Shown: one piece after another, positions 1-64,000 of the stretch
Layout: the number at the start of each line of letters is the position of its first letter
How positions within the stretch are numbered: the stretch's first letter is position 1
Assembly (NCBI GenBank): GCA_030949325.1
Contig: JAUZSQ010000084.1
Coordinates: 1 to 64,000, forward strand
DNA length: 64,000 nt
Direction of reading: 5' to 3'
From: Sulfurovum sp.
GTDB taxonomy: Bacteria; Campylobacterota; Campylobacteria; Campylobacterales; Sulfurovaceae
The notes under the pieces: model-generated
Seen by the model: only the letters and a program-made list of their open reading frames with translations
The model's database searches: none
What the model was told of the DNA's origin: nothing
Made by a program: the position numbers and the translations under genes

Positions 1-1070
1 AAGACACAAGTAACTGCTTCATTCTTAGCAACTATTGCCGTACAAAAATTTGAAGATGCATTGCCACTGTATAGACAAGCCAAAATATTTAAAAATAGAT
101 TTGGGGTTCCATTTAGTGATACTACACTCTCCAATTGGATGATAAAAGCTTCTGAAAAACTCAAACCTTTTAAGCAGAAGACTTAAGAGAGACTCTTAGA
201 GAATGAATATATACAAGCAGATGAGACTACACTACAAGTGGTGAATGCACACAAAAGGCAAAGCAACGAAGAAATCCTATATATGGCTAGGTGTAGGAAT
301 GGATAAATATAAAGTAGTCTATATGCACTATGCCAACAATAGAAGTGCCGTAGTAGCCTCTGAACTCTTTAAAGGTTTTAATGGCTATCTCCAAACAGAT
401 GGATATGCTGGATATAATGCTACAGTCCAAACAAATGATATGACACATTTAGCGTGTTGGGCTCACGCGAGGAGAAAGTTTGCAGATATAGTCAAATCAG
501 GAGTCAGTGACCTAGAAAGTAAGCGTTATGCACAAGAAGCCATAATACTTATACAAAAACTCTATAAAATAGAAAGAGAAATCAAAAGATGACCCTCCTG
601 ATAAAAAACTACTCATCAGAAAGAGAAATCTCAAGCTATCATCAACACCATAAGAGAATGGATTAACACAAAGTTCTATAAAGCACAAGAACTTGCTGGT
701 GCTATTGCTAAAGCATTTGTGTATCTTAATAATCAATTTGCTAAGTTAGAAGTCTATCTCACCGATGGCAGACTCAATATAGATAACAATGGAGCAGAAA
801 ACCATATAAGACCTATGGTACTTGGTAGGAAGAATTGGTTATTTGCTACATCTGTTAAAGGTGCTGAGGCTATTGCTACTTGGTACACTATTATAGAGAC
901 TGCTAAGGCTAATGGATTGGAACCATATCACTATTTGAAGTATCTTATGACTGAGTTTCCTTATTATCAAAGGGATGGTAGAGATATTGAAGCGTTGTTA
1001 CCTTGGAATGTAAGTGATGATGGGGTAGTTAGGATTTCTTAGGGGTTGGTGGGGTTATTATGGGGGTTAC
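1..1070 (+). mobile_element. IS66-family element, 3' part of a transposase with several frameshifts (left end outside the window)
   Basis: ORFs 245-592 and 719-1042 are near-identical to the IS66-like transposase at 27199-28206 (DGYAGYN...LACWAHARRKF...NNGAENHIRPMVLGRKNWLFA). Both copies end in ...GGGGTTATTATGGGGGTTAC, at 1070 and 28234. Confidence 0.9.
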
Positions 1071-1402
1071 GTTTTATGTGCTTTTTTATAAAATTTAAAT
1101 TGTTTCAGTAGGGTATGGGCGTTTTCTCTTTGTAGTAGTTTCAAAAGTGCTTTTGCTGTAAATGATTTGAAGTGTCTCATACTCTTAGCAACATCATCAC
1201 TTTGAACGATAAGGTGTATATGATTTTCAAGCATTACATAGGCATAGAGTTTGAGGTTTTCTTCTTTTTGTAAATGTTTTAAGCTTTGAATCAATATATC
1301 GACACTCTCTTTTCGTGTAAATATCGGTAACCAATTAAGTATCGTACACGTTACAAAATGTGGATGTGTTGGTTCATGTATTTTATATCTACTTCGTCCC
1401 AT
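1067..1402 (-). pseudogene. REP-associated (RAYT/Y1) transposase, 3' end removed by the IS66 insertion
   Basis: MGRSRYKIHEPTHPHFVTCTILNWLPIFTR...YVMLENHIHLIVQSDD: HUH motif (NHIHLI) of Y1 transposases. The ORF runs into the IS66 right end at 1070. Confidence 0.8.
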
Positions 1403-1451
1403 GGGTATAGTATAGCTCTTTTATTTGAATAGTTTGGTTAGTGTTGTGTGT

Positions 1452-1515
1452 CTCGTATGCATTCCCACCGAGGACGGTGGGAACGAGAAAGGGCAGACAC
1501 AGAGGTCTGCCCCTA
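1452..1515. repeat. REP-like double hairpin upstream of the RAYT gene
   Basis: Perfect stems TTCCCACC-gaggac-GGTGGGAA (1462-1483, with an outer TCTCG/CGAGA) and GGGCAGAC-acagag-GTCTGCCC (1491-1512). Confidence 0.7.
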
Positions 1516-1531
1516 CTTACTTGTCATACTA

Positions 1532-2095
1532 TTACCCTCTCGCAAAAAACCACATAAAAGCAAACATCAAACCCGAAGATTTGGCGATACTTTCGTCAAA
1601 GATGAAGGCTTTGGCTTCTGAGATGCTCAGGGTAATGACTTCGATTTCTTCGGAGTCTATCCCTCCTCCTTCGCTGACTTTCATCGTTTCATCTACTTGG
1701 GCATAATACAAGGTTTGCTTAGACCCTGCGAAGCCTACTGAGCTGTGAAAAGAGGTGATTCTTTGCATATCTTCTACTTTGACGGCATAGCCACATTCTT
1801 CTTCTATCTCTTCTTTGGCAATCTCTATGAGGCTTAGGTCTTTATCTACTATTCCTGCACAAAGTTCTACGGTCATACCATTTTGATTGTTGCAATAGAC
1901 AGCAGGACGAAACTGTTTGACTACGATAAAGGCTTCTTTGTCACGGTGATAAATGAGTATAGCTACAGAATCATGGGCTTGTATGAGTTCCCAAGTCTTG
2001 GCTTGGTTGTTTTGCTCATATCTGGCTAAAGAAGTTTTGATGAAATGTGCGTTGACTAGAGGTTCTAGTTGAAAATTTTGAATCTTAGATGACAT
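1532..2095 (-). CDS. NUDIX hydrolase
   Basis: Nudix-box-like GIVDKDLSLIEIAKEEIEEECGY. Confidence 0.85.
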   Translation of the reverse strand: MSSKIQNFQLEPLVNAHFIKTSLARYEQNNQAKTWELIQAHDSVAILIYHRDKEAFIVVKQFRPAVYCNNQNGMTVELCAGIVDKDLSLIEIAKEEIEEECGYAVKVEDMQRITSFHSSVGFAGSKQTLYYAQVDETMKVSEGGGIDSEEIEVITLSISEAKAFIFDESIAKSSGLMFAFMWFFARG

Positions 2096-3389
2096 GGTCT
2101 ATCCTTATACTGCGTTGTTCCAAAGTATGCCAGATAAATGGTTTACCTTGGGTTTTGATATGCTCCAAAAGTTTGGTCTTATTCTCTTTGGCATTTTTGA
2201 TATTGACGGTTTTATATTTGGTGGTACTCGTAGCCTCATATTTGGTCATCTTCTTCAAGATAGTACGCTTGGCACTTTTACGGCTCAATACTTTCATAGG
2301 GTTAATCCAGCGACCATTTTTGGTCAATCCAAAATGTAGATGTGGTCCTGTACTGCGTCCTGTGCTTCCTACATGACCAATAATCTGTCCTTTTTTGACA
2401 TAAGAGCCTCGCTTGACACGAATACGGCTTTGGTGTGCGTACAAGGAGACATATCCTCCATCGTGCTTAATCTTGACTACCTTACCATAGCCTCCCATAT
2501 AGCCAGAGAATATCACCCTCCCTGCATTCACAGCCAACAACGGTGTACCTCGTTTTGCTCCAAAGTCTGTGCCATGATGGGGACGATAACGCTTCAGTAT
2601 CGGATGAAAACGCCGACGTGAAAAAGAAGAGGTAATCCGTGCATGACGCAAAGGCATGATAAAGCGATGCTTTTTACCTTTGACCTTGACACGTCTTGTA
2701 TAGGTGACTTTCTTTCTGCCCTTGACCGTATACGCCTGAGATTTCTTGCTACTGGTATAGCCATATCCGTCCTCATCGGCATAAATAAGTTGTTTTTTAC
2801 CTTTGGAATCTAGCATCGCTATCTTGATATGTGGCATATAATAAGGCTTTCCCATACGCGTCTTTTGCACATAGATAAAAGAAAGCGTATCACCTTTTTT
2901 GAGTCCTCTGGTATTGACTGTGCCTTTGAGAAGCTGTGACATTTTATCAGCAAGGGCAGGATAGTGCAAGGTTTTTTTGATGTCGGTGTGAGGATTAGAA
3001 TAAATAGTTACCGTGGCACTATACTCTTTTTCTTTGTACGAAATAGGGATAATATCAAAAATAAAACGCCCACTCCTTCGCTCTTTGGCAAGACGAATTT
3101 GCATCTCTTCCCCAATAGGCACAAGCACTTGTTCAATAGACTCATCAGTATCTTTGAGGACATAAAATGCTTGATTGGCTTGAATTTCTGAAAGATATTT
3201 ACTATCTTCTTCCGAAATACCACTATCTACGGCAAACTCCATCCCCTGTCTTTGCACATATTGCGAAAAGCTTTCACCCTTTTGCCATGTCTGTACACTC
3301 AGCTTCGCACCAAACAATACAGAAGACAAGCACAGCGACACTAGAAACACCCAAACCATACTCACGTTGATACCTTTGACACTTCTCAT
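2085..3389 (-). CDS. M23 family metallopeptidase (murein endopeptidase)
   Basis: HHGTDFGAKRGTPLLAVNAGRVIFSGYMGGYGKVVKIKHDGGYVSLYAHQSRI...GSTGRSTGPHLHFGL; N-terminal signal/TM segment. Confidence 0.92.
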   Translation of the reverse strand: MRSVKGINVSMVWVFLVSLCLSSVLFGAKLSVQTWQKGESFSQYVQRQGMEFAVDSGISEEDSKYLSEIQANQAFYVLKDTDESIEQVLVPIGEEMQIRLAKERRSGRFIFDIIPISYKEKEYSATVTIYSNPHTDIKKTLHYPALADKMSQLLKGTVNTRGLKKGDTLSFIYVQKTRMGKPYYMPHIKIAMLDSKGKKQLIYADEDGYGYTSSKKSQAYTVKGRKKVTYTRRVKVKGKKHRFIMPLRHARITSSFSRRRFHPILKRYRPHHGTDFGAKRGTPLLAVNAGRVIFSGYMGGYGKVVKIKHDGGYVSLYAHQSRIRVKRGSYVKKGQIIGHVGSTGRSTGPHLHFGLTKNGRWINPMKVLSRKSAKRTILKKMTKYEATSTTKYKTVNIKNAKENKTKLLEHIKTQGKPFIWHTLEQRSIRIDHVI

Positions 3390-3513
3390 ACTTCACTACC
3401 CTCTTGTAAATCTACTGCCATTATACAACAGTTGAATGTATTTATCCCAAGATATGACTAAACTTTTACTATATTGTTAGTATAATCAACCTACTAAATA
3501 TCAAAGGATTACT

Positions 3514-4197
3514 ATGTACAAAATAGTACTGCTCTCTGTCTTCTCTTTACCTCTTTTTGCAGGGTTTTTCCCTTCTACTGTCCATACTTCTGTGCAATCG
3601 GTCAATGACACATCTATCATGCTACAAAAGCCCTTTATGCATAATGGTATGACTGCTGTCGTCGTACATAGTTATGACAAGACGCTTCATGCTATTAACT
3701 CTCGTTTGACTCAAACGGGCTTAGATGGTACTAGCATACTTATCTCAGCTGACATCATACACCATGATGAACTCCCTACAGTCAAAACCACCGTGCGTAA
3801 GGGCGACAAAGTCATAGGTGGATACCTCTATAACAATGTCTTGGTTCTAGCTCCTGATGCTGATACCTATGCACGAGTGACCAAAAGCTATAACAAAAAG
3901 TGGATACATCCTGACCTATTTGCACTCTATCTCTCCGTAGAAGGAGAAGGCAGAGCTACCAAAGCTAACCTACTACACTTTGCTAAGAAATATCAAGTCG
4001 GTCTCATTTATATCGTACACAAAGATTCAGAAGTCCTCCTTGACCCTATTTCAGGTGTAGTCATCGCCAAGAAAGCCCGTATAGGTAGCGTGAGCCAAGG
4101 AAAGTTTCCCTTTTATATGCGTTTTGATAGTATAGAGAGTGGTTGGTTTGGTGGCAGTGAAACAGGCAATTATTATCAAGCTGTAGGAGCGTTATAA
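3514..4197 (+). CDS. PgbA-N-terminal-like exported protein
   Basis: Signal peptide followed by FAGFFPSTVHTSVQSVND, similar to the plasminogen-binding protein N-terminal family of Campylobacterota. Confidence 0.6.
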   Translation: MYKIVLLSVFSLPLFAGFFPSTVHTSVQSVNDTSIMLQKPFMHNGMTAVVVHSYDKTLHAINSRLTQTGLDGTSILISADIIHHDELPTVKTTVRKGDKVIGGYLYNNVLVLAPDADTYARVTKSYNKKWIHPDLFALYLSVEGEGRATKANLLHFAKKYQVGLIYIVHKDSEVLLDPISGVVIAKKARIGSVSQGKFPFYMRFDSIESGWFGGSETGNYYQAVGAL

Positions 4198-5589
4198 TGT
4201 TAGACAAAAAAGCGATTCAATACTTTGAAACACTCTTAGGCAAAGAAAATGTGTATTCAGACAAAGCCCATCTCATTGCCTATTCTTATGATGCAACGCG
4301 TACACGTTTTGAGCCTGAGGCTGTGGTATTTCCTAGAGATGAAGCAGATGTCTCTGATATTCTCATCTATTGTAATACCCATCAAATCGTCATCACCCCT
4401 AGAGGGGCAGGTTCGGGCTTTACAGGTGGGGCATTGCCAACCAATGGTGGTATCATACTTAGGCATGGAAAAGCACATGAACAAAATCCTTGAGATTGAT
4501 ATGCAAAATATGGTAGCCGTCGTACAACCTGGACTCATCAATATGGATTTACAAAATGCCGCAGCAGAAGTAGGCTTGATGTACCCTCCTGACCCTGCGA
4601 GTGAAGCCTACTCTACCCTTGGTGGCAATGTCAGTGAAAATGCAGGAGGAATGCGTGCTGCGAAGTATGGCATTACCAAAGATTATGTCATGGCTTTACG
4701 TGCTGTGCGTAGCAATGGTGATATTATCCGTGCAGGAAAACGTACTATCAAAGATGTAGCAGGATACAACATAGCAGGTATTCTTATCGCTTCAGAAGGC
4801 ACACTAGCCGTCCTTACAGAGATTACACTCAAGCTCATCCCCAAACCCAAATATACCAAAGGCTATATGGGTATTTTCCCTAGCGTTGATGATGCGATGA
4901 ATGCTGTATTCAAATCTCTAGCCTTGGGTGCAAATCCTGTGGCAATGGAGTTTATGGATGCGCTTGTTGTCCAAGCCCTCAAAGAAAAGTTAGGGGTAGA
5001 TTTACCTGCTGAAGCTGGGGCATTGCTCATTGGTGATGTCGATGGCAATGTACCCGAAGAAGTCGCCTTTCAGCTCGAAACCCTCGAAGCGTCTTTCAAG
5101 GCAAACAATGCCCAATCCTTTATCGTTGCTCGTGATGAAGCCCATCGTAATGAACTATGGTACGCACGACGTAATGCTTCTCCTGCTATCACTATCTTTG
5201 GGAACAAAAAGCTCAATGAAGATATTTCTGTACCTCGTTCTATGTTACCAAAGGCACTCGAAAATATTTATGCCATTGGCAAAAAGTATAACTTCAAAGT
5301 CCCTTGTTTTGGTCACGCAGGAGATGGCAATATTCACGTCAATGTCATGGTAGAAGATGGCTCAGACGAAGAAGCCTTACACCGAGGTCACCAAGCCATA
5401 GAAGAGATTTTCCAAATGGTCGTTGATATGGGTGGGACACTCTCAGGTGAGCATGGTATCGGTACGTCCAAAGCACCTTTTATGGGTATTGCTTTTAACG
5501 ATATGGAAATACAACTCTTTAAAGACATCAAGAAATCATTTGACCCCAACAATATTCTCAACCCTGGGAAAATGGGATTACCCAACTAA
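4197..5589 (+). CDS. glcD: FAD-linked oxidase, glycolate oxidase subunit GlcD-like (frameshifted near 4460)
   Basis: ORFs 4197-4493 and 4249-5589 together give a full GlcD: PRGAGSGFTGGALPTNGG...GGNVSENAGGMRAAKYGITKDYV...GEHGIG...DPNNILNPGKM. Confidence 0.85.
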
Positions 5590-5644
5590 GTGATACAGTC
5601 AAATACCCCATTCAAGTCTCTTTTTAAAAATTATTACCTTTTTT

Positions 5645-6427
5645 TTGAGAGACTTTTACAAAGACCTCTTTGATGATAAATTAAGCCATTATGCATCAAG
5701 TTTGAGTTGGAGTACTATTTTCTCTATTATCCCTCTCTTGGTCATTACCCTCTCTGTTTTTACCACGATGCCTTTGTTTAATTCTATGTATGACAAAGTC
5801 GAAGCACTCATTTTTTCCAACCTCTTGCCTACTGAGTCCAAAGAAATCATGCGATACATCAATACCTTTATGGAGAACTCTGATAAGCTAGGCTATGTAG
5901 GAGCATTTTATGTCACTTTTGCCTCCATAATGTTTTTTAAAAATTATGATTATATTGTCAATAAAATTTTCAACACCCCCTCACGTCGTATTTTTCAAGC
6001 TTTTAAAACCTATATACTCTTAGTCCTTATCATCCCTACTTTGATGGCTAGTTCTTTTTATCTCTCTGCTGTACTTCAAGTGTATTTGGACAAAAGCAGT
6101 ATCACGAGCATGATTCATCTCTATAGTATATTACCCTACTTCATCGTATGGATGATGTTTTATGTAGCTTACCAACTCTCTCCCAATACAGACATAGAGA
6201 TTTCTTCTGCCCTCATTAGCTCTTTTATCACCTCTTTGGTATGGTATTTGAGTAAAAGTGCCTTTGTGTTTTATGTCTTACACAACAAAACGTATGCCAG
6301 TATCTATGGTAGTGTTTCTACTTTACTCTTCTTCTTTTTGTGGATTTATATCTCTTGGGCTATTTTTATTCATGGCTTGAAGTTTTGTGCCTTACTCAAC
6401 CAAGGCGAAGAGATAGAAAGTATATAA
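5645..6427 (+). CDS. YihY/virulence factor BrkB family membrane protein
   Basis: DKLSHYASSLSWSTIFSIIPLLVITLSVF...YGSVSTLLFFFLWIYISWAIFIHG; multiple TM segments. Confidence 0.85.
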   Translation: MRDFYKDLFDDKLSHYASSLSWSTIFSIIPLLVITLSVFTTMPLFNSMYDKVEALIFSNLLPTESKEIMRYINTFMENSDKLGYVGAFYVTFASIMFFKNYDYIVNKIFNTPSRRIFQAFKTYILLVLIIPTLMASSFYLSAVLQVYLDKSSITSMIHLYSILPYFIVWMMFYVAYQLSPNTDIEISSALISSFITSLVWYLSKSAFVFYVLHNKTYASIYGSVSTLLFFFLWIYISWAIFIHGLKFCALLNQGEEIESI

Positions 6428-7610
6428 ACCCGCACTCAAAAGCAATAATACCCATAACTTTTTGGAAAATATCGCCCCTAAAGAAAGCATGATATAAGGT
6501 ACTAGCATCCACAAAGGAAAGCCTACTTCATAGCTCTCTTGTGGCAAAGCAAAGAGTCCTAACAATAGCGTATCGAGCATATCCCCATAACCTACAAGAT
6601 GCAAAAGCATCACCAAAGGGTAAAACACAATAAATGCCAAAGATAAAAAAGGCGACAAAAGCTGATAAAGGCTTGTCACTTCAAAAATACCATGTACCAC
6701 AGGAAGCATCAAGACAAAGATACCAAAGGTCATCCATACCGTCACTACAAGGGCATGAAAGTTTTTGCTATACTGTAAGAGTAAAAAGATATAAAACACC
6801 CCTGAGACAGAAAGCCAAAAAGACAAAGAGACCAATAAAGAAGGAAATAATAAGACAAGACTCAACACAATACTGCTCAAGAAAGTAAAGCTCAAAAGCT
6901 CCATCCCCAACAACAACACGACCCATCCTACCAATACCATCGCATACGAACGCAACAATGAAGGAGGGAAATCTACCAACCATACATACAAACCCAAAAC
7001 CGTCATTGCCACCAGTCCCACATCAAAAAGGGCATGACGATAAGGGAAAAACTTTTGTTGCCAAGGACGATAGCCAAACAAAAGCACCCCATACACCAAA
7101 CCCCAAAGTATCCCCAAATGAAAACCACTCAAAGCCACCAAATGACTCACCCCAAGCCTTGCTATTTGTTGACGTAAGCTAGGGTCTATAGAAGTAGCAA
7201 AAAAAGATAGCCTTATAAAAGCTTTGTAAATGTGGGTCACTATGAGCAGACGCTACTTTGGCTAAAAGTCTGTCTTTACCTGTACTGTCTAAGCGTACTT
7301 GCTTCTTTATCTTACTTTTGATATAAAATGTACCTAAGTAGTCAGTAAATCCTATACTGTCATTAGGGAAGATTTGTACACGTAATCGGTACTGATTGAA
7401 GTCTTTTTTGAGATGTGTAGTGGTATAAAAGTGCAATCCCTCATCACTTTTGAGTTTAAGCACTTGATAACGTTTGTTTTTCTTGGTTTTTTCATATGCC
7501 AAAGTCACATGGGCATAAGTATAATAAAAAGGCTTGGTGATAAACCCTTGATATTCTTGATAGCTAAACAAAAGACGTATCACAATGAGTAGCAAAAGAA
7601 AAGCCATCAC
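6392..7610 (-). CDS. comEC: ComEC/Rec2 competence protein (frameshifted near 7200)
   Basis: ORFs 7179-7610 and 6392-7240 join: ARLGVSHLVALSGFHLGILWGL. The break lies at an A7 run. Confidence 0.8.
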
Positions 7611-7666
7611 CTTGATAAAGCCTGTCTCTCAGGAAAGAGTTTGGGCTTTTCTAACTGCATGAGATA

Positions 7667-9593
7667 TTAGCCTATAAAAGGCATTTCTGCATTTATCGTC
7701 GCTTCCTGCATAGGAATATCACTGTCTTCATACTCTATAGAAAAAGCAGGAGTATGGCTCTTATCCACAAAGCGTGTAAAGTTTTTCTGAAAGACCAACG
7801 TCACGGTACCCGTAGGTCCATTTCTTTGTTTGCCAATAATAATCTCGGCATCTTCTTCAGATTTCTTACTAAAGTCAGAAGAATATTCTTTGCCATCAGC
7901 CTTGGCTTTCATCTCTTTTTTCTTTTTCCATGGCTTCACGATAGACATCATCACGATACACAAACAAAATAATATCAGCATCTTGTTCAATCGCACCTGA
8001 CTCACGCAAATCTGAAAGCATAGGACGCTTATTGTCCCTACTCTCCACCCCACGATTGAGCTGAGAGAGTGCGATAATCGGGATTTGAAGCTCTCTTGCT
8101 AGTTGCTTCAAACCTCGGGATATTTCAGATACCACTTGCTGTCGCCCCTCTTTATTGTCCCCTGACATCAATTGTAAATAGTCAATCACTGCCATCGTAA
8201 TCTCAGGATGCTGAGATTTGAGCTTACGCAATTTGGAACGTACATGATGAATCGTCGCATATCCCCCATCATCTACAAACAATTTCTTCTGAGAGAGTTC
8301 TTGTGTCGCAGCTGAAAGTTGAGACCACTGCTCATCCCTCAAATCCCCTACCCTCAGAGATTGCAAAGGTATAGAAGTCTTTGCCGAAAGCAATCGAAGC
8401 ATCAACTGCTCAGCAGGCATTTCCAAAGAAAAAAACGCCACCCCCTCATCACGCTCTAATGCTTTAAGTGTCATATTGAGGACAATTGCTGTATTATGAG
8501 TCACCGTCATATCCTCAAGCAAAAACAAATGATTCCCATCCAAAACAAAACCATAATAATCATCTACTTTATCATATTGGACTTTGATATCAGAATCTTC
8601 CAACTCTTTAGTAAATTCAAAACTATCATTTATAAACTTTAATTTAGAAAAATCTAATTTAGTTTTATACCCCTTATAATTAGTCTTAAATTTATCAGAC
8701 TTTGTTATATACTCAGATACTTCTATATTTAGAATATCTCCATGTGTATGGCGACCTTCATTTCGTGAGCGTTTCAATGAAAGAATATGAGACTTATTTA
8801 CACGATAATCAATGCCTTTATTTTGGCGTACCCAATACATCTCTTCTCGACCAGATGCTAACGAAAGTACATTACGAGGAGTAGAATCATCTCCCATTAG
8901 TCTATCCCCTATACAAACATCTTCTACTTTTTTGAGTGTACCATTATACATGAGGACATGGGTTCCCTTTCCTAGACATTTCCCCATGGCAGGACGTGCT
9001 GCGATAATGACCAAATCTCCTTTGCCAAAACCACTTGTTTTGTCGTTGAGGTCTTTGAATCCTGTGTCTGTACCAATGAGACGAGAATTACCCAAGAGTT
9101 TGAGACGTTCTATCTCTCCCATCATGGCTAGAGTAATTTCTTTGGATTCTCTAAAGTCTTCTGAGGTAGAATTTTGGGTGATTTCATAGAGCTTTTTTTC
9201 TACTAGGTTCATGACCTCATCAGCAGGTAAATCGTCTTCTATGGTGACTTTTTTAATCTCTGTTGCCAATCTTGCCAAGGCTCTTTTTGTAGATTTGGCT
9301 TTAATCTCTTTGACATAGGCTGAGGTATTACTAATAGGATTGGCAGAGAGTAAATCAAGCATAGCCACTTCATCAAAATGCTTGGTACTGATTAACTTAC
9401 TCCGTAAAAACTCATCATCTAAAGGTTTTTCTTCATTGTACAAAGATTCCATCGCTTCAAAGATATGTTGATGAAAAGGCAGATAAAAATCAGGGGCTTG
9501 TAATTGACTCGCAATCTCTTCATAGACTTCTGGGTCAAAGATAATAGCAGAAAGCACAGCCCGTTCGATATTGAGATTGTACATATTATCCAC
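7667..9593 (-). CDS. dnaB: Replicative DNA helicase DnaB, intein-containing (frameshift near 7920)
   Basis: N-terminal DnaB domain, RPAMGK|T P-loop, [50 protein letters not shown]. The C-terminus continues in another frame ([29 protein letters not shown]). Confidence 0.95.
8493..8978 (-). other. Mini-intein (162 aa) in the DnaB P-loop
   Basis: Interrupts MGK^T. Starts with Cys ([33 protein letters not shown]), contains a block-B-like [11 protein letters not shown], ends [24 protein letters not shown], +1 residue Thr. No LAGLIDADG motif seen. Confidence 0.93.
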
Positions 9594-10654
9594 TAAGCAT
9601 TCTCCTTGGCAAATTTTTCTACTTCGAGTACAAATCTATCGACCAATTCTTTCTCAGGTAAACGTGCCACCACTTCACCTCGAAGCATCACCAGTCCTGC
9701 CCCTTTGCCATAGGCTATGGCTACATCAGCATGTTTGGCTTCACCAATGGCATTGACCACGCATCCCATGACAGAGACATCCATCGGGGTTTTGATATGG
9801 GCTGTTCGGCGTTCTACTTCTGCTACGGCTGTGACCAAATCGGCTTCTATCCGTCCACAAGTAGGACAAGAAATGATATTGAGTCCTTCTTTGATACGTC
9901 CTGAGTCTTTGAGTATGGCTTTGCCTACTTTTATCTCTTCTTCAAGTTCTCCTGTGATAGAAATACGCATCGTATCGCCTATTCCATCCAAAAGCAATGC
10001 ACCCAGTCCTATAGCAGATTTGATAGTAGCGTGAAAGATAGTCCCTGCTTCAGTCACACCCAAGTGAAAAGGATAGGCATTTTTGGGACGCAAAAGTCTA
10101 TAGGCATCGACGGTTCTATCGACATCGGAAGCTTTGAGTGAGATTTTGATATCCGTAAAGCCCAAGTCTTCCAAGAATTTGATATTGTACTCAGCCGATG
10201 CTACCATACCCTCAGCCGTCGCTCCATACTTTTGGTCAAACTCTTTTTCTAGGCTTCCTGCATTGACCCCTATGCGTATAGGGAGGTTTCTTTCTTGACA
10301 AGCCTTGACTATCTCTTTGATACGATATTTCTCACCAATATTACCAGGATTGAGACGAATACAATCGACCCATTTGGCAGCTTCGAGTGCCAATTTATAA
10401 TTATAATGAATATCGGCAATAAGAGGAAGAGAAATTTGTGATTTAATCGCTTGAAGAGCCAAAGCATCTTGCATATCTGGCACAGCCACACGCACCATAT
10501 CAGCCCCTGCAAAGTGCAAACGGTTGATTTGTGCTACAGTAGCTTCAATGTTATGCGTATCCGAATAGGTCATAGACTGCACCGAAATAGGTGCATCTCC
10601 ACCTACGGCTACATCGCCTACATAAATCTTTTTGGTTGGGATTCTTGGTTTCAT
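9593..10654 (-). CDS. ispG: (E)-4-hydroxy-3-methylbut-2-enyl-diphosphate synthase
   Basis: [28 protein letters not shown]...[11 protein letters not shown]...ISCPTCGR. Confidence 0.95.
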
Positions 10655-10719
10655 TATTAGCCCTTCTCGCTATACTTTCGTTATTTTAGCGAAATAAGCT
10701 AGAAGGGATATTAAGAGAA

Positions 10720-11068
10720 TTAAAAACTTACTTGTGTGCCTTTAAAATCTTTATTAAGAGTGGTAGTTCCTTCTCCTGGTATTACATATGAGACTTGAAC
10801 TTTGTTAGCATTGATACCATTTGCTATAATAGCTACAGTAAGAGCTGGATTAGTACAACCTGCTGCAGATGTATTTTCAACCCCTGTTGCCGTATATTCT
10901 GCTATTACATTCGTAAAACAAGTCTTCACATCAGCTAAAATTGCTACTTTCTTCGCATCATCCCTAGTAGCTGCCAACTTCGGGATAGCAACGAGCTGCC
11001 AATATGCCTATAATAACAATCACAAATATCAATTCTATCATGGTAAATCCTTTTCTCATCGTGTTCAT
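10720..11068 (-). CDS. Type IV pilin/pseudopilin-like protein (frameshift near 10990)
   Basis: MNTMRKGFTMIELIFVIVIIGILAA then, in another frame, VAIPKLAATRDDAKKVAILADVKTCFTNV. Confidence 0.8.
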
Positions 11069-11138
11069 AATAAACTCCTGTGTATAATCGGTAGTATCAA
11101 TTCAATAATTGACCTAACTTTATTATATTCTCTTATCC

Positions 11139-12983
11139 TTAAGAAAACTCTACAGGGTCAATATCTATCTCTAACTCTCTTCTATTGACTTGATGCAATG
11201 CCGTTAATAGGCTTTTTCGCGTTTTGGCTCTGAGTAAGATATGAAATCTAAATTTGTTTGCCACACGCTCTACGGGTGCTTTGCCTGAGCCTACTATTTC
11301 TACCTCTACAAAGGCTTTGAGCTGACTGACGGTATCTAGGGTAATTTTACCTGCTTTACTTTCGTCTTTGTGGGCAATCAGAATACGAGCCAAGAAGACA
11401 AAAGGAGGATACTCAGCCATCTCCAAAAAAGCCAGTTCATCTTTGATAAAGTATTCATAATCAGATAAATAACGTTTGAAGAAATCGGCATCAGCTGTTT
11501 GTACGAGTACTTCGGCTTCTAATGCCCTACCACTTCGTCCTGCAATTTGAAACAATAAGGCAAGTGCCCTTTCTCTTGCCCTATAATCTGAAAGCCCCAA
11601 GATATAATCTAGTCCCATAATCACACAAAGCGTAATATTGGCATAATCATGCCCCTTACTAAGCATCTGTGTACCCAAAAGTAATTGACTCTCTTTGCTT
11701 TCAAAACGCTTTAGGGCATCTTTGAGCTTTTTACTGCTACTAATGCTGTCTTTGTCAAACTGCTCAATACTCAATCCCTCTATCGCTTCGCCGATAATCT
11801 CTATGGCTTCGCTTGTACCCATCCTATTGCTTTGGAGTGGACTATGATTACAATAGCTACATTCTTCGCGTATGGCTTCGGTATAATTGCAATAATGACA
11901 CTTCAAATGCCGAAACTTTCTATGCAATGCCATACCTACAGAGCAATAAGGACAAAAGTGCGTCTTGCCACACTTTTCACAATAGAGATATTTGAAGTTC
12001 CCTCGTGTAGGCAAAAAAAGCAAAGATTGATGTCCTGCCTTATAATGTGAAGAAAGGCTCTCTAAGATAGTACGGTTGATAGCCGTACCTGTGATAAAGG
12101 TATAGGTTTTGGCTTTTTGTCTATATGCCTCTTTGAGCCTAATGACGGGATGCTTATAATAAGAGCCAATAGAAGGAGTTGCTGATGCCAAGATGACTTG
12201 TGCATCATATTTTTGTCCCATAAAAAGTGCCACATCTCGTGCATGATAACGGGGTCTACTAGAAGCCTTATAACTATCATCATGTTCTTCATCGACGATA
12301 ATAAGCCCTAAATGAGGCAAAGGTACAAACAGTGCAGACCTTGCCCCTGCGATAATAGTGATTTCTCGTCTAGCCATACCTTCCAAGATAGCCGTTTTAC
12401 GCTTTTTGGTAAGTTTGGAGTGCCACATAGCCACACGCGTACCAAAATACACAGACAAACGTTTCTCCATTTGTGGGGTAAGCGAAATTTCTGGCATCAA
12501 GAAGATAGCACTTTTACCCTCTTCTTGCATCTTGATTATCAAAGAGATAAAAATTTCTGTCTTTCCTGAGCCTGTCACACCAAAGAGTACTGCCCTTTTG
12601 TATGGCAAAAGTCCTTCATAGGCTTTTTGCTGTGCAGGAGAAAGTATAGGCTTAGTCACAATAGGAAGCATGAGGGGTGTTACTGATACTGCTATGGTAG
12701 CATAAGGTAAGAAAAGTCCAATCGCTTCAGAAAAAGAAGAGAAATAGTAAGCAGAGATAAAAGTAGCCATTTGTATTTGTAAAGGAGTATAGTAATAGTC
12801 TAGGAGAGAAAGTATAGCAGTAGTTGCAAAAGTAGGGTTAGTTGTTTGTACATAAATCACAGCTTGTTTTTCTGTACTTTTGAGTCCCACAAGCACTACC
12901 CTACCCAGCTCGATAGCTACTAAGGAGCTATAAGTGAGTATAGGTGCCGAAGATTTATGAAGACTGACTTTATAATAATACAA
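11139..12983 (-). CDS. priA: Primosomal protein N' (PriA helicase)
   Basis: [17 protein letters not shown]...DEEHDDSYK...zinc-finger cysteines CEKCGKTHFCPYCSVGMALH...CHYCNY...LLGTQMLSKGHDY. Confidence 0.93.
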   Translation of the reverse strand: MYYYKVSLHKSSAPILTYSSLVAIELGRVVLVGLKSTEKQAVIYVQTTNPTFATTAILSLLDYYYTPLQIQMATFISAYYFSSFSEAIGLFLPYATIAVSVTPLMLPIVTKPILSPAQQKAYEGLLPYKRAVLFGVTGSGKTEIFISLIIKMQEEGKSAIFLMPEISLTPQMEKRLSVYFGTRVAMWHSKLTKKRKTAILEGMARREITIIAGARSALFVPLPHLGLIIVDEEHDDSYKASSRPRYHARDVALFMGQKYDAQVILASATPSIGSYYKHPVIRLKEAYRQKAKTYTFITGTAINRTILESLSSHYKAGHQSLLFLPTRGNFKYLYCEKCGKTHFCPYCSVGMALHRKFRHLKCHYCNYTEAIREECSYCNHSPLQSNRMGTSEAIEIIGEAIEGLSIEQFDKDSISSSKKLKDALKRFESKESQLLLGTQMLSKGHDYANITLCVIMGLDYILGLSDYRARERALALLFQIAGRSGRALEAEVLVQTADADFFKRYLSDYEYFIKDELAFLEMAEYPPFVFLARILIAHKDESKAGKITLDTVSQLKAFVEVEIVGSGKAPVERVANKFRFHILLRAKTRKSLLTALHQVNRRELEIDIDPVEFS

Positions 12984-13000
12984 AAAAGGTATCGGATCGT

Positions 13001-13378
13001 CTATAAATCAGACATCCCAACCATTGTACAATTGGCATCATCTTTTACAAATCTATTGGTATTAATGGTAAAGATACAGGTATCATTACTAGGTCCAGTA
13101 AAAATAAAGTTCTCCCCTATTCGCTCCCAACCAGCAGGTAAGCCATAGCCTAAAAGATCTTCAGCCTCAGAAGCAAGAATAGCATCAAAGTTACCACCTA
13201 GAATACGTTTTTGTCTTTCGGTAGAAATGGCTGAACGTAAGGCAGCGACAGCTGTTCTAGCAGACACTATCTGGGCATCATCTCTAGTTGCTGCTAATTT
13301 GGGAATGGCTACAGAAGCCAATATACCTATAATAACGATAGCAAAAACCAATTCTACCATTGTGAATGCACTTTTCAT
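13001..13378 (-). CDS. Type II secretion/type IV pilin-like (pseudopilin) protein
   Basis: MKSAFTMVELVFAIVIIGILASVAIPKLAATRDDAQ: class III signal peptide. Confidence 0.85.
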   Translation of the reverse strand: MKSAFTMVELVFAIVIIGILASVAIPKLAATRDDAQIVSARTAVAALRSAISTERQKRILGGNFDAILASEAEDLLGYGLPAGWERIGENFIFTGPSNDTCIFTINTNRFVKDDANCTMVGMSDL

Positions 13379-13521
13379 AGTATTCTCCTCATATTTTTAT
13401 ATTGTTAAAGTATAGCATAAAATCCTAATAAGATAAATAGATTAATCTATTTTTAGATAAAACTATTGATATTTAAGGTATAATTTTTATATTACACTTT
13501 ATATAACTTAAGGTATCAAAA

Positions 13522-14442
13522 ATGAAACTTTCTATAGTAACTACTCTATATCAATCATCACCTTATATAGAAGATTTTTATAATCGTATTAGTATAGAGG
13601 CTCAAAAAATTACAGATGATTATGAAATTATTTTTGTAGATGATGGTTCTCCTGATGACAGTCTTTCTCAGATATTAAAGCTTTATAATAAAGACTCTAA
13701 AATAAAAGTCATAGAACTTTCACGGAATTTTGGACATCACAAGGCTATTATGACAGGTCTATCTCATGTAAGTGGCGAATTTATATTTTTAATTGATGTA
13801 GATTTGGAAGAAAAACCTGAACTCTTGGGTATATTTTGGGAAGAATTAGAAAATAGCACGAATATAGATGTCATTTATGGTGTGCAGGAAAGTCGTAAAG
13901 GTGCTTGGTTTGAAAGATGGAGTGGCACACTTTTTTATAAAATTTTTAACTTTTTCTCAGATATTAGTATTCCTACCAATATCACAACAGTCAGACTGAC
14001 TACTAAACAATACAATGACACACTCATTCAATATCAAGAGAGTGAATTATTTGCCCATGGACTATTTTATCATTGTGGGTTTAAACAAAAACCTTTAGTC
14101 TTTCATAAAGCATCAACCAGTCCAACAACCTACACATTTAAGAAAAAACTTGCATTACTTATTAGATCTATTACTTCTTTTAGTAGCAAACCTTTGGTCT
14201 ATATATTCAATATAGGGTTTATTATTACTTTTATTTCGTCGTTATTTATCATGAAATTATTCTACAATAAACTATTTTATAATATTGCATTTGAGGGTTG
14301 GACATCTATTATTGTCTCCATTTGGTTTTTTGGTGGGTTGATTATTTTATCCTTAGGTATGATAGGTATTTACTTATCTCAAATTTTTATAGAAACGAAG
14401 CATAGACCTTTTAGTATCATTCGTAATATATATAAGGATTAA
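13522..14442 (+). CDS. Family 2 glycosyltransferase (polyprenyl-phosphate sugar transferase type, DPM1/ArnC/GtrB-like)
   Basis: SIVTTLYQSSPYIEDFYNR...IIFVDDGSPDDS...ELSRNFGHHKAIMTGLSHVSGEFIFLIDVDLEEKPE; two C-terminal TM helices. Confidence 0.88.
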   Translation: MKLSIVTTLYQSSPYIEDFYNRISIEAQKITDDYEIIFVDDGSPDDSLSQILKLYNKDSKIKVIELSRNFGHHKAIMTGLSHVSGEFIFLIDVDLEEKPELLGIFWEELENSTNIDVIYGVQESRKGAWFERWSGTLFYKIFNFFSDISIPTNITTVRLTTKQYNDTLIQYQESELFAHGLFYHCGFKQKPLVFHKASTSPTTYTFKKKLALLIRSITSFSSKPLVYIFNIGFIITFISSLFIMKLFYNKLFYNIAFEGWTSIIVSIWFFGGLIILSLGMIGIYLSQIFIETKHRPFSIIRNIYKD

Positions 14443-14444
14443 CA

Positions 14445-15005
14445 TTGGCTTATTATTCAGATAAAATACTACATACATTAGGATTTAAGTATATAGGTAA
14501 AAATGTCAAAATTAGTACAAACGCAAGTATTTATAATTGTGATAAAATAAGCATCAATGATAACTCTCGTATTGATGATTTTTGTGTTATATCAGGTAAA
14601 ATTAAAATTGGTAAAAATGTACATATTACCCCTATGTGTCTCATTGCTGGAGGAGAGAAAGGTATTATTCTGAAAGACTATACAACGATTGCTTATGCCG
14701 TAAAAATTTTTACTCAAAATGATGATTACTTTGGTATGAGTATGACAAACTCTACCATTCCTAAGCAATATAAGAATGAGCTAAAACAAGCTATTCGTAT
14801 TGGAAAGTATTCTATTATCGGTGCAGGTTCAATTATCATGCCAGGAGTCCATTTGAAAAAAGGTACTTCTATAGGAGCAATGTCGTTAGTCACAAAAAAT
14901 ACAAAATCTTGGAGTATTTATATCGGTTCTCCTGCTAAAAAGATTAAAAACAGAAGTAAATATTTATTAAAATTAGAAAAAAGCTACATCTTGGATACTC
15001 AATAA
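14445..15005 (+). CDS. Left-handed beta-helix acyl/acetyltransferase (WbbJ-like)
   Basis: Hexapeptide repeats KIKIGKNVHITPMCLIAGG...IRIGKYSIIGAGSIIMPGVHLKKGTSIGAMSLVTKN...GSPAKKIKNR. ORF opens with a TTG codon. Confidence 0.85.
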   Translation: MAYYSDKILHTLGFKYIGKNVKISTNASIYNCDKISINDNSRIDDFCVISGKIKIGKNVHITPMCLIAGGEKGIILKDYTTIAYAVKIFTQNDDYFGMSMTNSTIPKQYKNELKQAIRIGKYSIIGAGSIIMPGVHLKKGTSIGAMSLVTKNTKSWSIYIGSPAKKIKNRSKYLLKLEKSYILDTQ

Positions 15006-15385
15006 TGCATTTTTTCTTTAGCCACTTATATATATTTCTTACAATAATCTTTGCTGTCAGTAGTCAGCTTATTATCAAATGGAAAATGTCCTCTTTTTCT
15101 TTGGATGGATATGATAGTATCATAGATAAGTTCATTTTTGCTTTTTCTATGCTCTTTAATCCTTATATTATTTTGTCTTTACTCTTCACTCTGTTATCAG
15201 GATTATCGTGGATGATAGCCATGACTAAATTTGAAATATCTTATGCCTATCCATTTACTACACTAGGATTTGTTCTCATATTTATTGTCTCCATATTAGT
15301 ATTTAATGAACTTTTTACATGGCAAAAACTCATAGGATTATTATTTATTATCACGGGAATCATCATCACAAGTACTAGCCTATGA
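15005..15385 (+). CDS. Small EmrE/EamA-like 4-TM protein (candidate lipid-linked sugar flippase)
   Basis: FLTIIFAVSSQLIIKWKM...GLSWMIAMTKFEISYAYPFTTLGFVLIFIVSILVFNELFTWQKLIGLLFIITGIIITS. Confidence 0.75.
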   Translation: MHFFFSHLYIFLTIIFAVSSQLIIKWKMSSFSLDGYDSIIDKFIFAFSMLFNPYIILSLLFTLLSGLSWMIAMTKFEISYAYPFTTLGFVLIFIVSILVFNELFTWQKLIGLLFIITGIIITSTSL

Positions 15386-16518
15386 AATATATTAAGTATC
15401 ATTATCTCTTACTTATTCTACTACTTACTATCTTTTTAGCTATCAGCTTCTTAACATACCAGCAAATTTTTGCAAAAAATTATATGAGTGATACCCAACC
15501 ACATATTGTATTTTTATATCAATATTTTTCTATAAAAGAATATTATATTCCTCATCCTCTTTGGCATTATTTAGTCTACATTACCTCTCTAATATTCTCT
15601 ATCTCCATTGAATATTCAGCTGTGATTAGCTCTTCTGCTCTTGTAACACTATGGACATATCTTGTTTATAGTATCGCTGGAAAGACCTTAAAGATACCAC
15701 AGTATCTACTTGTTTTAATTACTTTTTCTATTATTATCATGGGACCACTAAATTTACCTTGGTATAATATTATTATTTATATGGGTCAAGGTTCTCCCAA
15801 TATATGGCATAATGTTACTTTATGGACAGTGAAACCTTTTGCACTGCTGACTATGTTTTATATACTCTTAGCCATTACAGAAAAGAAAAATACCTATTAT
15901 ATATTTACTACTATATTTCTTACCCTTTCTCTCTTTGCCAAGCCTAGTTTTGTCATTATGTTTCTACCTGCATTATTTATATTTGCTTTCATCAAGAAAA
16001 TAAAAGATACACAATTTAAGATTTTTTTTCTTATCCTCTCTTTTATTAGTATAGCTGTACTTGCCTATCAATTCACCCATACATTCCACAATGGAGATTC
16101 TAAAGTGATTTTTGATTTTTTAGGGGTTTGGTCAGAAAAATCACAAAACATAGCCTACTCTATTCTCTTAGCTTTAGCCTTTCCCTTATTATTTTTATTA
16201 CTAGAATCTAAAATTATTCATGAGAACGCTATTTTACTGAGTTGGTTACAAGTAGGTATGGGACTGATTCTCTATAGTTCTTTTGCACAAACAGGAAAAT
16301 ACTATGCTCATGCTAACTTTTCTTGGAGCTATATGATAGCTATGAGTTTACTTTATCTATTTTCTATCATCAAATTCTTTGCACTCTATCATGTAATGAA
16401 CAAACTCAAAAGATATCTATTATTAGTGTTACTTAGTATCCAAATTTCCATTGGAATATATTATTTCCTAAAAATGTTACAAGGGCAAAGTCCATTATGG
16501 ATAGCAATTTTTATATAA
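15382..16518 (+). CDS. Polytopic membrane protein, possible GT-C-type glycosyltransferase
   Basis: About 10 hydrophobic segments; overlaps the upstream gene by 4 nt; sits in the glycan cluster. Confidence 0.55.
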   Translation: MKYIKYHYLLLILLLTIFLAISFLTYQQIFAKNYMSDTQPHIVFLYQYFSIKEYYIPHPLWHYLVYITSLIFSISIEYSAVISSSALVTLWTYLVYSIAGKTLKIPQYLLVLITFSIIIMGPLNLPWYNIIIYMGQGSPNIWHNVTLWTVKPFALLTMFYILLAITEKKNTYYIFTTIFLTLSLFAKPSFVIMFLPALFIFAFIKKIKDTQFKIFFLILSFISIAVLAYQFTHTFHNGDSKVIFDFLGVWSEKSQNIAYSILLALAFPLLFLLLESKIIHENAILLSWLQVGMGLILYSSFAQTGKYYAHANFSWSYMIAMSLLYLFSIIKFFALYHVMNKLKRYLLLVLLSIQISIGIYYFLKMLQGQSPLWIAIFI

Positions 16519-16528
16519 AGAGGTACAT

Positions 16529-17668
16529 ATGATTCCATTTAATAAACCACCCTATTTAGGTACAGAAGAACAATATGTTTTAGAAGCCATGCACCAATCA
16601 AAAATTTCAGGAGATGGAAACTTCTCGCTCAAATGTCAAAAATGGTTTGAAGATAAAACCAAAACCAAGATTGCACTATTAACCACTTCTTGTACCCATG
16701 CACTAGAGATGTCAGCGTTACTCATCGGACTCAAAGAAGGGGATGAAGTCATCATGCCTTCTTATACTTTTGTCTCAACGGCCAATGCCTTTGCCCTTCG
16801 TGGAGCAAAGATAGTTTTTGTTGATATTCGCCCCGATACTATGAATATTGATGAAAACAAAATAGAACAAGCTATTACTTCGCGAACCAAAGCCATTATT
16901 CCCGTACATTATGCAGGAGTCGCTTGTGAAATGGATACCATTATGGATATTGCCAATCGTCATAATTTGGTTGTCATAGAAGATGCAGCCCAAGGTATGA
17001 TGAGTACTTACAAAGGAAGAGCCTTAGGAAGTATCGGTCACATAGGGACTTATTCTTTTCATGAAACCAAAAACTATACCTCTGGTGGAGAAGGTGGAGT
17101 TATTTTTATCAATGATGATAAATATTTAGACCATGCGGAAATTATTAGAGAAAAAGGTACCAATAGAAATCAATTTTTTAGAGGACAAGTCGATAAATAT
17201 ACTTGGGTAGAATTGGGAAGCTCCTACCTCCCCTCAGAGCTTCAAGCTGCTTATCTTTATGCACAACTCTTAGATGCAGATACTATTAATAAAGACCGTT
17301 TAAGCTCATGGAATTATTATTATCAACAACTCAAACCCCTGCAAGACCAAGCTAAAATTACACTGCCCATCATTCCAAAAGGTTGCATACATAATGCACA
17401 CATGTTCTATATCAAAACCAAAGATATACAAGAAAGAACGGCACTTTTACGCTACTTAAAAGAGCAAGATATTCTTTGTGTATTTCATTATGTTCCTCTA
17501 CATAGTTCTACTGCTGGACTGAAATTTGGTACTTTTCACGCAGAAGATAGTTTTACTACCAAAGAGAGTGAAGCTATTATTCGCTTACCTATGTATTATT
17601 CACTCACACAAGAAACACAAAATAAGGTTATCAAATATGTCTCTAAATTTTATCAACAAATTACTTAG
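16529..17668 (+). CDS. wecE: DegT/DnrJ/EryC1/StrS aminotransferase (WecE-like nucleotide-sugar transaminase)
   Basis: IPFNKPPYLGTEEQYVLEAM...SGDGNFSLKCQKWFE...YTFVSTANAFALRGAKIVFVDIRPDTMNIDENKIE...FHETKNYTSGGEGG. Confidence 0.9.
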   Translation: MIPFNKPPYLGTEEQYVLEAMHQSKISGDGNFSLKCQKWFEDKTKTKIALLTTSCTHALEMSALLIGLKEGDEVIMPSYTFVSTANAFALRGAKIVFVDIRPDTMNIDENKIEQAITSRTKAIIPVHYAGVACEMDTIMDIANRHNLVVIEDAAQGMMSTYKGRALGSIGHIGTYSFHETKNYTSGGEGGVIFINDDKYLDHAEIIREKGTNRNQFFRGQVDKYTWVELGSSYLPSELQAAYLYAQLLDADTINKDRLSSWNYYYQQLKPLQDQAKITLPIIPKGCIHNAHMFYIKTKDIQERTALLRYLKEQDILCVFHYVPLHSSTAGLKFGTFHAEDSFTTKESEAIIRLPMYYSLTQETQNKVIKYVSKFYQQIT

Positions 17669-19469
17669 CCAAAATAAACTATGGATTGCTTTGAGTATTT
17701 CCTTCATCTTTATACTTCTTTCACCCTTACTCTTTTATAGTGGTCAGTTTTATGTCCCTATCTTTGATAATCTTGATTCAACTGTTGTTTGGTACAAAAT
17801 ATTAGCAGAAAGTGGTATGATATTTGCCGATAATAATGCTATTATTCCCAATATGATGAGTGGATTGCCCCGTTCAAGCTATTTTAAAGAATTTGACCTC
17901 ATTTTATGGTTATATTATTTTTTTGAAACAAAAACAGCTTATATTATTAATGAAGTGCTTATTCATCTTGTTGCATTTTTTTCAATGTATATCTTTCTGC
18001 AAAGATATGTTGTCGAAAAAAATAACTATTATCAAAATGTACCAATATTTATAGGTGCATTATATTTTGCCCTCATTCCGTATTGGTCAGGAGCAGGACT
18101 TACACTCGTCAGCATACCTTTAGTAAGCTATAGCCTTCTCAACATTAGAAATCATATAGATACCAAATGGGATTGGATATTACTTATAGTCCTACCACTT
18201 TACAGCAGTTTTATCTTGTTTTATATGTTTTATTTTATTTTTGCAGGTATCTATTTACTATGGATTAGCATTCAAAACAAACAAGTACATACTCGACTCC
18301 TCATAGCATTATTTCTATTTGGTACAATATTTTTACTTACAGAATATAGATTACTCTATACAATGTTTATAGACTCAGGGTTTGTATCTCATCGTAGTGA
18401 ATTTAACATTTTTTTTAAAGAAGACTTACTAGAAACCTATCGTTTATCTCTCGTACAATTTTTATTTGGCAATGTCCCCCATGCACAATCTTTGCAAAAG
18501 CACTATCTCTTACCGTTGATATTAACTACCCTGCTTCTTACTCTTTTTAATCGTAGATTCACTGCTAAAGAATCCTTAATAATATGGGTTGCTATTCTTT
18601 TGTCTTTTATAGGTACATTTTGGGATAGCATACTTATCCATAAACTGACACTTCCCTCTATAGTCATACTCAGTTTAATCAGTATGTATTGTAGTCATAA
18701 AAATAAGTACTTAGCCATGTTAGTTATTTTTATCATACTCTTGTCCATCTTTTCGATGCTCTTTAAATATCAAGGTTTTGCTTTTATTAGCGAAGTTTTT
18801 CCCATTTTTAAAGCACTTAATATGACAAGAATAGGATTTATTCAACCTTTTATCTATACTATTCTTCTTGTTTTAAGTAGTATGATTCTTTATAAAAAGT
18901 TACATTTTACTTCTACCTTTCTTATACTTTTTATCTTTGCACAATTCCACCTAAGTTACAGTTATAGCAGTTATCAAACAAAGACAAGAGAAGAATACGC
19001 ATCTTTTGAGTCCTATTATATTCCAGAACTCTTTAAAACACTTAAGCAATCTATCCTACTAGAAAATAATCCAAGATTTCTCTCTTATGGTATAGAACCT
19101 GCTGTTGCACTTTATAATGGACTCTATACAATAGATGGCTATGCTGTCAATTACCCACTCAGCTATAAATATGCATTTCAAGATATTTTTTTCAATACCA
19201 ATAATATAGCACCTTCTTATGCCCATTGGGGAAGTAAAGTCTATATTCAAAATATGCCTCATGAAATGAAATATTACCAAAAAGGATTAGAAGTTTCTAT
19301 CCTAAAAGTTAATATTGATGTACTATGTAAGCTCAATAACAAGTATATTATATCTCCATACTACTTGAATACTACAGCGAGAAAGGAGAAGCTTCTTCAT
19401 ATAAATACATTTAAAGGAATGAAAGATTCATGGGATATTTATCTTTATAAAGTGAATTGTCAAAAATAA
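17638..19469 (+). CDS. Large polytopic membrane protein (possible DUF6044/YfhO-like)
   Basis: Likely start MSLNFINKLL within ORF 17526-19469; FYVPIFDNLDSTVVWYKILAESGMIF and many TM segments. Confidence 0.55.
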
Positions 19470-19505
19470 GAAAGGAAGTAAAAATAAAGTAAGAAGTAAA
19501 AGAGA

Positions 19506-19531
19506 AAAGGAGATAGAAAACTATCTCCTTT
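19506..19531 (-). terminator. Likely intrinsic terminator of the downstream-facing pilin gene
   Basis: Perfect 11-bp stem AAAGGAGATAG-aaaa-CTATCTCCTTT, with a pyrimidine/T-rich tract on the minus strand. Confidence 0.55.
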
Positions 19532-19547
19532 GGTAAAAGCAAGTTTC

Positions 19548-19893
19548 TTAGAAAGAAACTTGTGAACCACCATAAGTACCAGAAATAGCTGCGTTACCAT
19601 AACCACCATTACCTGAAACTGTATATAGAAAGTTTACAGTATCATCAGTTACCATCGTAGTATCATCAGCATTAAGACAAGGGGCTACTGCAATTGTAGT
19701 TTTCAGTGCTGTTGCTGTATATTCTGCGAGAGCTGTTGTTAAACAAGTTGCCATATTTGCTTTTTTCTGCTACAAACTTAGCATCATCTCTTGTTGCTGC
19801 TAGTTTAGGGATGGCTACTGCTGCCAAAATACCGATAATTACGATTACGAAAATTAATTCTATCATTGTAAATCCACGTCTCATGTTATTCAT
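19548..19893 (-). CDS. Type IV pilin-like protein (frameshift near 19755)
   Basis: MNNMRRGFTMIELIFVIVIIGILAAVAIPKLAATRDDAKFVAEK then ANMATCLTTALAEYTATALKTT in another frame; break at a T6 run. Confidence 0.82.
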
Positions 19894-19997
19894 GATAAAC
19901 TCCTGAAAATTTTAGTGTCAATTCATTAATTGACCTATTCAGAGTATAATACCTTTTACCTTAAACCTTTATTATAGATAGACAAAGTTATCTATAT

Positions 19998-20219
19998 TTA
20001 TAAGCCATCTAGGGTATCGATGAGTAATTCTATCTCATCTTCGTGTGAGGAGGTTTGTTTGGCTAGGTGTAAATAGGCTTTGAGTAGCTTCTCGGCTTTG
20101 TTGTCTGTATTGAAATTGATACCTGAGGCTGTCAAGTCTTGCATGACAAACTCTGCAAATTCTTCTTCTAGTTTAATCTCATAGCGTGTGCCTGATATGG
20201 TGAGTCCTACAGTGGTCAT
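19998..20219 (-). CDS. Small conserved-looking hypothetical protein
   Basis: 73-aa ORF transcribed with a downstream coiled-coil ORF upstream of uvrB. Confidence 0.5.
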   Translation of the reverse strand: MTTVGLTISGTRYEIKLEEEFAEFVMQDLTASGINFNTDNKAEKLLKAYLHLAKQTSSHEDEIELLIDTLDGL

Positions 20220-20253
20220 AAAGGTTCCTTTTGTTATATATAATGTAAGTACA

Positions 20254-20493
20254 CTATTCTAAAATAGATTCTACTTGAATGATGATTTTTTCTATCTCTT
20301 CATCTTTCTCTTCGAGTTCGGCTGTCAAGGCATGGACTTGTTCTTGAAGTGCTGTGTATTCTTTGGTATGGTTTTCTTTGGATTTGAGCAAAGATTCATA
20401 TTCTACTTTTAACTTGGTATTTTCGTCTTTGAGTATATTATGGTCTTTTTGCCATTGTAGTATTTTTGCTTGTAGTTTTTCTAATGCAGACAT
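20254..20493 (-). CDS. Small coiled-coil protein (ZapB-like architecture)
   Basis: 79 aa of continuous heptads: LEKLQAKILQWQKDHNILKDENTKLKVEYESLLKSKENHTKEYTALQEQVHALTAELEEKDEEIEK. Confidence 0.5.
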   Translation of the reverse strand: MSALEKLQAKILQWQKDHNILKDENTKLKVEYESLLKSKENHTKEYTALQEQVHALTAELEEKDEEIEKIIIQVESILE

Positions 20494-20565
20494 CTATGAC
20501 TCCCGATACTCAATAATTTTAATTGCTATGATATAATAGCAAAAATTCTTAAAAATGGAGATATT

Positions 20566-22539
20566 TTGCCAAACTTTAGAGTATCAAGTCCATATAAACC
20601 AGCAGGTGACCAACCTCAGGCGATAAAGAATCTCTCTGAGTCTATTATGAAAGGCAATACCTATCAGACGCTCTTGGGTGTTACAGGCTCAGGCAAGACC
20701 TATACCATGGCAAAAGTGATAGAAAATACCAAAAAGCCCACCCTCATTATGACACACAACAAAACCCTAGCTGCACAACTCTATTCAGAGTTTAAAAGCT
20801 TTTTTCCCACTCACCATGTAGAATACTTCATTAGCTACTACGATTACTATCAACCTGAAGCGTATCTGCCTCGTCAAGATTTGTTTATAGAGAAGGATTC
20901 TTCTATCAATCAAGAGCTAGAGCGTCTGCGTTTGAGTACGACGGCCTCTTTGCTCATGCACGAAGATGTGATTGTCATCGCTTCGGTGTCTGCGAATTAT
21001 GGTCTAGGCTCACCCGAAGACTATCGTTCGGTAGTACAAGACCTTGTTGTAGGAGAAGAATACAATCAAAAGGCATTGCTTTTACGCTTTGTCGATATGG
21101 GATACAAGCGTAATGATGACTTCTTTGACCGTGGTCACTTTAGGGTCAATGGAGAGGTCATAGACATTTATCCTGCCTATGCCCAAGAGTTTGCTACGCG
21201 TATAGAGTTTTTTGGCGATGAGATAGAAGACATCTATACCTTTGATACCCTCACAGGGCAAAAGCAAGAAAGTATGAAGAAAGAGACTATCTACGCAGCC
21301 AATCAATTTATCGTAAGCAAAGAGAAACTTGCCTTAGCCGTCAAACGTATAGAAGAAGAGCTAGATTCTCGTCTAGCTTACTATCAAAAGCATGACCGTA
21401 TGCTAGAATATAACCGTATCAAACAGCGTACAGAGTTTGACCTAGAAATGATAGAAGCTACAGGAATGTGTAAGGGTATAGAAAACTATTCACGCCATCT
21501 CACAGGCAAAAAAGCAGGAGAAACCCCCTTTTCTATGATGGATTATTTTGAAGTAATGCATGATGATTATCTCGTCATCGTCGATGAATCTCATGTGAGT
21601 TTACCACAATTTAGAGGGATGTACGCAGGAGACAGAAGCCGTAAAGAAGTACTTGTAGAACATGGCTTTAGACTGCCCTCTGCACTAGACAATAGACCAT
21701 TGATGTTTCCTGAATACATTGACAAAGCCCCCCATTATCTCTTCGTCTCTGCTACACCCAATGCGCTAGAACTTGAACTCTCTTCTGTCGTAGCAGAACA
21801 AGTCGTACGCCCTACAGGACTGCTAGACCCTCCCATAGAAGTCATAGACTCTACCTACCAAGTAGAAAACCTACACGACCGTATGAAGCCCATCATTGCC
21901 AAGGGCGAACGCATACTCATTACCGTACTGACCAAAAAAATGTCCGAGGAGCTTAGTACCTATTATAATGACCTAGGACTCAAATGTCGGCACATGCACT
22001 CTGATATGGACGCGATAGAACGTAACCAAACCATACGCTCTTTGCGTTTGGGTGAGTTTGATATACTCATAGGCATTAACCTACTTAGAGAAGGTCTTGA
22101 TTTGCCAGAGGTGAGTCTTGTAGCCATACTTGATGCTGACAAAGAAGGATTTTTACGTTCTAAGACGGCACTCATCCAAACCTCTGGACGGGCTGCGCGT
22201 AATGCCAATGGTAGGGTACTCATGTATGCCAAAAAAGTCACCGATTCGATGGCATTTACCATAGAGACTACCACGCTCAGACGAGAAAAACAAATGGCGT
22301 ACAATACTTTACATAATATTACACCTACGACTACATTGCGTGACCTTGATACCAATCTCAAAGTCGAAGATACATCCGAACTCTATAACAAAGGAAGCAA
22401 ACTAGACAAAATGCCTAAAGTAGAACGCCAACAATTGGTCAAGCTACTCAAAGCCAAAATGTTATCGGCTGCAAAAAGTTTGGACTTTGAAGAAGCAGCA
22501 CGATTGCGTGATGAGATAGCTACGGTCAAAAAATTGTAA
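20566..22539 (+). CDS. uvrB: Excinuclease ABC subunit B
   Basis: [12 protein letters not shown]...[14 protein letters not shown]...[21 protein letters not shown]...[29 protein letters not shown]. Confidence 0.98.
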
Positions 22540-22588
22540 CTCTTCTATGCTATAATATATAAAATTTCTTTCTCAAGGCTACGAACCT

Positions 22589-24677
22589 ATGATGCATGAC
22601 CTCAATGACGCTCAACTTTATTTCAACCGTGAACTCTCATGGCTTCAATTTAATTCACGCGTACTCGCACAAGCACTCGATGCTACCCTTCCCCCTTTGG
22701 AACGTCTGAAGTTTCTTGCTATCTATGGTACAAATTTGGATGAATTTTATATGATTCGGGTCGCAGGACTCAAAGCCCTCTATAAAGCAGGTATCCAAGA
22801 AATAGCTGCCGACAAACTCACCCCCAAAGAACAACTCCAACAAATACGCACCTACTTACACAAAGAGCATCAAGTCTTGGAACGCTGTTATACGGATATT
22901 ATCTCTGCTTTACATGAGAAGTCTGTCCATGTCAAAAACTATGAAGCCCTAAGCACAGAAGAGCAAGTAGAAGTAAGAGAACGCTTTTTCAATGAAATTT
23001 ATCCTGTAATTATCCCCATTGCCGTCGATGCCACGCATCCTTTCCCTCGTCTGAATAACCTAAGCTTCGGTTTGGCAATGACGCTTAGAGATGACTCACA
23101 AAACATCAAGCATGGACTGATTCGTATTCCTCGTATCTTGCCTAGATTTTTACAAATGGCTGATACCTTTATCCCTATAGAATCTGTGGTTGAGCATTTT
23201 GCATCAGAACTGTTCCCAGGGTTTACCAAGATAGCCTCTACGCCGTTTAGGGTGACGCGTAATGCTGATATAGCCATAGAAGAGGAAGAAGCTGATGATT
23301 TCTTGGAGATACTTCAAGAAGGACTTCGTTCACGAAACAAAGGCTCACTCATTCGCCTAGAACTCATCAAAGGAGCAGACAAAAAGCTCATTGACTTTCT
23401 ACTCTCTCATCTGAACCTTGATACCAAAGATATTTATACTTACAAAGATGTGCCTTTGCATCTTGGGAGTTTGTGGCAAATTGTAGCAGACCCTGCCCTA
23501 GCACACCTTGTTTATCCAGCATTTAATCCCAAAATCCTGCCTCCCCTAGACAGCGAAAATATTTTTGATGCGATGGACAAGCAAGATATATTGCTCTATC
23601 ATCCTTTTGATAGCTTTGAGCCTGTGATACAGTTTATCAAACAAGCAGCAGCTGACCCTGAGACTCTAGCCATACGCATGACTCTCTATCGTGCAGGACA
23701 AAAGTCTCCTATCGTCAAAGCACTGATTGACGCAGTACAAGATGGCAAACAAGTGATGGTACTCGTAGAACTCAAAGCACGGTTCGATGAAGAAAACAAC
23801 CTACGTTGGGCAAAAGCACTAGAAGAAGCAGGAGTCCATGTAGTCTATGGCATACCAGGACTCAAAGTCCATGCCAAGATTGCACAAGTCATCAAACGCA
23901 AGGCAAACAAGCTCAAAAGCTATGTACATCTAGCTACAGGAAATTACAATGCAGGTACAGCCAAAATCTATACGGATATGTCGTATTTTACTTCCAAAGA
24001 AATCTTTGGGAAAGATGCCACGCATTTCTTTCACTTTTTGACAGGATTTTCTACCCATACCAAACTCGATAGTATCTTTATGGCACCCAAGCAGATTAAA
24101 CCCAAGCTTCTCAAACTCATAGAAAAAGAATCTAGCTACAAAGTACAGGGGCATATTATCCTCAAAGCCAATTCTTTGGTAGATAAGGACATTATCAAAG
24201 CCCTCTACCAAGCCTCACAACAAGGCTGTAAAATCGACCTCATCATACGAGGGATTTGCTGTCTCAAACCTCAGGTAGCAGGAATTAGTGACAATATCAC
24301 TGTCTCTTCTTTGATAGGAAAATACCTCGAACATGCTAGAGTGTATTATTTTAAGCATGATAAAGTACAATCGTATATCTCTTCAGCAGACCTCATGCCT
24401 AGAAATCTTGTACGCCGTGTAGAGCTAATGACCCCTATTTTGGATGAGCCATTGAGCCAAAAAAATAGAACAGATTCTCACACTACAACTCAGCGACAAT
24501 ACCCTACGCTGGGAACTCCAAGCTGATGGGAACTATACAAAGATACCACTACTAGGCAAAAAAATCAATAGCCATGATATTTTGGAAAATCATGTAAGTA
24601 AAATACATGACAAAAGCAAAAAAGAAACCCCAGACTACCTAAGCCGTTTGGCAAACAAACTACTCAAAGACTCATAA
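22589..24677 (+). CDS. ppk1: Polyphosphate kinase 1 (frameshift near 24460)
   Basis: YFNRELSWLQFNSRVLAQA...YGTNLDEFYMIRVAGLK...THFFHFLTGFST. The C-terminus continues in another frame to LANKLLKDS* at 24677. Confidence 0.94.
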
Positions 24678-24699
24678 ATCAGAATACAAGGAAAAAACA

Positions 24700-25224
24700 A
24701 TGTTATTACACTTTAAAGAATGGACACCCACACTAGGACCCAACGCATGGGTAGCCCAAGGGGCATCGGTCATCGGACGTACCAATATCGGTGAAGACTC
24801 TGCGATATGGTTTGGCTGTGTCGTGCGTGGAGATGTACATTATATCTCTATTGGCGACCGAAGCAATATCCAAGACCTCAGCATGATTCACGTCACCCAT
24901 CACAAAAAAGCCGATATGAGCGATGGCAATCCGACTATTATAGGCAATGATGTCACGGTAGGGCATAGAGTCATGCTTCATGGCTGTACTATAGAAGATG
25001 CTTGTCTCATCGGTATGTCTGCTACGATACTTGATGGTGCTAGAATAGGCAAAGAGTCTATTGTAGGTGCATCTTCGTTGGTCACCAAAAACAAAGTCTT
25101 TCCTCCTAGAAGTCTCATCATGGGAAGCCCTGCTAAAGTCGTACGTTCACTCACAGATGCAGAAGTAGAAGAACTCTATGCCTCTGCTTCACGCTATGTA
25201 GCGTTTAAAAATGAATATCTCTAA
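24700..25224 (+). CDS. Gamma carbonic anhydrase-like (YrdA) hexapeptide protein
   Basis: GEDSAIWFGCVVRGDVHYISIGDRSNIQDLSMIHVTH...IIGNDVTVGHRVMLHGCTIED. Confidence 0.9.
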   Translation: MLLHFKEWTPTLGPNAWVAQGASVIGRTNIGEDSAIWFGCVVRGDVHYISIGDRSNIQDLSMIHVTHHKKADMSDGNPTIIGNDVTVGHRVMLHGCTIEDACLIGMSATILDGARIGKESIVGASSLVTKNKVFPPRSLIMGSPAKVVRSLTDAEVEELYASASRYVAFKNEYL

Positions 25225-25233
25225 GGATATACT

Positions 25234-25885
25234 ATGATACAAATTATCGGCAAAAGCTTCAAAGATATTTTTTCTCTTAGCGTACTAGTTTTTGTACTCA
25301 AGGTAACCCTGATTTCCCTAGCCATTAGTGTGAGCATACTGTGGCTATTTGGGGCAAATGTCAATAGCTTTATTGCTTCTTATCTCTCCTTCATACCGTG
25401 GGAATGGCTACAAACAACAGGAGCTTCCGTGGTCTCTATGACGATGATTTATATGATATTTATTATGATGATTTCTATTGTAACCTCTTTTATGGTAGAA
25501 CCCTTACTCATCAAACTCGCACAAAAGCATTACCCACACATCCCCGTAGTAGGAAGCCCAAAGATAAGTACCTCCATCTGGATAAGTCTCAAATCTTCTT
25601 TCGTCTTCTTATTGATATTTTTCTTTACCTTTCCTCTCATGTTTATCCCCTTACTAGGGGCTGTCTACATGCTATGGCTTTGGTCAATCTTGCTCAAAAA
25701 GCCTGCACTCTATGATGTCAGTAGCCTCTTTATCCAAAATAGCCCAAAATGTCACCAAAAAGAAATCAACGATGTTAGCCATGATAGCCTCAGGATTCAA
25801 CTATATCCCCATACTCAATGTCTTTGCTGCTGTCTTCGCACAGATTTTGTTTTTACACCATATTTTGGGTGAAGAGGAAGTTTAG
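25234..25885 (+). CDS. EI24-domain/CysZ-like membrane protein (frameshift near 25740)
   Basis: Multiple TM segments. The second frame supplies NVTKKKSTMLAMIASGFNYIPILNVFAAVFAQILFLHHILGEEEV*. Confidence 0.65.
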
Positions 25886-25969
25886 GACTCTTTCTTCTTC
25901 TCAACCTCCATTTTATTATGGCTTAACCTTTCGGTTACTCATTCTCATTTTGGCGAAGGTATTGAAAGC

Positions 25970-26086
25970 AATACCTTAGCCAATCTGATATCTTTACTGA
26001 AGAGTAGACTATTTTCTTCTTCTCTAGCCCCATTTACGGGGTTTGAACTTTTCAAAATATGCTCATTTTCATTTTACGAAGGCATT
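25970..26086 (+). repeat. MITE-like repeat, copy 1 (117 bp), preceded by an extra right-end fragment (~25935-25963)
   Basis: AATACCTTAGCCAA...CTCATTTTCATTTTACGAAGGCATT; homologous to the reverse complement of 34658-34776. Confidence 0.75.
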
Positions 26087-26323
26087 GAAAGAGGTATGAA
26101 ACCTCTCCAAGTCCGAAATCTATCCGAACGGTCGAACAGGTCTACTATGCACCTACAAAGTAAAACCACATATGTTGATACTGAGTATGGTTCCAACCAC
26201 TATGCACAAAAGTACATAGCTGAGCGTAACGGACTGAGAGTCCTACTGATTCACTCTCCTTATTCCAATATCATATTAGCTAAATCTTTATTTGATGGAT
26301 TTCTATGATGTTCAAGATACTCA

Positions 26324-26683
26324 TTAACCATCTCTTGACTTACATTTCCCGTACTCCATGCTCCATATCCTATCGCCCAAAATGCTTTCCCAATATTGTT
26401 TTGATAGTTCTTTAAACTCTTCCTGTAACTTTCTTGAACTTCGTCCTTTTAACTTCTTTACTATATCACTCACTGACACTTTTGGAGGATACTCTATATG
26501 CATATGGACATGGTCTTTACTTACCACTCCCTTTAATATTCTAATATCTTCGGCATCACATATTTGTATAATTATCTCTCTGCATCGCTTTTGTATATCA
26601 CCTTTCAAAACTCCATACCTATATTTTGTTACCCATACTATATGTACTTGTATTTGGCTTATTGTGTGATTTCCATTTCTCAT
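26324..26683 (-). mobile_element. tnpA: IS200/IS605-family TnpA-like Y1 transposase (C-terminus frameshifted)
   Basis: QIQVHIVWVTKYRYGVLKGDIQKRCREIIIQICDAEDIRILKGVVSKDHVHMHIEYPPKVSVSDIVKKLKGRSSRKLQEEF; HUH motif HVHMH. The other frame gives GYGAWSTGNVSQEMVNEYLEHH. Confidence 0.9.
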
Positions 26684-26755
26684 TCCACATTCTAACTTTT
26701 AACACATTCCTAGAAGCTAAAGCCTTGCACTAAAGTGCATAGTTTTGACTAGCGT

Positions 26756-28234
26756 GACTAGGACAATAAATTACCTAAAAGAAAAGATAGATTACCTCAT
26801 ACGCCAACAATTTACCTCCAAAAGTGAAAAACTAAACCCTAACCAACCAAGTCTGTTCGAAGATACTAAAGAGACAATCGAAGTAATAGAAGATGAAGAG
26901 ATTGAAATAACATTTAAACGAAAGAAAGGTGGAAGAACTTCACCACCTAAAGAGTTACCAAGAGTAAGAGTAGAACACGATATAGGTGATGAAGAGAAAG
27001 TGTGTAGTTGTGGTGACACAATGCATAGAGTAAAAGAGATAATATCAGAACAATACGATATCGTACCTGCAAAGTTCCAAGTCATAGAAAATGTTCGGTT
27101 CGTATATGGCTGTAGATGTGGAGAAAAACCAGTGACCACAGCATTAGCCCCATTCATACTCCCAAAGACACAAGTAACTGCTTCATTCTTAGCAACTATT
27201 GCCGTACAAAAATTTGAAGATGCATTGCCACTGTATGAGACAAGCCAAAATATTTAAAAATAGATTTGGGGTTCCATTTAGTGATACTACACTCTCCAAT
27301 TGGATGATAAAAGCTTCTGAGAAACTCAAACCTTTTAAGCAGAGACTTAAAGAGAGACTCTTAGAGAATGAATATATACAAGCAGATGAGACTACACTAC
27401 AAGTGGTGAATGCACACAAAAGCAAAGCAACGAAGAAATCCTATATATGGCTAGGTGTAGGAATGGATAAATATAAAGTAGTCTATATGCACTATGCCAA
27501 CAATAGAAGTGCCGTAGTAGCCTCTGAACTCTTTAAAGGTTTTAATGGCTATCTCCAAACAGATGGATATGCTGGATATAATGCTACAGTCCAAACAAAT
27601 GATATGACACATTTAGCGTGTTGGGCTCACGCGAGGAGAAAGTTTGCAGATATAGTCAAATCAGGAGTCAGTGACCTAGAAAGTAAGCGTTATGCACAAG
27701 AAGCCATAATACTTATACAAAAACTCTATAAAATAGAAAGAGAAATCAAAGATGACCCTCCTGATAAAAAACTACTCATCAGAAAAGAGAAATCTCAAGC
27801 TATCATCAACACCATAAGAGAATGGATTAACACAAAGTTCTATAAAGCACAAGAACTTGCTGGGGCTATTGCTAAAGCATTTGTGTATCTTAATAATCAA
27901 TTTGCTAAGTTAGAAGTCTATCTCACCGATGGCAGACTCAATATAGATAACAATGGAGCAGAGAACCATATAAGACCTATGGTACTTGGTAGGAAGAATT
28001 GGTTATTTGCTACATCTGTTAAAGGTGCTGAGGCTATTGCTACTTGGTATACTATTATTGAAACTGCAAAGGCGAATGGATTGGAACCATATCACTATTT
28101 GAAGTATCTTATGACTGAGTTTCCTTATTACCAAAGGGATGGTAGAGATATTGAAGCGTTGTTACCTTGGAATGTAAGTGATGATGGGGTAGTTAGGATT
28201 TCTTAGGGGTTGGTGGGGTTATTATGGGGGTTAC
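26756..28234 (+). mobile_element. IS66-family element, transposase N-terminally truncated and frameshifted near 27236
   Basis: ORFs 26745-27257 and 27199-28206: KSEKLNPNQPSLFEDTKE...CSCGDTMHRVKE...LPLYETSQ / FKNRFGVPFSDTTLSNWMIKASEKL...NNGAENHIRPMVLGRKNWLF. Right end GGGGGTTAC at 28234. Confidence 0.93.
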
Positions 28235-28384
28235 TGTAAATGATATATATTTTCTATAAGATTGGCTTCAAAGTTTTGAGCGTTTAGCGTATTTCTTTTT
28301 CTTTTTGTACATCGTTTGTAGGCTTGATAAATCTCTATATAGTCAAACATTTGTTTCCTTTCTTAAATTATAAACGCTTTTGGA

Positions 28385-28486
28385 CACAAGCTCTGTGGGT
28401 AACGCTAAAGCATCACATCCGAATTTTCCTCGGACACGACGGCTTTAGCCTCGTCATAGCTAAGAATAAAGCCATCACATCCAAAT
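28385..28486. repeat. REP-like palindromic repeat
   Basis: CGGACACGACGGCTTTAGCCTCGTC...AATAAAGCCATCACATCC; same core as the repeats at 29040-29177 and 29401-29428. Confidence 0.65.
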
Positions 28487-28493
28487 AATAATA

Positions 28494-29015
28494 TTAATCA
28501 TATATACTGTAAAATCGTCTATCACTATCTTCTAAACCTGCTTTAATCGTATTATTTTCTATATATCTATAAACAACATCAAAGTGTTTTTTATCTCTAA
28601 TGCTTTTATCATAAAATGATTTTGCCCAAAACTGACCTTTTTGATTCAATTTTTTATTGATTTCAAAAAGCCAATCCACCCTTTAATTTTCGTATGGCTT
28701 CACTCAAAGGCATTGTCTCTTTAAAAAGAATATGTATATGATTTGGCATAATGCTAAAACATATCAGTTCAAAAAGTTTTTTATCTTGTTTACGGATATA
28801 CTCTTTTGATAACGCTAAAATACTGTTATTTAAATACCTACCATGAGAAGAACTATCTAAGTATTTATCTATTTGATATTGTTTATTATGGTTTTCTATT
28901 GGTAAATTCATCACTCTTTTTAGATATTCATCAAGACTGTCTTTTGTACGAAAAGTTAAAAATTGATAATATCCATAATTTGAGATATGTGGTAAATTTT
29001 TATACAAAATACTCC
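28494..29015 (-). pseudogene. REP-associated (RAYT/Y1) transposase, frameshifted
   Basis: ISNYGYYQFLTFRTKDS...LICFSIMPNHIHILFKETMPLSEAIRKLKGG (28663-29208) continuing as WLFEINKKLNQKGQFWAKSFYDKSIRDKKHFDVVYRYIENNTIKAGL (28494-28679). Confidence 0.85.
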
Positions 29016-29028
29016 TTTTTGGTGAGAC

Positions 29029-29177
29029 TAAAGTCTCACATCCAATAACTTTCTCTTTCGGACACGATGGCTTTAGCCTCGTCTTGAGTAATGCTGAAGC
29101 ATCACATCCAATAATTTTCTCTTTCGGACATGATGGCTTTAGCCTCGTCTTCGGTGAGACTAAAGCCATCATGTCCG
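29029..29177. repeat. REP-like repeats: two direct copies ending in an 18-bp perfect palindrome
   Basis: CACATCCAATAAY-TTTCTCTTTCGGACAYGATGGCTTTAGCCTCGTCTT twice; CGGACATGATGGCTTTAG (29125-29142) is a perfect inverted repeat of CTAAAGCCATCATGTCCG (29160-29177). Confidence 0.85.
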
Positions 29178-29192
29178 ATAATTTAATTATTA

Positions 29193-29327
29193 TCCTGCTC
29201 TCACACAACGAACATATTTACTATTGTTCTTATTGTTGTTGTTCGTATTACCATTGTTGAAATTCACATTCCAAGCATTGTTAGTATTACTCGCATTGCT
29301 AGTAGAACTCCAATAGTTGCTAGAGAT
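29193..29327 (-). other. DGR template repeat (TR)
   Basis: 135-bp ungapped near-copy of 29869-30003. The minus-strand reading is dense in AAY codons (SSNYWSSTSNASNTNNAWNVNFNNGNTNNNNKNNSKYVRCVRAG*). All 14 differences from the VR are at coding-strand A in this copy. Confidence 0.93.
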
Positions 29328-29400
29328 TAAGTTTTTCTCTTTAGCTTTTATAGTAAAAAGTGTTACTACAAAAGTGTCAAAGACTCTATACCACTAAACT

Positions 29401-29428
29401 AGAGACGAGGCTAAAGCCATCGTCTCCG
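29401..29428. repeat. REP-like repeat between avd and TR
   Basis: GAGACGAGGCTAAAGCCATCGTCTC: self-palindromic, same core as neighbouring repeats. Confidence 0.6.
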
Positions 29429-29482
29429 AATTCAATGGTGGAAAAACTGCACAATATTTTGGTACTCTTTCAAAAGACAGTA

Positions 29483-29836
29483 TCATTTTGAAATTCTCGC
29501 CGTACTTTTCAGCCATCCTTGGGCTTGGATAACTACTGCCATCGTAAGCTTAGAAACCTGCTCAAACTGCTTTAAACCATTAAAAGCTTTAAGTTCTTGA
29601 CATACTCTAATGAGCATCTTTAACTCTTCACATTTATCTCGTAATTGTTCTAACTCCTTTTGTCTATTTTGAGCCATATTGGCTCTTTGAATGATAAACA
29701 TTATCTCTTTACTATAAAGTCTCAAATCCAAACCAATACTATATTTTTCGTATCTATCAAAGCCTTTTACTATCTTTTCGATATAAACCACAAGGTTCAA
29801 AGCAGATTTAAAAATCGGTAAATTATCATAATACAT
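29483..29836 (-). CDS. avd: DGR accessory variability determinant (Avd)-like four-helix bundle protein
   Basis: LPIFKSALNLVVYIEKIVKGFDRYEKYSIGLDLRLYSKEIMFIIQRANMAQNRQKELEQLRDKCEELKMLIRVCQELKAFNGLKQFEQVSKLTMAVVIQAQGWLKS; lies between VR and TR as in canonical DGRs. Confidence 0.88.
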   Translation of the reverse strand: MYYDNLPIFKSALNLVVYIEKIVKGFDRYEKYSIGLDLRLYSKEIMFIIQRANMAQNRQKELEQLRDKCEELKMLIRVCQELKAFNGLKQFEQVSKLTMAVVIQAQGWLKSTARISK

Positions 29837-29862
29837 ATTTTTCCTTTAAAGTAAAAAAGTGA

Positions 29863-30321
29863 CTATTGTCCTGCTCTCACACAACGAACATAGAAACTAT
29901 TGCTCTTATTGTAGTAGTACGTATTACCATTGTAGAAATCCACATACCAAGCATAGCTAGTATAACTCGCATTGCTAGTAGAACTCCAATAGTAGCTAGA
30001 GATAGTATTTTGAAATTGACTATCAATACTAGGACTATATTTGCCATTATCCACGATAAAGAGTAACTCTTTGACCGTAGGCAATCGCCATCCTCCACCA
30101 CCTAAGCTAAGGTTAGAACAATAGGTAGAAGCTGTATCACCACTCGTATTAGCATAATTTCCTGCGTCATAATTGGCTTGTGTCACCCAAGGCTTTGATA
30201 CCGTTTCATTGTCTTGCCATTCTAAATTTGTGACATGGTCTGTGACTATGCCGTAGGTATCATTTCTTGTGTATTGTGGTGTTGTAAAATGTACCCCAAA
30301 GTCAAGACCAATAAAATCCAA
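29863..30321 (-). CDS. DGR target protein, DUF1566/Lcl C-terminal (C-type-lectin-like) domain; possibly the 3' part of a larger gene split by IS3
   Basis: YTRNDTYGIVTDHVTNLEWQDNE...GGGGWRLPTVKELLFIVDNGKYSPSIDSQFQNTISSYYWSSTSNASYTSYAWYVDFYNGNTYYYNKSNSFYVRCVRAGQ*. Confidence 0.88.
   Translation of the reverse strand: MDFIGLDFGVHFTTPQYTRNDTYGIVTDHVTNLEWQDNETVSKPWVTQANYDAGNYANTSGDTASTYCSNLSLGGGGWRLPTVKELLFIVDNGKYSPSIDSQFQNTISSYYWSSTSNASYTSYAWYVDFYNGNTYYYNKSNSFYVRCVRAGQ
29869..30003 (-). repeat. DGR variable repeat (VR)
   Basis: Paired with TR at a constant offset of 676 nt. Differences on the coding strand (TR to VR): 10 A>T, 3 A>G, 1 A>C, no non-A substitution. The invariant TATGTTCGTTGTGTGAGAGCAGGA 3' end is IMH-like. 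Confidence 0.93.
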
Positions 30322-30323
30322 TT

Positions 30324-31604
30324 CCTTATTCCACCTCAGGATGCTACATCTAGTAACATTTCCCTACTCTGAAATACCTGATTATTCACCCCTTTAAAAT
30401 ACATTTCATCAGGAGTAGCATAGTCCAAAGTTTGATGAAGTCTTTCTGTGTTGTAAATATTGATATACTTTCCTATCCCTGTTCTAGCTTCTTTGATGGT
30501 CGAGTAGCTTTGAGGATAAACATCTTCATATTTAAGTGACCTCCAAAATCGTTCAATTACAATATTGTCAGTCGCTCTTCCTTTTCCATCCATTGAAATA
30601 GAAATATTGTTATCAACTAATATTTGAATATGCTCTTTTGCTGTATATTGAGAACCTTGGTCTGTGTTAAATATCTCAGGTTTATCATACTGCTCCAAGG
30701 CTTCTTTCAGTACCCCAGTTGTGAGTGATACATCCATCGTATTTGAGAGCTTCCAAGAGAGTATCTTTTTGGTGTTCCAATCAATGACTGCGGACCAAAT
30801 AGACAAAGCCTTTGTCCAATTTGATATAGGTAATATCGGTACTCCAAACTTGATTGGGTTTATCAATAACCACTTGATTTTTATCATTCTTAAATGCCTT
30901 CAATAAATATGGATATTTCTGATGCTCTTTATTGGCTATGGTTGTCTTAGGCTTCGGATATAAGGCGATGATACCCATGAGCTTCATTGCAGTCCTAACC
31001 TTCTTTCGTCCGATGGTAAAGCCAAATCTACCTAACAGTTTATGCACTCTTCTATGTCCATAATAGGGATACTTTGTATAGATTTTATCTATCACATTGA
31101 GTATCTCTTGACCTGTATCACTACTGAATGGTACTACTGCTTTATAATAGATTGAACTCTTAGGAATACTCAATAGTTTTAGCTGTGTATTTTTGGATAT
31201 TTCAAGCCCAGTTTCCAGTAGTTCTTTTCTACTTTTAGAGGATACCGAGCTTTTTAGCTTTCCCACGACGAAGTCTCTCTCTACTATCACTTCACCCAGC
31301 TTTTTTGAAGTTGCATCTTTCTCTCTTTCAAGAGTTTCAATCTGTTCTTTATACTCTTTGACCACTGCACTTTTATCAAATGCTAGTGAAGCATTTTCTA
31401 AAAATTGCTTTTTCCAATTTTGGAGACTCTTAGGTAAAACTTCATAACTACTGGCTATCTCATTGAGGGTCCTTTCTTCTCTCAGAACTTCCACTACTAA
31501 TTTGGCTTTATACTCTGCACTATATGTTTTTCTTTTTCTACTCATTTTATACCCCTTGCTTTATTATTTATATTTTAGCATTTTATTGCTTTTTTGGAAT
31601 AATG
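30324..31604 (-). mobile_element. IS3-family insertion sequence (OrfA/OrfB)
   Basis: ORF 30781-31545 (MSRKRKTYSAEYKAKLVVEVLREERTLNEIAS...HRRVHKLLGRFG) and 30336-30887 (DWNTKKILSWKLSNTMDVSLTTGVLKEAL...FNTDQGSQYTAKEH...IERFWRSLKYEDVYPQ). Ends CCTTATTCCA/TGGAATAATG, flanked by ATT (30321-30323 and 31605-31607). Confidence 0.93.
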
Positions 31605-31606
31605 AT

Positions 31607-33064
31607 TTACTTTTTTTGGTGCTGGTTATGGGGTACATTATAGGTACTAGGGGGTACTATATCTTCTGATGGATAATTATCTAAAAATGTTTTGAAATAG
31701 TTCCATGTAGAATGGTTACAATTCATACTATCTGTACAACCTTGTAAGCCTACTTCAGATTGATGGTCTATCTTATAAAAAGACACAGCTTCATGATTAA
31801 CTTTATATTGTCCTGTACGATGGTTGTATCCACTAGCAAAGTACTCTAAATCATACTTTGTTAAATCTGTCCTATAATCATCAATATTCCAACTATCATT
31901 TATAACCCCAAGTGAGTACTCATTGACAATCCAATCATCAACACCCCGATAAAAAACACTACTTCTACCATCCATAGGCAAAATATGTTCTTCAATATGG
32001 TTCTCATTATACATTCCATCTAAATCATCTTGGTCTGCATCAGGAACAATTCGTTGCCCAAATATAGAGATGAGATTATCTCCTGCACCTGGATTTTGAC
32101 TTGCTTCATCGTCAAAAAAGTCATAAGATAGTGAAACTACCCCAGTAAATAAGTTTGTTGTTCCCGAAACAGATTCAGGGACTACCCCTATCAAAGCTTG
32201 TGTTGGTATATTGGGATAATTAACTAATCCACTAAATAATCGATGTATTACTGTTCCATATTGAGCATCTGTACCATATAAAGCTTGATTTCGATTGAGT
32301 AAAGATACCGAGTTTCCTGCCTGATAGCAAGTAATGGCTTGACAGTTTTCTATCAAGGCTCCTATAAACCCTTGTCTTCCTTCAGGAAAAGTTAGAGGCT
32401 TATTATCTAAGGTAAAAGTAGTCTTTGAACCAAATACACCACTATGAGGTGTTCCCACCGTGGTTAATGAGGCTATATGTTTTTCTGAAAAATCATTATG
32501 ATAAGGACTCATAGTACTTTGCCCTTGAATAAGTGTTCTTGATAGTAGTCCCCCAAAAGAGTGTGCTACAATATGTACTTTTTTACCTGTTTGTTTAACA
32601 ATTTGTTTAATTGCTCTTCCTAAGTCATCTGCAACATCTTCAAACTTTGCATTGGTTCTCCACTGAAAAACAAAAGGAATAAATTCTTTATCTGTATTTT
32701 CACCTTTATAATTTTCTAAAATATTTGGAAATTTTGCAAAATATTCTCCCCCTACTTCCCCACCACCATGGTCATATCCTCCTAATTTCCCTGAATTGAT
32801 AAAACCATGTACAAATAAAATAGCTTCTTTATCAGATATATCTCTAGTATCAGAAAGAGTACTTCTTAGAGATGTTGCACATAATAGTTCTGCACCCATA
32901 ACTGCTTTTCCATTCTGTACCCTAGGATGACCTCCCGTAAATCCTTCTCCTACTCTCCATACATCACTATCAAAAATAGCCATTGTACCTTGCCAGACAA
33001 AAGGAAATATTGTACCATCATTATTTTCATCAGTCCAAACCATCTCATTTATTCTTCCATTCAC
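31607..33064 (-). CDS. Secreted alpha/beta-hydrolase (lipase-like) segment
   Basis: AILFVHGFINSGKLGGYDHGGG...GRAIKQIVKQTGKKVHIVAHSFGGLLSRTLIQGQ...ASLTTVGTPHSG; nucleophile-elbow-like AHSFGG. Confidence 0.75.
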   Translation of the reverse strand: MNGRINEMVWTDENNDGTIFPFVWQGTMAIFDSDVWRVGEGFTGGHPRVQNGKAVMGAELLCATSLRSTLSDTRDISDKEAILFVHGFINSGKLGGYDHGGGEVGGEYFAKFPNILENYKGENTDKEFIPFVFQWRTNAKFEDVADDLGRAIKQIVKQTGKKVHIVAHSFGGLLSRTLIQGQSTMSPYHNDFSEKHIASLTTVGTPHSGVFGSKTTFTLDNKPLTFPEGRQGFIGALIENCQAITCYQAGNSVSLLNRNQALYGTDAQYGTVIHRLFSGLVNYPNIPTQALIGVVPESVSGTTNLFTGVVSLSYDFFDDEASQNPGAGDNLISIFGQRIVPDADQDDLDGMYNENHIEEHILPMDGRSSVFYRGVDDWIVNEYSLGVINDSWNIDDYRTDLTKYDLEYFASGYNHRTGQYKVNHEAVSFYKIDHQSEVGLQGCTDSMNCNHSTWNYFKTFLDNYPSEDIVPPSTYNVPHNQHQKK

Positions 33065-33672
33065 GACACCTGGTCTACATTCTGATGGAACACCTTGTGA
33101 AGTCCAAATGGAATATTCATAGGTCTCTCCACTTTTAAAGTTCTTGTTTGTCTTGTCGTTTGATTAGGTGTAAAATAATTTCGTTTTATTAGTTCATAAG
33201 AGGGTTGAAGTATATTCAATTCTGACATTTCTGTCCTATTCATATCAGGTGTAATATTAAACCATAAAGACAATCTACCATCATTTGTCAATCCAGCATT
33301 ATATTCTATCTCATAAGTTTGATTCAATTTATTAGCATCTACAGAAATCCTAATATCTTTCCATTCATTCTCAATCTTACCTCCTTGAATACCAAGCTCA
33401 CCTGAGACTAAAGTAACCTTTTTTACCAAAGAAACTATAATAGTTTTGGTTCTTCCTATCGGTATATTATTGACCAAAATTTCTAGCTCCACACTAAAAT
33501 CTCCATAGGCAGTTAAAGCTGTATCAGGAGTCAAGATTAAGCTATTTCCTTGGATACTTATCCAATCAACCCCACTGACTTTACGAATAATAATAGGAGT
33601 ATTATTCGTATCTACAAAATCTAAAAATACTGCGATTTCCTTTTCTTGCCCAGAAAAAATAGAAATAGATTC
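33061..33672 (-). CDS. Ig/cadherin-like segment of the same surface protein (frame-disrupted)
   Basis: The supplied ORF starts at 33534 but the same frame is open upstream: PINESISIFSGQEKEIAVFLDFVDTNNTPIIIRKVSGVDWISIQGNSLILTPDTALTAYGDFSVELEILVNN. Confidence 0.5.
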   Translation of the reverse strand, partial: ESISIFSGQEKEIAVFLDFVDTNNTPIIIRKVSGVDWISIQGNSLILTPDTALTAYGDFSVELEILVNNIPIGRTKTIIVSLVKKVTLVSGELGIQGGKIENEWKDIRISVDANKLNQTYEIEYNAGLTNDGRLSLWFNITPDMNRTEMSELNILQPSYELIKRNYFTPNQTTRQTRTLKVERPMNIPFGLHKVFHQNVDQVS

Positions 33673-33673
33673 A

Positions 33674-34600
33674 TTAATAGGCTAAAATATTTGCAACACC
33701 CCCATGAGCCATACTAAATACACTCATTTTATCTCTTCCTAATTGACTATCAGTCACATCAAGAATTATTTTATCTACCCAAATATCTACTTCATCTCCT
33801 TGCCATGCATCAAGTTCATTCATATTTACAAACGAAGGGTCACGCTCAAACCAATCCTCTTTTTTTAGCATACCCATATTCACCATTTGTTGAAGAGATT
33901 GTTCTCGTTTGGCTATAGATGGGGTATTGTTATCCATAGCTGATTGGGCTACAAGTGTCGTAATTGAAGTTAAGTTTAATGTATCGAGATTATCATCTAC
34001 ACTATAGAGTGAACGAAGTGTAGCATTAAAATCTAGACCATTCATCGTTCCACCTGTCGCTTCAAGTATAAACTCATGACCTATCTCTTCTAAAACACTT
34101 AAACTAAAGTTACCATTTTCATCTGTAGTCGTGCTATAAATCTCTTCATGAGCTAAAGAAAATACTTTAACAGTTCCCCCACTGATAGGGTCATCACCTA
34201 CAGTACCTCCTATGCTATCTACAAGTTGAATGGTAAAAGTTAAGCCCTCACTTCTTAATCCCTTACTATCTTCTAGTATGATTTCAAAAGTATTATCGCC
34301 ATCAGTAAAAGTAAGAGGGATAGAATACTCACCATTGCTATCAATGACTCCAAGCAGTGAACCATTGAGATACACACTAGCCCCAACCTCTCCTGCTATG
34401 TCGATGCTAAGCGTACTTTGTGTCGTGATACTCGGCACATCCGAAAGAAAAGAAGCTTGTGAGAGTGTCGCTGTATCAGAAAGTATAAAATTACTAATCA
34501 CCCCTAACACAGCATGAAGTTTAGCCTCATCAAGGTTTGTATTTGCCGATATATTTGCTGTACCAAAGAGTAAGAAGAAGAGAATGAGCAGTTTTTTCAT
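33674..34600 (-). CDS. Secreted surface protein N-terminal region with Ig/carboxypeptidase-regulatory-like domains
   Basis: Signal peptide MKKLLILFFLLFGTANISA; STLSIDIAGEVGASVYLNGSLLGVIDSNGEYSIPLTFTDGDNTFEIILEDSKG; STTTDENGNFSLSV. Confidence 0.6.
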   Translation of the reverse strand: MKKLLILFFLLFGTANISANTNLDEAKLHAVLGVISNFILSDTATLSQASFLSDVPSITTQSTLSIDIAGEVGASVYLNGSLLGVIDSNGEYSIPLTFTDGDNTFEIILEDSKGLRSEGLTFTIQLVDSIGGTVGDDPISGGTVKVFSLAHEEIYSTTTDENGNFSLSVLEEIGHEFILEATGGTMNGLDFNATLRSLYSVDDNLDTLNLTSITTLVAQSAMDNNTPSIAKREQSLQQMVNMGMLKKEDWFERDPSFVNMNELDAWQGDEVDIWVDKIILDVTDSQLGRDKMSVFSMAHGGVANILAY

Positions 34601-34657
34601 GAGAGAAGTCCTTTTATGGATGGTAATACTTAAATATTTTATAAACCTCTCTTAATC

Positions 34658-34776
34658 AATACCTTCGCCAAAATGAAAATGAGCATATTTTGAAAAGTTC
34701 AAACCCCGTAAATAGGAGGGCTAGAGAAGAAGAAAATAGCTATTTTTTAGTAAAAATACAAATTGGCTAAGGTATT
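34658..34776 (-). repeat. MITE-like repeat, copy 2 (119 bp)
   Basis: Ends AATACCTTCGCCAA / TTGGCTAAGGTATT (imperfect TIR); flanked by TCTTAATC (34650-34657) and TCTTAATT (34777-34784), a possible 8-bp TSD with one mismatch. Confidence 0.8.
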
Positions 34777-34791
34777 TCTTAATTCAATGCC

Positions 34792-35583
34792 CTATCCCTC
34801 TTCTTTCTTCAAACGTCTATCTCTTCTCGAAGAGGTTGCAAATTGCAGGAGTGCATCGGCTGTAGAGACATACGTAGGAAGCGTTTCTAAAGACTTTGCC
34901 ATTACTTTGGACGCACAAAGGGCATCGCTATAGGCACGATGATGTGTCGCCGTTTTGATGTCCAAAAATTCGATTAAATACGCCAAACCATAACGCTCAC
35001 TCTCAAAGGTACGCCGTGCCAATTCGATGGTACACAGTGTAGGATTGCCAATATTTCCCAAACCAAAACGCTCAAAAGAAGCATTGAGAAAACCATAATC
35101 AAACTTGACATTATGTGCCACAAAAATAGCATCTCCCATAAAGTGTTTCAGACCAATCAACGCTTCTTTACGAGAAGGTGCATCAATGAGGTCATGGGGT
35201 TGTATCCCTGTAATCTTGCTAATATATGTAGGCAAGAATGCACACTCCACAAAGGTCTCATAGCTGTCTATTATCTCACCACCAACCACCATTAATGCAC
35301 CGATTTCAATGACTTGTGAAGTGCCTGGTTTAGAGCCATTGGTTTCGATGTCGATAATACAATAACGCTGTTTGCTATGAGGGGTAAAATACGTATCTAA
35401 TATATATCTGTCTTCATCTTCTTGGACGATAGGATATCCAGAAGCTTGAAGAAGTATCAAGAGAATATCACTCTCTTCAAAAAAGCTCGTATCTTGGGTG
35501 ACTATCCTCTCATATTGTGCCTGAGACAACACACCATGATTGCTACGAAATGCTGTAGTGAGTGATTCAAAGACTTTTTGCAT
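34792..35583 (-). CDS. 3'-5' exonuclease, DnaQ/PolC epsilon-like
   Basis: YCIIDIETNGSKPGTSQVIEIGALMV...FVAHNVKFDYGFLNASFERFG...HHRAYSDALCASKVM (DEDDh pattern). Confidence 0.9.
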   Translation of the reverse strand: MQKVFESLTTAFRSNHGVLSQAQYERIVTQDTSFFEESDILLILLQASGYPIVQEDEDRYILDTYFTPHSKQRYCIIDIETNGSKPGTSQVIEIGALMVVGGEIIDSYETFVECAFLPTYISKITGIQPHDLIDAPSRKEALIGLKHFMGDAIFVAHNVKFDYGFLNASFERFGLGNIGNPTLCTIELARRTFESERYGLAYLIEFLDIKTATHHRAYSDALCASKVMAKSLETLPTYVSTADALLQFATSSRRDRRLKKEEG

Positions 35584-36157
35584 TCGCTAAAAATGCTTTG
35601 AGTTTACTTGCATCTTTTTTCCCTTTGATAGACTCTACACCCGAACTCACATCTACGCCATAAAAGCCCAAGGCTTTTGCTTCCAAGACATTTTGAGGCG
35701 TGAGACCACCTGCGAGTATCATCTTGGAACAATCAACGCCTTCAAACCATTCAAGATTTAGACGTACCCCTGCCCCACCATAGGCTTCGGTATACGCATC
35801 AATCAAACGGTAACGATTTTGGAATTTTAATACATCTTTGGCACACTTGGCACGAACCACTGGCAAAGTAGGTAAACCTATGGCATCCAAAGACTCTTCA
35901 TCGACATCAAAATGTATCTGTGCGCGAGAGATGTCACAATACTTGCACACTGTATCAATCGTCTCGATACCCTCATCTACAAACAAGCCTACACGCTCCA
36001 CAAATGGAGGCAATTTATCTATAATACGCTTGGCATCAGCAGGGGTAATATAGCGTGGTGATTGGTTATAAAATACAAATCCCAAAGCATCAGCACCACA
36101 TTTGACTGCTTCTAGTGCATCTTTCAAATTGGTAATACCACAAATCTTAACTCTCAC
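35567..36157 (-). CDS. trpF: Phosphoribosylanthranilate isomerase
   Basis: MRVKICGITNLKDALEAVKCGADALGFVFYNQSPRYI...LAGGLTPQNV...GVDVSSGVES. Confidence 0.95.
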   Translation of the reverse strand: MRVKICGITNLKDALEAVKCGADALGFVFYNQSPRYITPADAKRIIDKLPPFVERVGLFVDEGIETIDTVCKYCDISRAQIHFDVDEESLDAIGLPTLPVVRAKCAKDVLKFQNRYRLIDAYTEAYGGAGVRLNLEWFEGVDCSKMILAGGLTPQNVLEAKALGFYGVDVSSGVESIKGKKDASKLKAFLANAKSL

Positions 36158-36169
36158 AATAACCCCTTT

Positions 36170-36826
36170 TTATTTTAATGCACCAATCGCTACAGCTACA
36201 CCTTTGGGATGCTTATACACAAATGAACCTGCCACTACCACATCTACTCCTGCGTCTGCTAGGGCTTCAATATTGGCATCACTCACACCACCATCTACTT
36301 CTATAAGACAGTTTGGATTTCGTTTCATAATCAATGCTTTGAGACGTGTCGCACGTTCTAAGACACTAGCAATAAATTTTTGCCCACCAAAACCAGGGTT
36401 GACGGACATCAACAATACCATATCCACATCTGCAATCAAAAATTCTATCGCTTCAGGTGGCGTATGAGGATTGAGCGTAATCGCAGGACGAATCCCTAAG
36501 CCCCGTATCTTTTGTATCAGCCGATGAGGATGCTTCTCCTCTTCGATATGAAAAGAGATAAATTCAGGCTTCAAAGGTGCAAACAAATCGACAAAAAAGC
36601 TATTGTTTTCCACCATAAGATGAATATCCAAAGGCTTAGTAGCCACCTTAGCCACAGCAGAAACCACCACAGGACCAATCGTAAGATTAGGCACAAAATG
36701 CCCATCCATCACATCTACATGCACAAGGTCACACCCACCTTCACATATTGCTCTCACATCATCAGCAAGATTACCAAAATCTGCTGATAAAATACTAGGG
36801 GCTACTAACATTAAATTCCTAATCAA
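36170..36826 (-). CDS. rpe: Ribulose-phosphate 3-epimerase
   Basis: VAPSILSADFGNLADDV...DLVHVDVMDGHFVPNLTIGP...VNPGFGGQKFI...IEVDGGV. Confidence 0.96.
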   Translation of the reverse strand: MIRNLMLVAPSILSADFGNLADDVRAICEGGCDLVHVDVMDGHFVPNLTIGPVVVSAVAKVATKPLDIHLMVENNSFFVDLFAPLKPEFISFHIEEEKHPHRLIQKIRGLGIRPAITLNPHTPPEAIEFLIADVDMVLLMSVNPGFGGQKFIASVLERATRLKALIMKRNPNCLIEVDGGVSDANIEALADAGVDVVVAGSFVYKHPKGVAVAIGALK

Positions 36827-36924
36827 ATCGTTTTAAATCATTATAACATAGGCTTTCTAAGTGTATGATACAATAGGAAAATGTTACGCTATAATCATAC
36901 TATACTCTTCTAAAGGAATACACA

Positions 36925-37323
36925 ATGTGGAACAAACCTCTTATACCCCAACATGATGCAAACAAAGATGCACGTCAAGATGACATACAAGAGGGGCAGA
37001 AGGATTATCGTTATAAATATACCTATCAAGCTCTTGAAGGGGTAACTATGGTTGAGGGCATACCTTCTTTAGAATTACCAAAGCTTCCTTGGATTATAAA
37101 ACTGGTTTCCATAGGTGTTAAATTAGCCAAAAATATGGCAAAAAACAAACATGCCGATGAGAAGACTCGTTTACTTCAAGACGAAGATACTTTGACTAAA
37201 GACTTTCAAAATGTAAAGCATTTTCTCGGCAATTCCGAGGAGCGATACAAACGAGGAAAGCCCTATACTTTTTTAATTCAAAGACTACTCCTCCTGACTT
37301 ATTTAAGCTTATCCTTGATATAA
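36925..37323 (+). pseudogene. N-terminal fragment resembling bacterial lipoxygenase
   Basis: MWNKPLIPQHDANKDARQDDIQEGQKDYRYKYTYQALEGVTMVEGIP resembles the N-terminus of bacterial LOX proteins; no catalytic region follows. Confidence 0.4.
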
Positions 37324-37342
37324 TATATCCATTATTTTTAAC

Positions 37343-37405
37343 AATACCTTAGCCAATTTGTATTTTTACTAAAAATATACTCATTTTCATTTTGGCGAAG
37401 GTATT
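37343..37405 (+). repeat. MITE-like repeat, copy 3 (63 bp, internal deletion)
   Basis: AATACCTTAGCCAATTTGTATTTTTACTAAAAA fused to ATACTCATTTTCATTTTGGCGAAGGTATT; lacks the ~56-bp centre of copies 1 and 2. Confidence 0.75.
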
Positions 37406-37427
37406 GTTTTAAAACAAAGGATATTAT

Positions 37428-37949
37428 ATGCAGAAAATCTTAATCGTCTTACTACTTTTATATAGTAATAATTATGCTAAAAGTAATACTGAATTAGCGG
37501 GAGATATTCTCACCCTACTTATACCTTCTATCGGCTTGGGTGCAACACTCTACACAGAAGATAGAAATTCTTCCATAGAATTTCTTAAAGCTTATGGTAG
37601 TACTGCTTTAGTTACACACATACTTAAAAATACTGTGAAAAAACAACGACCTAACAATGCTAATTCTTATACTTCTTTTCCTTCAGGACATACTTCAAGT
37701 GCTTTTTCTGGAGCTTCATTTATACATAGAAAGTATGGGATAGAATATGCTTTACCTGCCTACATAGGTGCTATATATACAGGATACAGTCGTGTTAAAG
37801 CAGAAAAACACTATACAATAGATGTCATTGCTGGTGCATTAGTAGGTATAGGTTTTTCTTGGTACTTCACTAGCCCTTATAAAAACCTTCAAGTCATACC
37901 GACAATAGGTAACAATAATTATGGTATTAAGGTTGATTATCAATGGTAG
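37428..37949 (+). CDS. PAP2 family phosphatase
   Basis: KNTVKKQRPN...TSFPSGHTSSAFSGA...SRVKAEKHYTIDVIAGALVG: three-part acid phosphatase motif. Confidence 0.9.
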   Translation: MQKILIVLLLLYSNNYAKSNTELAGDILTLLIPSIGLGATLYTEDRNSSIEFLKAYGSTALVTHILKNTVKKQRPNNANSYTSFPSGHTSSAFSGASFIHRKYGIEYALPAYIGAIYTGYSRVKAEKHYTIDVIAGALVGIGFSWYFTSPYKNLQVIPTIGNNNYGIKVDYQW

Positions 37950-37963
37950 CACAAAATAGGCTA

Positions 37964-38857
37964 CTACTCTCCCTGCATTAAGTCTATCATGAGCTTACGA
38001 GAAAAAAAGACAAATTTTTCAAATAAAGCAGAGTGGTATTTGTCTTTGTGATAAATCATCAAGAAATCACGTTTACACTCAAAATCTTGGATGGCTACTT
38101 GATAAAGTCTTTTGTCCAAGAGTTCTTTTTCTACAGCTATTTTGGAGATACAGGTTAAGCACTCTCTGTTCATCAAGATACTTTTGATAGATTCTGTGTG
38201 ACCTAATTCTAAAAATATATTGAGTTCATCGACAGATTCTTTGATATAGTCTAAGAATACTTCTCTCGTACCTGAGCCTTCTTCGCGTAATACCCAGCGT
38301 TTATCTACTAGCGTATCTAGGCTAGAAGCTTGGGCAAGTGTAGGGTCTGCTGTGACGATGAGGAGTTGGTCTATGGCAATTTTGTCTTTGATGATTTCAG
38401 AGCCTGAGACAAATCCTTCTACAAATCCTATATCAATACTCCCCTCTTTTATCATCTGTGCTATTTCTTTGGTATTGCCTTCTTTGAGCGTAATCTTCAC
38501 ATCAGGATACGCAGACATATAGCTACAAATAATCGTAGGCATGAGATAATCCACAATAGTAGTACTAGCCCCTACGCGTATCATGCCTTTGTTTTGGGAA
38601 TTTTTGAATTCGTATTCGATATCGCGTAATTTCTTAAATACAGGGTCTACCTCTTTGTGAAAAGCACGTCCGACTTCATTGAGTACAAGTTTTTTGTTGA
38701 TTCGGTCAAAGATAGGACGACCCAAGATATTTTCCAGCTCTTTAATAGACATAGAAATAGCCGATTGGCTCAATTTCATCTTCTTAGCAACATTGGTCAA
38801 ATGCCCCAAGGACACGACCTGTAAAAATATTTCTATCTGTCTGAGTGTTATTTTCAT
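37964..38857 (-). CDS. LysR family transcriptional regulator
   Basis: MKITLRQIEIFLQVVSLGHLTNVAKKMKLSQSAISMSIKELENILGRPIFDR. Confidence 0.93.
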   Translation of the reverse strand: MKITLRQIEIFLQVVSLGHLTNVAKKMKLSQSAISMSIKELENILGRPIFDRINKKLVLNEVGRAFHKEVDPVFKKLRDIEYEFKNSQNKGMIRVGASTTIVDYLMPTIICSYMSAYPDVKITLKEGNTKEIAQMIKEGSIDIGFVEGFVSGSEIIKDKIAIDQLLIVTADPTLAQASSLDTLVDKRWVLREEGSGTREVFLDYIKESVDELNIFLELGHTESIKSILMNRECLTCISKIAVEKELLDKRLYQVAIQDFECKRDFLMIYHKDKYHSALFEKFVFFSRKLMIDLMQGE

Positions 38858-38959
38858 ATGCCCTCTTTATGATTAATTATATCAAAAATATAGCACGATA
38901 GTAGAAATACTATCAATTAAATTGAATATGATGATGTAATACCTCTATTTATGCACACA

Positions 38960-40441
38960 TTATATCAAAGGGCTATCCATTTCCTTTGGAATCTCCAATC
39001 CCATGAGTTGTAATACGGTCGCTGCCACATTATTGAGTCCACAACCCTCTTTGACTTTACTCACACCCTCAGCCAAGACAAAACACCATACATCACCCAC
39101 AGTATGATTGGTCAAAGTATTGCCTTGGCTGTCTTTCATCTCTTCACAATTACCGTGGTCTGAGGTCAGTACGATGTTGTATCCGTCTTTTTGGGCTTTG
39201 CTGATAATCAAATCTAGTTCGGTATCAACAGTAGAGACGGCGATACAAGCTGCCTCATAATTGCCCGTATGTCCTACCATATCACCATTGGCGAAGTTGA
39301 CCACAATCAAATCATAAGAGGCATCCATCGCCGTAGCTACTGCCTTTCCTACTTGGTCTGCCGACATTTCAGGTTGTAAATCATAGGTTTTGACATTAGG
39401 ACTAGGAATCATCACACGACTTTCACCGATATAAGGCTCTTCTATCCCTCCATTGAGAAAAAAGGTCACATGGGCATACTTTTCGGTTTCTGCTGTATGC
39501 AGTTGTCTCAAATGGGCATCGCTTACTACCTCAGCCAAGGTATGATTGGGGGCTACTTTGGGAAAGAGTATAGGATAGGTAAAACTCGCATCATATTTGG
39601 TCATAGTCATAATATGTAAGGGCAAATGCTCTCTCTCAAAGCCATCAAAAGACGCTTCACCTAATGCTGACGTAATTTCTCTAACTCTATCGGAACGGAA
39701 GTTACTTACAAGCACAACATCATGCATTTGCATCCCTTCATATCCTTCAAAGGCAATAGGCAAGATAAACTCGTCCAATTCGTTCTTGTCATAACTTTGC
39801 TGTACATAGGCTTCTATAGAGACATCGGTCTTGGGGAAGGCTGAACGTATGGCATCATAGCCTTTTTGTACTCTCTCCCAACGGTTGTCTCTGTCCATAG
39901 TAAAGAAACGCCCTCCAAGCGTGGCAATAGTAATATCTTCATCACATATCGCTTCTATTTGCTTGATATAGCGATAAGCAGATGTAGGACTGACATCACG
40001 TCCATCGCTAATGAGATGCAAAAACACGCTTTTGCCCCTCTGCTTCATCAACTTTGCCAATCCTATGGTATGTGAGATATGAGAATGTACCCCTCCATCA
40101 CTAAGCAATCCAATCAAATGGACTCTGTCACTTTTTGCCAAGGTTTCATTCAGAGGTATATTACTTTCTATACTTTTATCTTCTAGTGCCAAAGAGACTT
40201 TGACCAAGTCTTGATACAAAATACGCCCTGCCCCTAAGGTCATGTGTCCGACTTCAGAATTGCCCATTTGACCCTTGGGTAATCCAACGCTGAGTCCATG
40301 TGTCGCAATCAAAGCACGAGGAGCAGAGGCGAAAAGTCTATCATAAGTGGGGGTCTTGGCATCTCTAAAGGCATTGCAAGTACTATCAGGTTTACAGCCA
40401 ATTCCATCGGTTATTATTAAAATCGTTTTATTTATAGACAT
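38960..40441 (-). CDS. gpmI: 2,3-bisphosphoglycerate-independent phosphoglycerate mutase
   Basis: ILIITDGIGCKPDSTCNAF...LPKGQMGNSEVGHMTLGAGRILYQDLVKV...TSDHGNCEEM. Confidence 0.96.
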   Translation of the reverse strand: MSINKTILIITDGIGCKPDSTCNAFRDAKTPTYDRLFASAPRALIATHGLSVGLPKGQMGNSEVGHMTLGAGRILYQDLVKVSLALEDKSIESNIPLNETLAKSDRVHLIGLLSDGGVHSHISHTIGLAKLMKQRGKSVFLHLISDGRDVSPTSAYRYIKQIEAICDEDITIATLGGRFFTMDRDNRWERVQKGYDAIRSAFPKTDVSIEAYVQQSYDKNELDEFILPIAFEGYEGMQMHDVVLVSNFRSDRVREITSALGEASFDGFEREHLPLHIMTMTKYDASFTYPILFPKVAPNHTLAEVVSDAHLRQLHTAETEKYAHVTFFLNGGIEEPYIGESRVMIPSPNVKTYDLQPEMSADQVGKAVATAMDASYDLIVVNFANGDMVGHTGNYEAACIAVSTVDTELDLIISKAQKDGYNIVLTSDHGNCEEMKDSQGNTLTNHTVGDVWCFVLAEGVSKVKEGCGLNNVAATVLQLMGLEIPKEMDSPLI

Positions 40442-40516
40442 TTTTATCTCTTTTCGTAATATTTAATTGAAATAATAGTAAAATAAACTTTCTAAATCTT
40501 TAATGAAAGTCCCTTT

Positions 40517-41575
40517 ATGTTATTTGAACTCTCTCAACTCTTAGATATGAGCCTCTTTGGTTACATTTCTGTCCGTGCTGGTCTTGCCTTTTTTATCGCT
40601 TTTGGTCTTACTTTATATAGTATGCCCAAATATTTAGCGTGGGCAATTTCCAAAAATGCCAATCAACCTATCAGTAAGTATGTCCCAGCTCACGAAAATA
40701 AACGCCATACACCTACTATGGGTGGAGCCATTTTCCTCATTGCCACACTCATTGCTATAGGTATCACTGTAGATTTGACCAATCCTTACATTTGGGGTGG
40801 TATCTTAACGCTCATCGGTTTTGGTCTCGTTGGATTCAAAGACGATTTGGGCAAAGTCTTAGCAGGAGACAACCTCGAAGGATTAACCCCACGAGGAAAA
40901 ATGCTCTTACAAGCCTTGGTAGCCTCTATGGCTACGGGGATACTCATTTATACGGGCTTTCCTACAGAGTTTTATATTCCTTTTCTCAAAACCCCTCTTT
41001 TTGACCTTGGCTACTTTGCCATACCTTTTTGGATACTCATCTTTTTGGCGACTACCAATGCTGTCAACCTTACCGATGGACTCGATGGCTTGGCTACGAT
41101 ACCCTCTGTCATTGCACTCTTTACCCTAGGGGCGATTGTTTATGTGACAGGACATGCTATTTTCTCACAATATATACTCATACCCAACATCAAAGGCGTA
41201 GGCGAAGTGATGATTTTAGCTTCTGCACTCTCAGGAGGATTACTTGGATTTTTGTGGTACAACTGCTACCCTGCTGAAGTGTTTATGGGCGACACTGGCA
41301 GTCTAGCCATTGGTGGATTTTTGGCATACCTAGCCATTCTAGGCAAGAGTGAAGTCCTCCTCATCCTCATTGGTATCATCTTTGTCATTGAGACCGTATC
41401 GGTTATCTTACAAGTGGGCAGTTATAAGCTCAGAAAAAAACGTATCTTCCTCATGGCACCCATACATCACCACTTTGAACTCAAAAACTGGGCAGAAAAT
41501 AAAATCATTGTACGTTTTTGGATGATTTCCTTTATTGCCAATATCTTGGCACTTATTTCTTTTAAGTTTAGATAA
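40517..41575 (+). CDS. mraY: Phospho-N-acetylmuramoyl-pentapeptide-transferase
   Basis: [11 protein letters not shown]...[15 protein letters not shown]...[13 protein letters not shown]...[23 protein letters not shown]. Confidence 0.98.
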
Positions 41576-42783
41576 TGACAAAACCTACACTCTTTGGCTA
41601 CGGACTCACCACCAAAGCTATTGCCCATACACTAGGTGGTGGCTGTACCTTCTATGATGACAAGACCACAAAAAGCTATGAAGATGAAGCAGGAAACACC
41701 ATACATCCCTCAAAGCTTTTTGACCCCAAGCAAAGTCACTTAGAAGTCACAACCCCTAGCCTACCTCCTTCGCATCCACTAATTCAATCTGCACAGCACT
41801 TGCTTAGTGAATATGACTACTTTGCCAAAGAAATGCCTTTTTCTATTTGGATTTCGGGAACAAATGGCAAAACGACTACCACACAAATGCTCACACATCT
41901 TTTGGCACACAAAGGAGCAGTGAGTGGAGGAAATATAGGTACACCTTTAGCAGCACTAGACCATAAGGCAAATATTTGGATACTAGAATCTAGCTCTTAT
42001 ACCCTAGAGCATACCAAAATTGCCTCTCCCAATATCTATCTGCTTCTGCCTATTACGCCTGACCATCTTGATTGGCATGGGGATTTTGATGCCTATAGCC
42101 AAGCCAAGCTTAGCCCTATTACTCGTATGAAAGAAGGAGAACTTGCCCTGATTCCCAAAGGATTGACACTTCCTAAAACCTCTGCCTATGTAGTAGAGTA
42201 TGATTCTGATGCTTTTTTATGTGAATACTTTGCACTTGATAGTACTAAGCTTCACTATAAAGGTGTATTTTTACAAGATGCCCTGCTTTCTTTGGCTATG
42301 ACTAAAGTACTCTTTGATAAGACAGACTATGATTTGATGAATACCTTTCAACGCGATGCCCACAGACAAGAAGAAATCTATGATGACCTTGCTAGACTGT
42401 GGGTCAATGACTCTAAGGCTACAAATGTTGATGCTAGTATTCAAGCCATACAGACCTACAGTAGCCAAAAGATACATCTCATACTTGGAGGAGAAGACAA
42501 AGGTATGGATTTAAAACCCCTTTTTATGCTGATGCAAGATAGGGATATACTCGTCTATGCGATTGGCAAAAATAGCCAAACCTTAGAGTCTCTAGCCACA
42601 TTGTATGGTATACAACTACAAATTTCACAGACCCTAGCCGTAGCTGTAGAAGAGATTGCCAAAGTATTAACACAAGAAGAAGTAGCCCTACTTTCTCCTT
42701 CTTCTGCTAGTTTTGACCAATTTACTTCTTATATACATAGGGGAGAATCTTTTATAGAGTTGGTAAAAACACTCAAAAAATAA
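41575..42783 (+). CDS. murD: UDP-N-acetylmuramoylalanine--D-glutamate ligase
   Basis: ISGTNGKTTTTQMLTHLL...ESSSYTLEHTKIASPNIYLLLPITPDHLDWHG...WVNDSKATNVDAS; follows mraY. Confidence 0.95.
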   Translation: MTKPTLFGYGLTTKAIAHTLGGGCTFYDDKTTKSYEDEAGNTIHPSKLFDPKQSHLEVTTPSLPPSHPLIQSAQHLLSEYDYFAKEMPFSIWISGTNGKTTTTQMLTHLLAHKGAVSGGNIGTPLAALDHKANIWILESSSYTLEHTKIASPNIYLLLPITPDHLDWHGDFDAYSQAKLSPITRMKEGELALIPKGLTLPKTSAYVVEYDSDAFLCEYFALDSTKLHYKGVFLQDALLSLAMTKVLFDKTDYDLMNTFQRDAHRQEEIYDDLARLWVNDSKATNVDASIQAIQTYSSQKIHLILGGEDKGMDLKPLFMLMQDRDILVYAIGKNSQTLESLATLYGIQLQISQTLAVAVEEIAKVLTQEEVALLSPSSASFDQFTSYIHRGESFIELVKTLKK

Positions 42784-42868
42784 GTTATTTCACGTTTTTA
42801 GTGCGTATTTAAGGTTAATCCGTTATAATTCTACCACTTAAATAATACTTCATATTTTTAAGCAGTGT

Positions 42869-42943
42869 GGCTTGGTAGCTCAGGGGTAGAGCAAAGGATT
42901 GAAAATCCTTGTGTCGACAGTTCGATTCTGTCTCGAGCCACCA
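42869..42943 (+). tRNA. tRNA-Phe (GAA)
   Basis: GGCTTGGTAGCTCAGGGGTAGAGCAAAGGATTGAAAATCCTTGTGTCGACAGTTCGATTCTGTCTCGAGCCACCA: cloverleaf with anticodon GAA, encoded CCA. Confidence 0.95.
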
Positions 42944-43189
42944 TCAATCCTTCCTCTTCAATTTCACCCACAAATACTTAAGGTTTCGTTTACTTTTCTT
43001 AAATAAATCCTCTTATTCTACTACTTTTACTCTATTTTATCCTCTATCTTAGCCCTTCAAAGCCCCTATATACAGTACTTCAAGGCAAATATTAACAAAC
43101 TGTTAACTTTTTATTAATTTTATTGACATTTATAAACAAAACATGCTATAATTCTTTCGTATTTAAATAAAACATTCAAGGAATTTAAA

Positions 43190-44434
43190 ATGAAAAAAGC
43201 ATTATTACTTTCAGTAGTAGCATCAACAATGATTATGGCTGGTGGAGACATCGTAGCCACAGAACCTGCAGTAGAAGCAGTAGCAGTAGAAGCTTCAACT
43301 TGGGACTTCACAGGACAAGGTGTACTTTATACACAAACAGTAGATGTATCTGGAAACAATGACCTTTTTGCTAATGAAACAACGTATGCAGGTTGGGGTA
43401 TCCAACTAGGTGCAACTGCAAGTGACCTATTTGCTGGTATTGGTGCTGGTGTTGAAGTTTCTGGTATCGTTGCTAGTACTGGTGATGCAGGATTCTATAA
43501 CGGTGGTGGAAATACAGGTACTACATCTGGTGGTCTTACACAAGCTTACTTAACTTATGGAATGGGTGCTACTAGCATCAAAGTTGGTCGTCAACAACTT
43601 CCAAAAAGCCTTTCTCCGTTTGCATATTCTGAAGGTTGGCAAATATTCAAAAATACATTTGATGCTGCTTTAATAGTAAATTCATCTGTTCCTAATACTA
43701 CACTTGTCTATGCAGCAGTTGGTAATGCTAATGGTTCTGTTGGGGCTTACCTCAATGAGGATGCATTTTCTCAAATTAATGAAAATGGTGATATAGTACA
43801 CATGGTGGCAGTTCAAAATAAATCTATTGATGGTTTAACATTGACTGGTACATACTATTTTGCTCCTGACTTTAAAACGGATGGTAATGACCTTTCAGCT
43901 GTATGGGGAGATGCTAAATATAATGCGGGTTCATTTAACGTAGCCGTACAAGGTGGTCAAATAGACCCAGGTGATATGGAAGTTACCACTGCATTTGGTG
44001 GTAAAATTGGTGCTAAATTTGGTATGTTTACTGCAATGGCAGCCTATTCATCTGTAGATCAAGATGGTGTTATGGGTATTACTAACTTAGCCACAGGTGT
44101 TAAATCTCCACTTTATACGCAAATGCTTCTAGATAATGTTAGTCAATATCACGCAGCTCCCGGTTCAGAGTTTGTAAAAGTTGGTGCTACAGCTAAAGTT
44201 CTTGGTGGTACAGTCAAGGCTTTCTATGGTGCAGGAACAAATGATATTGATCAAACTAAAGGTAACTATACTGAATTTGATTTAATGTATGTTACAAAAA
44301 TTTCAGAGAATGTTAAATTCTTTGCTGCTTATGCTTATACTGATGATGATATGTATACTACTGACACTGCTACAGGTACAAGACCATCAGCAAATAACTT
44401 TATTCGTTTCTGGGCAAGATATAACTTTAACTAG
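43190..44434 (+). CDS. Outer-membrane porin-like protein
   Basis: Signal peptide; alternating beta-strand pattern; C-terminal FIRFWARYNFN with terminal aromatic residues. Confidence 0.75.
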   Translation: MKKALLLSVVASTMIMAGGDIVATEPAVEAVAVEASTWDFTGQGVLYTQTVDVSGNNDLFANETTYAGWGIQLGATASDLFAGIGAGVEVSGIVASTGDAGFYNGGGNTGTTSGGLTQAYLTYGMGATSIKVGRQQLPKSLSPFAYSEGWQIFKNTFDAALIVNSSVPNTTLVYAAVGNANGSVGAYLNEDAFSQINENGDIVHMVAVQNKSIDGLTLTGTYYFAPDFKTDGNDLSAVWGDAKYNAGSFNVAVQGGQIDPGDMEVTTAFGGKIGAKFGMFTAMAAYSSVDQDGVMGITNLATGVKSPLYTQMLLDNVSQYHAAPGSEFVKVGATAKVLGGTVKAFYGAGTNDIDQTKGNYTEFDLMYVTKISENVKFFAAYAYTDDDMYTTDTATGTRPSANNFIRFWARYNFN

Positions 44435-44467
44435 TCTTTGGACTTAGTTAGAAGTATCTTACTTCCC

Positions 44468-44496
44468 TAGCGTTTAGGCTTTGTGCCTAAACGCTA
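44468..44496 (+). terminator. Intrinsic terminator after the porin gene
   Basis: Perfect 12-bp stem TAGCGTTTAGGC-TTTGT-GCCTAAACGCTA followed by TTCTTTCTTT. Confidence 0.8.
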
Positions 44497-44600
44497 TTCT
44501 TTCTTTATTAATCTTTCTTCTTCTGTGTTTATATTTCTACAACTTCTCTTTATTACATGAATATTTGGCTATAATAAGCTAAAATCCTAAAGAAGTAAGT

Positions 44601-45927
44601 ATGTCAGATTCCCAATCAAATTCTAAAAAAATTACACCTTGTCAGCCTTGGCTGTACCAAAAATCTTGTCGATAGTGAAGTCATGCTTGGAAGACTACAA
44701 TCTTATGAGATGACCGATGACAATACACAAGCAGATGTTATTATCATCAATACCTGTGGCTTTATTGATGCAGCCAAAGAAGAGAGTATCAATACTATCC
44801 TTGACTTACATGAGCAAAGAAAAAAAGACTCTATACTTGTAGTCTCAGGTTGTCTCACCGAACGCTATCGTGAAGAAATTCAAGCCGATATGCCAGAAGT
44901 TGATATTTTTACTGGTGTAGGTGATTATGAAAAGATTGATGCACTGATTGCTTCTAAGCAAAGTACTTTTTCACCTGAAGTGTATTTGGCCACTGACACC
45001 TCCAATAGAGTCATTACAGGTTCTAACTATCATGCCTATATCAAAATAGCCGAAGGCTGTAATCAAGTCTGTTCTTTTTGTGCGATTCCTAGCTTTAAAG
45101 GTAAATTACATTCTCGTACCCTCAGTTCTATTGTCAAAGAAGTAGAAGCCTTGATTACAAGAGGCTATTATGACTTTTCTTTTATCTCCCAAGACTCTTC
45201 TAGCTATGGACGTGATATGAAGATGTCCAATGGACTCATCTCTCTCGTAAAAGGTATAGAGAAACTCTCAGGCATCCAATCTGCTCGTATTTTGTACCTC
45301 TATCCCAGTACGACCACCTTTGGACTCATTGATACGATTGCAGATTCTAAAGTCTTTCAAACCTACTTTGATATGCCAATTCAGCACATTGAAGACAAAA
45401 TGCTCAGAACCATGAAGCGTGGATTTGGAGAAAACAAAACCATAGCACTACTAGAATACATGAAGTCAAAGCCTAATGCCTTTGTACGTACTTCACTCAT
45501 TGCAGGACATCCTGAAGAGAATGAAGTCTATTTCAAACGTTTATGTGACTTTATGCAAAGCTTTAAATTTGATAGGTTCAATACCTTTAGCTACTCCAAT
45601 GAAGAGACTACTTCTGCGTATACACTCACCCAAGTCCCCCAAGAGACCATTGATAGCAGAGCCCAAATACTAGGCAATATCGCAGAAGAGTGTACGCTTG
45701 ATTCTCTTGACGCGATGATAGGACAAAGCTATACCATCGTCATCGATGGAGAAAGTGATGAACATGAATACTTACTTTCGGCTAGACCTCTCATCTGGGC
45801 TGTAGATATTGATGGAGAAATACTCATTAATGATACCTCAGAACTTAGTATTACCTATGGTAAAACCTATGAAGCAAAGATTACCCAACGGGTAGGTACA
45901 CAACTTTTAGCCACTTTAGTGGTCTAA
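44601..45927 (+). CDS. rimO: Ribosomal protein S12 methylthiotransferase RimO (frameshift near 44630)
   Basis: LHLVSLGCTKNLVDSEVMLGRL is restored across an A7 run; INTCGFIDAAKEESINTIL; radical SAM AEGCNQVCSFCAIP. Confidence 0.92.
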
Positions 45928-46902
45928 ATGTTAGCCCTAGATACTTCTGCTTTACGCAATAAACACAACCTCTTGGCATTCTCAGCAGGGGTCGATTCCT
46001 CCGCACTGTTTTTTTTACTCCAAGAAGAAGGTATCTCTTTTGATATTGCCATAGTCAATTACCAAACAAGAGAGCAAAGCAAAGAAGAATTACGCCATGC
46101 CAAAGCCTTGGCAAAAAAATACAAGCTTTTTTGTCACCATATCAATGCCCCACATTATCCCACACATTTTGAAGAAAAAGCCAGAACCTTTCGTTATGAA
46201 TTTTTTGAATCTCTTATACAAATAGAAGGCTATGACAATCTGCTCACTGCCCATCAACTCGATGACCAACTCGAATGGCTACTCATGCGTCTAAGCCGTG
46301 GTGCAGGACTTTACGAACTCTTAGGACTACACAGTATCACCCAAAAACCCTCATATAAACTCATTCGTCCTTTATTATCCCATCCAAAAGCATCGCTTTT
46401 AGACTATCTAAATACACATCAACATCCCTATTTTATTGACCAAAGTAATAGTGATGAGAAATATGAGAGAAATCAATTTAGACAATCTTTTAGCCATCCA
46501 TTTATGCAAAAATATAGCCAAGGGATTCAACGCAGTTTTGCCTATCTTCATCAAGACAAAGCCCTACTAGAAAGTGGATTTGAGACGATATATCAAGAAG
46601 GTTCTTTGTATATTATCAAATTATATGAAGCCAAAAGCAAAGCCAAAGCCTGTGACCTCAGACTCAAACAATTGGGCTATCTACTCTCTGCTTCCCAACG
46701 CAAAGAAATTACACAAGAGGGTTCACTCGTCATTGGAGAGAAATGGGCGATAGAAAGTAAAGACGATTTGGTCTATATTTCTCCTTATCTTGACATAGCT
46801 ATGCCTAAAACATTTAAAGAGAGTTGTCGTGTAGCCAAAATCCCCAACAAAATAAGAGCCTATCTCTTTCAAGAAGACATCTCTCCTTCTAGTCTCCCTT
46901 AG
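45928..46902 (+). CDS. tilS: tRNA(Ile)-lysidine synthetase
   Basis: HNLLAFSAGVDSSALFFLL (PP-loop)...LLTAHQLDDQLEWLLMRLSRGAGLYEL. Confidence 0.92.
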   Translation: MLALDTSALRNKHNLLAFSAGVDSSALFFLLQEEGISFDIAIVNYQTREQSKEELRHAKALAKKYKLFCHHINAPHYPTHFEEKARTFRYEFFESLIQIEGYDNLLTAHQLDDQLEWLLMRLSRGAGLYELLGLHSITQKPSYKLIRPLLSHPKASLLDYLNTHQHPYFIDQSNSDEKYERNQFRQSFSHPFMQKYSQGIQRSFAYLHQDKALLESGFETIYQEGSLYIIKLYEAKSKAKACDLRLKQLGYLLSASQRKEITQEGSLVIGEKWAIESKDDLVYISPYLDIAMPKTFKESCRVAKIPNKIRAYLFQEDISPSSLP

Positions 46903-47728
46903 CCAAAGGGTGGGCTTTCATATAGTCTTGCCTCTTTTTGAGCGACCCCAATTTGGTATAGACTTGTGTCGTTGCCATAGTCTCATGTCCCAAAAGCTCA
47001 CTCACATCAGCAATACGCGCACCATGATTCAGTAGATGTGTGGCAAAAGAGTGACGCAATTGATGGGGTGTGACCTTTAAGCCATGAGACTTAAATACTT
47101 TGGTCAAAATATAACGTAATTGTGCTGTATTCATCGGCTTTTCAGACTTCTCAAAAAGATACACTTTAGGTGCATAGCTTTGTCTATACCTAGTAATAAG
47201 CTGATACAAGGATAGCAATAAAGGCAGTTCTCGTGTTTTATTACCCTTGCCCTCTATACGTACCCACTGTGCTTTAATCGCTTCGAGTTTCAAACCACTT
47301 AGCTCAGAGATACGCAATCCCAAACCATACAACATAGAGAGTAGCAATTGTTCTTGGATAGTGGATTGCGCTAAGACCTCTTTGATATATTGCTCTTCAA
47401 TAGGCTTAGGCAAACTTGCCACTACTTTAATCGCTTCATCGCCTATGAGTTTGATATCCATCGTACATTGTTCTTGCATATACTTGACAAAAGAACGTAT
47501 CGCAGAGAGTTTTTTGACAATGGTTTTTTTGTGTTGTTTGACAATAGCAAAGCGAAAAGGGGTAATATCAAGGATATACAGTGTTTCTTCTTCTCTTGGT
47601 TGACTCACAGACAACATTTGACGCAGGGCTACTTCATAGGTGACAATAGAATGCTTTGAGTATCCTCGTATATCATAGAGATAACCCAAAAATTCTTTGG
47701 CTAAGTCTTGAAATTTATCTTGTATCAT
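46889..47728 (-). CDS. Tyrosine recombinase XerC/D/XerH type
   Basis: LLSMLYGLGLRISELSGLKLEAI...GKGNKTRELPL...VTPHQLRHSFATHLLNHGARIADVSELLGHETMATTQVYTKL. Confidence 0.93.
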   Translation of the reverse strand: MIQDKFQDLAKEFLGYLYDIRGYSKHSIVTYEVALRQMLSVSQPREEETLYILDITPFRFAIVKQHKKTIVKKLSAIRSFVKYMQEQCTMDIKLIGDEAIKVVASLPKPIEEQYIKEVLAQSTIQEQLLLSMLYGLGLRISELSGLKLEAIKAQWVRIEGKGNKTRELPLLLSLYQLITRYRQSYAPKVYLFEKSEKPMNTAQLRYILTKVFKSHGLKVTPHQLRHSFATHLLNHGARIADVSELLGHETMATTQVYTKLGSLKKRQDYMKAHPLAKGD

Positions 47729-48345
47729 AAAGTAGTATACATCAACATCTTTTCACGCAAATAACGCTTGGCTTCCTCATGAGACATCCCTTCTAAAGAG
47801 AGACTTTGTATATAAAAATCTATACGAGAAAAGGGTTTGGGAATAATAAACTTATCCCAACTCTTTAACTCCCAATACGCAGACGCACGAAAGCTCATCA
47901 CAAAGATAGGCAATTTACTCTTCAAAGCAATCCCTACAGCACCATCACCCATACTGTGTCTTGGACCTTTGGGACCATCGGGGGTAATGAGTACTTCTTC
48001 TCCACTTTTGATACTCTTGAATGCTTGAAATAAGACTTGTTTAGCCCCTTTTCGAGACGACCCTCGTAAGGCACGAATCTTCAATAGTCCCAAAGTCTTA
48101 GCAATTAACGCTCCATCAAAATGCGAAGAGATAATAGCCGAAGCAGGATGTTTTTTATGAATCGCTCTATAGGCTTGGGGGGTCATCAACAACTCTGCAT
48201 GCCATGTAACACAGACATGCTGCCTATCATCTATAGGGGTAATATAATGGAATTTCTTACCTGTGCTATGCCAAATAATACGGATAAAGAGATAAATCAA
48301 ACGAGGAAGAACTAGGCTTCCTAGTTGACGTAAGAAAGATTTCAT
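47725..48345 (-). CDS. DUF374/lysophospholipid acyltransferase-like protein
   Basis: HVCVTWHAELLMTPQAYR...ASAIISSHFDGALIAKTL...ALRGSSRKGAKQVL...ITPDGPKGPRHSMGDGAVGIALKSKLPI. Confidence 0.88.
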   Translation of the reverse strand: MKSFLRQLGSLVLPRLIYLFIRIIWHSTGKKFHYITPIDDRQHVCVTWHAELLMTPQAYRAIHKKHPASAIISSHFDGALIAKTLGLLKIRALRGSSRKGAKQVLFQAFKSIKSGEEVLITPDGPKGPRHSMGDGAVGIALKSKLPIFVMSFRASAYWELKSWDKFIIPKPFSRIDFYIQSLSLEGMSHEEAKRYLREKMLMYTTL

Positions 48346-48349
48346 AGGC

Positions 48350-49651
48350 TTAGGCTAAACATACACCTTCTAGTGCACCCCTAGAAACCTTGGTCACTTC
48401 TACAGCTACGATTTGACCTAATAATTCTTCACTGCCTTGGACAAAAAAGAGTTTGCCATCATCACTACGTCCTGAGACTTTACCATTGGGTTTGAGTTCA
48501 TCAAAATAGACTTTATGCACTCGACCTAAGTGCTTGTCCATCACTTCATCCAATATTTCGGTATGTCTTTTTTGCAATCGTGTCAACCTTGACCCTGCCA
48601 AAGTATTGTCTATTTGATGCTCAAAATCAGCCGCTTCGGTATGAGGACGAGCAGAATATTTAAACGAAAACATTTGCTCAAAACGTACAGCTTCAAGCAC
48701 GTCCATCGTTTCTTCAAAATCCTCGTCACTTTCATTAGGAAAGCCTACAATGACATCTGTAGAAATAGTTGCTTCTGGACAAAGGGTACGAATCTTCTCA
48801 CAGCGATTGATAAAATTCTCTTTGGTATAGCCTCGTTTCATGGCTTTGAGTAATGAGGTTGAACCACTTTGTAAAGGCACATGAATTTGCTTACAGATTT
48901 TGGGGTTAGTGGCGAACTCTTGCAAAAATACATCATCCATGTGTAAGGGGTGAGGAGAAGTAAAACGAATACGCTCCAAACCTTCTATGAGCGATATTTT
49001 TTGCAATAAGCCAGTAAAGTTACACTGCTCATCAGCAGAGGAAAAACGCCTACCATAGTTGTTGACATTTTGTCCCAAGAGCATCACTTCTTTTGCCCCA
49101 GTAGCTACGGCTTTGCCTATCTCTTGGATAATCAGTGCTGAGGGGATAGATATTTCTTCTCCTCGTGTCGCAGGAACGATACAAAAAGTACAAGATTTAT
49201 CACAACCAATAGAGATATTGACCATTGCTTTAAATGGATTGCTTCGGTATTCACCAAAATCATAGCTACTTTCATCAAACTCAGTACTCACCTCAACGGC
49301 ATGTTTCTTTTCTATCACTTCTGTAATCTTGGACACATTTCTAGCACCCAAAACAAAATCAACAGCAGGTGCACGTTTGATAATTTCTTTGCCTAGATGT
49401 GACGCTGTACAGCCAGTGACCCCTATCTTTGCCCCTGCTTTTCTGTACTTTTTAAACACACCTATTTCAGAAAATAGTTTGGCAACAGGTTTTTCTCGCA
49501 CGGAACAAGTATTAATAATAATAAGGTCAGCTTCGCCAAGGGTTTGCGTAAGTTCGTAAGGTTCTTTTTTATTAAGCTCTGCAATCATGTGTTCGCTATC
49601 GCGTACATTCATCGCACAGCCCAATGTTTCTATAAATAATTTTTTTGACAA
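48350..49651 (-). CDS. miaB: tRNA-2-methylthio-N6-dimethylallyladenosine synthase
   Basis: [20 protein letters not shown]...[18 protein letters not shown]...[24 protein letters not shown]...HVPLQSGS. Confidence 0.97.
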
Positions 49652-49668
49652 AGAAGACTCTTTATAAT

Positions 49669-49908
49669 TTAGGCAATGATATGTACTTCATAGATATACT
49701 CATTTTCATCTAACCCATACTTTACTTCACGCATATACACAGAAAATCCCTGCTCCTCAAAATGTTCAATCATCGCTTTCAATTCTTTATGTGAATTGTC
49801 TTTATCAAAATAGAAGATAGACTGTGTCGCTAAGTCTTCTTCTAGCTTTTTTAATGCAATGATTTTTGGCTTTGCCTTCAGTGTTGTTCTAGCAAGTTTT
49901 AATTTCAT
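49669..49908 (-). CDS. HP0268-like small protein
   Basis: [65 protein letters not shown]...YEVHII matches the H. pylori HP0268 pattern. Confidence 0.75.
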
Positions 49909-50063
49909 CTATTATCACCTTTAATTCATACTTTAATTTTTGCTTATACTAGAAATTATACTTTATTTTCAGTAAAGGTTTGATTAGCTATAATACCTAA
50001 ACTTCAAAAAGACCTCCCCCCAAGATACTATTGATACACAAAACAGACACAAGGACATCAGTT

Positions 50064-51234
50064 ATGGAAAAAATATTAGATATTATAGAAGCAATCGCAC
50101 ATGAAAAAAACATTTCAAAAGAACATGCACTCGATGCATTTAAAGATGCACTCACCAATACAGCCAAAAAACTTACCTCTTACAGTAGCCACTTTGAGAT
50201 TGTTATTGAACATGATACCAAGACCTATAGCGTCAATAAAGTCATTACCGTAGTAGCAGATGGAGACAAGCAACTCTTTACCCGTTCTTCCAGAGACCCT
50301 GATAGTCCAGAAATAGAATCTGATGCCTTCATCTCTTTGAGTGAAGCCCAAGAATTTGATGATTCTATCGAACTAGGTGATGCACTCAAAGAAGCATTCA
50401 TCCTTGAAGACCATGGACGTACAGCCTCTGCCAACCTCTTTAGAGAACTTGAATACCACATTCAAAGACGCATAGAACAAGACCTCTTTGAAAAATACAG
50501 AGACCAAGTCGGTAGAGTCATGATAGGTACAGTCAACCGTATAGATGCCCAAGACAATACCCATGTAGAAATTGGTGAACTCAAAGGCGTAATGACCCTT
50601 AGAAACCGTATTAAAGGAGAAAGCCTTTAAACGTGGAGATACTATTAGAGCCTTGTTACGTTATGTCAGTGTTGACCCAGAATATGGACTCTTCTTAGAA
50701 CTCACACGTACCGCTCCGAAGTTTTTGGAGTCACTCATGGCTTCAGAAGTACCAGAGATTGCTGATGGTCTCGTAGAAATTATCAATTCGGCAAGAATAC
50801 CAGGAGAGAGAGCCAAAGTAGCCCTAAAAACAGAGCAAATGAACATTGACCCTATCGGTGCAGCTGTGGGTGTCAAAGGAGTCCGAATCAATGCAGTGAG
50901 TCGTGAACTCAGCCATGAAAATATCGACTGTATCGAATATTCTCCTATCCCAGAAGTCTTTATCACAAGAGCCTTAAGCCCTGCGATTACCCAAAGTATC
51001 AAAGTCGATGTCACAGAGAAAAAAGCTATTGTCAATATCACCAATGACCAAAAAGCCAAAGCCATTGGTAAATCAGGTATTAATATTAGATTAGCCTCCA
51101 TGCTCACAGGCTACAGCATCGAACTCAACGAAGTCGAAGGCATCGCCCAAAGAAGCCCAGATTCTAGCTCCAACTCTAATGCAGAACCCACCAAAACCAA
51201 AGATACCTCAGCACTGGCTGATTTGTTTATGTAA
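50064..51234 (+). CDS. nusA: Transcription termination/antitermination factor NusA (frameshift near 50630)
   Basis: MEKILDIIEAIAHEKNISKEHALDAFKDAL...NRIDAQDNTHVEIGELKGVM / RYVSVDPEYGLFLELTRTAPKFLESLMASEVPEIADGLVEIINSARIPGERAKVAL...AKAIGKSGINIRLASMLTGYSIEL. Confidence 0.93.
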
Positions 51235-51678
51235 AGGGATTAGATATAACCCCATTTATGAAACTTATTTTGAAGCATAGTGTCATGTTCAAATGCTTTA
51301 AAAGAAAGGTATTCTGGTGCTAAATCTAAATTATCTTTCCTAAATTTTTCTATGTTTTCTAATACTTTAATGTGATGCAAGGTGACTACATGGCACTGCG
51401 ATTTTCTCTTAGCGATAGTATCAAGTCTCACCTTAGCCCTAAACAGCGTAAAGTAAGTGTTAATGCACAAGTCACAGTCACAGTAGATGCACAACACAGA
51501 GGAGTTTTCAAATCCCTTGATAGCACTCAACAACTAGCCTCTAATGAAATACGCTTAGACTACCGTATCCGAAATACCCAAAGCAAATAGGCAAAAGATA
51601 AATGATACAAAGCTTCATCATATCCTCCTCCTAGTATAATATCTTGTAATATACAGTACTATAATTTAAAGGAACTCC

Positions 51679-52141
51679 ATGAAAAATCTTAAAACAGTCC
51701 TACTCTCTTCAGCCCTTAGCTTTGGTGTTATGACCTTCGTCAGTCCACAAATACTCTCTGCTCACTGTCAAGTACCTTGTGGTATCTATGATGATTCAGC
51801 AAGAATACATACGATGCTAGAAGATAGCAAAACCGTATCCAAAGCCACAACACTCATCAACGAACGCAGGTAAAACCGATGCACAATCACAAAACCAAAT
51901 GGCTAGATGGGTCATGAACAAAGAAAAACACGCAGAAAGTATCATCAATACCATTAGCAACTATTTCTTAACACAACGCGTAAAAAGCAGTCAAAAAGAC
52001 TATCAAGAACGCCTAGTCAAACATCATACCGTCATCGTCTCAGCCATGAAAGCCAAGCAAAATGCAGATATGAAAGCCGTAGAAGCCCTACACAAAAGTA
52101 TTGATGCCTTAGCACCTTATTATGTGAAAAAGAAGCACTAA
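51679..52141 (+). CDS. sodN: Nickel superoxide dismutase (exported; frameshift near 51868)
   Basis: Signal peptide, then HCQVPCGIYDDSARI (Ni-hook HCxxPCGxY); second frame NAGKTDAQSQNQMARWVMNKEKHAESIINTISNYFLTQRVK. Confidence 0.9.
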
Positions 52142-52145
52142 AAAG

Positions 52146-52445
52146 ATGAAAATACTCATATTAGTGGTAAGCCTCTTGTCTTTGAATAGTCTTTATGCCA
52201 AAAATACATCCGTCGATGTAAGTAAAATTTATGGGAAAATTCAATATGTGGATTCATTTCCTGATTATAAAGTAGAAGTCGTAGATGCTTTTGCTGATTT
52301 ACGCGTACAAGAAGTGTCTGCTTTTGGAAACACAGCAGGAAAATGGGAAATTGTAACTTCCTTTCCTGATTATAAAATTCAAAAAGTGACTGCATTTGGA
52401 GATTTTAAAATTAAATATGTCAATGCTTTTCCTGGGGTAGAGTAA
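52146..52445 (+). CDS. Small exported beta-repeat protein (septoil-knot/DUF6150-like)
   Basis: Signal peptide then six ~11-residue units: IQYVDSFPDYK-VEVVDAFADLR-VQEVSAFGNTAGK-WEIVTSFPDYK-IQKVTAFGDFK-IKYVNAFPGVE. Confidence 0.6.
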   Translation: MKILILVVSLLSLNSLYAKNTSVDVSKIYGKIQYVDSFPDYKVEVVDAFADLRVQEVSAFGNTAGKWEIVTSFPDYKIQKVTAFGDFKIKYVNAFPGVE

Positions 52446-52458
52446 AACCTCTCCTCTC

Positions 52459-53151
52459 TCAAGAAAGTATCATCTCCAAAAAGCTCTCTGTCTCTAAAGA
52501 GGCAGAGCCTACTAAGACTCCATCGACTCCTGCGATATTTTTAATCTCTTTGATATTGCTAGGCTTGGCAGAACCTCCGTAAAGAAGAGGCGTATGCTTG
52601 AGGACTTTTTTTAAGGCTCTGTGTGTGCTAGATATTTCTTCTACTGTAGCAGAACGCCCTGTACCAATTGCCCATATTGGCTCATAGGCTACAATGAGAT
52701 TTTCATATCCTATATCAATGCCCTCAAACTGTGCCAAAAGATATTGCATCACAGCTTCAAATCCTTTTTCACGAATGGCAAGAGGTTCGCCGATACAATA
52801 GACTATCTCAAAGTCTTGGTCTTGAAAAAAGGCAAACTTTTTTGAAATATCTGCTTGGGATTCGCCTAAGTGTTCGCGTCTTTCACTGTGTCCAAGGAGA
52901 ATCGTTTTAATATCAAACTCATCAAGTTGTTCTAGCCCAATTTCACCTGTAAATGCTCCATGATGTGTAGGATAGGCATTTTGTACCCCTAGGGTAAAGT
53001 CCCCTTCATAGTGGTCTATCGCCGTCAGAGGTGGAAAAATATAGACTTTATCTTCTGCTTGTTTAGCACCTAGCTTTTGGGCTAAGGCTTTGAGATAATA
53101 TTCTGTACTTTTACGTGTATGGTTGCTTTTAAAATTTCCTGCATAAATCAT
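52459..53151 (-). CDS. tpiA: Triose-phosphate isomerase
   Basis: MIYAGNFKSNHTR...LLGHSERREHLGESQADISKK...VAYEPIWAIGTGRSAT...LYGGSAKPSN. Confidence 0.97.
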   Translation of the reverse strand: MIYAGNFKSNHTRKSTEYYLKALAQKLGAKQAEDKVYIFPPLTAIDHYEGDFTLGVQNAYPTHHGAFTGEIGLEQLDEFDIKTILLGHSERREHLGESQADISKKFAFFQDQDFEIVYCIGEPLAIREKGFEAVMQYLLAQFEGIDIGYENLIVAYEPIWAIGTGRSATVEEISSTHRALKKVLKHTPLLYGGSAKPSNIKEIKNIAGVDGVLVGSASLETESFLEMILS

Positions 53152-53163
53152 GACTATCCTTCA

Positions 53164-54360
53164 CTATTTGGCACATAATGCTTCGATACCAGGAAGGGCG
53201 ATACCTTCAATCAGTTTCAAACTCGCCCCTCCTCCTGTAGAGATAAAGGTCATATCATCTGCATCTCCTGCTTGGAGTACCACATCAGCGGTGTCTCCAC
53301 CACCGACAATTGTCGTGGCATGGGTTTGAGAAATAGTATGAGACATACTAAAGCTTCCTTTGGAATATCTATCCATCTCATACACACCCATAGGACCATT
53401 CCAAATAATCGTCTGTGCATCATTGAGTGCTTCACGAAACAGTCTTGTTGAAGCAGGTCCTATATCCAATCCCATCCATTCTTCAGGGATTTCTTGGATA
53501 GGCAAAAATTTCACCGTAGCATTTTCGGAAAAACGGTCTGCTACGACGACATCGACAGGTAAATAAAATTTCACCCCTAGATTTTTGGCTTTTTGCATAA
53601 TATTTTTGGCTTCTTCCACCAAATGTGCCTCAAAGAGTGACGTACCTATCTCATGACCTTGGGCTTTGAGAAAGGTAAATGCCATTCCTCCACCAATAAT
53701 AATCTTATCGACTTTATCAACAAGTTTATTCATCGCTTCAAGCTTCCCTGATATTTTGGAGCCTCCAATGACAGCAACAAAAGGACGTACAGGGTTTTCA
53801 AGTACTTTAGAGAAGAAGTTAATCTCTTTACTCATCAAGAATCCCCCTGCCTTGTGTTGCAGGTCAAAGAATTCAGTAATAGCGTAAATAGACGCGTGTT
53901 TACGGTGACAAGCACCAAAAGCATCATTGATATAAAATTCTCCAAATCCTGCTAAGGTTTGTGCAAAATCACTATCGTTACTGGTCTCTCCTGCTTCATA
54001 GCGTAGGTTTTCTAGGAGTAAAATCTCTCCTGCTTTGAGGGCTTTGGCTTTGGCTTGTGCATCTTCGCCTATGACATCCGTTGCCATAAATATTTCTTTT
54101 TCCATGTTGAGCAAGATGTGTAAACGTTTGGCTACAGGAGACAAAGAAAATTTCTCTTCATAAACTCCTGCTTCAGGACGCTCATAATGTGAAGCCAACA
54201 CAATCTTACAATCTCTATCAATACAATATTTAATCGTCTGAAGTGCTGAACGGATACGTCTATCATCTGTAATATTGCCATTTTCATCTTTGGGTACATT
54301 AAAATCACAGCGTATAAATACCCGTTTGCCTTCTATTTCTAAATCTTTAATTGTCTTCAA
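53164..54360 (-). CDS. pgk: Phosphoglycerate kinase
   Basis: [32 protein letters not shown]...[12 protein letters not shown]...[20 protein letters not shown]...[13 protein letters not shown]. Confidence 0.98.
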
Positions 54361-54362
54361 GT

Positions 54363-55361
54363 TTATGCTCCCTTATGTATATGTACTGCCATATCAACTA
54401 AACGACAAGAATATCCCCATTCATTGTCATACCAAGAGAGTACTTTTACCATCGTATCCCCAATGACTTGAATGGTATCTAGTGGTACAACCGTACTCAA
54501 CTCTTCTCCCACAAAATCCATAGAAACACGATACTCTTCATCAATCCCCAAAATACCCTTATGAGAGCCTTCACTTGCCACTCTAAACGCATGTTGTACG
54601 CTTTGTACACTTACTTTAGTGTTTAATGTCACTGTCAAATCTACCATAGAGACATCTGCTGTAGGTACTCTTATGGCTTGTCCGTTAATTTTGCCTTCTA
54701 AGTTGGGTAAGACCTTCGCCAATGCTTTGGCAGCACCTGTACTTGTAGGTACGAGATTAACTGCACCTGAACGCCCTTTTCGTGGGTCTGATTTGTGTTT
54801 TGCATCCAAGATAGGTTGAGAAGAAGTATAAGAATGAATCGTAGTCATCAAACCATTGACAATACCAAAGGCATCATCAAGTACTTTGGCTACAGGGGCT
54901 AAACCGTTGGTCGTACAAGAAGCATTCGATACCACCGATTCTCCTGCATAGGCATCAGCATTTGCACCTAAGACAAAGGTAGCTGTATCATCTTTGGCAG
55001 GGGCAGAGAGGAGGACTTTTTTGATACCATTGTCCAAATATGATTGAACAGACGCTTTGGTCAAAAAAGCACCCGTACACTCTAATACCACCTCAGCTCC
55101 CGTAGAAGCAAAGTCAAGGTGGGCTAAATCACGTTCTGAAAAGATTTTGGCCTTGGTCTTTCCGATATACAAATATCCTGCCTTGACAGACACATCATTA
55201 CGCCTACCATGCACGGAATCGTATTTGACCTGATACTCTAGCATCTCTTCTGTAGCCGATGCATTGACTGCAACGAGTTCAATATCCTCTCTATCTGCTA
55301 TGATTCGTGCCACACATCTACCGATTCTACCTAAGCCATTTATTGCTACTTTTACAGCCAT
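54363..55361 (-). CDS. gap: Glyceraldehyde-3-phosphate dehydrogenase
   Basis: [17 protein letters not shown]...[19 protein letters not shown]...[15 protein letters not shown]...[15 protein letters not shown]. Confidence 0.98.
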
Positions 55362-55433
55362 TTTTACCCCTTAGAGTTTATTATGCAAAACTATGTTAAA
55401 ATTCTGTAATTTTACAGTAAGTGAGGTTAGCAC

Positions 55434-56345
55434 TTGGTTAATCAATCCAAACCTATCGTAGCAATCTTTGGGGGTTCTTTTGACCCCCCACATCAGGGGC
55501 ATCAAGCTATTGTACAAAAGATAAGCAACACACTTGATATTGATACTTTGATTATCGTACCTGCCTACTTAAGTCCCTTTAAGCAATCTTCTTGTGCCTT
55601 GGCTACAACAAGATTAAAATGGTGTAACACACTCTTTGAAAGGCTACCTAAAGTCAAGGTAGATGATTATGAGATTCAAGAAGGCAAAAGTACTACAACG
55701 GTACAATCTGTAAAATATTTCAATATGATTTATACTGTAAAGTATCTTATTATCGGTTCAGACAACCTCTCAACCCTTACAAAATGGCAAGATTTTGTGT
55801 GGCTCAATACCCATATTATATGGGTAATCATCACACGCCAAGGCTACCCCATCACAACAGCTAGGTTACAAAACTGGAAAATCATCACCCTTGATGTTCC
55901 TATTTCATCTAGCCAAATAAGAAGCTATCAAGATATATCCTATATTGATAAGAAAATTCAAAAATCAGTACATCATGTACTTCAAGGAGACAATTATATG
56001 TCTATAGAAAACCGTATAGAAAACATCGTCAAAACACTAGATGACAACAAAGCAGAAGAGATAGAGGTATTTAACCTCGAAGAAGCAGACTACATTGCCA
56101 AACATGTGATTATCACCAACTCACTCAATGGTAAACACACCATGGCCTTAGCAGAACATATCAAACAAGCACTCAAAGGTACGCAAGACAGTATCCTAGC
56201 CTCTGACATGAGTGATGAATGGGTCGTCCTAGATTTAGGCGATATTCTTATTCACATCATGATACCAGAATACAGACAACGCTACAACCTAGAAAATTTC
56301 CTCAGCGAACTCCTAGCAGACCAGAAAAAAGCCAAACAAGCCTAA
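55434..56345 (+). CDS. nadD: In-frame NadD-RsfS ORF
   Basis: NadD: VAIFGGSFDPPHQGHQAIVQ...IIGSDNLSTLTKWQDF...SSSQIR; RsfS from MSIENRIENIVKTLDDNKAEEIEVFNL...DEWVVLDLGDILIHIMIPEYRQRYNLE. Internal ATG 55998 preceded by AAGGAG. Confidence 0.88.
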   Translation: MVNQSKPIVAIFGGSFDPPHQGHQAIVQKISNTLDIDTLIIVPAYLSPFKQSSCALATTRLKWCNTLFERLPKVKVDDYEIQEGKSTTTVQSVKYFNMIYTVKYLIIGSDNLSTLTKWQDFVWLNTHIIWVIITRQGYPITTARLQNWKIITLDVPISSSQIRSYQDISYIDKKIQKSVHHVLQGDNYMSIENRIENIVKTLDDNKAEEIEVFNLEEADYIAKHVIITNSLNGKHTMALAEHIKQALKGTQDSILASDMSDEWVVLDLGDILIHIMIPEYRQRYNLENFLSELLADQKKAKQA

Positions 56346-56354
56346 AGCGTAACT

Positions 56355-56996
56355 ATGACAGAAAATAACTTATGGCTATCACGTTGGCAAAATAAAGAGA
56401 TAGGATTTCATCAAGAATCTGTCAATACTTTTATGTCGGAGTATTTTCACAAGCTAAACTTAGCTAAGGATAGCCATGTATTGGTGCCTTTATGTGGCAA
56501 GAGTATAGATATTTCTTGGTTACTTTCCCAAGGTTATAAGGTCACAGGTATTGAACTCAGTGAACAAGCGATTATTGAACTCTTTACAGAGTTGAATATT
56601 AGCCCTAGCATTTCTACCGTCGGAGAATTAACACTCTATAGTAGCCCTAGTTTACGCGTCTTTGTAGGCGATATTTTTGCTGTGGATGCTTCTATGGTCG
56701 GCAAAATTGATGCCATTTATGACCGTGCTGCCTTAGTGGCATTGACCCAAGAGTTGCGTATTGCCTATGCCACACAACTTAGACGCATTAGCCAAACAGC
56801 CCCTCAGCTCTTACTCTGTTTTGAGTATCAACAAAGCTTGATGAACCGTTCTCCCTATTCTGTAAATAAAGCCGAAGTCATCCAACACTATAAGACACAC
56901 TATAAGCTAGAATGCCTACTCCAACAAGAAATTATCGGAGGATTCAAGGGGAAAATTCCTGCCCAAGATGTCGTATGGTTACTGACACCCCTATAA
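56355..56996 (+). CDS. tpm: Thiopurine S-methyltransferase
   Basis: WLSRWQNKEIGFHQESVNTFM...VLVPLCGKSIDISWLLSQGYKVTGIELSEQAI...YDRAALVALTQELRIAYATQL. Confidence 0.93.
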   Translation: MTENNLWLSRWQNKEIGFHQESVNTFMSEYFHKLNLAKDSHVLVPLCGKSIDISWLLSQGYKVTGIELSEQAIIELFTELNISPSISTVGELTLYSSPSLRVFVGDIFAVDASMVGKIDAIYDRAALVALTQELRIAYATQLRRISQTAPQLLLCFEYQQSLMNRSPYSVNKAEVIQHYKTHYKLECLLQQEIIGGFKGKIPAQDVVWLLTPL

Positions 56997-58688
56997 TTGG
57001 TTAACCACTTCAATACCCAAAATATCAAGCCCTTGTTTGATTGTTTTGGCAGTGAGGTCCGCTAAGGCTAGACGGCTCATTTTCGTTTCTTCATCTACGC
57101 CCTCTTTAAGTATGGGATTTTGTTCGTAAAAACGCATGAACAGTGAAGCTAGTTCATATAAATAGCTCGTAATTTGATGAGGCGAAGCATCAACAGACGC
57201 ACGTTGAAGTATATCTTCAAAACGTAAAAGGGTGACGGAAAGATGTTGCTCTAAGGCATCTGAAATCCTCATTTTTCCTTCTATTTTGGCATTGTGTTTA
57301 CGCAAAATACTTTGAATTCTAGCATAAGCATAAAGCATATACACCGAAGTATTTCCCTCCAAAGAAAGCATTTTTTCCCAAGAAAAGATATAATTAGACT
57401 CACGGTTCATAGATAAATCAGCATATTTTACTGCACCAATACCAATAATTTTGGCTTTTATCTCTAAGGCTTCAAGACTATAGTCTTCTTTGTTTCTAAT
57501 ACTCTCATGGGCTTTATTCACAGCTTCATCTAACAAATCTACAAGCTTGACCGTCCCTCCATCTCGTGTTTTAAACGGTTTACCAGCCTTGTCCATCATA
57601 GTTCCAAAACCAATATGTTCTAAAAAGACATCAGTACCTACAAAATGGGCATTTTTGGCTACTTTAAAGACTTGTTTAAAGTGATGTGATTGTCTGGCAT
57701 CGACTACATAGCAAATTCTATCTGCTTCTAAGTTCTTGGCTCTAAAACGCAAGGCAGAGAGGTCTGTCGTGGCATAAAGATAGCCTCCGTCACCTTTTTG
57801 TACAATCACAGGGATTTCATCATTTTCCAAAAAGACACATTTGGCTCCCTTACTTTCACTCAAAAGTGTAGCCTTGTCCAAATCAGAGACTACTTGGCTC
57901 AAGTCATCGTTATAAAAGCTCTCGGCTCTTACATCTTCACGACTCAGCTTGACGTTGAGTTTAGTATATACCTCTTCACAATGCCCTAAAGACCTGTCTA
58001 TAAACTGTTGCCAAAGTCCAAGACAATGGGTATCGCCTCCTTGGATTTTGACCACATATTCACGTGCTTTGTCTGCGAAATTTGCATCCACATCAAAACG
58101 CTTTTTCGCATCCCTATAAAATACTTCCAAATCTTTGAGGCTGACATCTCCATCACTTTGTTGTTCTTCGAGATAGGCGACGAGCATTCCAAACTGTGTA
58201 CCCCAATCTCCAATATGATTTTGACGAATCACCGTATCTCCCAAAAAGTCCAAGAGATTGGCTAGACTATCACCAATAATAGTAGAGCGTAAATGCCCCA
58301 CATGCATTTGCTTTGCCATATTGGGTCCTGAATAATCAACCACTACGGTTTGGGGTGTTGTGCGTAAGGCAATACCTAAACGTGCATCTCCTCTGGCTTC
58401 CTCGCAAAAATCTGCCAAGACCAAAGGATTGAGCCAAAGATTGATGAAGCCAGGTCCTGCTATCTCTGCTTTGCGTATTAAGCTAGAAAAATCCAATGCG
58501 TTTATAATATCTGTAGCAATGGCTCTTGGATTTTTGCCTAAGCTTTTTGCCAATGCCATGGCACCATTAAATTGATAGTCTCCAAACTCTGGCTTGGTCG
58601 CTTCACTCACAGACAAAGGGGTTTGGTCGATATTGGCTTGATTAAAAGCATCTTGAATCAGGGCATTAAGTTTTGATTTGAGTTTCAT
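56991..58688 (-). CDS. argS: Arginyl-tRNA synthetase
   Basis: VDYSGPNMAKQMHVGHLRSTIIGDSLANLLDFLGDTVIRQNHIGDWGTQFGMLVAYL. Confidence 0.97.
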   Translation of the reverse strand: MKLKSKLNALIQDAFNQANIDQTPLSVSEATKPEFGDYQFNGAMALAKSLGKNPRAIATDIINALDFSSLIRKAEIAGPGFINLWLNPLVLADFCEEARGDARLGIALRTTPQTVVVDYSGPNMAKQMHVGHLRSTIIGDSLANLLDFLGDTVIRQNHIGDWGTQFGMLVAYLEEQQSDGDVSLKDLEVFYRDAKKRFDVDANFADKAREYVVKIQGGDTHCLGLWQQFIDRSLGHCEEVYTKLNVKLSREDVRAESFYNDDLSQVVSDLDKATLLSESKGAKCVFLENDEIPVIVQKGDGGYLYATTDLSALRFRAKNLEADRICYVVDARQSHHFKQVFKVAKNAHFVGTDVFLEHIGFGTMMDKAGKPFKTRDGGTVKLVDLLDEAVNKAHESIRNKEDYSLEALEIKAKIIGIGAVKYADLSMNRESNYIFSWEKMLSLEGNTSVYMLYAYARIQSILRKHNAKIEGKMRISDALEQHLSVTLLRFEDILQRASVDASPHQITSYLYELASLFMRFYEQNPILKEGVDEETKMSRLALADLTAKTIKQGLDILGIEVVNQL

Positions 58689-58777
58689 AGGAATTCCATA
58701 GAGTGGGGTATATAAATTTGGGGTAAGTATCCGTGTAAAAATAAAGCCTCCTAAAAGACTTTATCTAAGAGAAAATA

Positions 58778-59002
58778 TTAAACAGTTTCTTTTTTGACTT
58801 CTGTTGTCGTATTAACTTTTGGTGTTTCTTTTGTCTCTTCTTTAGAAGCTATTTCCGTTGGTTCATCATCTTTAATCGCTTTTTTGAAGTCCTTAATTCC
58901 TCTACCCATACCTTTGGCTAAATCTGGAATCTTTTTTGCTCCAAAGAGAAGCACAACAATCGCCAATATAATAAATAGTTCTGGCATACCTGGCATACCC
59001 AT
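58778..59002 (-). CDS. tatA: Sec-independent translocase subunit TatA
   Basis: [42 protein letters not shown]. Confidence 0.93.
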
Positions 59003-59066
59003 GTCAATCCTTTAATTTGCTACGAAGAGCATTAATTTGGGTAATTATACTCCAATTAATTTAAGT

Positions 59067-59684
59067 TTACTCTTTACTAAACCATTCGAGGATAAATTTT
59101 GCCTTATCTTCACTATTTTGTTTCAATCTAGCAACATTAGCGACCATAATAAACTCTTGCACGGCTTGGTCTAAAGCATCGTTCACAATGAGAAAGTCAT
59201 ATTCATCTATGGCTTCAATTTCACTTTTGGCATTTTGGAGACGCTGCACTATCACCGATTCATTATCCGTACACCTTGCACGAAGCCTTTGCTCTAGTGC
59301 CTCAAGCGTAGAGGGGGTAATAAAAGCAGATGTCGTAATCGCATTCATTTTCGCACGAACGAGTCTATGCCCTTGTACATCTATATCAAAGATGACCAAT
59401 TTTCCTTGGGATAAAGCGATGCGTACAGGCTTCAAAGAGGTACCATAATAGTTACCATGCACCGTAGCATACTCTAAAAAATCTCCTGCTTTAATGTCTT
59501 CTTCAAAATCTTCTTTGCTCACAAAAAAATAATCTACGCCTTCTTTTTCTCCCACTCTAGGTTTGCGTGTCGTGGTCGAAATCGAAAAGTAATAGTCTCC
59601 AATAGCATCAGATGCACCTTGAATCAGTGTACTCTTCCCTGCTCCACTAGGACCTGACAAGAGTAGAATTGCCCCTTTTTTCAT
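59067..59684 (-). CDS. gmk: Guanylate kinase
   Basis: ILLLSGPSGAGKSTLIQG...SISTTTRKPRVGEKEGVDYFFVSKEDFE...DIDVQGHRLVR. Confidence 0.96.
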   Translation of the reverse strand: MKKGAILLLSGPSGAGKSTLIQGASDAIGDYYFSISTTTRKPRVGEKEGVDYFFVSKEDFEEDIKAGDFLEYATVHGNYYGTSLKPVRIALSQGKLVIFDIDVQGHRLVRAKMNAITTSAFITPSTLEALEQRLRARCTDNESVIVQRLQNAKSEIEAIDEYDFLIVNDALDQAVQEFIMVANVARLKQNSEDKAKFILEWFSKE

Positions 59685-59689
59685 CTATA

Positions 59690-60229
59690 TTACTCCTCTA
59701 GCTTAATGTCTAAGGCTATCGTCTTACCTTTAAAGAATGCATTTTGTTGTTGCTTTGTCATTCTTTTGAGTGCTTTTTTTACAGACTTTTTAAGTACTTT
59801 ATCCCTAGATTTCTTACTTGGTTTTTCTTCTTGTATTTCCATATCAAGTAAGTACTTAATGGTTTCTATCTCTTCTATATTTAAGACATTGAGTGCATTC
59901 TTCTTCTGCGTAACTTTGTCTAAAAGCTCTGTCACTTGCAAAGGTAAAAAAGGTTTTTGTATGGTCTTATCAAAACCTTTGACTTCTTTACTCTTATAAG
60001 AAAGGCATATTTTTTGTATCGATTCTTGCTTTTCTAAGGCTTTATATAGTTTTGTATTACCTAAGGCTTCATCTACAAAGACGATATCATAACTATCATC
60101 AATAGACCCCTCTACAAAAGTAACCTCATCTAACCTCATCGTTGTTGACTTTATACACAAGGTAAATAGATTCGAGACTACAGGGTTTGTGTTGATTAAT
60201 AAAATATGTATCATGTCCTTTCCCTCCAT
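59690..60229 (-). CDS. Degenerate response-regulator-receiver-like protein
   Basis: IHILLINTNPVVSNLFTLCI...YDIVFVDEAL...KTIQKPFLPLQVTELLDKV: receiver-like layout. Confidence 0.45.
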   Translation of the reverse strand: MEGKDMIHILLINTNPVVSNLFTLCIKSTTMRLDEVTFVEGSIDDSYDIVFVDEALGNTKLYKALEKQESIQKICLSYKSKEVKGFDKTIQKPFLPLQVTELLDKVTQKKNALNVLNIEEIETIKYLLDMEIQEEKPSKKSRDKVLKKSVKKALKRMTKQQQNAFFKGKTIALDIKLEE

Positions 60230-60359
60230 ATTAAGTAGATATATTATAGTATAACTCTAATTAGGGCTTGATTTCAACCCTTAGGGTATAACCATAAGTC
60301 AAAGTAGTATATACTACTATTCTTTTAGCTCAAAATGAATATAAGGTGTATATACAACC

Positions 60360-60992
60360 ATGATAAAATATTTTTCTCTCTTCTTTGTCCTTGTCCTTCT
60401 TGCACAAGCCAATCAAGTCAACCTTACCCCCACACTTCCTGCTATTGATATGACACTTGATGGTAAGAAGATACATATCTCTCGTATGCAAGACAGTAAC
60501 CACAAGCTTCGCAATGAATACACCCTCACTTCACGGCTCTCTCCACCTTTTGAGATACAACCTTATAGCATGATGGAGGGGATTGAAACTATCTCCGAAC
60601 TTGAAGTCTTTGATTTTATTCAACATAAGCTCAAAAAAGGTGCCTTACTCATTGATGCAAGACTAGAATCGTGGTTTTATCAGTCGAGTATCCCTGCGGC
60701 AATTAATATACCTTTTCCTTCTATCTCGGCTATGGACAATAATGCTACATTAGAACGCTTAGGTATTCTCCATGATACAGATACCTTGGATTTTTCACAA
60801 GCTAAAGATTTACTCATTTTTGATAATGGTCCATGGTGTCCACAAGCTACCTTACATATAGAAGCACTTGTCACACTTGGCTACCCCAAAGAAAAGATTA
60901 TTTACTATCGAGGAGGTATGCAATACTGGAGTATATTAGGCTTAATCTATGCCTACCCCAAAGAAGTACCTACGAACAAAGGAACGCATTAA
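60360..60992 (+). CDS. Exported rhodanese-like domain protein
   Basis: LLIDARLESWFYQSSIPAAINIPFPSISA...LLIFDNGPWCPQATLHIEALVTLGYPKEKIIYYRGGMQYWSILGL. Confidence 0.8.
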   Translation: MIKYFSLFFVLVLLAQANQVNLTPTLPAIDMTLDGKKIHISRMQDSNHKLRNEYTLTSRLSPPFEIQPYSMMEGIETISELEVFDFIQHKLKKGALLIDARLESWFYQSSIPAAINIPFPSISAMDNNATLERLGILHDTDTLDFSQAKDLLIFDNGPWCPQATLHIEALVTLGYPKEKIIYYRGGMQYWSILGLIYAYPKEVPTNKGTH

Positions 60993-61932
60993 TGTCCAAT
61001 GATTATTACCAAGATTATTTAGCACAAACCAATACTAACTTAAGACAAAGTACCCTCTTATCCCAAGAAAAAAAGGTTAGTAGCTCCAAAAAAACCATAT
61101 TTCTTGTAGTACTATTATTGGTTTTAGTAGGTCAAGGCTATTATTTATGGCAAGAAAATACCCAAACACAACCTAGTATTACCCATCCTATAGAGACCCT
61201 ATTACCCATGGATATCAAAGAGACTATCACCCAAGTCATCAAGGTCATACCCCAAGAGCCTCTCTCTACAGAAGAAAACCTATCTACAGACAAGAACCTC
61301 TCTCAAGTAGTGCTTGTCAAAACAGTAGAAAGTATAGAAACCGTGTTAGAATTACCAAAAGTAGTGATGATACCCAAAGCAACTCCTCTAAAAACGGTTG
61401 AAGCCATTGAGAAAATTGAAGTTGAAGTTGACGAAAAAGTAATTGAAGAAAAAGTAATTGAAGAAGAAGAGAAGCACTTGAAGAAGAAGTCGAAGTTCAA
61501 GTTGAAGTAGTAGTTGAAACAAAAACCACAGCACCTCATCCTATGGAGACACTATTACTTCATAGTATTAAAGCCAGTAATACACATAGTAGTGCAGAAG
61601 ATATTGACACCTTTAACAAAGTCATTATTGAACATAATACTAGCCATACCCCTCTATCTACTACATTAGCAACACTCATCAAAACATCTAAGACACTAAA
61701 AAATACCTATACAAAAGCCCTCAAAGTAGAAGCAGAGGTAAGAAAAGAAGAAATGCGATATGTTACAGTCAAAAGTGGAGATAGCCTCTTCAAGATTGCC
61801 AAACGTATTTATGGAGATGCGATGAAATATACACTTATTTTTGAAGCAAATTCTGATGTTTTGAAAAAGAGTACCGATTTATCTATTGGTCAAAAATTAA
61901 GAGTACCCCAACTAAAAGAGAGTCAAAAATGA
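60992..61932 (+). CDS. Membrane-anchored LysM domain protein (frameshift near 61480)
   Basis: Single TM (KKTIFLVVLLLVLVGQGYYLW), acidic repeat region, C-terminal LysM YVTVKSGDSLFKIAKRIYGDAMKYTLIFEANSDVL...LSIGQKLRVP. Confidence 0.78.
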
Positions 61933-62585
61933 TACGTATTTTATCCACTATTCTAGTCTTAGCCCCCGTTCTACTCTTCGCAGAACCTACACCTATAGAA
62001 AAGATAACTGTCAAGATAAACAAAGATATACCCTATGTCAACGCATTCGATGGCACAAAAGCAATCCAAGTCAAAAGGATTCAAGACCCTGCATACAAAC
62101 TCACCGATGACTTTACCAAAACCTCACGTCCTTGTCCTCCTTTTTGTATTCAACCTACTTCTGTGGCTAAGGATGTCAAAAATATTGCTGAGCTTGAACT
62201 CTTGGAATTTATCCGCCATGATGTACCTAAGGGAACAGGTCTACTCATTGATGCACGTTTACCCAATTGGTATATCATTGAGACCATACCCTCAGCACTG
62301 AACCTGCCTTTTACGCGTGTCAAGGGGAGTACTAAAGCCTCTATGTTAGAGATATTCAAACTCTTTGGTATGACTGTCAAAGAGACAGGAGTATGGGACT
62401 TTTCTACAGCCAAGAAATTGGCTATATTTTGTAATGGAGTATGGTGTGAACAATCCAAGCATCTCATTACAGGGCTACTCAAACATGGCTATCCCAAAGA
62501 GCTACTCTACTACTATAGAAGTGGATTCCAAGGATGGAAGCTATTGGGACTTACCACCGTGATACACGAAGGAAAAATGAGATAA
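61929..62585 (+). CDS. Exported rhodanese-like domain protein
   Basis: GLLIDARLPNWYIIETIPSALNLPFTRV...LAIFCNGVWCEQSKHLITGLLKHGYPKELLYYYRSGFQGWKLLGL; paralogue of 60360-60992. Confidence 0.8.
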   Translation: MIRILSTILVLAPVLLFAEPTPIEKITVKINKDIPYVNAFDGTKAIQVKRIQDPAYKLTDDFTKTSRPCPPFCIQPTSVAKDVKNIAELELLEFIRHDVPKGTGLLIDARLPNWYIIETIPSALNLPFTRVKGSTKASMLEIFKLFGMTVKETGVWDFSTAKKLAIFCNGVWCEQSKHLITGLLKHGYPKELLYYYRSGFQGWKLLGLTTVIHEGKMR

Positions 62586-62613
62586 TACCTCTTATTATTA
62601 TAAAGGATTTTAC

Positions 62614-63108
62614 ATGTACAAACTATTTTACACGCTTATCATCAGCCTAGGTTTTACTCTGACACTTCAAGCATCTAATCATACCCCTATGAATAGCAAA
62701 CAAATCAAACAAATGGATCGTAGTTACAATAAACATAAAACCATCAAGAGAAATTTTAAAAACCAAAAAGACTTTCAACGTAAACAGGGTAATAGCTATC
62801 AAAATGGTAAAAATTATCACCCCAATGCCTACTACCCTCAAGAGAGTATAAGACAAAGAGGCTATCCCTATAGTAAAAGAGGTTGGGAATTAGCCTACCG
62901 TTATGACAGGGCTTCTTTTTATGACAATGAAGGTTTTTATTATGGCTATTTCAATCGCCATGGCTATGAGTTTGAAGATAGATTTTATGCCTATGATAGG
63001 TATTATGGCTATAGAGACAGAGTCAGAGGACGTGGGCTTTTTGACCATAGATATTATATCCCTATGGCAAAAGACTACTATGGGTTTAATCCACGTCCTA
63101 GAAGATAA
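62614..63108 (+). CDS. Exported Tyr/Arg/Gly-rich protein
   Basis: Signal peptide; YRYDRASFYDNEGFYYGYFNRHGYEFEDRFYAYDRYYGYRDRVRGRG. Confidence 0.6.
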   Translation: MYKLFYTLIISLGFTLTLQASNHTPMNSKQIKQMDRSYNKHKTIKRNFKNQKDFQRKQGNSYQNGKNYHPNAYYPQESIRQRGYPYSKRGWELAYRYDRASFYDNEGFYYGYFNRHGYEFEDRFYAYDRYYGYRDRVRGRGLFDHRYYIPMAKDYYGFNPRPRR

Positions 63109-63123
63109 TCAATGATACTATGC

Positions 63124-63705
63124 CTAAACAGATTGAGGATTAATCATCCCCGTAAAGGTCAAAAGCTTTTCCCATACATCACTATCTGACCATTCACTTT
63201 GTATTTGTGGAGAAAATTTTATATCTTCTAGGGCAATCTTCCCCATCAATACAGAGTGTGCATCTTGGGCAAACCCTTGTGCATAGCCTGTCTCTGTTTC
63301 ATGTACAATAATACTATGTAACTTCACATCTTTTTCACCATTTTGCATAATCGTACAAGCAATCACCCGTTCTACAATAAGATAAATAACACGAGAAAAC
63401 TGTTCAGCCGAAGGAGATACTGGCAATTCTATCCATCTTTTACTATGGGTTTTCATACTTTGGATATATCCTATATCATCTTTGCTCCACAGCGTAATTG
63501 CATGGTCAAAAGAATCAATAAGTTCTTTAATCGTACGCTTGGTTAAACCAAAGTCATAGACCATTTGTCCATCATCAAGATAATTGGATTCTAGTAAAAC
63601 TTCAATTTTGTACGAGTGTCCATGAATATTTTCACTACAGCGTTGTGTGGTACAATCACGCACAATATGGGCATTTTCAAATTTAAAAAGTTTACGTATG
63701 AGCAT
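63124..63705 (-). CDS. queD: 6-carboxytetrahydropterin synthase-like (QueD)
   Basis: FKFENAHIVRDCTTQRCSENIHGHSYKIEVLLES...GMVYDFG-like segment (GQMVYDFGLTKRTIKELIDSFDHAITLW). Confidence 0.88.
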   Translation of the reverse strand: MLIRKLFKFENAHIVRDCTTQRCSENIHGHSYKIEVLLESNYLDDGQMVYDFGLTKRTIKELIDSFDHAITLWSKDDIGYIQSMKTHSKRWIELPVSPSAEQFSRVIYLIVERVIACTIMQNGEKDVKLHSIIVHETETGYAQGFAQDAHSVLMGKIALEDIKFSPQIQSEWSDSDVWEKLLTFTGMINPQSV

Positions 63706-63843
63706 CGCTTATCCTTAGTCATAAAGTCTATCCACGATAGTAACGAATATTTCTGTCAAAGAGCTAAAGTCTCTCTCTTCGGCAAAGAGACAATAGACTA
63801 ATTTTTGGCTATACTATGACTATTATTATCAAAAAGGGTCTCT

Positions 63844-64000
63844 ATGACTAGTATTGTATCTCTCTCCTACAAAGAACTATTGGCTACATTTAAACATATA
63901 CTAAAACAAAATAAACTCAAATTTACCAACCAAAGAGAAATTGTACTCTACACACTCTACACCAATACCCAACACTTCACCTCCGAAGACCTCTACCTAC
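63844..64000 (+). CDS. Fur-family regulator, N-terminus (runs off the window)
   Basis: MTSIVSLSYKELLATFKHILKQNKLKFTNQREIVLYTLYTNTQHFTSEDLYL. Confidence 0.75.
   Translation, partial: MTSIVSLSYKELLATFKHILKQNKLKFTNQREIVLYTLYTNTQHFTSEDLYL

Follow-up and report, generated by a model that had tools for sequence, protein, structure and literature searches.

The window analyzed here, a 64,000-nucleotide stretch of a Sulfurovum sp. genome, carries two 135-nt repeats bearing the signature of a diversity-generating retroelement (DGR), and the question it raises is whether this element still diversifies its target or is only what is left of one that did. Any DGR requires a reverse transcriptase (RT), and the fate of that gene bears on the answer. 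A second question follows from the sequence just ahead of the template, where a structured RNA element has been kept.

Template and Variable Repeats

The template repeat (TR) occupies positions 29193..29327 and the variable repeat (VR), which forms the 3' end of the target ORF, occupies 29869..30003. Both lie on the minus strand and align over 135 nt without a gap. All 14 differences between them fall on TR adenines (10 A>T, 3 A>G, and 1 A>C), and the 83 sites at which the TR has another base show none. With 52 adenines among the 135 nt of the TR, the probability that 14 random sites would all land on A is about 5e-7. Similarity drops sharply beyond the ends of the repeats, a few bases excepted, and the final 24 nt are identical in both copies, forming an invariant 3' segment that resembles an initiation of mutagenic homing (IMH) site and may act as one. 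The first-pass annotation had reported two ungapped 135-nt copies, the adenine-only substitutions, and the invariant IMH-like end; re-alignment confirmed the coordinates and the alignment, and a recount of the substitutions returned the same numbers. Its recognition of a DGR signature is likewise borne out, by the adenine-only pattern, the avd gene, and the DUF1566/Lcl_C target that accompany the repeats, and by recurrence of the adenine pattern in two related DGRs. In a Sulfurovum sp. metagenome-assembled genome (MAG), JAMOTK01 (hereafter G019), 22/22 and 16/16 differences in two TR/VR pairs are at A, and in a Campylobacterales MAG, JALULO010000239 (L131), the counts are 17/19 and 18/19.

The presence of the repeats is all that speaks for an ordinary duplication in which selection, and no DGR, produced the adenine-biased divergence. 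This explanation is hardly credible, as it is already contradicted by an Avd, an Lcl_C target, an RT stub, complete orthologous DGRs, and the recurrence of an A-only pattern in several repeat pairs.

The Target Gene and avd

The 3' part of the target gene, with the VR, spans 29863..30284 on the minus strand. The ORF that bears it (29863-30321) matches the Pfam family Lcl_C (DUF1566, PF07603) with E=2e-30, which agrees with the DUF1566/C-type-lectin-type target named in the earlier annotation; the part of this ORF from 30285 to 30321 is IS3-family element sequence and does not belong to the target. From the Lcl_C/DUF1566 match, the domain is predicted to be C-type-lectin-like, DUF1566 having been linked to the CLec fold (PMC6642488).

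The target gene is split by an IS3-family insertion (30285..31642, minus strand) with HTH_Tnp_1/rve domains; roughly a dozen nearly identical copies with the same ends occur in the assembly. A target-site duplication of this element was looked for and none was resolved. On its far side, three minus-strand ORFs (31643..34600) form the probable 5' part of the target, a secreted protein with Ig-like and esterase-like parts (Pfam Big_6 and DUF676) whose N-terminus resembles that of the G019 target. The reading frame is off by one across the IS3 junction in the simplest join. Since other genes of the assembly also look broken, the single-base frame breaks in the 5' ORFs may be assembly errors.

The gene for the accessory variability determinant, avd, lies at 29483..29836 on the minus strand. 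Its match to bAvd (PF22296, E=1.6e-7) is below the Pfam cut-off, and its product is 88% identical to the Avd of G019 and 66% identical to that of L131, both of which belong to DGRs with an RT. A PDB sequence-profile search with Avd returned no match. Elsewhere in the same genome, contig C87 starts with two tandem Lcl_C/DUF1566-like C-termini (L032:1-863) that weakly resemble the window TR and are perhaps targets of another or older TR.

Complete Relatives

The G019 cassette is orthologous to that of the window, with 95% identity in the TR, 83% in avd, and a REP/RAYT block in common, and its order is target-VR-avd-TR-REP/RAYT-RT-target2. It differs in having a complete RT ORF, a second target after the RT, and a further VR on its contig C30 (L084:6119-6253); this VR departs from the G019 TR at 22 sites, of which 20 are adenines. 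L131 has the same gene order (target-VR-avd-TR-RT-target2), an Avd that is 66% identical to the window protein, and the linker helix described below, kept with other letters. It differs from the window in being compact and complete: there are no REP, RAYT, or IS insertions, and its RT starts 2 nt after the TR. A third complete copy is found in G021. The RTs of G019, L131, and G021 align over their full length and keep the LQLD, GLPIGNLTSQ, and YVDD motifs. In the G019 RT (L079:5654-7000), in-frame REP repeats add about 80 residues between LQLD and GLPIGNLTSQ; despite this insertion, both nearby VRs differ from their TR only at adenines. A literature search covering few subscription papers found none on DGRs in Sulfurovum.

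Loss of the Reverse Transcriptase

The arrangement target-VR-avd-TR had been called canonical in the first-pass annotation. The order is right, but the RT expected after the TR is absent, a fact that went unremarked, and the working DGR thereby implied does not survive closer analysis: the RT is a 39-codon stub, no other RVT_1 match exists in the assembly, and the target is cut by the IS3-family element. The stub (28235..28350, minus strand) comprises the first 39 codons of a DGR reverse transcriptase, with 77% identity over 39 residues to the N-terminus of the G019 RT (E=3e-14). Its end coincides exactly with that of an IS66-type element (26765..28234, plus strand; DDE_Tnp_IS66, E=7e-82). The right end of this element, ...GGGGGTTAC, is identical in other genomic copies, and at several other IS66 copies the flanking bases match as an 8-bp target duplication. 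Its left end is lost, replaced by an IS200-type element (26194..26770, minus strand) with many copies in the assembly, and the same IS200-IS66 junction occurs on contig C111. Because the stub ends at IS66 and the left end of IS66 has itself been replaced by IS200, nothing more of the RT, nor any second target, is left at the locus. The genome as a whole carries a heavy load of IS66, IS200, and IS3-family elements on many contigs, in near-identical copies, several of them at contig ends.

No RT was found elsewhere in the whole 2.53-Mb assembly (115 contigs, 93% complete), either with Pfam RVT_1, for which control genomes matched as expected, or with the sister RT from G019 as query. Weak RT matches on contigs C63 and C2 were rejected as plasmid replication-type proteins. 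These two contigs (L101 and L102) are small and plasmid-like, with replication-protein and mobilization-like ORFs and near-identical genes in common. The DGR locus of the window had no match in a plasmid collection. TR-like matches on contigs C63, C1, C16, and C110 are short and look like chance. Since neither the locus nor the genome holds a DGR-type RT, the locus is filed as a DGR remnant and not as a functional DGR. It is most likely just that: an element whose RT was cut by an IS66-type element and whose target was cut by an IS3-family element, leaving the VR frozen.

Could the truncation be an artefact of assembly, a misjoin at the multicopy IS66 and IS200 sequences, with the RT intact in the organism? 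Copies of both elements are numerous and 95-100% identical, repeats of this kind are prone to misjoining, and several other genes in the assembly look frame-broken. Against a misjoin, however, the stub abuts the precise end of IS66, which is what a true insertion would produce, no contig was found to encode the missing remainder of the RT, and relatives have also lost or broken their RTs: G030 keeps only ~75 C-terminal residues, and the RTs of G158 and G305 are broken. A misjoin is accordingly very improbable. G030 (L080:5735-6567) is a further Sulfurovum DGR whose RT is incomplete, a small ORF (5900-6284) standing in place of the rest of the gene. In the related RTs of G158 (L142) and G305 (L138 and L144), the damage is either a truncation combined with an internal stop or a frame break that splits the gene.

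It is also conceivable that the cassette is active with an RT supplied in trans, the likeliest source being a second cassette on contig C77 whose RT would lie beyond the contig end. C77 does hold target-VR-avd-TR, with the contig ending inside a TR that is 84% identical to that of the window; the TR and VR of the window are free of non-adenine differences, and G019 demonstrates that remote VRs exist. This supply in trans is nonetheless unlikely. No RT was found in the assembly, the C77 target is out of frame within its VR and has an internal stop, and the window target is cut by the IS3-family element, making its VR irrelevant for a full-length protein. Viewed by itself, the C77 locus (L031, contig end at 23235) is a second DGR-like cassette in which both VR and target look frame-broken.

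The window copy is thus most likely a recently silenced DGR. The decay, if real, would be recent because no non-adenine difference has accumulated between TR and VR, a state that also fits recent retrohoming in the window lineage.

The REP/RAYT Block and the Timing of Retrohoming

The gap between the TR and the RT stub is itself occupied by mobile DNA. REP-like repeats (28429-28454, 29057-29082, and 29123-29148) surround a broken REP-associated (Y1) transposase, the whole block spanning 28429..29148 on the minus strand. Y1_Tnp (PF01797) matches two broken ORFs here (28494-28679 and 28663-29208) at E~1e-4, just below the cut-off, and matches the intact transposase of G019 at E=8e-12. The two marks of a REP/RAYT system, a Y1 transposase and flanking palindromic repeats, are therefore both present in the window. 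The clustering of palindromic repeats around a Y1 transposase is what REP elements with RAYT transposases have in common with this block; the difference is that 4/6 repeat copies found in the window genome sit in the DGR and that the G019 array also lies in frame inside the RT. One REP-like hairpin (29405..29430, plus strand) has inserted into the avd-TR linker, where it occupies the loop of the RNA element's second hairpin.

The block is orthologous between the window and G019, with 81% identity over the RAYT gene compared with 83% over avd and 95% over the TR, and it is absent from L131, G021, and G030. The TRs of the window and G019 differ at seven sites, and each VR follows its own TR at 7/7. 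Outgroup TRs assign four of these sites (27, 30, 43, and 117) to the G019 branch, and both G019 VRs follow there. As TR changes that arose on the G019 branch were copied into both of its VRs, both must have been rewritten after the split. On the simplest reading, the REP/RAYT block was acquired before the two species separated and did not stop retrohoming afterward; two independent insertions at one site, or transfer from one species to the other, would be conceivable alternatives. The window branch has few clearly derived TR changes, perhaps at site 78 and possibly at site 8, and post-split retrohoming is better shown for G019 than for the window lineage.

These observations suggest a course of events for the window copy. 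In its active phase, RNA spanning avd and TR would have been copied by an adenine-error-prone RT together with Avd, and the resulting cDNA would have overwritten the VR of a secreted surface protein bearing the Lcl_C domain. REP elements and a RAYT transposase would have entered the TR-RT gap and the avd-TR linker before the split from the sister species, in whose lineage the DGR would have kept working with these insertions present. Later, an IS66-type element would have cut the RT after codon 39, the rest of the gene being lost, and an IS3-family element would have cut the target. The VR is now most likely frozen.

A Conserved RNA Helix Ahead of the Template

The linker between the avd stop codon and the TR measures about 110 to 210 nt across DGRs. 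Within it, two 8-nt arms pair with each other: the first follows a YTGKGC-like motif, and the second ends near the start of the TR. In the window, the structured RNA element occupies 29326..29470 on the minus strand, and the 5' arm of this helix, H1 (AGTTTTTC; 29441..29448, minus strand), is complementary at 8/8 positions to the 3' arm (GAAAAACT; 29330..29337, minus strand), which ends 2 nt before the TR. The window linker folds with z=-6.7, a value owed in part to the REP hairpin itself; lying in the loop of the second hairpin, that insertion leaves H1 intact.

The helix was initially recognized by visual inspection of a few sequences, and the comparison was afterward widened to DGRs from 10 Campylobacterota loci and 18 viral contigs. 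Because the arms had been chosen partly by their pairing, three controls were applied. Across 20 distinct DGRs from Campylobacterota and viral contigs, 160/160 cells of the helix are paired, and 8/8 pairs are changed on both sides in some of them. The helix thus covaries: cells changed on both sides number 59, compared with 18.7 in shuffles of the 20 distinct sequences, and sliding the partner arm by 1-3 columns leaves at most 50% of cells paired. In a motif scan, the 600 nt preceding each of 45 viral RT starts were searched for the 5' motif, an AA before the second arm, and full pairing; this gave one match at similar distances in each of the 21 loci of the closest RT branch and 0 in the other 24. 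A covariance model of 20 other DGRs, from which the window, G019, and G046 were left out, matched all three at the predicted places (E=0.0014, E=0.018, and E=9e-6, respectively).

The same model gave no match in more distant DGRs or in those of Shewanella, Burkholderia, and Bacteroides phages, and the element is therefore confined to one RT branch. Matches in the viral contig L165 (E=0.5) and at 15903-16005 of G019 (E=0.05) were treated as chance. In the Shewanella phage vB_Sb_QDWS (L202:2456-3156), an Avd-like gene, a linker, and a TR-like asparagine-rich stretch lie near an RT gene; the linker does not fit the model, though the layout is similar. A search of Rfam 15 gave no match for the linker element and returned only a tRNA in the window. 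No description of the 5' element, its helix, or its covariation was found in a literature search covering few subscription papers, and the RNA may be new.

Comparison with the BPP-1 Retroelement

The DGR of the Bordetella phage BPP-1 resembles the elements described here in having target-VR, avd, and TR on one strand with the RT downstream, in its adenine-specific TR/VR differences, and in its C-type-lectin-like target. A 2025 structural study of BPP-1 is said to have found that RNA upstream and downstream of the template both take part, so a role for upstream RNA would not in itself be new. The placement of the structured RNA is where the systems part. In BPP-1 (AY029185), avd abuts the TR, and ~144 nt separate the TR from brt. 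This spacer folds, recruits bRT-Avd, and primes cDNA synthesis, and BPP-1 needs this structured RNA adjoining its TR (PMC12875486); a review also puts the structured RNA after the TR (PMC8867640). In the branch described here, by contrast, it is the avd-TR linker that holds the conserved RNA, and in L131 only 2 nt remain after the TR before the RT starts. A structured TR-RT spacer with avd abutting the TR is thus not the arrangement found, the conserved element being 5' of the TR, and no linker helix is present in the region of BPP-1 that was examined. In one pair, G021 and G428, the 3' spacer is identical at 50/110 aligned positions and the linker at 69/98. The window differs from BPP-1 further in that its RT is a stub only.

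The conserved fold immediately before the TR is probably part of how this DGR branch works, and its position suggests a variant RNA architecture. The linker forms a conserved RNA in which the 8-bp helix is closed directly ahead of the TR, and its likeliest function would be to hold the RT-Avd complex and to set the 5' limit or the priming geometry of cDNA synthesis. The stronger proposal, that a scaffold for mutagenic reverse transcription lies 5' of the TR and replaces the 3' spacer of BPP-1, is a tentative one, possible but short of probable. If true, such a scaffold would explain how the system could accommodate a REP/RAYT block separating the TR from the RT.

The linker sits between two genes of one operon, and intergenic hairpins often regulate expression, so the RNA could be real and yet an ordinary operon regulator, such as an attenuator, an RNA processing site, or a translational control of the RT, with no scaffolding role. 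In Campylobacterota and in viral contigs alike, however, it travels with the TR and RT and always lies just before the TR, and in BPP-1 a structured RNA adjoining the TR is a known requirement (PMC12875486). Regulation alone is for these reasons a rather doubtful account of the element, and a function in cDNA synthesis is preferred.

Implications

The window illustrates how a DGR can come to an end: its RT is eliminated by mobile elements, and what stays behind is avd, TR, VR, and the RNA element. Remnants of this kind, having no RT, would escape DGR searches based on that gene.

In BPP-1, the RNA adjoining the template decides how cDNA synthesis begins and ends, and the scaffold known there lies 3' of the TR. 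The covarying helix 5' of the TR in 20 DGRs, together with diversification despite a REP/RAYT block, suggests that other DGR branches organize their RNA differently. The linker RNA and the tolerated block likely make this branch a variant in RNA architecture, and the linker RNA bears both on the question of which segment of the template RNA is needed and on the design of compact DGR tools.
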